Origin: an uncultured Erysipelotrichaceae bacterium
GTDB taxonomy: Bacteria > Bacillota_I > Bacilli_A > Erysipelotrichales > Erysipelotrichaceae
Length of the DNA stretch: 32,290 bases
Direction of reading: 5' to 3'
Assembly (NCBI GenBank): GCA_944326095.1
Contig: CALVCO010000014.1
Coordinates: 1 to 32,290 of the forward strand
The notes beneath the pieces were generated by a model that was given only the letters and a program-made list of their open reading frames with translations, was not told the origin of the DNA and did not search any database. Positions within the stretch are counted from its first letter, which is position 1. Every line of letters starts with the position of its first letter. Positions 1 to 32,290 of this stretch are shown here, one piece after another. The position numbers were made by a program, and so were the translations under genes.

Positions 1-240
1 ACATATATTTCCAAGCTGTATGGGAATAAATAAAAAATATATTCCTAACTATATAATGAGTTAGATTTTATAAAAGGTGTTAGACTCATGCCTGTACAGT
101 AATAAGTGAAACTATTTATTAGGATTAACTTTGTACAAAAGTTCAACTCTTTAATATGTTATATCCAATATCCTCTATTTATATGTTATTGGTGCGTATA
201 TTAAAAGAACCCCACGAATTCATTCGTGGGAGTTAGTCAG
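1..240 (+). mobile_element. Possible IS200/IS605-type element end (remnant)
   Basis: This stretch has no convincing gene. It contains a perfect 8-bp hairpin with a TTCA loop at 211-230 (CCCACGAA/TTCGTGGG), followed by AGTTAGTCAG. Subterminal hairpins of this kind are typical of IS200/IS605 ends and of the 3' part of TnpB guide RNAs. Upstream, GTACA (about 96-100) can pair with TGTAC near 132-136, enclosing an AATAA/TTATT pair, so a folded RNA is plausible. An open frame enters from the left edge and stops at 31-33, but it is too short to identify. The mobile-element reading is inference from shape only. A plain terminator is the main alternative. Confidence 0.35.
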
Positions 241-271
241 AACCAAATATAAATAAGATGTTAGAAAAATT

Positions 272-320
272 AAAAAAAGCATAATATTTATTAAAATTGT
301 AAATAATCATTATGCTTTTT
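272..320 (+). terminator. Bidirectional terminator-like hairpin
   Basis: A long bulged stem pairs AAAAAGCATAAT with ATTATGCTTTTT and is extended inward by AATATTTATT/AAATAAT pairing. A-tracts and T-tracts flank both sides, so it could stop transcription in either direction. It separates the left-edge material from the first gene. Confidence 0.5.
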
Positions 321-323
321 ACA

Positions 324-352
324 TTGGTTTTGTTTGGAAATTATTGTACAAT
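324..352 (+). promoter_or_regulatory. Promoter for the small membrane protein gene
   Basis: TTGGTT at 324-329 and TACAAT at 347-352 are separated by 17 bases, a good match to a housekeeping sigma factor promoter. The start codon follows at 372. Confidence 0.5.
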
Positions 353-371
353 ATTTTAATGAGGTAAGATT

Positions 372-875
372 ATGCGTGAAATAGATAAAAATGAAATTTG
401 TAATGTAGTACACAAAGTTAAATATAGACCTAATACAGAAATATATGCTGCTTTAATATTAGGTATATTATTTTTATTAGTACCATTATGGTTTATTAAA
501 TTTATAGGAGTTATTTCCTTAATTATTGGAATAATTGCATTTATTAAATTAAAAGATCATGTAACTATGGAGATAGCGAAAGATCGTGTTTATATTCATC
601 AAGATGATAAAATTGAAGAGGTACTTTTTGATGAAATAAAAGTATGGGAAGCTAAAGGTAATGGACAAAGTATTGGTAATATTACTTTTATCTTACAAGA
701 TGATCAAATGGTAGTTGTGAATACTTATCAACCTGAAAAGGCTAATGCTTTATTGAGTAAATATATTAGACAAAAAGAAAAAAGTGAAAAGGCAATTGAA
801 GATCGTAAAATTACTCATAAAGTTGAATTAAGTTTTACCCAAAAAATTAAATTATTATTTTCTAGAAATAAGTAG
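372..875 (+). CDS. Small membrane protein with PH-like cytoplasmic domain
   Basis: I do not recognise a named family. The 167-residue protein has a short charged N-terminus, then two hydrophobic segments at about residues 24-43 and 44-60 that likely form a membrane hairpin. A soluble domain of alternating strands follows (about 65-125), resembling the bacterial PH-like domains found after such hairpins. The last 40 residues are charged and helical. GAGGT at 361-365 precedes the ATG. The gene stands alone between its own promoter and a terminator that begins at its stop codon. A function at the membrane surface is all that can be inferred. Confidence 0.7.
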   Translation: MREIDKNEICNVVHKVKYRPNTEIYAALILGILFLLVPLWFIKFIGVISLIIGIIAFIKLKDHVTMEIAKDRVYIHQDDKIEEVLFDEIKVWEAKGNGQSIGNITFILQDDQMVVVNTYQPEKANALLSKYIRQKEKSEKAIEDRKITHKVELSFTQKIKLLFSRNK

Positions 876-900
876 GATGAGTTTTTCATCCTTTTATTTT
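875..900 (+). terminator. Rho-independent terminator
   Basis: GGATGA (875-880) pairs with TCATCC (886-891), followed by a T-rich tract. The first stem base is the last base of the upstream stop codon. Confidence 0.8.
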
Positions 901-926
901 GACTTTTTTAAGGATAGTAATAAAAT
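899..926 (+). promoter_or_regulatory. Promoter of the PII-like/antiporter operon
   Basis: TTGACT at 899-904 and TAAAAT at 921-926 with 16 bases between. It lies directly after the terminator and ahead of the GAAGGGG ribosome site for the gene at 950. Confidence 0.5.
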
Positions 927-949
927 AATAAAGGAAAGAAGGGGAAAAA

Positions 950-1288
950 ATGAAGTGTTTATTTATTGTATTAAATGATACAGAAAAATTAGATGGATTA
1001 TTAGAATCTTTAGGCAATAATGGAATTAAGGGAGCTACAGTAGTAGAGTCTACAGGTATGGCTCATAGATTGATTAATAATGATTATTCTACACGTTTTC
1101 TTGGATCTTTAAGATCAGTATTAAATCCTGAAAGAGAAACAAACTATACTATCTTTATGGTATTAAATGATGAAGATATTGATATAGCTAAAAAAGCTAT
1201 AAAAGATGTATTAGGAGATATCAATGAACCAGATACGGCTATTATCTTTAGTATGCCTGTTGATTTTGTTGAAGGAGTTAGAATTTAA
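950..1288 (+). CDS. PII-like small signalling protein
   Basis: The 112-residue protein has the length and strand-helix-strand pattern of a ferredoxin-like PII fold. Strand 1 is MKCLFIVLND, then a helix with a glycine-rich turn (GNNGIKG, where PII proteins carry G-[IV]-x-G-[AM]-T). The variable loop follows (about residues 45-65), then the strand TIFMVLND and a helix ending near IKDVLGD. The classical T-loop tyrosine context and the PII signature sequences are absent, so it is PII-like, not a GlnB/GlnK orthologue. Its stop codon is 2 bases before the antiporter start, so the two are surely co-expressed. PII-like proteins next to transporters usually bind a nucleotide or ion and gate the transporter; that role here is inference. 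A strong GAAGGGG ribosome site precedes the ATG. Confidence 0.65.
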   Translation: MKCLFIVLNDTEKLDGLLESLGNNGIKGATVVESTGMAHRLINNDYSTRFLGSLRSVLNPERETNYTIFMVLNDEDIDIAKKAIKDVLGDINEPDTAIIFSMPVDFVEGVRI

Positions 1289-1290
1289 AA

Positions 1291-2472
1291 ATGATGGATA
1301 TTATTCATAATTCAATGTTTCTTCAATGTGCGATTATTTTTATTACAGGTTTGGTATTTAGTAAATTAGCTAAATTGGTTAAATTACCTGCAGTAACTGG
1401 TTATCTAGTTGGTGGTTTAATTTTAGGTCCATATATTTTAAATTTTGTTACTTTAGAAAGTGTTGAAACTTTAGCTATTTTTTCAGATATAGCTTTAGCA
1501 TTTATCGCTTTTAATATAGGTAGTGAATTTAAAATTAGTTATTTTAAAAAGGTTGGAGTAGCACCTATTGTTATAGCTTGTTTAGAAAGTTTATTTGCTG
1601 TTTTATTTGTTTTAGCAGTTTTATTATTAACTAATCATGAATTAAGATTTAGTTTAATGCTTTCAGCTATAGCTGCAGCAACCGCTCCAGCAGCAACCAT
1701 CATGGTAATTAAACAATATCGTGCAAATGGTCCAGTTACTAAGACTTTATTAAGTGTTGTAGCTATTGATGATGCGACAGCTTTGATTTTATTTGGTTTT
1801 GCACTTGCGATTACCAATAGCTTATCTAATGGAAGTGGTAATTTATTATTAATGTTGCTTGATCCTATTATTGAATTATTAGTTTCATTTATTTTAGGTG
1901 GAGTATTAAGCTTTGTTTTATCTTATTTAATTAGATTTTTTAAAGATGATTTAAGAGTACCTTTGATTGTTGCAACATTATTGCTTACTTTAGGTTTATC
2001 TGAAGTATTTGGAGCATCTTCTTTGATGGTATGTATGGTTATGGGTGCTTTATTTTGTAATTTATCAAATGAAGCTGATAAGACTATGAATATTATTGAT
2101 GGTATTACTCCTTCATTATTTATGATGTTTTTTGTCTTAAGTGGTGCAGAATTAAATGTAGGTATATTGCCTTCAATTGGTTTGGTTGGTATCATTTATG
2201 TAGTATTTAGAGTTGTTGGTAAATATGTTGGTGCTTATGTAGGTGCTAAAATGTCTCATGCTAGTGAAAATGTTTGTCGTTATATTGGTCCTTGTTTGAT
2301 TCCACAAGCAGGAGTAGCAATTGGTTTATCATTAGTTGCAGAAAATATGGTTCCAGAATTTGGTTCAACTATTCGTGCAGTTATTTTATGTGGTACTTTA
2401 ATTTATGAATTAATTGGACCATTTGTTACTAAGAAAACTTTGATAATGGCTAAAGAAATTAAAGAGGTTTAA
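1291..2472 (+). CDS. Cation:proton antiporter, CPA2 family
   Basis: This is an integral membrane protein of 393 residues with about 12 hydrophobic segments. It matches the membrane domain of the CPA2 (KefB/NapA-like) antiporters that exchange Na+ or K+ for protons. The core features are visible: an unwound-helix region rich in Ala/Thr/Pro (AAATAPAATIMVIKQY) and the ion-binding double aspartate in VVAIDDATALILFGF. No C-terminal RCK/TrkA-N domain is present, unlike KefB and KefC; the separate PII-like gene just upstream may supply the regulatory function instead. Translation can start at 1291 or 1294. The esterase gene starts one base after its stop codon. Substrate ion cannot be told from sequence. 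Confidence 0.85.
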   Translation: MMDIIHNSMFLQCAIIFITGLVFSKLAKLVKLPAVTGYLVGGLILGPYILNFVTLESVETLAIFSDIALAFIAFNIGSEFKISYFKKVGVAPIVIACLESLFAVLFVLAVLLLTNHELRFSLMLSAIAAATAPAATIMVIKQYRANGPVTKTLLSVVAIDDATALILFGFALAITNSLSNGSGNLLLMLLDPIIELLVSFILGGVLSFVLSYLIRFFKDDLRVPLIVATLLLTLGLSEVFGASSLMVCMVMGALFCNLSNEADKTMNIIDGITPSLFMMFFVLSGAELNVGILPSIGLVGIIYVVFRVVGKYVGAYVGAKMSHASENVCRYIGPCLIPQAGVAIGLSLVAENMVPEFGSTIRAVILCGTLIYELIGPFVTKKTLIMAKEIKEV

Positions 2473-2473
2473 G

Positions 2474-3226
2474 ATGATTATTAAAGAAGAAGTTTGGATT
2501 ACTCCTTATCAATTACCAAGAATGTTACACATCTATCTTCCTGATGATTTACAAGAAGATGAAAAATTACCAGTATTATATATGTTTGATGGTCATAATT
2601 TGTTTTATGATGAAGATGCAACATATGGAACTAGTTGGGGATTAAAAGATTATTTAGATAAGCATCATAATCGTTTGATGGTTGTAGGTTTAGAATGTAA
2701 TCATGAAGGTAATGAGAGATTGAGTGAATTTACACCTTATTCTTTTGATGATTATGATTATGGCTATATTGAAGAAAAAGGATTAGCTTTAATAGATTGG
2801 ATGATAAATGAATTAAAACCTTATATTGATGAAAATTATCCAACTAAAGCTGATCGTAATCATACTTATATTGGTGGATCAAGCATGGGTGGCTTAATGA
2901 GTTTATATATGATTATTAAACATTCAGATATATTCTCAAAAGCAGCTTGTGTTTCTTGTCATATTTATCCTTTATTTAAACAAATGCGTAAAGATCTTCG
3001 TACTAAGATGCATCCAAATACTACGGTATATATTAGTTGGGGTGGAAGAGAATATGGAAACAATCATATCTTAGCTACGGTTACTGATCAAAATTTACAA
3101 ATTGTTCGTGCTTTATTGAAAAAACCACATGTTAAAGTAATTCCTTATGTATTTAAAAATCATAACCATTCTGAAAGTTCATGGCGTAAAGAATTACCAA
3201 TGTGGTTTAAAGAGTTAAAATTATAA
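2474..3226 (+). CDS. Alpha/beta hydrolase, esterase D-like
   Basis: The 250-residue protein is a putative serine esterase of the IroE/esterase-D type. It begins with a beta-sheet region (PVLYMFDGHNLF), which supplies the oxyanion side. The nucleophile elbow GSSMG has serine at about residue 137, within GGSSMGG. A histidine-rich segment near residues 230-236 (NHNHSESSW) would supply the catalytic His. There is no signal peptide, so it is cytoplasmic. It is the third gene of the PII-like/antiporter operon, with a 1-base gap, and a terminator follows. The natural substrate is unknown. The tight linkage to an ion antiporter is unexplained. Confidence 0.8.
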   Translation: MIIKEEVWITPYQLPRMLHIYLPDDLQEDEKLPVLYMFDGHNLFYDEDATYGTSWGLKDYLDKHHNRLMVVGLECNHEGNERLSEFTPYSFDDYDYGYIEEKGLALIDWMINELKPYIDENYPTKADRNHTYIGGSSMGGLMSLYMIIKHSDIFSKAACVSCHIYPLFKQMRKDLRTKMHPNTTVYISWGGREYGNNHILATVTDQNLQIVRALLKKPHVKVIPYVFKNHNHSESSWRKELPMWFKELKL

Positions 3227-3227
3227 C

Positions 3228-3272
3228 AAGGGTGTGTAGTCTTTTATTAGGTTTTATACCCACCCTTTTTTT
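3228..3272 (+). terminator. Rho-independent terminator
   Basis: AAGGGTG (3228-3234) pairs with CACCCTT (3261-3267), with further GTA/TAC pairing inside and a seven-T run at 3266-3272. It ends the antiporter operon and may also stop minus-strand transcription from the genes that end at 3312. Confidence 0.75.
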
Positions 3273-3311
3273 GTTGTAATAAATTATATTTTAATTTGTT
3301 TATATAAATAA

Positions 3312-3740
3312 TTATCTAGGTTCACCGTATTCTCTTTTCATAGCTTTGATAGATACAATCCACTGTTTACCAAATTTGCATACATCTATTCCATTTATTA
3401 GTTTTCCATAAGATATTGCTTTTCTTAATGTACTTTCGTTTAAATGCCAAATCTCTGTTGCATCACTTAATGCCATTAAATCATCAAAAGGAGTTGTAAT
3501 AGTTTTACCATTTTCATACAATTCATCACAAGATAAGTCAATATAATCGTTCCATATGATACCATAACCACCTTTATCAACACTTACTTCATTAAAAAGT
3601 TTCACATTTTTTAGTTCGTTGAAAATAGGCCATTTTATAAATAATGGTTTAACATCATATATTTTCGTTATACCTTCTGCAAATATTATAGATAATTTAT
3701 AATCGTTAAGTGGATTTACTGATTTTATTTTGTGAAACAT
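3312..3740 (-). CDS. DUF2442 protein with C-terminal helix-turn-helix
   Basis: The 142-residue protein has two parts. Residues 1-80 match DUF2442: it opens with an IKSVNPLNDYKL strand, then a YDVKPLF segment and the ILWND/DLSCDELY end. Residues about 87-139 form a predicted helix-turn-helix of the excisionase/MerR-like kind (TEIWHLNESTLRKAI, then FGKQWIVSIKAMKREYG). DUF2442 and DUF4160 genes are commonly neighbours and have been suggested as toxin-antitoxin-like pairs. The HTH makes this the likely DNA-binding antitoxin/autorepressor partner. A perfect AAGGAGG ribosome site overlaps the stop of the re-framed DUF4160 tail, so translation of the two is coupled. The functional pairing is inference. 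Confidence 0.75.
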   Translation of the reverse strand: MFHKIKSVNPLNDYKLSIIFAEGITKIYDVKPLFIKWPIFNELKNVKLFNEVSVDKGGYGIIWNDYIDLSCDELYENGKTITTPFDDLMALSDATEIWHLNESTLRKAISYGKLINGIDVCKFGKQWIVSIKAMKREYGEPR

Positions 3741-3752
3741 ATTTGTTCCTCC

Positions 3753-3807
3753 TTATTCTAATGGTGCTAATTTTTTAAATTCTTGAGTTTCCCACATTAT
3801 TAATAAA
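3753..3807 (-). pseudogene. Detached C-terminal tail of the DUF4160 gene
   Basis: Reading the minus strand one base back after the seven-A run at 3808-3814 gives a continuous frame, LLIMWETQEFKKLAPLE-stop. This matches the usual DUF4160 C-terminus (helix, Trp-Glu, then a Pro-Leu-Glu end) and stops at 3753-3755, overlapping the ribosome site of the DUF2442-HTH gene. Adding the tail would restore a protein of about 85 residues, the family's usual size. The coding frame of this tail is in a different phase from the upstream part. Confidence 0.65.
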
Positions 3808-4009
3808 TTTTTTTATTAATTTGTAACCATTCTCCTACTAATGCTAAAGCTTTTGTAGGTAACGACCCCTCTAAAACTATACCATTTTCTATACATATTG
3901 CAGCCATGTCATCACCATATATAGCATGAATATGTGGGGGATTATGTTCGGCTTGTTGGAAATACATTCTAATTACAATTCCATAAAAACGTGATATTAC
4001 CGGCATCAT
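3800..4009 (-). CDS. DUF4160 protein, frameshifted near its C-terminus
   Basis: The open frame encodes 69 residues: MMPVISRFYGIVIRMYF, then NPPHIHAIYGDDMAAICIENG and a GSLPTKALALVGEW helix. These are the hallmarks of DUF4160, in particular the NPPHxH motif. The family usually starts MP-x-I, so the second ATG (4006) is the likelier start; AGGAGG lies 5 or 8 bases upstream. The frame stops early at 3800-3802, straight after a seven-A run, and the missing end is found in another phase downstream. This may be a true mutation, a slippage-regulated gene, or an assembly indel. It is the first gene of a two-gene unit behind a palindromic operator, the putative toxin-like partner of the DUF2442-HTH protein. 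Confidence 0.7.
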   Translation of the reverse strand: MMPVISRFYGIVIRMYFQQAEHNPPHIHAIYGDDMAAICIENGIVLEGSLPTKALALVGEWLQINKKIY

Positions 4010-4034
4010 TTTGACCTCCTAAAAATACAGTATA

Positions 4035-4063
4035 ATAATATCACGGTGACGTGATAAAATCAA
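4035..4063 (-). promoter_or_regulatory. Promoter and palindromic operator of the DUF4160/DUF2442 pair
   Basis: On the minus strand TTGATT (4058-4063) and TATTAT (4035-4040) are 17 bases apart. The spacer is almost filled by the perfect inverted repeat TATCACG-GTGA-CGTGATA (4039-4056). A further half-site CGTGATA lies inside the start of the gene at 3990-3996. Such placement would let a bound repressor block RNA polymerase directly, as in autoregulated toxin-antitoxin operons. The HTH protein encoded downstream is the natural candidate repressor (inference). Confidence 0.65.
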
Positions 4064-4080
4064 TTTTTTTATTTTTTATA

Positions 4081-4962
4081 TTAATATGTATTTGTTAGTC
4101 GATAGCCATTACCTTCATCTACTAATTCAATACGATAGATTTGTGGCATAATGTCATCTTGATAACCAGCAGCCAAGTCAATTAATAATCTATTATCTTC
4201 ATAACTTGTAGCGATAATATATGAAGTATTATAAGGTATACCAGTGCTGATTGAAGAACTTGTATCACTAGCATATAGTTTTCCATTTTCTTCTAAATAG
4301 ATAGGATTTTCTTGATAGAAGGCAATATCATATAAAGTATTTAAGTAATCTTGAGTAAATACATTTTCTGCTACACTTTTAATTTGATCAATAGAATTAT
4401 ATTCAGCAACTTCAAAATAATTTTCATTAGTTGGATGTTGATCACCTAAGGTTATTCCTGAAGCGTATAATAGATTGATTGCTAATTCTTGTTCATTTAA
4501 TAGATTGTCTAAAAGTTCTTTTTCTTGTGCAAAGTTTGGATCATCTTTAGTAATTTGTTCGATATCTACTTGAAATGAATAATTGCTATCTAACCATATA
4601 CTATTTAATGGTTGATATAATTGAAATTGCATACTATATTTATCATCGATTGGTAATGTATAAATATAGTCAGCATTACTTGCTACATTTTCTTCTTGAG
4701 TTAATTGATTAAAGTTTTCTACTGTTGGGAGGGTACCAACTTCAATTGGTAAAGTTGGTAGGGTGGTACTATATTGTTGTTGGATATCATTGATTTGATT
4801 GTTATTGTAGGTTGATGTGCATTCATTAATCATTATTATAATTTTTTCTTCATCAGAAACAGGATCGGCAGTTACTTCTCTACCGAATTCATCATATTTT
4901 TTTTGACTTGCACAACCTATTAACATAAAAGCTAATAGTGCAAATATTATTAATTTTTTCAT
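4081..4962 (-). CDS. Putative lipoprotein of unknown function
   Basis: The 293-residue protein starts with a lipoprotein signal: KK, a hydrophobic stretch, and a lipobox LIGC with the acylated cysteine at residue 17. The mature part is acidic, rich in Asn, Gln, Tyr and Thr, with no repeated motif or catalytic signature I can name. It should be anchored on the outer face of the membrane. Its promoter is back-to-back with that of the serS leader. No clear terminator separates it from the DUF4160 promoter at 4063, so readthrough into that pair is possible. The ribosome site before the ATG is weak. Function unknown. Confidence 0.75.
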   Translation of the reverse strand: MKKLIIFALLAFMLIGCASQKKYDEFGREVTADPVSDEEKIIIMINECTSTYNNNQINDIQQQYSTTLPTLPIEVGTLPTVENFNQLTQEENVASNADYIYTLPIDDKYSMQFQLYQPLNSIWLDSNYSFQVDIEQITKDDPNFAQEKELLDNLLNEQELAINLLYASGITLGDQHPTNENYFEVAEYNSIDQIKSVAENVFTQDYLNTLYDIAFYQENPIYLEENGKLYASDTSSSISTGIPYNTSYIIATSYEDNRLLIDLAAGYQDDIMPQIYRIELVDEGNGYRLTNTY

Positions 4963-4987
4963 AAGTTAAGTTCACTTTCTTGAGTAA

Positions 4988-5017
4988 ATTATATAACTTT
5001 TTACAATAACTTGACAA
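4988..5017 (-). promoter_or_regulatory. Promoter of the lipoprotein gene
   Basis: On the minus strand TTGTCA (5012-5017) and TATAAT (4988-4993) are 18 bases apart. The -35 box is almost the same bases, read on the other strand, as the serS -35 box at 5011-5016, so the two promoters are back-to-back and may compete for polymerase. Confidence 0.6.
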
Positions 5018-5039
5018 ACTATTTTCTTTATTGTTTAAT
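5011..5039 (+). promoter_or_regulatory. Promoter of the serS T-box leader
   Basis: A consensus TTGACA at 5011-5016 and TTTAAT at 5034-5039 with 17 bases between. Transcription would start near 5046, just before the first T-box stem. Confidence 0.7.
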
Positions 5040-5185
5040 ATCAATGTTAAAGCGTTGAAGAGACTAAGTAAATCATGATATTTTAAAGAGAAATCATGGC
5101 TGGTGTGAATGATTAAATTAGTGATTGAAATCTATCTCGGAGTGAAAGATAAAACTTTCCGGTTACAGCCGTTATTGTTTGAGTG

Positions 5186-5215
5186 ATTATAATGTTTCAC
5201 GTGAAACATTATAAT
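5186..5215. promoter_or_regulatory. parS: parS site (ParB/Spo0J binding) within the T-box leader
   Basis: TGTTTCACGTGAAACA at 5193-5208 matches the 16-bp parS consensus of chromosomal ParB/Spo0J proteins exactly. Here the symmetry extends to 30 bp, flanked by ATTATAA on each side. ParB loads at parS to organise the origin region and recruit SMC. Being transcribed, the same bases also form the hairpin just before the T-box antiterminator. Confidence 0.9.
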
Positions 5216-5233
5216 AATTAGGGTGGCAACACG

Positions 5234-5264
5234 AGATATCGTCCCTTTGGGTGATATCTTTTTT
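5234..5264 (+). terminator. T-box attenuator terminator
   Basis: AGATATC-gt-CCC (5234-5245) pairs with GGG-t-GATATCT (5249-5259), followed by a T run. It is the alternative to the antiterminator formed by the T-box core, so it forms when tRNA-Ser is charged. Confidence 0.9.
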
Positions 5265-5282
5265 ATTTAATATGGAGGTTAT

Positions 5283-6569
5283 ATGTTAGATATTAAATTA
5301 GTAAGAGAAAATCCAGAATTAGTAAAAGAAAACATCAAGAAAAAATTTCAAGACGAAAAATTACCTTTAGTAGATGAAGTTATTGAACTTGACCAAAAGT
5401 ATCGTGCATCTAAAGCTCGTGGAGATGAATTACGTGCTATGCGCAATAAAGTCTCTAAAGAAATTGGTATGTATATGGGTAAAAAGATGTTAGCTGAAGC
5501 AGAAGAAGCTAAAAAGAAAGTAGCTGATATTGCAGATGAGTTAAAAGCTTTAGAAGAAAGTGAAAATACCCTTCAAGAAGAAATTAAACAAAGAATGTTA
5601 GTTATTCCAAATATCATTGATCCTTCAGTTCCAATTGGTAAAGATGACAGTGAAAATGTTGAAGTACAAAGATATGGTGAACCAAAGGTTCCTGCATATG
5701 AAATTCCTTATCATGCAGATATCATTAATTCTTTCAATGGCATGGATAAAGATGCTGCAGGAAGAACAAGTGGACAAGGTTTCTATTATTTATTAGGAGA
5801 TATTGCTAGATTACATGAAGCTATGTTAGCTTATGGTCGTGATTATATGATTGAGAAAGGTTTTACTTATGCTATTCCTCCATTCATGATTCACGCTAAT
5901 GTAGTTGAAGGAGTTATGTCTTTCCCAGAAATGGAAGCAATGATGTATAAAATTGAGGGTGAAGACTTATACTTAATTGGGACTAGTGAACATTCTATGA
6001 TCGGTAAATTTAAAGATCAAATTATCAAAAAAGAAGAATTACCAATTACTATGACTTCTTATTCTCCTTGCTTTAGAAAAGAAGGTGGATCTCATGGATT
6101 GGAAGAAAGAGGATTATATCGTGTTCATCAATTTGAAAAACAAGAGATGATTGTATTGTGTGAACCTGAACAATCTATGGATTGGTATGATAAAATGTGG
6201 CGTTATTCAGTTGAAATATTTACTAATATGAATATTCCTGTTCGTCAATTAGATTGTTGTTCAGGGGATCTTGCGGATTTAAAAGTTAAATCTTGTGATA
6301 TTGAAGCTTGGAGTCCTAGACAACAAAAATATTTTGAAGTATGTTCTTGTTCAAATTTAGGAGATGCACAAGCTAGAAGATTAGGAATAAGAGTTAAAGG
6401 TGAAAAAGGTAATTATTACTTGCATACTTTAAATAATACAGTAGTTGCTTCTCCTCGAGGCTTAATTGCTTTAATTGAAAATAATTATAATGAAGATGGA
6501 AGTATTGCTGTTCCTGAAGTGTTACGTCCTTATATGGGGGGTAAGGAAAAGTTAGTTCCTAAAAAATAA
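5283..6569 (+). CDS. serS: Serine--tRNA ligase
   Basis: SerRS charges tRNA-Ser (and tRNA-Sec) with serine in the cytoplasm. The 428-residue length is normal. Residues 1-110 form the long antiparallel coiled-coil arm, rich in Lys, Glu and Ala, that grips the tRNA. The catalytic class II core follows: TSEHSMIGKF near residues 235-245, the motif 2 region CFRKEGGSHGLEERGLYRVHQFEKQE (shown here only in name, residues about 263-288), and motif 3 near NNTVVASPRGLIALIENN (about 382-399). GGAGG sits 5 bases before the ATG. Expression is controlled by the T-box leader. parS sites lie on both sides of the gene. Confidence 0.97.
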   Translation: MLDIKLVRENPELVKENIKKKFQDEKLPLVDEVIELDQKYRASKARGDELRAMRNKVSKEIGMYMGKKMLAEAEEAKKKVADIADELKALEESENTLQEEIKQRMLVIPNIIDPSVPIGKDDSENVEVQRYGEPKVPAYEIPYHADIINSFNGMDKDAAGRTSGQGFYYLLGDIARLHEAMLAYGRDYMIEKGFTYAIPPFMIHANVVEGVMSFPEMEAMMYKIEGEDLYLIGTSEHSMIGKFKDQIIKKEELPITMTSYSPCFRKEGGSHGLEERGLYRVHQFEKQEMIVLCEPEQSMDWYDKMWRYSVEIFTNMNIPVRQLDCCSGDLADLKVKSCDIEAWSPRQQKYFEVCSCSNLGDAQARRLGIRVKGEKGNYYLHTLNNTVVASPRGLIALIENNYNEDGSIAVPEVLRPYMGGKEKLVPKK

Positions 6570-6585
6570 TGTTTCACGTGAAACA
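6570..6585. promoter_or_regulatory. parS: parS site directly after serS
   Basis: TGTTTCACGTGAAACA, an exact match to the chromosomal parS consensus, begins one base after the serS stop codon. Its centre is 1377 bp from the parS in the serS leader. Two exact 16-bp palindromes this close are not chance in AT-rich DNA. Confidence 0.9.
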
Positions 6586-6596
6586 AACAAAAACAT

Positions 6597-6624
6597 TTGC
6601 TTGTTATAAATAATTTGATATAAT
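6597..6624 (+). promoter_or_regulatory. Promoter of the SRP RNA gene
   Basis: TTGCTT (6597-6602) and TATAAT (6619-6624) with 16 bases between, placing the transcript start close to 6631-6632. Confidence 0.65.
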
Positions 6625-6631
6625 ATTTATC

Positions 6632-6712
6632 GGTACAACAGACATGGATATAACTTGGTCAGGTCCGGAAGGAAGCAGCCACACAACCCTCTATCTGTGT
6701 GTACCTTTTTTT
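6632..6712 (+). ncRNA. ffs: Small bacterial SRP RNA (4.5S type)
   Basis: The conserved domain IV core GGTCAGGTCCGGAAGGAAGC (starting near 6658) is the Ffh-binding helix 8 of signal recognition particle RNA, with its GGAA tetraloop. GGTAC (6632-6636) pairs with GTACC (6701-6705) to close the hairpin, and a T run ends it. At about 80 bases it is the short form without an Alu domain. SRP RNA with Ffh directs membrane and secreted proteins to the translocon. It is followed immediately by tadA, a neighbourhood shared with other Firmicutes. Confidence 0.95.
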
Positions 6713-6724
6713 ATAGGTGAACAT

Positions 6725-7174
6725 ATGAACGAAAAATATATGCAAATGGCTTTTGATGAAGCTAAATTGGCTTATCAAGAAGATGAAGTCCCAATTGGTT
6801 GTGTAATTGTAAAAGATGATGTTATCTTAGCTAAAGCACATAATAAAAAAGAACAAAATAAATTAAGTCTTGCTCATGCAGAAATTCTTGCGATTAAACA
6901 AGCGTGTGAAAAAATAAATGAGAAATACTTAATAGATTGTGACCTTTATGTAACCCTAGAACCTTGTATGATGTGTATGGGCGCTATTGTTCAAAGTAGA
7001 ATTAAGAATGTTTATTATGCTACTAGTGATCCTAAAGGAGGTTGCGCTAATAGTGTTATTCAAATAGCTAATGTTACTAATTTAAATCATTATCCTAAAG
7101 TTTATCAAGGGATGATGGAAGAAGAATCTAAAAATTTATTAAAGAGTTTTTTTAAAGCAAAAAGGATAAAGTAA
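6725..7174 (+). CDS. tadA: tRNA-specific adenosine deaminase
   Basis: TadA converts adenosine 34 in the anticodon of tRNA-Arg(ACG) to inosine. The 149-residue protein carries the zinc-dependent deaminase signature HAE (residues 51-53, with the catalytic Glu) and PCMMC (80-84, two zinc cysteines). I place the start at the ATG at 6725, after an AGGTGA ribosome site at 6715-6720. A longer frame beginning at 6644 would run through the SRP RNA and is not a real start. A strong terminator follows at 7178. Confidence 0.95.
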   Translation: MNEKYMQMAFDEAKLAYQEDEVPIGCVIVKDDVILAKAHNKKEQNKLSLAHAEILAIKQACEKINEKYLIDCDLYVTLEPCMMCMGAIVQSRIKNVYYATSDPKGGCANSVIQIANVTNLNHYPKVYQGMMEEESKNLLKSFFKAKRIK

Positions 7175-7177
7175 TAT

Positions 7178-7211
7178 AAGTAGGTATATATATCAAAAAC
7201 CTACTTTTTTT
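7178..7211 (+). terminator. Rho-independent terminator
   Basis: AAGTAGGT (7178-7185) pairs with ACCTACTT (7199-7206), followed by a T run to 7211. A possible -10 for the next operon, TATAAT, lies just after it at 7214-7219. Confidence 0.85.
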
Positions 7212-7244
7212 GATATAATAATTAAGATGAAAGGTGGACGTAGA

Positions 7245-8927
7245 ATGGGATATAAAGCATTATATCGTACATATCGACCTAAGACTTTTGATGATGTTGT
7301 TGGTCAACAACATATCGTTAAAACTTTAAAAAATGCTATAAAAGAAAATAAATTAGCCCATGCTTATCTATTCTGTGGACCAAGAGGTACAGGAAAGACA
7401 AGTATTGCGAAAATATTAGCTAAAACAATAAATTGTGAAGATAGTGCTAATGCACCATGTGAGAAATGTGAAAATTGTATTGATGCGAATAATAATCAGC
7501 ATCAAGATATATTTGAAATAGATGCGGCTAGTAATACTAGTGTAGATAATATAAGAGATTTAATTGATAAAGTAAAATATGCGCCAATGGAAGGTAAATA
7601 TAAAGTATATATTATCGATGAGGTACATATGTTATCAACGGGAGCATTTAATGCTTTATTAAAAACCTTAGAAGAACCTCCTGCACATGTTATCTTTATT
7701 CTAGCAACTACTGAACCACAAAAAGTTTTGCCTACGATTATATCGCGTTGTCAAAGATATAATTTTGAAAAAGTTAGCGATGAAGATTTATATCAAAGAT
7801 TAAAATATGTTTGTGATCAAGAACAAATAAAAGCTACAGAAGATAGTTTAAGAATGATTGCTAAACTTGCAGATGGTGGAGTTAGAGATTCTTTGAGTAT
7901 GTTAGATCAATTTGTAGCTTATAATCATGAACAAATAACTATCGAAGATATTAATGAAGTATATGGTTTAACAACAACCGCACAAAAGATTAAAATCTTA
8001 TTAGATATTGCAAATAAGAATATTCAAGAATTAATCCTAAATATTGAACAGATGGATAATAAGGGAATCAATATTATTCGCTTAACCAATAGTTTAATTG
8101 ATATTCTTAAAGAAACTATCATATATGCATATGGGCATGATAAAAGTTTATTGCATGATTTAAATGAAGATGAAGTAAATGAAATTGGTAAAGTAATAGC
8201 TACAAGACATGCCTTAGCAATGATTGATATTTTAATGGATAATATTAATGCATATCGTAATACTGATCATGCTAGTAAGTATTTTGAAGTTGCTTGTTTA
8301 AAGATGATGGAAGTATTCAATGAAAATGTTGATAGTAAGCCAACAATAGAAAAAACAAAAGAAAAAGTAATTGTGAAAAACAAAGAAAATATCACAAGTA
8401 AAATAGAAACTGAACAACCTGAAGAAAAAGTAGAAGTTAAAAAGATAGAACTAGAAACTAAAGAATATGATGAAGATTTCTTGTTGGGATTATTAGTGAA
8501 ATGTGATAAAGTAAATAAAAGTCAAGATATGCAAGCTTTTACTAGATTACCAGAAATGATGGGTGATTTAGATAATATGCGATATGCAAAAACATTGATG
8601 GATGCTAAAATCATGGCAAGTGGCAAAGATTGTATTATCTTAGGTGTTAAGATGGATGCGATTGCTCATATGATTAATGATGAGAAAATGAATAAAGATT
8701 TATATGTCTTTATTAAAAATAAATTAGGTATCAATAAAATGATATATGCTTTAAGCAATGAAAAGTTTGCACATTTAGTAGAAAGTTTTAAACAAAGAAG
8801 TAAAGATAATACTTTACCAACAGAGAGTGAAGTTACTTTCTATATTCTTGATGAAGTAAAAGAGCCAACTAATGAAGAAAAATTAATTGATTTATTTGGC
8901 GATGCAATAGAAATAGTTAAGGAGTAA
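7245..8927 (+). CDS. dnaX: DNA polymerase III subunit gamma/tau
   Basis: DnaX is the clamp-loader ATPase of the replicative polymerase. Starting at the ATG at 7245 gives 560 residues beginning MGYKALYRTYRP, the canonical N-terminus. An AAAGGTGG ribosome site at 7230-7236 supports this start over an in-frame ATG at 7227. The Walker A motif GPRGTGKTS is at residues 45-53, then a four-cysteine zinc module (about 60-75), a DEVHM Walker B near residue 122-126, and the sensor TTEPQKVLPTI region. A charged linker (about 370-410) precedes the tau-specific C-terminal domain. I saw no A-AAA-AAG slippery site, so a separate gamma form is not predicted. It leads the dnaX-ybaB-recR-fhs run. Confidence 0.96.
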   Translation: MGYKALYRTYRPKTFDDVVGQQHIVKTLKNAIKENKLAHAYLFCGPRGTGKTSIAKILAKTINCEDSANAPCEKCENCIDANNNQHQDIFEIDAASNTSVDNIRDLIDKVKYAPMEGKYKVYIIDEVHMLSTGAFNALLKTLEEPPAHVIFILATTEPQKVLPTIISRCQRYNFEKVSDEDLYQRLKYVCDQEQIKATEDSLRMIAKLADGGVRDSLSMLDQFVAYNHEQITIEDINEVYGLTTTAQKIKILLDIANKNIQELILNIEQMDNKGINIIRLTNSLIDILKETIIYAYGHDKSLLHDLNEDEVNEIGKVIATRHALAMIDILMDNINAYRNTDHASKYFEVACLKMMEVFNENVDSKPTIEKTKEKVIVKNKENITSKIETEQPEEKVEVKKIELETKEYDEDFLLGLLVKCDKVNKSQDMQAFTRLPEMMGDLDNMRYAKTLMDAKIMASGKDCIILGVKMDAIAHMINDEKMNKDLYVFIKNKLGINKMIYALSNEKFAHLVESFKQRSKDNTLPTESEVTFYILDEVKEPTNEEKLIDLFGDAIEIVKE

Positions 8928-8932
8928 TAAAA

Positions 8933-9235
8933 ATGGATTTACAAAGATTATTAAGAGAAGCTCAAAAGATGCAATCAAAAGTATCTAAGGTTGAAAAAGA
9001 ATTGAATGAAGCAGAATATGAAGGTAAAAATGGTCCGGTTAGTATTAAAATCAATGGTAAACATGAAGTAATCAGTGTTGAAATTGAAGAAGATGTATTG
9101 AGTGCGGAAAACAAAGATATGTTACAGGATATGATTCTTTTAGCTTTTAATGAAGCAAATGAAAAAGCTAATAAGGAACGTGATGAAAAAATGGGAGCTG
9201 TAACAGCAGGAGTTAGTATTCCAGGAGTATTTTAA
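8933..9235 (+). CDS. ybaB: YbaB/EbfC family nucleoid-associated protein
   Basis: The 100-residue protein matches the YbaB/EbfC family of small dimeric DNA-binding proteins. It opens with a Gln/Lys-rich helix (LLREAQKMQSKVSKVEKEL), has the central strand region with GPVSIKINGKHEVISVEI, and ends in a Gly-rich tail (GVSIPGVF). It is the standard partner of recR, lying between dnaX (5-base gap) and recR (its stop codon overlaps the recR start by one base). Confidence 0.93.
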   Translation: MDLQRLLREAQKMQSKVSKVEKELNEAEYEGKNGPVSIKINGKHEVISVEIEEDVLSAENKDMLQDMILLAFNEANEKANKERDEKMGAVTAGVSIPGVF

Positions 9236-9822
9236 TGTATCCTAAGAGCTTAGAAACATTGATAGAATGTTTTAAGATATTACCTGGTGTTGGGACTAAA
9301 AGTGCTCAACGCTATGCATTATTGATGCTTGAAAAAAGTGATGAAGAAATTCAGATGTTTGCGCAAGCATTGATAGATGCAAAAAATAATATTAAACCTT
9401 GTAAGATATGTGGTAATTATACCGAAGGTGACATTTGCGATATTTGTAGTGATGATACTAGAGATAGTTCAACAATTTGTGTTGTACAATCATTTAAAGA
9501 TGTTATCGCTATGGAAAAAACTCAAGAATATCATGGTAGATATCATGTATTAAATGGGGTTATTTCTAGTGTTAAAGGAATAATGCCTCAGGATTTAAAT
9601 ATCGATGGTTTATTGAAACGATTAGATGGCATAAAAGAAATTATCATAGCTACAAGTCCTACCCTTGAAGGGGAGACGACAGCTATGTATCTTGCAAATA
9701 TTTTAAAAGATAAAAATGTTAAAGTAACTAGAATTGCGCATGGTTTACAAATGGGTAGCCATGTTGATTATGTTGATGAATTGTCTTTAATTAAAGCAAT
9801 GGAAAATCGAAAAGAAATGTAA
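9235..9822 (+). CDS. recR: Recombination mediator protein RecR
   Basis: RecR works with RecO (and RecF) to load RecA on gapped DNA. The 195-residue protein has the N-terminal helix-hairpin-helix region (KILPGVGTKSAQRYAL, about residues 14-29). A four-cysteine zinc finger follows at residues 56, 59, 68 and 71. The Toprim domain begins at about residue 80 (TICVVQSFKDV) and contains the TSPTLEGETTAMYLA metal-binding region. Its ATG overlaps the ybaB stop codon (TAATG), which implies translational coupling. Confidence 0.95.
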   Translation: MYPKSLETLIECFKILPGVGTKSAQRYALLMLEKSDEEIQMFAQALIDAKNNIKPCKICGNYTEGDICDICSDDTRDSSTICVVQSFKDVIAMEKTQEYHGRYHVLNGVISSVKGIMPQDLNIDGLLKRLDGIKEIIIATSPTLEGETTAMYLANILKDKNVKVTRIAHGLQMGSHVDYVDELSLIKAMENRKEM

Positions 9823-9833
9823 GGTGGGTGAAA

Positions 9834-11495
9834 ATGATGAATAATGATCTAAGAATTGCACAAGCAAATACCATGGAGACAATTGATAAGATAGCGCATA
9901 AAATTAATGTTGAAGAAGCTTTAGAAATGTATGGAAAGTATAAAGCTAAAATTGATATTAATAAGTTAAATCTTAATGAAAAAGATGGTAAGCTAATTTT
10001 AGTAACTGCCATTAATCCAACTAAGGCAGGAGAAGGTAAATCTACAACAACCGTAGGTCTAATTGATGGATTAGCTGCTTTAGATCAAAAAGTAATTGGA
10101 TGTCTTAGAGAACCATCACTTGGACCAGTATTTGGTTTAAAAGGTGGAGCAACAGGTGGAGGATATTCACAAGTAGTACCAATGGAAGATATCAATCTTC
10201 ATTTTACTGGGGATATGCATGCCATTACGACCGCTAATAACTTAGTATCAGCAATTCTAGATAATAGTATTTATCAAGATAATCCTTTGAATATTGATCC
10301 TACTAAAGTTGTATGGAAACGTTGTTTAGATATGAATGATCGTACGCTTAGAAGTATTACGATTGCTCAAGATAAAAAGACTAATGGCGTTGAAAGAAAA
10401 GATGGTTTTGTAATAACCGTGGCTACGGAAATAATGGCTATACTTTGCTTAAGTAAAGATTTAAAAGATTTTGAAGAAAAAGTAGGTAAATGTATAGTTG
10501 CTTATACTTATGATGATAAGCCAGTAACAATTAAAGATTTAAATATTACAGGTGCACTAAGTGTAATCATGAAAGAAGCTATTAAACCTAATTTAGTGCA
10601 AACTTTAGAAAAGACACCAGTATTTATTCATGGTGGACCATTTGCGAATATTGCACATGGTTGTAATTCTATAGTTGCGACTAAGACAGCTTTGAAACTT
10701 GCGGATTATGTGGTAACAGAAGCTGGTTTTGGTGCCGATTTAGGTGCTGAAAAGTTTTTAGATATTAAATGTCGTAAAGCTGGTTTACATCCAAATTGTG
10801 TAGTTATTGTTGCGACTGTTAGAGCGTTGAAAATGCATGGAGGAGTTGAACAAGATAAACTTGAAGAAGAAAATGTTGAAGCTTTATTAAAAGGTGTAGA
10901 TAATTTAGCTAAACATATTGATTCTATTAAACAATTTGGTTTGCCTTATGTAGTAGCTATTAATAAATTTACTAAAGATACTAAAGCAGAAGTAGAAGCT
11001 CTACTAAATTGGTGTAAAGAAAATAATCATCCAGTAGAAGAAGCTGATGGTTGGGCTAATGGTTCTAAAGGAACAATAGCTCTAGCAAATAAAGTTATGA
11101 AATTATGTAATCAAGAAAATAACTTTAAATTCTTATATGATGAAAATGATAAGATTGAAAATAAAATCTTAACGATTGCTCAAAAAATATATGGAGCAAA
11201 AGATGTTGAATATTCCGATTTAGCATTAGAAAAAATAAATAAATTTACAAATATGGGTTATGGCAATTTACCAATATGTATGGCAAAAACGCCAAATTCA
11301 TTAACAGATGATGCAAAGATATATGGTTGTCCAAAAGACTTCACTATTCATGTTCGCGATGTTAATGTAAGTGCAGGAGCAGGATTTATTGTAGTATATC
11401 TAGGCGCTATTATGACGATGCCAGGTTTACCTAAACATCCAGCAGCATATGATATGGGTGTTGATGAAAATGGCATATCATATGGAATATTCTAA
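9834..11495 (+). CDS. fhs: Formate--tetrahydrofolate ligase
   Basis: This enzyme makes 10-formyl-THF from formate, THF and ATP, feeding one-carbon units to purine and fMet synthesis, or serving the Wood-Ljungdahl route in acetogens. The protein of about 553 residues has the P-loop PTKAGEGKST (residues 62-71), an EPSLGPVFG motif near residue 92, and the conserved GGGYSQVVPMEDINLHFTGD region. I choose the ATG at 9834, six bases after AAGGTGG; a GTG at 9828 would overlap that site. Only 11 bases separate it from recR, so it belongs to the dnaX transcript or at least reads through. A terminator follows at 11515. Confidence 0.95.
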   Translation: MMNNDLRIAQANTMETIDKIAHKINVEEALEMYGKYKAKIDINKLNLNEKDGKLILVTAINPTKAGEGKSTTTVGLIDGLAALDQKVIGCLREPSLGPVFGLKGGATGGGYSQVVPMEDINLHFTGDMHAITTANNLVSAILDNSIYQDNPLNIDPTKVVWKRCLDMNDRTLRSITIAQDKKTNGVERKDGFVITVATEIMAILCLSKDLKDFEEKVGKCIVAYTYDDKPVTIKDLNITGALSVIMKEAIKPNLVQTLEKTPVFIHGGPFANIAHGCNSIVATKTALKLADYVVTEAGFGADLGAEKFLDIKCRKAGLHPNCVVIVATVRALKMHGGVEQDKLEEENVEALLKGVDNLAKHIDSIKQFGLPYVVAINKFTKDTKAEVEALLNWCKENNHPVEEADGWANGSKGTIALANKVMKLCNQENNFKFLYDENDKIENKILTIAQKIYGAKDVEYSDLALEKINKFTNMGYGNLPICMAKTPNSLTDDAKIYGCPKDFTIHVRDVNVSAGAGFIVVYLGAIMTMPGLPKHPAAYDMGVDENGISYGIF

Positions 11496-11514
11496 AAAAT
11501 ATATTTAATTAAAA

Positions 11515-11549
11515 AAGGATAACCTTATTTGGGCTATCCTTATTTTTTT
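11515..11549. terminator. Bidirectional terminator between fhs and the AraC gene
   Basis: AAGGATAaCC pairs with GGgcTATCCTT around 11516-11541, flanked by an A tract on the left and a T tract on the right. It serves both fhs (plus) and the AraC-type gene, whose stop codon at 11540-11542 falls inside it. Confidence 0.8.
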
Positions 11550-12373
11550 CGATATTCTTTTGGTAATACTTTAAAATAATCTTTAAAAGCTATAGAAAAT
11601 TTACTTTGCGTATCATAACCAACAGTATAAGCTATCTCCGCAATACTTTTATTAGTTTCAAGTAATAGCTTAGCAGCATGATTCATACGATGTTCCTTGA
11701 TATGAGCGGCAAGAGAAGTACCATAAACAGATTTAAATAAAGTTTTTAAAGTAGTAGGATTAATTAAATATTGTTTAGATAATTCTTCTATAGTAATTCT
11801 TTTATCTAAATTATTAATTAATTGATCATGAATTTGACGAATAATTTCTATTTGTTCAGCTTGATATTCATTTTGATAAGTCTTAGATAATTCGTTGGTA
11901 TTATAAAGATATAAAATTAGTTCAATTGTTTTAATTTTTTGATAACTTAAGGTTGTTTCATTTTTTAAATAAAAATATTGGAAAATGTTTTCAGTTTTTT
12001 CATTACCAGCAAAGAAGCATAGTGGTTTATCTTTACATAATTTATTATATAAAGATGAAGAATTAATATCTAAAATATTATGAATATCATTAGTAAAAGT
12101 ATTTAGATTAATAAAGAAACATAATGCTTCAAAACTATCGTTTAATAATTTTATATCTTTGTTTTTAAAATTTTTTAATAAGTATATTGCAAAGTCTTTA
12201 GGACCAATGCAAACATAATTATTTTTTATTTTCCAAGCTATTTTTCCACTATAACAATAAGTAATAATTAATATATTATCATCTTCTTGATTAATTATTT
12301 GATTATAATTTTCACTAGATAAATAAGCTATTTTGATACCATCAAATAGTAAGTTATATTGAACTAGTTGCAT
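11540..12373 (-). CDS. AraC family transcriptional regulator
   Basis: The 277-residue protein ends in the double helix-turn-helix of AraC/XylS regulators. Around residues 185-275 are RITIEELSKQYLINPTTLKTLFKSVYG (first HTH, named in part) and the signature KSIAEIAYTVGYDTQSKFSIAFKDYFKVLPKEYR (second HTH, named in part). The N-terminal part (about 1-175) is a weakly conserved, probable ligand-sensing domain, resembling the PchR group; no cofactor motif is evident. It begins 2 bases after the ArsR gene, so both come from one promoter in the metal-efflux locus. Its targets are unknown. Metal or metallophore sensing is inference from its neighbours. Confidence 0.88.
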   Translation of the reverse strand: MQLVQYNLLFDGIKIAYLSSENYNQIINQEDDNILIITYCYSGKIAWKIKNNYVCIGPKDFAIYLLKNFKNKDIKLLNDSFEALCFFINLNTFTNDIHNILDINSSSLYNKLCKDKPLCFFAGNEKTENIFQYFYLKNETTLSYQKIKTIELILYLYNTNELSKTYQNEYQAEQIEIIRQIHDQLINNLDKRITIEELSKQYLINPTTLKTLFKSVYGTSLAAHIKEHRMNHAAKLLLETNKSIAEIAYTVGYDTQSKFSIAFKDYFKVLPKEYRKK

Positions 12374-12375
12374 AA

Positions 12376-12741
12376 TTATTTAGGACAAGATATTTCTATT
12401 ACTTGTTCAATCATTTGGTGTAATAACTTACTTTGTTTGGTATCAGCTGCTTTATAATATACTTCTTTACCTTCTCTTCTACTAGTGATTAGACCACTGC
12501 TACGTAATAATCTTAGATGATGTGATATAGCAGGGCTAGACATATTTAATAGAGCAGAAATATTAATGACACATTCTTCACAATGACATAATAGCCAAAA
12601 TAGTCTTACTCTATTAGTGTCTTGTAGTTGTTTAAAGATATATGCAATCTTTTCAAATTTATCAACATTTTCTAATTCTTTCATAATATTTCTCGATAAA
12701 TCTTCATCATTATGTTTATGTGGTAATAATGAATCACTCAT
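12376..12741 (-). CDS. ArsR/SmtB family metal-sensing repressor
   Basis: This is a 121-residue winged-helix repressor. Residues about 60-105 hold the recognition region (NMSSPAISHHLRLLRSSGLITSRREGKEVYY, in part) typical of ArsR/SmtB proteins. Just before the recognition helices is the cysteine cluster LCHCEECV (Cys52, Cys54, Cys57), at the alpha-3 site used by CadC/ArsR/CmtR to bind soft metals such as Cd(II), Pb(II), Zn(II) or As(III). Another cysteine is near the end (Cys119), and the N-terminus has two histidines. It is divergent from the HMA/P-type ATPase genes and shares a palindromic operator with them, so it probably represses both sides until metal binds. AGGAGG precedes the ATG. Confidence 0.92.
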   Translation of the reverse strand: MSDSLLPHKHNDEDLSRNIMKELENVDKFEKIAYIFKQLQDTNRVRLFWLLCHCEECVINISALLNMSSPAISHHLRLLRSSGLITSRREGKEVYYKAADTKQSKLLHQMIEQVIEISCPK

Positions 12742-12831
12742 AATAAACCTCCTTTTGTCCCAATTAGAAATCTTTTTATCCTTTTTAGAAGGATGTGCTT
12801 ATATTAGCTTGTTTTATTTTTATGGGAGCAT

Positions 12832-12858
12832 TATACTACAGTTACAACGATTAAACAA
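12832..12858. promoter_or_regulatory. Divergent, face-to-face promoters of the metal locus
   Basis: Plus strand: TTGTTT (12809-12814) and TATACT (12832-12837), 17 apart, serving the HMA/ATPase genes. Minus strand: TTGTTT (plus positions 12853-12858) and TATAAT (12830-12835), 17 apart, serving arsR and araC. The two -10 boxes overlap, so polymerases cannot occupy both promoters at once. The minus -35 box lies inside the operator at 12851-12874. Confidence 0.6.
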
Positions 12859-12874
12859 TTACTTAATTGTTTAA
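12851..12874. promoter_or_regulatory. ArsR/SmtB-type palindromic operator
   Basis: TTAAACAATTA-CT-TAATTGTTTAA is a perfect 11-2-11 inverted repeat. It has the form of ArsR/SmtB operators, which are usually a 12-2-12 imperfect palindrome. It covers the arsR -35 box and sits just downstream of the HMA/ATPase start point, so one repressor dimer could shut both directions. Confidence 0.8.
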
Positions 12875-12889
12875 TAAATGGAGGATATT

Positions 12890-13108
12890 ATGAAAAAGAC
12901 TTATAAGATTGAAGTAGATTGTGCAAATTGTGCAAACAAAATGGAAGAAGCTGCAAATAAAACAAATGGCGTTAAAAATGCAGTAGTTAACTTTATGACG
13001 CAAAAGATGATAGTTGAATTTGAAGAAGGTTATGAAGCAAAAAAAGTAATGGAAGAAGTTTATAATGCTTGTAAAAAAGTTGAATCTGATTGTGAAATAG
13101 AATTTTAA
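12890..13108 (+). CDS. Heavy-metal-associated (HMA) domain protein
   Basis: The protein is 72 residues long when started at the ATG at 12890. The GGAGG ribosome site (12880-12884) lies inside a longer in-frame extension that begins at 12878, so that extension is not used. It is a single HMA ferredoxin-like domain with the metal-binding loop DCANC (Cys11 and Cys14). Further cysteines near the end (ACKKVESDC) could add ligands. HMA domains pass metal to P1B ATPases, where they are normally fused at the N-terminus. Here the ATPase 25 bases downstream lacks one, so this gene likely supplies the chaperone domain separately. Confidence 0.9.
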   Translation: MKKTYKIEVDCANCANKMEEAANKTNGVKNAVVNFMTQKMIVEFEEGYEAKKVMEEVYNACKKVESDCEIEF

Positions 13109-13133
13109 TTTTTAAGCTAGAAAGGATAATTTT

Positions 13134-15137
13134 ATGCAAGAGATAATAGTTAAATTATTATTAATTGTAGTTATTCTAATTGCTTTAGGTTTATTGATAA
13201 CTAAAAAGAATGATATGAATAAACATCAAAGAAAGATGTTAATTAGAATATTGATAGCTTCAAGTATTTTATTAGTTTTACAATTTATTAGTATTGCAAC
13301 TTTTGATATACTTGATGATTATTTATTTGTTTCATCTGGAAGAATATTGCGTTTTGCTTTATATTTTACGGATTATTTAATTATTGGTCATGATATCTTA
13401 AAGAAAGCTTTTAAGGGTATTATGAATCGTCAAATATTTGATGAAAACTTTTTGATGGCAATTGCGACAGTTGGAGCTATGGCTATTGCGATTTATAGTA
13501 ATGGTGACTATGTAGAAGCAATTGCGGTTATGTTATTTTATCAAATTGGTGAATGGTTCCAAAGTTACGCTGTTGGTAAAAGTCGTAAAAATATTAGTGA
13601 ATTAATGGATATTCGTCCTGATTATGCAAATATTGAAGTTGATGGAAAAATAGAAAAAGTTGATCCTGATGAAATAAGTGTTGGTAGTATCATTGTTGTT
13701 CAACCAGGAGAGAAGGTACCAATTGATGGTATTGTTGTAGAAGGAGATTCAACTTTAGATACAAGTGCACTTACTGGAGAAAGCTTGCCTCGTGAAGTAA
13801 AAGTAGATGATAATATTATTAGTGGTTGTATTAATATGAGTGGTTTATTAAAGATTAAGACTACTAAGGAATTTGGTGAATCTACCGTTTCAAAGATTTT
13901 AGATTTAGTAGAAAATGCTAGTTCTAAAAAATCTAAATCAGAACAATTTATTTCTAAGTTTGCAAGAGTATATACTCCTGCAGTATGTTATAGTGCTTTA
14001 GCTCTTGCAATTATTCCCCCATTAGTTAGATTGTTAATAATGGGTGTGGATGCTCAATGGGGTATATGGATATATCGTGCATTAACTTTCTTAGTTATTA
14101 GCTGTCCTTGTGCTTTGGTTATAAGTATTCCTTTGAGTTTCTTTGCAGGAATTGGTGGAGCTAGTAATGAAGGTATCTTAATTAAAGGATCAAATTATCT
14201 AGAAACATTATCTAAAGTAAAGACAATTGTTTTTGATAAGACTGGTACCCTTACTAAGGGAGTATTTGAGGTTGATGGTATACATCATAATAAATTAGAA
14301 GATGAAAAAATATTAGAATTTGCGGCTTTAGCCGAAAGTGCCTCATCACATCCAATTAGTAAAAGTTTACAAAGAGCTTATGGCAAAGAAATTGATCGAA
14401 CAAGAGTTAGTAATATTCAAGAAATTAGTGGTAATGGTGTAATAGCTTTTGTTGATAATCATAAAGTAGCAGTTGGTAATGATAAGTTAATGAGAAGTTT
14501 AAATATAGCTTATATTAATTGTCATAGTATTGGTACCATAATTCATATCGCTATTGATGATGAATATGCTGGTCATATTGTCATTTCGGATATATTAAAA
14601 CCTAATACAAAAAAAGCAATCGCTTCATTGAAGAATGCTGGTATTACTAATACCGTAATGTTAACTGGTGATACTAAGAAAGTAGCGGATAAGGTAGCAA
14701 GTGATTTAGGAATTACTAAAGTATTTAGTGAATTATTACCTGAAGATAAAGTAAATAAAGTAGAAGAATTATTAAAAGTAGAAGGTAAAGATAAATTAGC
14801 CTTTGTTGGTGATGGTATCAATGATGCTCCAGTATTATCTAGAGCAGATATTGGAATTGCGATGGGGGCTATGGGTAGCGATGCAGCAATTGAAGCAGCT
14901 GATGTTGTTTTAATGGATGATGATCCTTTAAAAATTTCTAAAGCAATTAAAATATCTAAAAAGTGTTTACGTATAGTTTATCAAAATATCGTATTTGCGA
15001 TTGCGATTAAATTAATTTGTTTAATCTTAGGAGCCTTTGGTGAAGTAAATATGTATGTAGCTATATTTGCTGATGTTGGGGTAATGATTCTAGCAGTATT
15101 AAATGCGATTAGATGTTTATTTGTTAAAAATTTATAG
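13134..15137 (+). CDS. cadA: P1B-type heavy-metal-exporting ATPase (CadA/ZntA-like)
   Basis: This is a membrane pump that hydrolyses ATP to export Zn(II), Cd(II) or Pb(II). The 667 residues include all core motifs: TGES at 214-217 (actuator), the metal-binding CPC at 324-326 in the sixth core helix, DKTGTLT with the phosphorylated Asp368, an SSHP nucleotide-binding His near residue 404, and GDGIND at 559-564. There are about eight membrane segments, with no N-terminal HMA domain; that is encoded by the gene just upstream. Control is by the divergent ArsR. The gene symbol is by family resemblance; the exact metal is not provable from sequence. Confidence 0.92.
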   Translation: MQEIIVKLLLIVVILIALGLLITKKNDMNKHQRKMLIRILIASSILLVLQFISIATFDILDDYLFVSSGRILRFALYFTDYLIIGHDILKKAFKGIMNRQIFDENFLMAIATVGAMAIAIYSNGDYVEAIAVMLFYQIGEWFQSYAVGKSRKNISELMDIRPDYANIEVDGKIEKVDPDEISVGSIIVVQPGEKVPIDGIVVEGDSTLDTSALTGESLPREVKVDDNIISGCINMSGLLKIKTTKEFGESTVSKILDLVENASSKKSKSEQFISKFARVYTPAVCYSALALAIIPPLVRLLIMGVDAQWGIWIYRALTFLVISCPCALVISIPLSFFAGIGGASNEGILIKGSNYLETLSKVKTIVFDKTGTLTKGVFEVDGIHHNKLEDEKILEFAALAESASSHPISKSLQRAYGKEIDRTRVSNIQEISGNGVIAFVDNHKVAVGNDKLMRSLNIAYINCHSIGTIIHIAIDDEYAGHIVISDILKPNTKKAIASLKNAGITNTVMLTGDTKKVADKVASDLGITKVFSELLPEDKVNKVEELLKVEGKDKLAFVGDGINDAPVLSRADIGIAMGAMGSDAAIEAADVVLMDDDPLKISKAIKISKKCLRIVYQNIVFAIAIKLICLILGAFGEVNMYVAIFADVGVMILAVLNAIRCLFVKNL

Positions 15138-15167
15138 GTGCAAATTATTATATTTGCATCTTTTTTT
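15137..15167 (+). terminator. Rho-independent terminator
   Basis: GGTGCAAAT (15137-15145) pairs with ATTTGCATC (15152-15160), followed by seven T. It ends the metal-export operon. TATAAT near 15171 may be the -10 of the next gene. Confidence 0.85.
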
Positions 15168-15200
15168 ATATTATAATGAATTTGTAAAGGAGGCTTTTTG

Positions 15201-15746
15201 ATGAATAAGTTAGAAGAATTTATGCAATTACTTGTGGGTGAGTTTGATAATCAAGAACAAGTCCAAAAACTACAAGATGATAATTATCCATATGCTAAAC
15301 ATATAAATACTATTTGTAATGATAAGATAGATAATTTACCTAATGATTTTAATGGTTATTTTATGGTAGAAGAGAGTTATTATACAATTCATGATAAGAC
15401 TAATGCTTCTAGTCATTTATTTCTATTTACGCAAGAAGAGGATAAAATTAAATTAACTTCTTATGATTTACCAGATGGTTATGACTCGCATAATTTTACT
15501 TATGAAAAGATGGAAAAAGTTGATTATAACTCTTTAAAAGTTAGTAATAAATTTGTACCAGCATTATATTCTTTAAATAAAGATATATGGGAAGGAGGAA
15601 GCATTAGTATGTTTGCTCCAACGGTAAAATTCACTTTATATGAACGCTTTTCAAAAGACTTTTTAGAAGTTAGTGAATCAATAGAAGTTAATGGTAAAAG
15701 AACTTTTGGATATGATATTCCAATAATGTATAAAAGAATTAAATGA
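15201..15746 (+). CDS. Hypothetical protein, faintly CpcT/CpeT-like
   Basis: The 181-residue cytoplasmic protein starts at the ATG at 15201, 7 bases after an AAAGGAGG site; the TTG just before it is an unlikely start. It is a mixed beta-rich protein, opening with LEEFMQLLVGEFDNQEQ. That opening recalls the LVGEFDN-x-x-Q start of the CpcT/CpeT lipocalin-like family (chromophore lyases in cyanobacteria), which also occurs in non-photosynthetic bacteria. The rest alternates strands with conserved aromatic residues, and Gly-Tyr-Asp near the end. I give the family link low weight. It is a single-gene unit with its own terminator. Confidence 0.6.
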   Translation: MNKLEEFMQLLVGEFDNQEQVQKLQDDNYPYAKHINTICNDKIDNLPNDFNGYFMVEESYYTIHDKTNASSHLFLFTQEEDKIKLTSYDLPDGYDSHNFTYEKMEKVDYNSLKVSNKFVPALYSLNKDIWEGGSISMFAPTVKFTLYERFSKDFLEVSESIEVNGKRTFGYDIPIMYKRIK

Positions 15747-15747
15747 T

Positions 15748-15783
15748 AAAAACTGTTGGCAAAGTAATGCTGACAGTTTTTAA
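15748..15783 (+). terminator. Rho-independent terminator
   Basis: AAAAACTGTtgGCA pairs with TGCtgACAGTTTTT at 15748-15781, ending in a T run. Confidence 0.75.
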
Positions 15784-15801
15784 TTACGTCATAAATAATT
15801 T

Positions 15802-15848
15802 AATTTAGTCATTTTTTAGAAAATGACTAAATTGAAGTGTAAAATGAC
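15802..15848. promoter_or_regulatory. Operator-like repeats upstream of the fic remnant
   Basis: AATTTAGTCATTTT (15802-15815) and its exact complement (15820-15833) form a 14-bp inverted repeat around a TTAG centre. A third half-site, AAAATGAC, recurs at 15841-15848, exactly 21 bp (two helical turns) after the one at 15820-15827. A -10-like TATAAT follows at 15860-15865. This looks like a cooperative repressor site, but no intact regulator gene lies beside it. Confidence 0.5.
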
Positions 15849-15884
15849 AATATTAAATTTATAATATTGGTAAAGGATAATAAC

Positions 15885-15965
15885 ATGAGAAAATTTGAAT
15901 ATAAAGAAAATTGGAAGAAATTATTAACTCCGAATATAGTATCACTTTTAACTTTTATATATTAG
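15885..15965 (+). pseudogene. 5' remnant of a Fic family gene
   Basis: A 26-residue frame, MRKFEYKENWKKLL then TPNIVSLLTFIY and a stop, is preceded by an AAAGGATAA ribosome site. It reads like the first 26 residues of Fic-family proteins (R-K-F-x-Y..., KLLTPxIVSLL), which normally continue with an EYKGKQ segment and several hundred more residues, including the HPFxxGNGR motif. Nothing of that remains. Fic proteins are AMP-transferases, often toxins of toxin-antitoxin pairs. The family call from so short a piece is moderate. Confidence 0.5.
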
Positions 15966-16338
15966 AATAGAAAGGTTTACGGGTTTTGGACCAATACTTT
16001 CTTTGATAGCAGGTATTTTTAGTGTAATGTCGGGAATTATGCTTATTGCATATCCAAATATGGGTATGGTTGAAATATTGATGTTATTGCCAATTTGGTT
16101 TATTGCGCATTGTATTTCGCGATTAGCTAATTTAAATAATGTTCGATATATTATGGGAAATGGTATGTATTATTTCTCCATGATTGTTAATATCATTGGA
16201 TTAATATTAGGATTTTTGATGTTGCTTCATCCTTTGTTTGCTACTGAAGTATTGCGATATTTTATAAGTGCTTATTTGATTTTATTAGGAATTGAAGCTG
16301 TAATATTAGCAATTAGTAAAATAGGATGTAAATATTAA
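15952..16338 (+). pseudogene. HdeD-like membrane protein lacking its 5' half
   Basis: The frame encodes about four hydrophobic segments, ERFTGFGPILSLIAGIF through a C-terminal ILLGIEAVILAI. The repeating pattern (short helix, G-[IV]-[ML]-L-L-x-x-P, helix) is that of HdeD/DUF308 membrane proteins, which usually have about 180 residues and six segments. The frame is open from 15952 but has no ATG. The only start, TTG at 16003, has no ribosome site. The first two helices are missing, and the sequence is fused directly to the end of the Fic fragment. It is most likely a decayed gene left by a deletion. Confidence 0.6.
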
Positions 16339-16369
16339 AAAAGGCCAAGAATTTTAATCTTGGTCTTTA
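16339..16369. terminator. Bidirectional terminator
   Basis: AAGgCCAAGA pairs with TCTTGGtCTT around 16341-16367, with A and T tracts on either side. It separates the HdeD remnant from the convergent minus-strand operon. Confidence 0.65.
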
Positions 16370-16720
16370 ATTTGGTAATTTTTTACCACATTTAGGACAA
16401 AATTCAAAATTATCTTCTATCTTATTACCACAATATGGACAATAATTGGTGGTTGAAACAAAATGTTTATTCAATGGATCAATTTCCTCATTTTCTTCCG
16501 TGATATCAAAGCTAGAATAGCGATTTTTACTGGTGGCATTTTTAAAATTATAAATAGTTATAATTATGCCTAATGTTACAAATAGAATGCCAAATAGGGT
16601 AAAAAATCCAAGTCCTAAATGGAAGGTCATGATGGTCCAAAATATTCCAAAGATGGTAATTATAATAGATGCGATACCTTGAATTATTGATGGAGCTCGT
16701 CCTGGTTTAATACTTTTCAT
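16367..16720 (-). CDS. Zinc-ribbon membrane protein
   Basis: The 117-residue protein has two hydrophobic segments (about residues 11-30 and 36-56), an acidic linker, and a C-terminal zinc ribbon with two CPxCG knuckles (YCPYCGNKIEDNFEFCPKCGKKL, residues about 93-115, named in part). Such double-knuckle ribbons are common in small Firmicute membrane proteins of unknown role. Its start overlaps the end of the ThrE-like gene by 4 bases (ATGA), so it is translated with the exporter pair. Whether it serves the exporter is unknown. Confidence 0.8.
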   Translation of the reverse strand: MKSIKPGRAPSIIQGIASIIITIFGIFWTIMTFHLGLGFFTLFGILFVTLGIIITIYNFKNATSKNRYSSFDITEENEEIDPLNKHFVSTTNYCPYCGNKIEDNFEFCPKCGKKLPN

Positions 16721-17157
16721 AAGTTTCCCTTTCTTAATTGTTCTATTTTTTTATAGCTGTGAAAGATACTAGATACTAGAATTACGCCAATTACAATAGC
16801 GCATGCTTGAACAATGGTATCGATGCCTGTTAATAGGGCTTCATTGATATCATTATTGATAATAGCGAGCATAGTATAGTACATTCCTCCTCCTGGCACT
16901 AATGGTATTAGGGCACAGATGGAGAAAATAGTGCTTGGACATTTGATGATTCTTGCAAGAATTTCTGAGGTTATTGCTAAGGCTACACTAGCTATAAATA
17001 GACTGAAAGATTGTGAATAATTTAAAGTTAGACCTATATCATATACTAAGCCGCCTATGGCCCCACATAGGCTAGCTCCTAATAGTTTATTTTTAGGAAC
17101 ATTAAAGATAATAGCGAATCCTAAAGAGGCAATGCCTGCAGATATGCATGATAACAT
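16717..17157 (-). CDS. Threonine/serine exporter, small subunit (ThrE C-half type)
   Basis: The 146-residue membrane protein has about five hydrophobic segments. It matches the DUF3815/ThrE_2 half of the threonine/serine exporter family, including the PLVPGGGMYYTMLAI motif near residue 85. In ThrE of Corynebacterium both halves are one protein; in many Firmicutes they are two genes, as here, and act together. Its start codon overlaps the last base of the partner gene. Export of threonine or serine is the family's known role; the real substrate here is not shown. Confidence 0.88.
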   Translation of the reverse strand: MLSCISAGIASLGFAIIFNVPKNKLLGASLCGAIGGLVYDIGLTLNYSQSFSLFIASVALAITSEILARIIKCPSTIFSICALIPLVPGGGMYYTMLAIINNDINEALLTGIDTIVQACAIVIGVILVSSIFHSYKKIEQLRKGNL

Positions 17158-17915
17158 TAGATGATACCTCCTAATAATGCTAAGGTAATACCACTACCTA
17201 CGGCAATGGCTACTGCTACAAATATGGCTTCAGTAGCTCTAGCAATTCCACTGACAATATCGCCACTTACTGTATCTCTAATAGCGTTAGTAATAGCTAG
17301 ACCTGGTACTAATAACATAATGCTAGATATAAATAGAATATCTTGATTACTTCCAAAATATTTGGCAAATATCATAGCTAAAAAGGAAATTATAGCTCCA
17401 CCTATTGCATTGTTGAAAAAAGATGATAGTTCTATTTTGGCTAATAATTCTAAGATGAATTTTACGATAATACCAATTATTAAAGCAAATATTGCATCTA
17501 TAAGATTTCCTTTAAAGAAGAAACTAAAGCCAAATACACAAATGGCAGCACCTAGAATAATTATGTAAGTAGGATAATTTTTTTCAAGGGCAATTTCATC
17601 TAATTTTTTATCTAGTTCATCTAAAGATAAATTAGAATTAGTAATTGATCTTGATAGAGTATTTACTTCATCTATCTTTGATAAGTTAACATTTTTCATA
17701 TGTACTCTTTTAATATTATGATATAAAGCGGTAGATTCTGGCATTGATATAGAAATTATCAATAAAGTTGGGGTAGCATAAGCATCAGCAACTTTAGCTC
17801 CATAAGCCTTAGCAATTCTTTGCATCGTGTCCTCAACCCTTACAATTTCTGCGCCATTTTCAATTAAAAGAATACCAGCTTTAGTAATAGTTTTTGCAAG
17901 TTTATTTCCGTCCAT
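17157..17915 (-). CDS. Threonine/serine exporter, large subunit (ThrE N-half, DUF1212)
   Basis: The protein is 252 residues when started at the ATG at 17915, which has GGTGA five bases upstream; a GTG at 17924 lies within that ribosome site. Residues 1-115 are the cytoplasmic domain with the conserved LLENGAEIVRVEDTM motif (about 18-32) and a YATPTLL segment. Residues about 116-250 hold five membrane helices, including SIMLLVPGLAITNAIRD, the partner of the PGGG motif in the other subunit. It is the first gene of a three-gene minus-strand operon with a promoter just upstream. Confidence 0.9.
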   Translation of the reverse strand: MDGNKLAKTITKAGILLIENGAEIVRVEDTMQRIAKAYGAKVADAYATPTLLIISISMPESTALYHNIKRVHMKNVNLSKIDEVNTLSRSITNSNLSLDELDKKLDEIALEKNYPTYIIILGAAICVFGFSFFFKGNLIDAIFALIIGIIVKFILELLAKIELSSFFNNAIGGAIISFLAMIFAKYFGSNQDILFISSIMLLVPGLAITNAIRDTVSGDIVSGIARATEAIFVAVAIAVGSGITLALLGGII

Positions 17916-17933
17916 TAATTTCACCTTTTTTAA

Positions 17934-17963
17934 ATTATAACAATATGAATAAATAATTTACAA
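17934..17963 (-). promoter_or_regulatory. Promoter of the ThrE operon
   Basis: On the minus strand TTGTAA (17958-17963) and TATAAT (17934-17939) are 18 bases apart. The same hexamer read on the plus strand (TTACAA) may be the -35 of the divergent gene, with TAAAAT at 17982-17987. Confidence 0.55.
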
Positions 17964-18011
17964 GATAGTGTTAAAAAATGCTAAAATAATAAATAGGAGA
18001 AATAAAGAAAA

Positions 18012-18860
18012 ATGGCTTCAATTTTACATATTTGTGATGCGCAAATGATTGAATTTCATCGAATTAATGGTAATAAGACCATTAATTTTTGGCGTCCTTC
18101 ACCTAGCAAACGTTTTAGTAATTTTCATATTGGTGATTATTTATTTTTTTATGTGCGTTTAGCTAATCGCAAAGAAAAGGCGATAGTTGGCTATGGGCAT
18201 TTAGCTAAGATTACTAGTATGAGTTTTAATAATATGTGGAATACTTATAAAGAAGAAAATGGTTATGCTAGTAAGGAAGCTTTTAAAGAAGCTATTATTC
18301 GCTTAAATAAAGATAATATTGTTCCTGCTAAACTTACAGGTTTATATTTACATGATGTAGCTTTTTTTCAAAGTCCCTTATTTCTTAGTGAAATTGGTAT
18401 TCATATTTCTAAAAGATTAGGGAGTTATTGTTACTTAGATAAAGAAGATGATATGGCTACTGCTAAAGTATTAAGATATGCTAATGAAGTTGGCTTAGAT
18501 TTGTGGACTAGCATGATTAGTAATGATAATAGCGATAATTTTAAGAAGGATGAAAATATTTATATTTTAAAACAGACGATTATTGAACATGCTTTAATTT
18601 TGAGTAATCGGCAAAATCGTAAAGCGATGCATCTATTGCATGATGCTAGTATTAAATTTATAAATAATATAAAATATATGGGATATCGTTATGATGACGA
18701 TAAATTAATATTATATATGGCGATTATTGATGAGCCTAATATGTTAGAAATGATGGTTGGGCATGCTTTATTATTAAAGAAAGAATTGCATGACAAATTT
18801 AATTTAAAGATTTGTTTTATATGTGAAAATAAGAATATTAATGTTGATGATATATTTTAG
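18012..18860 (+). CDS. Unknown protein with EVE/PUA-like N-terminal domain
   Basis: I do not recognise a named family for this 282-residue cytoplasmic protein. The N-terminal 110 residues resemble EVE/ASCH-type (PUA-like) domains: NFWRPSPSKRF (residues 25-35), HIGDYLFFYVRL, IVGYGHLAKI, then a helix FNNMWNTYKEENGY. These features are shared with domains that read modified bases in nucleic acids. Residues about 180-282 form a helical second half without a recognisable nuclease motif. It lies 14 bases before mnmG, whose product modifies tRNA wobble uridines, so a link to modified nucleotides is attractive but unproven. The start follows a TAGGAGAAATAAAG ribosome site. Confidence 0.65.
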   Translation: MASILHICDAQMIEFHRINGNKTINFWRPSPSKRFSNFHIGDYLFFYVRLANRKEKAIVGYGHLAKITSMSFNNMWNTYKEENGYASKEAFKEAIIRLNKDNIVPAKLTGLYLHDVAFFQSPLFLSEIGIHISKRLGSYCYLDKEDDMATAKVLRYANEVGLDLWTSMISNDNSDNFKKDENIYILKQTIIEHALILSNRQNRKAMHLLHDASIKFINNIKYMGYRYDDDKLILYMAIIDEPNMLEMMVGHALLLKKELHDKFNLKICFICENKNINVDDIF

Positions 18861-18874
18861 GAAGAAGGACATAG

Positions 18875-20731
18875 ATGGAAAATATGTATGATGTGATTGT
18901 CGTAGGCGGTGGTCATGCGGGAATAGAAGCTAGCTTGATTAGTGCACGATTACATAAAAAAACTTTATTGATTACTTTGAGTATTGAAAATATTGGGAAG
19001 ATGCCTTGTAATCCTTCTATTGGGGGACCGGCTAAGGGTATTGTGGTTAAGGAAATTGATGCCTTAGGAGGTCAAATGGGTATTACAGCAGACAAGACGG
19101 CTTTACAATTTAAGATGCTTAATACTACTAAAGGACCAGGAGTACAATGCTTAAGAGTACAATCAGATAAGCTTGCTTATAAAAAGATGATGCAAGAAGA
19201 AATATTAAAACAAGATAATTTAGATGTTTTAGAGGGAATTGCTCAAAGATGCATCATTGAAGATAATAAGATTTTAGGTATTGAGATGGATGGTGGTACT
19301 AAGGTTTATGGCAAGATTACCATTTTAACTACTGGTACTTATATGGCTAGTAATATTATGATTAGTGATGAAGTTACTAACTTTGGTCCGGATAATGAAC
19401 CTACAACTTTAAATTTATCTCAATCATTGCGAGATGCTGGTTTAAAGACTTTCCGTTTAAAGACGGGTACACCTCCAAGAGTATTAACATCATCAATTGA
19501 TTTTAGTAAAACTTCTTTACAACCAGGTACGGATGAATTTGTATGTTTTAGTGATACAACTACTAAAATTAGACCTTTTAATGAACAATTACCATGTTAT
19601 TTAACATATACCAATAGTAATACTCATAAGATTATTATGGACAATTTACATCGTTCTAGTATGTATTCGGGAGTAGTAAAAGGCGTAGGGCCTAGATATT
19701 GTCCTTCCATTGAAGATAAATTAGTAAGATTTAAAGATAAAGAAAGACATCAATTATTCTTAGAACCAGAAAGTGAAGCTTTAGATACTACTTATGTTCA
19801 AGGTTTTTCAACTTCTTTACCACGTGAAATTCAAGAGAAGATGGTACATAGTTTAGCAGGACTTGAAAATTGTATTATTAAAAAATATGCTTATGCGATT
19901 GAATATGATGCGATTGATCCTTTACAGATGAAACCTTCCTTAGAATCTAAAATAATTGAAAATTTATTTACGGCTGGACAAATCAATGGTACAAGTGGTT
20001 ATGAAGAGGCAGCAGGTCAAGGATTAATTGCCGGAATAAATGCTTGTTTAAAATTAGATGGTAAAGAGCCATTAATCTTATCTAGAGATGAAGCTTATAT
20101 TGGTGTTTTAATTGATGATTTAGTTACTAAGGGTACTAAGGAACCTTATCGTTTATTAACATCTAGAGCAGAATTCCGTTTGTTATTGCGTCATGATAAT
20201 GCTGATCAGCGCTTAATTGAAAAAGGATATAAAATAGGCACAATTTCTAAAGAGCGTTATGATGCTTATTGTTTAAAGATGCAAAAGATTAAGGATGCTA
20301 AAGAATTGTTGGCTAATACTAAAGTTAGTGCTAAGTCTAAGGGTAATGAATATTTAATTAGTCTAGGATATGATGGCTTAAATGATTCTATGAGTGCTTT
20401 AGATTTAGTTAAACGACCTTTAGTTAAAACTTATGAACTTGCTAAGGCAATGGAAATTGATATTGAAGAAAGAATTGCTAAACAAGTAGATATAGAAGTT
20501 AAATATGCTGGTTATATTGAAAAGGAAGCTAGAGAAGCTGCACGTTTACAAAAGATGGATAAGACCTTAATTCCTGAAGATATCGATTATGAACATATGG
20601 AAAACTTATCTTTAGAAGGTAAACAAAAATTAATGCAAGTTAGACCAAGAACTGTAGGTCAAGCTTCAAGAATTTCCGGAGTAAATCCTGCTGATATTGC
20701 GATTTTAGCAATGATGATAAAAAGAGGTTAA
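18875..20731 (+). CDS. mnmG: tRNA uridine-5-carboxymethylaminomethyl modification enzyme
   Basis: MnmG (GidA) is an FAD enzyme that, with MnmE, installs the cmnm5 group on wobble uridine 34 of several tRNAs. The 618-residue protein has the N-terminal Rossmann FAD motif GGGHAG (residues 11-16), the family signature GPGVQCLRVQSDK near residue 90, the NAD-binding region with TGTPPRVL, and the second signature AGQINGTSGYEEAAGQG near residue 370. The helical C-terminal MnmE-binding domain ends with VNPADIAIL. Here the gene is not beside mnmE or rsmG as in many bacteria, but in an operon with an EVE-like protein and an ArsC/Spx-like protein. Confidence 0.96.
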   Translation: MENMYDVIVVGGGHAGIEASLISARLHKKTLLITLSIENIGKMPCNPSIGGPAKGIVVKEIDALGGQMGITADKTALQFKMLNTTKGPGVQCLRVQSDKLAYKKMMQEEILKQDNLDVLEGIAQRCIIEDNKILGIEMDGGTKVYGKITILTTGTYMASNIMISDEVTNFGPDNEPTTLNLSQSLRDAGLKTFRLKTGTPPRVLTSSIDFSKTSLQPGTDEFVCFSDTTTKIRPFNEQLPCYLTYTNSNTHKIIMDNLHRSSMYSGVVKGVGPRYCPSIEDKLVRFKDKERHQLFLEPESEALDTTYVQGFSTSLPREIQEKMVHSLAGLENCIIKKYAYAIEYDAIDPLQMKPSLESKIIENLFTAGQINGTSGYEEAAGQGLIAGINACLKLDGKEPLILSRDEAYIGVLIDDLVTKGTKEPYRLLTSRAEFRLLLRHDNADQRLIEKGYKIGTISKERYDAYCLKMQKIKDAKELLANTKVSAKSKGNEYLISLGYDGLNDSMSALDLVKRPLVKTYELAKAMEIDIEERIAKQVDIEVKYAGYIEKEAREAARLQKMDKTLIPEDIDYEHMENLSLEGKQKLMQVRPRTVGQASRISGVNPADIAILAMMIKRG

Positions 20732-20732
20732 T

Positions 20733-21083
20733 ATGTATACAGTATTATGTTATAGTAAGTGTTCTACTTGCCAAAAAGCTTTAAAATATTTGGATGAAAA
20801 AAAGATAAATTATATTAAAAGAGATTTAAAAGAAGATAAACCTGATTATGATTTATTAAAAAAATTAGTAGAACTTAGTAAATTAGATATTAATAAATTT
20901 TTTAATACTAGTGGTAAATTATATCGTGAATTAAATTTAAAAGATAAATTAACTACTATGAGTTATGAAGAAAAATTACAATTACTAGCAAGCGATGGAA
21001 TGTTGGTAAAAAGACCAATATTATATTCAGATGATATAGTTATTGTTGGTAAAAATGAAGAAGCATATGATGAATTGGGGTGA
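20733..21083 (+). CDS. ArsC/Spx family thioredoxin-fold protein
   Basis: The 116-residue protein has the ArsC/Spx fold, starting YTVLCYSKCSTCQKALKYL. The CxxC pair is Cys10/Cys13, followed by the helix and the RDLKEDKP segment. The later NTSGKLYRELNLKDKL and VKRPILY motifs carry the Arg/Pro of the cis-Pro loop. Members are arsenate reductases, Spx-like RNA polymerase regulators, or uncharacterised; the RPI segment suits the ArsC/YffB-like branch. It starts one base after mnmG. Its function cannot be fixed from sequence. Confidence 0.85.
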   Translation: MYTVLCYSKCSTCQKALKYLDEKKINYIKRDLKEDKPDYDLLKKLVELSKLDINKFFNTSGKLYRELNLKDKLTTMSYEEKLQLLASDGMLVKRPILYSDDIVIVGKNEEAYDELG

Positions 21084-21088
21084 TAAAG

Positions 21089-21724
21089 ATGAATTATAAT
21101 GAAGTAATAAGTAATGTTAAGATTTATGGGTTTGATGATGCGGTATTAGGTAGTAAATATCCTATGGCTACTGATCTTTCTAAATTGAATAATGAAGTTA
21201 CAAATACAGTTGTTAAATTGGCTACTTCTAAACAAGGTGAAGGTCATGATAATTTTATGAATGGTATTATTGTACAATTTGATTTAACTTTTACTAATAA
21301 AGCTTGGGTTGAGGCTGAGCGTTATCATTTTTTAGATTTTATTAGTAGCCAATCTACAATGCATAGAATTACGAAATTTGATTTAGATAAGGCTTATATT
21401 GAATATGTTGATCCTAGAATGATTGATATCATGAAGGAAAAAGTTAATGCTTATAATGAGCTAATGGATAAAATTAAACAAGCTAAAGAAAATGGTGAAG
21501 ATGTTAAAGAAATGGATGCTAAAGCTAAGAAGATGTACTTAGAAGTATTATATTCTAATCCAGCTGGTTTTAGATTGTGTGCTAAGATGACAACTAATTA
21601 TCGTCAATTAAAGACAATGTATAAACAAAGAAGAAATCATCGTTTACCTGAATGGCAAGCATTCTGTGATTGGTGTGAAACTTTACCACATAGTGAATTT
21701 ATTACTGGTTTAAAAGATGAATAG
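21089..21724 (+). CDS. Conserved hypothetical protein, distantly ThyX/phage-like
   Basis: This 211-residue protein is counted from the ATG at 21089, with a GGGGTGATAAAG ribosome site overlapping the previous stop codon; a GTG at 21080 is possible but less likely. Its C-terminal third, NPAGFRLCAKMTTNYRQLKTMYKQRRNHRLPEW (residues about 164-196, named in part), is strongly conserved in look. The spacing of Arg and His residues faintly recalls the RHR region of flavin-dependent thymidylate synthases. I recall similar proteins among phages of Firmicutes. No catalytic role is claimed. It is inside an apparently chromosomal operon. Confidence 0.65.
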   Translation: MNYNEVISNVKIYGFDDAVLGSKYPMATDLSKLNNEVTNTVVKLATSKQGEGHDNFMNGIIVQFDLTFTNKAWVEAERYHFLDFISSQSTMHRITKFDLDKAYIEYVDPRMIDIMKEKVNAYNELMDKIKQAKENGEDVKEMDAKAKKMYLEVLYSNPAGFRLCAKMTTNYRQLKTMYKQRRNHRLPEWQAFCDWCETLPHSEFITGLKDE

Positions 21725-23495
21725 ATTAATTAAATTATTATTAGCTTTAAGCTTAATACTTTCCTTTGTTGGTTGTACACCATCCAAAGAAACTGTTACT
21801 ACAACTACTCCAACAATTAATGCGCAAATAGATGAAGAATTTACTAAATTTTTAGATGATTATGTAATTGAAGTAGTTTCCCAAGATTATTTATCTACTC
21901 ATGTATATTTTGAAAATTCTAGTAATTATGGCATTGAATTTACTAGTGATGAAGTAAATCTAGGTGAAGTTGAATATACCCAAGAAGATAAACAATTAAT
22001 TGAAGATACTAAAGAGAAATTGTTGAGTTTTGATCGTGACTTATTATCAGCTATTAATCAAGATAATTATGATCAATTATTATATGATTTAGATTTACAG
22101 CTTGCATATATGGCTGATGATATGGCATATCTAGGTAGTTTATTTGGACCAATGAGTGGTTTTTATAGTTCAATAGTTACCACTTTAGTAGATTTTGTGA
22201 TTAGGGATGAGAATGATTTAAATAATTATATTGCCTTAATTAATAGCCTACCTGATTATTTAGATAAGGTGATTGCTTATACGAATAAACAAGCAGAAAA
22301 TGGTACCTTGATGATTAATTTTGATAGTGTATTGGAATATTGTCAAAATATTGTTGATGATGATGGAACAATATATGAATCATTGATGGCTAAAGTAGAT
22401 AGTCTAGATATTGATGAAAGTAGTAAAGAAAATTATCGTTTACAATTAGATGAAGCTTATCATAATAGTTTTATAGCTATGTATGAAGGTATTATTACAT
22501 ATTTAAATGATTTAGAAAAAAATAGTTCTAATAATGAACTAGGCTTAGCACATTTGCCTAATGGTAAAGCATATTATGAATTATTAGTTAAAGATAAAGC
22601 TGGTAAGGATATAAGTGTTGAAGAATTAGAAGAATTGATGCAAGATTTATTAGTCGATAATCTAACAGTCATGATGACGATTATACAAAATAATCCTGAA
22701 AGTTATGAAAGCTTTGATTTAAATATGCAAACAACTTTTAGTTCCTATGATGAAATATTAAACTTCTTAGAAAATAATGTTACAAAGAATTTTCCTAGTG
22801 TTGGTAATTTGACATATGAAGTTGCAGGTATTAATCCATTGATTGCAAGTAGTGGTACAGCAGCATATTTTAATATTCCAGCAATAGATCAAACTACGCC
22901 TAAGCAAATTAGAGTAAATACTTTAGATAGTAGTTTAGATATTAGTGGATTGTCTACTTATATTACTTTGGCTCATGAAGGTTTACCTGGTCATATGTAT
23001 CAATATGCTTATAATTATCAAAATAGAGATAGTTTATTTGCGAAAGTTAATAGTAATTTAGCTTTTACTGAAGGTTATGCCGTATATGCTTCTTATGAAG
23101 CTTTAGATTATTTAAGTGAGATTGATCCTAATCATTTAGCTTTATACAAGGCTAATGAAATGATTATTTATGCTATATTAGTTTTATCAGATATTGGTAT
23201 TAATTATCACGGTTATGATTTAGAAGAATTTAAAGAATTTATAACTCAAGCCGGTTTACAATTAACTGAAGAAGGTTATCAAGCACAATATGAACAATTA
23301 AGAGATGATCCAGGAGCTTTTATTCCTTATTATGCAGGATATAAACAAATTATGGATTTAAAAGAAGAAGCACAAGAAACACTTGGTAATAAATTTGATG
23401 AAGTTTCTTTTAATCAAGCATTATTAGATAGTGGAAATGTACCATTTATAGTAGTGGAAAGCCATGTGGAAAATTACATTTCTAATAACGAATAG
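21717..23495 (+). CDS. DUF885 lipoprotein, probable zinc metallopeptidase
   Basis: The 592-residue protein begins with a lipoprotein signal (FVGC, acylated Cys20) and so is surface-anchored. It matches DUF885, a large helical family of predicted gluzincin peptidases. The zinc motif HEGLPGH is at residues 420-426 (two His and the catalytic Glu), and the third ligand Glu is in FTEGYAVY near residue 452. The C-terminus has the conserved DPGAFIPYYAGYKQI segment. Its ATG overlaps the previous gene by 8 bases. A terminator follows directly. The substrate is unknown; peptide trimming at the cell surface is inference. Confidence 0.9.
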   Translation: MNRLIKLLLALSLILSFVGCTPSKETVTTTTPTINAQIDEEFTKFLDDYVIEVVSQDYLSTHVYFENSSNYGIEFTSDEVNLGEVEYTQEDKQLIEDTKEKLLSFDRDLLSAINQDNYDQLLYDLDLQLAYMADDMAYLGSLFGPMSGFYSSIVTTLVDFVIRDENDLNNYIALINSLPDYLDKVIAYTNKQAENGTLMINFDSVLEYCQNIVDDDGTIYESLMAKVDSLDIDESSKENYRLQLDEAYHNSFIAMYEGIITYLNDLEKNSSNNELGLAHLPNGKAYYELLVKDKAGKDISVEELEELMQDLLVDNLTVMMTIIQNNPESYESFDLNMQTTFSSYDEILNFLENNVTKNFPSVGNLTYEVAGINPLIASSGTAAYFNIPAIDQTTPKQIRVNTLDSSLDISGLSTYITLAHEGLPGHMYQYAYNYQNRDSLFAKVNSNLAFTEGYAVYASYEALDYLSEIDPNHLALYKANEMIIYAILVLSDIGINYHGYDLEEFKEFITQAGLQLTEEGYQAQYEQLRDDPGAFIPYYAGYKQIMDLKEEAQETLGNKFDEVSFNQALLDSGNVPFIVVESHVENYISNNE

Positions 23496-23520
23496 ACTCA
23501 AATATTGGGTCTATTTTTTT
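23494..23520 (+). terminator. Rho-independent terminator
   Basis: AGACTCAA (23494-23501) pairs with TTGGGTCT (23505-23512) with one G-T pair, followed by a T run. It ends the mnmG operon. Confidence 0.7.
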
Positions 23521-23594
23521 GTAAAATTTTGATAAATAATATTTTAACAAGATAATTTTTAGTATAAAATAAGATAGAGAAGGGGGTAAATATC

Positions 23595-24737
23595 ATGTAT
23601 GCATTTACTTATTATTTAAATAATACAGCTTGTATTATTATTATGTTATTAATATTAAGGTTGCATCTAAAAAGCCTTGATAAAACTATTACGGCTAGAG
23701 TATTTACCTTTTTAATTGTTTCGGTTATTTTATATTTTATTTTTGATTTATGCTGTGGCTTACTTGAAAATGATGTGTGGCATAAAGGACAAATGCTTAG
23801 TACTATATTTAATTTAGGTTTCTTTTTTAGTTCGTATTTAATTGGATATTTCGCTTTTATGTATTCGGAATGTGAAATTAATAATACATGGATGTTTAAT
23901 AATAAGAAATTGTATTTGAGTTTTATTCCTACATTAATATTGATTGTTTTGACTTTTTTAACATTAAAATTTCGCTTTTTCTTTTATATAGATATTAATG
24001 GTGAATATATAAAAGGTCCTCATTATTTCTTGGTATTATTATTTGTTTATGGTTATTTATTATTAATTGGAATTAAGAATTTTATTTTATATTTTAATAA
24101 AAAATATTATTTAAAAAAGGAAATATTATTATCGTTGAGTTCTTTTGTAATTTTTCCGTTGATATTTGGTATTATTCAAGCTTTTCATACGGGTATATCA
24201 ATTATTTGTTTGGGAACGACAATATCGTTAGTTCAAGTGTTTATTTCGATGCAAAATAAGCGTATTACTATTGATTCTTTAACTAAATTAAACAATCGTG
24301 ATAAGTTGATGCAACATCTTGATAGTAAAATTAATAATGTGATTAATAATGACATTTATTTTGTTATGATTGATATTGATAATTTAAAGCATATTAATGA
24401 TACATTTGGCCATGTTGAAGGTGATAGAGCCATTAAGACGATTGCGGATATTTTAAAGCAAAGTTGTGGTCATTATACTTGTATGTTAGCAAGATATGCT
24501 GGTGATGAATTTTCTATTGTTTTTGAAGGTAGTCTTGAAAGTGTTGAAAAGCTTAAAAATGATATTTATACTAACTTAAAAGTTTATCAAGAATTAACAA
24601 ATGGAAAATATAATCTAGAAGTTAGTTTAGGTTATAGTAGATATGATAGATTTAAGATGAAAAATATTGTGGAGTTAATTGCTAGTGCTGATGCTGAATT
24701 ATATAAAGAAAAAGCTAGAAAAAAGAAACATAAATGA
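23595..24737 (+). CDS. Membrane GGDEF protein, putative diguanylate cyclase
   Basis: The 380-residue protein has about six to seven hydrophobic segments in the first 210 residues, a 7TM-like sensor region with no known ligand motif. A GGDEF domain follows at about 220-378, with SLTKLNNRDKL, IDIDNLKHINDTFGH (substrate and metal sites) and the active-site loop as AGDEF at residues 302-306. Alanine in the first position is tolerated in known active cyclases. The usual RxxD inhibitory site is absent from the residues before the loop. It would make cyclic di-GMP if active. AGAAGGGGG precedes the ATG. The next gene follows after 17 bases. Confidence 0.88.
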   Translation: MYAFTYYLNNTACIIIMLLILRLHLKSLDKTITARVFTFLIVSVILYFIFDLCCGLLENDVWHKGQMLSTIFNLGFFFSSYLIGYFAFMYSECEINNTWMFNNKKLYLSFIPTLILIVLTFLTLKFRFFFYIDINGEYIKGPHYFLVLLFVYGYLLLIGIKNFILYFNKKYYLKKEILLSLSSFVIFPLIFGIIQAFHTGISIICLGTTISLVQVFISMQNKRITIDSLTKLNNRDKLMQHLDSKINNVINNDIYFVMIDIDNLKHINDTFGHVEGDRAIKTIADILKQSCGHYTCMLARYAGDEFSIVFEGSLESVEKLKNDIYTNLKVYQELTNGKYNLEVSLGYSRYDRFKMKNIVELIASADAELYKEKARKKKHK

Positions 24738-24754
24738 AAAAGAGGCGATAACAA

Positions 24755-25345
24755 GTGAATAGTTATATGATAATTACTTTTGTTTTAACATTTGTTATTT
24801 TGATGGCAATACAAATAATATTTGTTAAATGGAAGACTAATGTTATTTTAAAATTATTACAGGAACAACAATTTGATAAATTAGAAAAAGAATTAAATAA
24901 TACTATTACTAAAGCTTTTTTACCACGTTTTAATGTGGAATATGTAAGATTAAATAGCTATTTGTTGCAGAATAAGGCGGATTTAGTTGAAAAGCAATTA
25001 GATGTACTTATGAAAATTAGAAAGTCTAAAATGCAAGAAGCTAATTTATTGATGTTGGCTTTTAATTATTATGTAGAAAAAGAAGATAAAGAAAAGTGTC
25101 ATTATTATTTAAATGAAATTGCGAAATTGAATAATGATCAAATGTATAGGGATGCTAAAATCATGAGTGATATCTTTATTGATAAAAAGGCTAATCATAT
25201 TGATGAATTGTTAAATAAAATTGATACTATTGATGATCATCAGGCTAAGGCGGTTTATTATTATATGGTAGCTAAACAATATGAAAATATGAATGATAGA
25301 GTAAATAGCTTAAAATATATGGAGATGGCGCAAAAAAATAAATAA
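24755..25345 (+). CDS. Membrane-anchored TPR-like hypothetical protein
   Basis: The 196-residue protein starts at GTG, with a GAGGCG ribosome site 8 bases upstream; an in-frame ATG at 24767 is an alternative. One N-terminal membrane helix (about residues 4-25) is followed by paired helices with leucine, tyrosine and alanine spacing typical of TPR-like repeats, e.g. AKAVYYYMVAKQYENMNDRVNSLKYMEMAQ at the end (named in part). It likely serves as a cytoplasmic scaffold. It follows the GGDEF gene closely and precedes a strong terminator, so it may belong to the same pathway. Confidence 0.75.
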   Translation: MNSYMIITFVLTFVILMAIQIIFVKWKTNVILKLLQEQQFDKLEKELNNTITKAFLPRFNVEYVRLNSYLLQNKADLVEKQLDVLMKIRKSKMQEANLLMLAFNYYVEKEDKEKCHYYLNEIAKLNNDQMYRDAKIMSDIFIDKKANHIDELLNKIDTIDDHQAKAVYYYMVAKQYENMNDRVNSLKYMEMAQKNK

Positions 25346-25373
25346 AAACTGTTAACAAACGTTAACAGTTTTT
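25344..25373. terminator. Strong bidirectional terminator
   Basis: AAAAACTGTTAAC (25344-25356) and its exact complement (25361-25373) enclose a four-base loop. It lies between the GGDEF/TPR unit and the convergent cold-shock gene. Confidence 0.88.
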
Positions 25374-25392
25374 ATTATGCTTGTAGTTAAAA

Positions 25393-25593
25393 TTATAGTT
25401 TAACAACATTTGTAGCTTGTGGTCCGCGATCGCCATCTTTAACATCAAAACTTACTTCTTGACCTTCATCTAGAGTTTTGAAGCCATCAGCTTGGATAGC
25501 TGAAAAATGAACGAATACATCTTTGCCTTCTTCATCGGTAATGAAGCCATAACCTTTTTCAGCATTAAACCACTTTACTTTACCAGTACTCAT
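25393..25593 (-). CDS. csp: Cold-shock protein, CspA family
   Basis: The 66-residue single-strand nucleic-acid-binding protein has RNP1 KGYGFIT and RNP2 VFVHFS, and starts [17 protein letters not shown]. The start is the ATG at 25593, preceded by AAGGAGG; an ORF extension to 25623 runs through that ribosome site and is not used. It acts as an RNA chaperone. The leader of about 90 bases between its promoter and start is typical of cold-shock genes and may itself fold with temperature. Confidence 0.95.
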
Positions 25594-25688
25594 TAGGCTG
25601 CCTCCTTGCTTTCTATTCAGCATTTTTTTAAGAACACGAGGCTAAAAATTATGAAGCTATGTTAATAATATATGCTAAATGTAATTAA

Positions 25689-25717
25689 ATAATATCATTA
25701 TTATAAATGTTAGTCAA
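25689..25717 (-). promoter_or_regulatory. Promoter of the cold-shock gene
   Basis: On the minus strand TTGACT (25712-25717) and TATTAT (25689-25694) are 17 bases apart, giving a leader of about 90 bases. Confidence 0.65.
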
Positions 25718-25752
25718 ATCACATATAAAGAAAAAATAGCTAAATAGGCTAT

Positions 25753-25768
25753 ATGTAAGCGTTTAAAC
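25753..25768. promoter_or_regulatory. Possible cre (CcpA) site
   Basis: TGTAAGCGTTTAAA differs by one base from the strong cre form TGTAAGCGTTTACA. It lies between the csp and metG promoters, about 110 bases before metG. A lone site of this length can occur by chance. Confidence 0.3.
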
Positions 25769-25792
25769 TGAATTAAAAAAATATTTCATTAG

Positions 25793-25821
25793 TTGATTTT
25801 GAGGACAATAAAAACTATAAA
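25793..25821 (+). promoter_or_regulatory. Candidate promoter of the metG operon
   Basis: TTGATT (25793-25798) and TATAAA (25816-25821) with 17 bases between. The ribosome site AGGGGG and ATG follow at 25860-25876. No T-box or SAM riboswitch was seen in the leader. Confidence 0.4.
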
Positions 25822-25873
25822 AATTAGAATAAATAGTGTAAACTAATATGTGAGATGACAGGGGGTTTTAATA

Positions 25874-27796
25874 ATGGAAAAACCAAAGTACTATTTAACA
25901 ACAGCGATTGCTTATACTTCTGGTAAACCTCATATTGGTAATGTATATGAAATTGTTTTATCAGATGCGATTGCTAGATATAAAAGAATGTTAGGTTTTG
26001 ATGTTCGTTTTCAAACAGGAACAGATGAACATGGCCAAAAGATAGAAGAAAAGGCTAAACAAGCTGGTGTTGATCCTAAATCATATGTTGATCGTACTAG
26101 TGAAATATTTAAGGAACAGATTGATTGTATGAATGTTTCATATGATAAATTTATGCGTACTACTGATCCTTATCATGAAAGACAAGTTCAAAAGATTTTT
26201 AAAAAACTTTATGAACAAGGAGATATTTATAAATCAGAATATGAGGGTATGTATTGTAAAGAGTGTGAAGCTTTCTATACTCCTAGTCAATTAGTTGATG
26301 GTAAATGTCCTGATTGTGGTATGGAAGTTCATCCTGCTAAGGAAGAGGCTTACTTCTTTAGAATGAGTAAATATGCTGATCGTTTGCGTAAACATATTGA
26401 AGAAAATCCTCATTTTATTGAACCAGAATCTCGTAAAAATGAGATGTTAAATAATTTTATAATTCCAGGATTACAAGATTTATGTGTTTCTAGAACTAGT
26501 TTTAGTTGGGGTATTCCGGTAGATTTTGATCCTAAGCATGTAGTTTATGTATGGATTGATGCCTTAACAAATTATATTACAGGTCTAGGATATGATGTTG
26601 ATGGTAATAGTGATGAATTATTTAATCATTATTGGCCTGCTGATGTTCATATTATTGGTAAAGATATTTTACGTTTCCATACAATTTATTGGCCAATTAT
26701 GTTGATGGCTTTAGGAATTGAATTGCCTAAGCAAGTATTTGGACATCCTTGGTTATTAGTTGGTGATGGAAAGATGTCTAAGTCTCATGGTAATGTTATT
26801 TATGCTGATGATTTAGTAGCTTTATTTGGTTGTGATGCGGTTCGTTATATCATGTTGCATGAAATGCCATTTGCGAATGATGGAAGCATTACTTATGAAA
26901 TTATGATTGAAAGAATTAATAGTGATTTGGCTAATGTTTTAGGTAACTTAGTTAATCGTACTATTTCTATGTCTAATAAATATTTTAATGGTAATATTCA
27001 TAATACAAATTGTGTAGAACCTGTTGATGAAGATTTAAAACAAGAGGCTATTTCTACTTATTTAAATGTTGAAAAACATATGGATGAGTTAAGAGTTGCG
27101 GATAGTTTAAATGATATTTTTAAATTGTTTAAACGTTGTAATAAATATGTTGATGAAACTGAACCTTGGAAACTTGGTAAAGATGAGTCTAAACAAGATC
27201 GTTTACAAACAGTTTTATATAATTTATTAGAAGGCATTAGAATTGGTGCTATATTATTAGCTCCTTATTTACCTGAAACATCAGAAAAAATCTTAAAGAT
27301 GCTTAATACTAAAGTTTGTGATTATGAAAGTGTTAAGACTTTTGGTAATTTAGAGAGTCCTATTAAAGTTTGTGAAAAACCAGAAATTTTATTTGCACGT
27401 TTAGATCAAGCTGAAGTATTTGCGAAAATAGATGCAAATAAAAAAGTTGAAGAAAAACCAAAAGAAGTAGAAAATGAAATTACTATTGATGATTTTGCTA
27501 AGGTTGAATTAACAGTAGGTAAGATTATACATTGTGAAAAGCATCCAAATGCGGATAGATTATTAGTTAGCAAGATTGATTTAGGAAATGGTGATGTTCG
27601 TACAATTGTTTCGGGTATTGCATCATGTTATAAACCTGAAGATTTAATTGGTAAGAAAGTGGTAGTAGTTTCTAATTTAAAGGCTGCTAAACTTAAAGGT
27701 ATTGAATCACAAGGAATGATTCTTGCTGGTAAAGATGGTAAATTTATTGAAGTATTAAATGTGGATAAATTACCAGAAGGGACTAAGATTTCTTAA
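25874..27796 (+). CDS. metG: Methionine--tRNA ligase
   Basis: MetRS charges initiator and elongator tRNA-Met. The 640-residue protein has the class I HIGH equivalent HIGN (residues 20-23), a zinc knuckle with C128xxC131 and CPDC further on, and KMSKS at 300-304. The anticodon domain follows, then a C-terminal tRNA-binding (EMAP II/Arc1p-like) domain from about residue 540 (FAKVELTVGKIIHCEKHPNADRL, named in part), which promotes dimerisation. It leads an operon with nadK (2-base gap) and a PTS permease gene. Confidence 0.97.
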   Translation: MEKPKYYLTTAIAYTSGKPHIGNVYEIVLSDAIARYKRMLGFDVRFQTGTDEHGQKIEEKAKQAGVDPKSYVDRTSEIFKEQIDCMNVSYDKFMRTTDPYHERQVQKIFKKLYEQGDIYKSEYEGMYCKECEAFYTPSQLVDGKCPDCGMEVHPAKEEAYFFRMSKYADRLRKHIEENPHFIEPESRKNEMLNNFIIPGLQDLCVSRTSFSWGIPVDFDPKHVVYVWIDALTNYITGLGYDVDGNSDELFNHYWPADVHIIGKDILRFHTIYWPIMLMALGIELPKQVFGHPWLLVGDGKMSKSHGNVIYADDLVALFGCDAVRYIMLHEMPFANDGSITYEIMIERINSDLANVLGNLVNRTISMSNKYFNGNIHNTNCVEPVDEDLKQEAISTYLNVEKHMDELRVADSLNDIFKLFKRCNKYVDETEPWKLGKDESKQDRLQTVLYNLLEGIRIGAILLAPYLPETSEKILKMLNTKVCDYESVKTFGNLESPIKVCEKPEILFARLDQAEVFAKIDANKKVEEKPKEVENEITIDDFAKVELTVGKIIHCEKHPNADRLLVSKIDLGNGDVRTIVSGIASCYKPEDLIGKKVVVVSNLKAAKLKGIESQGMILAGKDGKFIEVLNVDKLPEGTKIS

Positions 27797-27798
27797 AG

Positions 27799-28566
27799 AT
27801 GCGCTTTAGTTGTGTAACAAGATATGATGTATTATCAGAATCAATTTGTGCAAGAATAGAAAAAGAATTACAAGCCAATAATTATATTAAAGATCAGGAT
27901 AATCCTGAATTAGTAATAGTTATTGGGGGAGATGGAACTTTCTTGATGGCTGTACATCAATATATGGATAAATTAGCTAATATTTGTTTTATTGGTATTC
28001 ATACTGGTACATTGGGATTCTTTACTGATTATACTGATAAAGAAGTGGAAATATTTATTGATGATTTATTACATAAAAAGCCTCAAGAAATTTCTTATCA
28101 ATTATTAAAAGTTAGCTATAATGATAAAATTCATTATGCTTTAAATGAAATGCGCGTGGAAAACGTAACCAGAACACAAAAAATTAATGTCATTGTAAAT
28201 GGTGAAGATTTTGAAAAATTTAGTGGTACAGGTTTATGTATTTGTACGCAATTAGGTAGTACGGCATTTAATCGTTCGTTACATGGAGCGGTTATTCAAG
28301 AGGGTTTACCTTTATTACAAATGAGTGAAATTAGTGGTATTCATAATCGCTATTATCGTTCTTTAGGTAGCTCAATTGTTATGAAGGATGATGCCAAAAT
28401 ACAATTTGTTTCAAATAGTTTTGATCATGCTTTATTATGTATCGATTATATGAGTTTTCCTTTAGATGGGGTTAGAAAGATTGATATTGAATTAAGTAAA
28501 AAGCATGTTCGCATGTTACGTTATCGTTGGGTAGGATACTTTAAACGCTTAAAGAGTTTGTTTTAG
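27799..28566 (+). CDS. nadK: NAD kinase
   Basis: NadK phosphorylates NAD to NADP, using ATP or polyphosphate. The 255-residue protein has the GGDGT motif (residues 43-47) in VIVIGGDGTFLMA, the HTGTLGFF segment, the NEMRVENVTR region, and the STAFNRSLHGAVI motif where families have STAYSxSxGG. The last has Phe-Asn for the usual Tyr-Asn/Ser, within normal variation. It has only 2 bases between its ATG and the metG stop codon, so translation is coupled. Confidence 0.93.
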   Translation: MRFSCVTRYDVLSESICARIEKELQANNYIKDQDNPELVIVIGGDGTFLMAVHQYMDKLANICFIGIHTGTLGFFTDYTDKEVEIFIDDLLHKKPQEISYQLLKVSYNDKIHYALNEMRVENVTRTQKINVIVNGEDFEKFSGTGLCICTQLGSTAFNRSLHGAVIQEGLPLLQMSEISGIHNRYYRSLGSSIVMKDDAKIQFVSNSFDHALLCIDYMSFPLDGVRKIDIELSKKHVRMLRYRWVGYFKRLKSLF

Positions 28567-28582
28567 ATAGGTGGTGAAAGCT

Positions 28583-30127
28583 GTGAAGAAATGGTATTCA
28601 TTTTTAGAGGTTTTAAGCTTTCCTTTAAAATTGTTATTTATGGCCATACTATTTTATGGTATTGGTAATATTTTGACTAATGATGTATTTTCATCACTGT
28701 TTGTTATTGATAATGAATATGTGATTTTATTTGCTGAAGCTTTAATGCGTATTTCTTCTTTCTTTATTCTTTATTTTCCATTTATATTTTTAATTAGATT
28801 GGTTTCTAAAAGGGTTAATGGCGCTAATTCTATTCTTACAGGTATAATTGGATATATAACATTTTTAGTATTTTTACTTTTCTTTCAAGATCAAAATTTA
28901 CCTAACTATGCCTATAGTGCTACTTTAGGTTTATCCGTAAGTAGTAGTAAATTAGCGGCTATTTCTGGAGCTACTCGTTATCCTATTCAAACAGGATTAA
29001 TTGGAATAGTAATAGTTACTATCTTTACGCGTTTAAGTTTGCGTCAATCTAAAAATCGTTTGGAAAATGGTTTTTTAAGCTTTATTGATAAAAACTTATT
29101 TGGTGTATTACTTAATATGTTTTATTGTGCAATAGCTGGTTTGTTTATAGCCATGTTATGGCCTTATTTATTTGCAATGTATAATGATATTATTAATTTC
29201 ATTGCTTCAGATACGACTAATCCTATTAATTTAGCTATTTATGGTATATTTGATCGCGTATTTTCAGTTTTGAATTTAGGCAATTTAATTCGTCAACCTT
29301 TCTGGTTTAGATCATTAGGTGGATCTATTATGAATATGGTTGGTGAAAGTATTGTTGGTGATGTTAATATATGGTCGGCAGTTATTAATAGTGGAGTTAT
29401 GGGTTCACAAACTGGTAAATTTATTACTCCATATTATGTTTTAAATATCTTTGCAATACCAGGTATGTTATTAGCTTTTCAAACCTTGAATACCGATAAA
29501 TTAGAAAGACGTAAATATCGTACATTTATTTTTCTAGCAATCATTGTTTCTATGTTTACTGGTTGTTTATTACCATTAGAAATAGTATTGTTATTGCTTT
29601 GCCCATTATTATTTGTTTTCCATATTTTATATACAGCAGGCTTATTTGGTTTATTCCAAATTTTAGGAGTATATCTAGGTTTCCAAGCTAGGTCAACTAG
29701 TGTTGTATATGAAACTCCAGGTACTTTATTGGAATTGATTTCTTATCTAGGTATTAATAATTTACAAAATGATATTATTATCATTTGTATTGTTGGTATT
29801 ATTAGTTTTATTTTATATTTTGTAATTACCAGAATTTATTTTGGCGCTTTAGCTTTTGATTTATTTAATACAGGTAAGACAGAAACTATTGCGAAAGATA
29901 TGGTTGATGCCTTAGGTGGTAGTGCTAATATTAAGATGATTTATTCTTCTTGTTTGCATATTACTGTTCAATTATTTGATGCTTCATTATTGAATGTTCA
30001 ACAAGTGCATAGGCTTGGAGCTAATAAATTATTAGAGACTAGAGCTGGATTAGTAATTGATTTTGGTGCTGGTAGTAGAATAGTTGCTAAGGCGATGAAT
30101 AAAGTTTTAAGAGAAACATTAAGATAG
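28583..30127 (+). CDS. PTS permease EIIC with degenerate EIIB-like domain
   Basis: The protein is about 514 residues when started at the GTG at 28583, because AGGTGGTGA just upstream serves as ribosome site; GTG at 28571 is too close to the nadK stop codon. Residues about 10-425 form an EIIC membrane domain of the glucose superfamily, with about ten helices. Residues about 440-514 resemble EIIB (KDMVDALGGSANIKMIYSSC...), but the usual DACxTRLR active-site context is replaced by SSCLHITVQL, with the cysteine displaced by one place. Phosphotransfer by this domain is therefore doubtful. It may transport sugar with another EIIB, or sense. It is cotranscribed with metG and nadK. Confidence 0.75.
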   Translation: MKKWYSFLEVLSFPLKLLFMAILFYGIGNILTNDVFSSLFVIDNEYVILFAEALMRISSFFILYFPFIFLIRLVSKRVNGANSILTGIIGYITFLVFLLFFQDQNLPNYAYSATLGLSVSSSKLAAISGATRYPIQTGLIGIVIVTIFTRLSLRQSKNRLENGFLSFIDKNLFGVLLNMFYCAIAGLFIAMLWPYLFAMYNDIINFIASDTTNPINLAIYGIFDRVFSVLNLGNLIRQPFWFRSLGGSIMNMVGESIVGDVNIWSAVINSGVMGSQTGKFITPYYVLNIFAIPGMLLAFQTLNTDKLERRKYRTFIFLAIIVSMFTGCLLPLEIVLLLLCPLLFVFHILYTAGLFGLFQILGVYLGFQARSTSVVYETPGTLLELISYLGINNLQNDIIIICIVGIISFILYFVITRIYFGALAFDLFNTGKTETIAKDMVDALGGSANIKMIYSSCLHITVQLFDASLLNVQQVHRLGANKLLETRAGLVIDFGAGSRIVAKAMNKVLRETLR

Positions 30128-30146
30128 GTATAATGCCTATCTTTTG
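30122..30146 (+). terminator. Rho-independent terminator
   Basis: AGATAGG (30122-30128) pairs with CCTATCT (30136-30142), followed by TTTG. It begins within the last codons of the PTS gene. A second weaker CCAC/GTGG hairpin follows near 30158-30172. Confidence 0.65.
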
Positions 30147-30267
30147 TTTTAAAAAGACCACTTTTTGGTGGCCTAATTTTGTAAATATTTAATTAAAAAA
30201 TCATTTATTTCTATTTTTTGCATAATATATACTTTCCTTAATCATATTGTAAGGTATATATATGAAA

Positions 30268-31617
30268 TTAATTTTCATAATTAAAAGATAAAATGTTTTT
30301 ACGTTTAATAACAAAATAAATTATGCCAAAACTATCAGCTAAAAACCAACCAATAGGTACTGACCACCAAATACCATTTATGCCAAATTGTGGAATACTT
30401 GATAATATATATGCTAAAGCAACTCTAGTTCCTAAAGAGAAGATAGTTAAAATAACAGACATACCTGGACGTTTAAGGGCACGATATAGACCATATAATA
30501 AGAATAAGATACCAATCATAAAGTAGAATGATCCTTCGATTCTAAGATAATTTACACCTTCTTGAATTACTTGTACTTGTGAAGCATCAATGAAGCATTT
30601 CATTAAATCATAAGCAAATATATTTACTAAAAAAGAGATTATAAGGCTAAAGATAATAGTGGTTTTAAAGGCAGTTTTTATGCCTTTGTTGATACGTTCA
30701 TTTTCTTTTGCACCATAATTTTGGGCGATAAATATAGAAAAGGCATTACCAAAATCTTGGACTGGTAAATAAGCAAAAGCATCTATTTTTACCGCAGCGG
30801 CAAATGCTGCCATAACAGTTGTACCAAAACTATTTACTAGACCTTGAACAGCTACGATACCTAAATTCATAATGGATTGTTGTAAGCAAGTTAAAAAGGA
30901 GAAATTGAAGATTTCTTTTATGCGTTTTTTATATATTTTAATTGTGCCATTTAAGATTAATAAATCAGGATAATATACAAAATTATATAGCATGATGCCT
31001 ATACCACTAACATATTGGGCTATTACTGTAGCAATCGCAGCACCCTTTACTCCTAGATTTAAACCAGCTACAAACCAAATATCCAAACCAATATTTAAGA
31101 TTGCTGAGATTGCTAGAAAGACTAAAGGAATAAGTGAATTACCTAAAGAACGCAATAATGATGAAAAATAATTATATAGAAATATGGCAAATAGACCAGC
31201 GAAAATGATTAATAAATAGTCTTTCATCATGGTTATTAATTCATTTGGGGTACGTAAAAGATAGATGATAATATCGATGCCTAAGTATACTAATATATTT
31301 AAGATGATGGTAACGATTAATAGTAAAATAAAGGATGCTAGAATATCTTCTTTTAAGGCTTTATCATCTTTTTGCCCAAAGCGTAAAGAAAATACTGTGC
31401 CACTGCCCATAGCTAATCCTAATATGATGGATGTCAATAATGTCATTAGAGAAAATGATGAACCTACAGCTGCTAAAGCATTTGTTCCTAAGAATTTGCC
31501 AACTACTATGGTATCGGCTATGTTATAACATTGTTGCAGTAAATCTCCTAGAATCATAGGTATAGCAAACATGAACATGGTTTTCATGATTGGTCCTTTA
31601 GTTAAATCGTTTTTCAT
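30268..31617 (-). CDS. MATE family efflux transporter
   Basis: The 449-residue protein has twelve predicted membrane helices and matches the MATE family, in the DinF/NorM-like group. The N-terminal pattern is MIPMILGDLLQQCYNIADTIVVGKFLG, with the conserved ADT and G-x-x-G turns (named in part), and the second bundle repeats it near residues 230-260. These antiporters use Na+ or H+ gradients to export drugs and metabolites. An AAAGGATAAAG ribosome site precedes the ATG. It is divergent from an Lrp/AsnC regulator, which probably controls it. No substrate can be named. Confidence 0.92.
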   Translation of the reverse strand: MKNDLTKGPIMKTMFMFAIPMILGDLLQQCYNIADTIVVGKFLGTNALAAVGSSFSLMTLLTSIILGLAMGSGTVFSLRFGQKDDKALKEDILASFILLLIVTIILNILVYLGIDIIIYLLRTPNELITMMKDYLLIIFAGLFAIFLYNYFSSLLRSLGNSLIPLVFLAISAILNIGLDIWFVAGLNLGVKGAAIATVIAQYVSGIGIMLYNFVYYPDLLILNGTIKIYKKRIKEIFNFSFLTCLQQSIMNLGIVAVQGLVNSFGTTVMAAFAAAVKIDAFAYLPVQDFGNAFSIFIAQNYGAKENERINKGIKTAFKTTIIFSLIISFLVNIFAYDLMKCFIDASQVQVIQEGVNYLRIEGSFYFMIGILFLLYGLYRALKRPGMSVILTIFSLGTRVALAYILSSIPQFGINGIWWSVPIGWFLADSFGIIYFVIKRKNILSFNYEN

Positions 31618-31644
31618 CTTTATCCTTTCGAAATGTAATTTAGA

Positions 31645-31692
31645 AATTACTAATCGTAATTAAATTATAAATATTTAAAACTATATCGTCAA
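31645..31692 (-). promoter_or_regulatory. MATE promoter with operator-like repeat
   Basis: On the minus strand TTGACG (31687-31692) and TATAAT (31664-31669) are 17 bases apart. Immediately after the -10 is a perfect inverted repeat AATTAC-TAATC-GTAATT (31645-31661), positioned at the transcript start. This is a plausible site for the divergent Lrp/AsnC-type regulator. Confidence 0.6.
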
Positions 31693-31710
31693 ATGAAAGT
31701 TTTAAGATGT

Positions 31711-31716
31711 TATAAT
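31711..31716 (+). promoter_or_regulatory. Candidate -10 of the Lrp/AsnC gene
   Basis: TATAAT lies about 15 bases before the ribosome site. No good -35 is seen 17 bases upstream (GTCAAA), which suits an activator-dependent or weak promoter. Confidence 0.35.
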
Positions 31717-31736
31717 ATTTAAAAAGAGGTATGATG

Positions 31737-32195
31737 ATGTTTTTAGATGGACTTGATGATTTAGATAAGAAGATATTAGAAAGATTAATTAAGAATGCCC
31801 GAATTTCTTATTCACAAATTGGAGAAGAAATAGGCATATCTAGAGTTGCGGTTAAAATGCGTGTTCAAGCATTAGAAAAAAGAGGTATCATTGAAGAATA
31901 TACGGCGATTGTTAATCCGGATAAAATTAGTGGGGCTTTATCTTATTATTTTGAAATTGAAGTTAAACCCCAATATTTAGAAGAAGTAATAGATATATTA
32001 AATAAACAAGCAACTATTACCCAGATTTATCGTACAACGGGTTCTAGTCACCTTCATGTGCATGCTATAGCTTCATCTAATGAAGAGATGGAAAGTTTGA
32101 TTCATGATATTATTGATAAATTACCTGGTTTAAAAAATTGTAATTCTTATATGATAGTGTCTAGAATTAAGGATATTAAGGGTTTAAGGCTTTAA
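31737..32195 (+). CDS. Lrp/AsnC family transcriptional regulator
   Basis: The protein is about 152 residues. Three ATGs in a row are possible; the one at 31737 leaves the best gap to AAAGAGGT. Residues about 5-60 are the HTH (LDDLDKKILERLIKNARISYSQIGEEIGISRVAVKMRV, named in part), the classic start of Lrp proteins. Residues about 65-150 are the RAM ligand-binding domain, ending in the IVSRIKDIKG strand. Such regulators bind amino acids and form octamers. Its place beside the MATE gene suggests it controls export of an amino-acid-like compound; that is inference. Confidence 0.9.
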   Translation: MFLDGLDDLDKKILERLIKNARISYSQIGEEIGISRVAVKMRVQALEKRGIIEEYTAIVNPDKISGALSYYFEIEVKPQYLEEVIDILNKQATITQIYRTTGSSHLHVHAIASSNEEMESLIHDIIDKLPGLKNCNSYMIVSRIKDIKGLRL

Positions 32196-32267
32196 TTTTT
32201 TGTTTTATTTAAGAAAAATCTTCATTTGCAAAGAGGAGATAAATAATAACCCAAATTAAAGTTATGC

Positions 32268-32290
32268 TATAATTGATTTGTCTGAAAGGA
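32268..32290 (+). promoter_or_regulatory. Promoter -10 and ribosome site of a gene beyond the window
   Basis: TATAAT at 32268-32273 and GAAAGGA at 32284-32290 at the very edge indicate a plus-strand gene starting just after the window. The -35 is not clear. The stretch 32196-32267 holds no gene. Confidence 0.4.

Follow-up and report, generated by a model that had tools for sequence, protein, structure and literature searches.

A serine T-box in front of serS

The window, by which we mean the whole stretch of 32,290 nucleotides of gut-bacterial DNA analysed here, carries the seryl-tRNA synthetase gene serS on the forward strand at 5283-6569, recognised by TIGR00414 with 418.8 bits against a cut-off of 301.65. 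On the same strand the gene is preceded by a T-box leader RNA at 5046-5249, which matches the full Rfam model RF00230 from position 1 to 219 with 122.7 bits (gathering threshold 93). Alignment to the RF00230 consensus places the specifier triplet UCU at 5131-5133 (forward strand). It is a serine triplet and matches the downstream synthetase gene; relatives have either UCU or UCC in the corresponding position of their serS T-boxes. The antiterminator core GGGTGG is found at 5221-5226 (forward strand) both by sequence and by the RF00230 match, and it is followed on the same strand by an intrinsic terminator hairpin with a T run at 5233-5260, which has 12 pairs (mean in shuffled sequences 0.0) and would compete with the antiterminator. 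Judged by these features, the leader is a complete serine-specific T-box predicted to control serS.

Reading the sequence upstream, we find a probable sigma-A promoter on the forward strand at 5011-5039, with TTGACA as -35 element (5011-5016), a spacer of 17 nt and TTTAAT as -10 element (5034-5039). It ends just 5' of the T-box, and the predicted transcript start nearly coincides with the start of the leader. This TTGACA/TTTAAT pair is absent from the output of our promoter scan, which accepts only -10 hexamers whose second base is A.

Within the leader, positions 5186-5215 read ATTATAATGTTTCACGTGAAACATTATAAT, which is identical to its own reverse complement, that is, a perfect 30-bp palindrome. 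Centred in it, at 5193-5208, is the exact parS consensus TGTTTCACGTGAAACA, a 16-bp core that has no strand of its own and is a predicted loading site for ParB/Spo0J. In the alignment to RF00230 the columns of stem III are taken up by the palindrome, which lies 3' of the stem IIA/B motif and just 5' of AGGGTGG. When folded as forward-strand RNA it gives a 13-bp hairpin with the loop ACGU, at about -12.7 kcal/mol. The original prediction had proposed an exact 16-bp parS core inside a 30-bp perfect palindrome at this place, and had taken the palindrome for stem III of the T-box. The sequence agrees with the former, and the alignment to RF00230, the fold and the covariation of the flanking pairs in relatives (see below) agree with the latter.

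parS sites and the par genes

The window contains two exact parS sites, while dinucleotide shuffles yield 0.11 matches even when three mismatches are allowed. The second site, which was overlooked in the original prediction, is an exact match at 6570-6585, again without strand, and begins at the base after the stop codon of serS. No further parS is found in the 1.61-Mb assembly at up to two mismatches, so that both sites of the genome lie at serS. Further, the serS T-box is the only one of the 15 T-boxes in the genome that contains a parS; in the others, as far as their core could be located, the stem III slot is filled by a hairpin that is unrelated in sequence. A parS 0-50 nt 3' of serS is also present in most relatives with the overlap. 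A small SRP RNA (RF00169) lies at 6629-6711, between the second parS and tadA, and it is likewise found 3' of serS in many relatives.

The genes for ParA, ParB and Noc are all found on a different contig, C8, where they have the customary arrangement rsmG-noc-parA-parB-mnmE. Noc scores 321 bits against an NCBIfam cut-off of 315 for its own family, while ParB scores above the cut-off of the ParB family and below that of Noc. The gene mnmG lies in the window at 18875-20731, separate from the mnmE-parB-parA-noc-rsmG cluster on C8; in Bacillus subtilis the two are close together. We considered the palindrome as a Noc site and rejected this, since the full NBS TTTCCCGGGAAA is absent from the genome. 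A phage origin of the region was also rejected, as there was no match among phage records.

The contig of the window stops short of dnaA, and the distance to the origin has to be judged from complete relatives. There the genes run dnaA-dnaN-recF-gyrB-gyrA-[parS in T-box]-serS, and 9.6-12.5 kb separate the parS from the start of the contig, which is near dnaA. By this comparison the parS of the window is predicted to be located near oriC, and the gene order indicates that parS is preferentially placed in the neighbourhood of gyrA and serS.

Distribution of the overlap among relatives

Of the 316 genomes searched in the order, 104 contain a parS followed after 4-34 nt by GGGTGG, while a control with the reversed pattern finds none. 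We fetched 120 serS regions from about 60 genera, with sampling confined to the class of the window, and the order parS, T-box core, serS, parS is seen in them repeatedly. The overlap is present in 26 genus- or family-level groups from 8 families (18 genera in the family of the window, 2 in a sister family, and 6 other families), a count that overstates independence because of the kinship among the sequences. Outside these two families it is found in f7, f10, f13, f18, f24 and f25, further families of the class, in each of which the T-box is confirmed by Rfam. In every confirmed case serS is downstream. Two pattern matches, in G083 (L037) and G740 (L341), have no T-box and were set aside as chance matches. 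A search with the serS protein gave three informative contigs, all from the same genus; most of the other protein relatives have neither a T-box core nor a parS near serS by the patterns used.

Conservation across families argues that the overlap is not a chance insertion. The position within the leader is also restricted. Across the order, 104 serS T-box leaders were compared. The 69 parS sites that they have upstream of serS comprise 67 in stem III and 2 upstream of the T-box, with none elsewhere in the T-box. The original prediction had proposed that serS leaders of relatives be searched for joint conservation of parS and stem III. Such joint conservation holds in so far as the overlap recurs across families, but not universally, as 37 of the 104 leaders have a stem III that is unrelated to parS, a pattern in which the original prediction would have seen a chance insertion. 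The two functions are thus separable, and still the overlap is no accident. In two genomes, G023 and G311, a parS is located upstream of serS without any T-box.

To place the overlap on the history of the gene, we used a serS tree with 120 rows. The presence of parS in stem III needs 10 changes on this tree, against 39 when shuffled, and at least 4 of the changes are forced by well-supported branches. By the tree, the overlap is an inheritance of long standing, with gains or losses on several occasions.

Some regions show additional arrangements. In f7 and f18 (L359-L361) an extra exact parS lies about 230-250 nt upstream of the one in stem III, just before the T-box, and a parS variant, TGTTCCACGTGAAACA, is found inside the serS coding sequence in g8, g37 and f10 (L200, L201, L252, L362-L365). 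In g8 (L200, L201) the leader with parS and T-box precedes a serS that is only 34-36% identical to the type in the window, which suggests either that serS was replaced under a kept leader or that the leader was rejoined to a replaced gene.

Constraint on RNA pairing and on the DNA core

We compared the bases on either side of the 16-bp core. At positions 9-12 from the centre, which are outside parS, 87.5% of the positions are paired in the T-box sites, compared with 55.8% after shuffling of partners (0 of 2000 shuffles reach the observed value). For parS sites elsewhere in these regions the corresponding figures are 53.8% and 50.6% (289 of 2000). Here the T-box sites are counted one per group and the other sites one per genus.

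Compensatory changes were counted in an alignment of 26 rows, made up of 25 one-per-group segments and one g78 variant that replaces a duplicate. There are 41 cells where both sides have changed and are still paired, against 17.0 +/- 2.8 in shuffled alignments (0 of 500), and a control in which the partner is slid gives 4-12 cells. As the covariation of the flanking pairs exceeds both shuffles and slid controls, the stem III helix is, on this comparative evidence, selected as RNA.

The core shows a different kind of constraint. Among 77 T-box sites, 62 share exactly the same 16-mer, and since RNA pairing alone tolerates any sequence, such near-invariance indicates a constraint at the level of DNA. 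Further, core variants in the T-box site tend to co-occur with variants in nearby sites of the same genome (2x2 table 7/5/8/43, Fisher p = 0.005, with kinship ignored). In G001, for instance, both sites have the centre CACATG, and four species of g78 have TGTTCCACGTGGAACA in the T-box site and the same TTCC half in the second site.

A clade of four g32 species (L275-L278) has the centre TGTTTCACGGGAAACA in stem III, or its reverse complement in L276, with the RNA stem intact. This centre is half parS and half similar to a Noc site (NBS), and a canonical parS is found 3' of serS. The parS at stem III may have been lost in this clade, and the altered centre in a kept stem indicates that the hairpin can persist after a perfect parS is gone.

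Discussion

The reading that we consider very probable is that the palindrome is a conserved dual-use element, serving both as a ParB loading site near oriC and as stem III of the T-box. Both ParB binding and T-box function at the palindrome are what we infer from the sequence comparisons. As DNA, it would be a chromosomal parS near oriC on which ParB presumably loads. As RNA, it is shown by homology and covariation to be stem III, a spacer hairpin between the stem II and IIA/B part and the antiterminator. That one stretch is both parS DNA and T-box stem III was also the claim of the original prediction, and it is strengthened by the joint conservation in 26 groups, where both constraints are evident.

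Why stem III should be the place can be understood from its tolerance. Stem III is poorly conserved, its truncation barely affects tRNA binding, and its role may lie in pausing; according to one proposal, the polymerase pauses at this stem for the T-box to fold (PMC6197855). A stem that needs a hairpin and tolerates nearly any sequence would be a suitable slot for a palindromic parS, and probably the only slot in a T-box where a palindromic DNA site could sit harmlessly. In turn, parS would be favoured in the stretch ahead of serS, which in complete relatives adjoins gyrA and lies about 10 kb from dnaA. The arrangement would then have been inherited with some gains or losses, and the second parS, at the end of serS, would bracket the gene.

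Could one of the two functions be sufficient? If the palindrome were stem III only, its likeness to parS would be due to chance or convergence and ParB would not use it. The slot does always contain a hairpin, and the other T-boxes of the genome carry other hairpins there. It is nevertheless extremely improbable that this is the whole explanation: the exact 16-mer is found in 26 groups although pairing alone would permit any sequence, the genome has just one parS besides this one, at the end of serS, and the reversed pattern is never found. The converse is that the palindrome is parS only, and that its length and the compensatory changes come from ParB contacts beyond the core or from palindrome-correcting mutation. 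Template switching can correct perfect palindromes, and all other parS sites, when pooled, show slight pairing beyond the core (56% against 47%). The extension is much stronger at the T-box sites (87.5% against 55.8%) than at the other parS of the same regions (53.8% against 50.6%), and this near-background pairing argues against both ParB contacts and correcting mutation. In addition, where a T-box lacks parS, its stem III slot is taken by an unrelated hairpin. We therefore regard a pure parS as very unlikely.

A further reading adds a coupling to the dual use. ParB at the stem III parS might repress or pause transcription of the serS leader, or transcription upon serine starvation might remove or reshape ParB, and thereby amino-acid status would be linked to origin segregation. 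There is precedent in Pseudomonas aeruginosa, where ParB at the intergenic sites parS3 and parS4 directly represses adjacent promoters, while the genes beside the intragenic parS1 and parS2 are not upregulated in parB or parS mutants (PMC5521831). The proposed pausing at stem III (PMC6197855) and the retention of the overlap over 8 families would also fit. Against this, the overlap is dispensable, as seen from the 37 of 104 serS T-boxes with another stem III, in some genomes a parS precedes serS with no T-box present, and slot-sharing accounts for the pattern without any coupling. We consider such a link rather doubtful. The specific proposal that ParB modulates transcription of the leader, or that T-box-controlled transcription sets the loading of ParB and SMC, so that the charging of seryl-tRNA is physically coupled to origin segregation, is in our view unlikely. 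As each function can exist without the other, coupling is possible and not needed for the pattern.

A dual-use element would mean that the same bases encode the centromere site of a bacterium and a helix of a riboswitch, that they are kept so over many genera, and that one sequence is under simultaneous selection for DNA binding and for RNA folding. It would provide a natural system for studying whether ParB acts on elongation through a leader and whether transcription through a parS acts on ParB loading. The overlap also predicts positions of parS in uncultured relatives. In the open-access literature we found no description of a parS that overlaps a T-box, a riboswitch or serS, in agreement with the original prediction, which knew of none.

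Comparison with known systems

The site resembles the chromosomal parS of ParABS systems (Spo0J/ParB) in its exact consensus, its predicted position near oriC, the low number of copies and the presence of genes for ParA and ParB. It differs from them in that it lies within a conserved structured RNA leader and has a pairing constraint that extends beyond the 16-bp core. The likeness to Noc and NBS consists of a noc gene adjoining parA and parB and of the half parS, half NBS-like centre of the g32 clade; the window site, in contrast, is a pure parS. With the T-box family RF00230 (stem I, stem II, stem IIA/B, stem III and antiterminator/terminator) the leader shares a complete match, a serine specifier, a terminator and serS downstream. 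Stem III is normally variable (PMC6197855), whereas here it holds a near-invariant site for a DNA-binding protein. The closest parallel on the regulatory side is with parS3 and parS4 of P. aeruginosa, which are also intergenic, near oriC and beside regulated genes. What is described for those sites is repression of promoters by ParB, with no overlap with a riboswitch (PMC5521831), whereas the parS of the window is embedded in the T-box itself.
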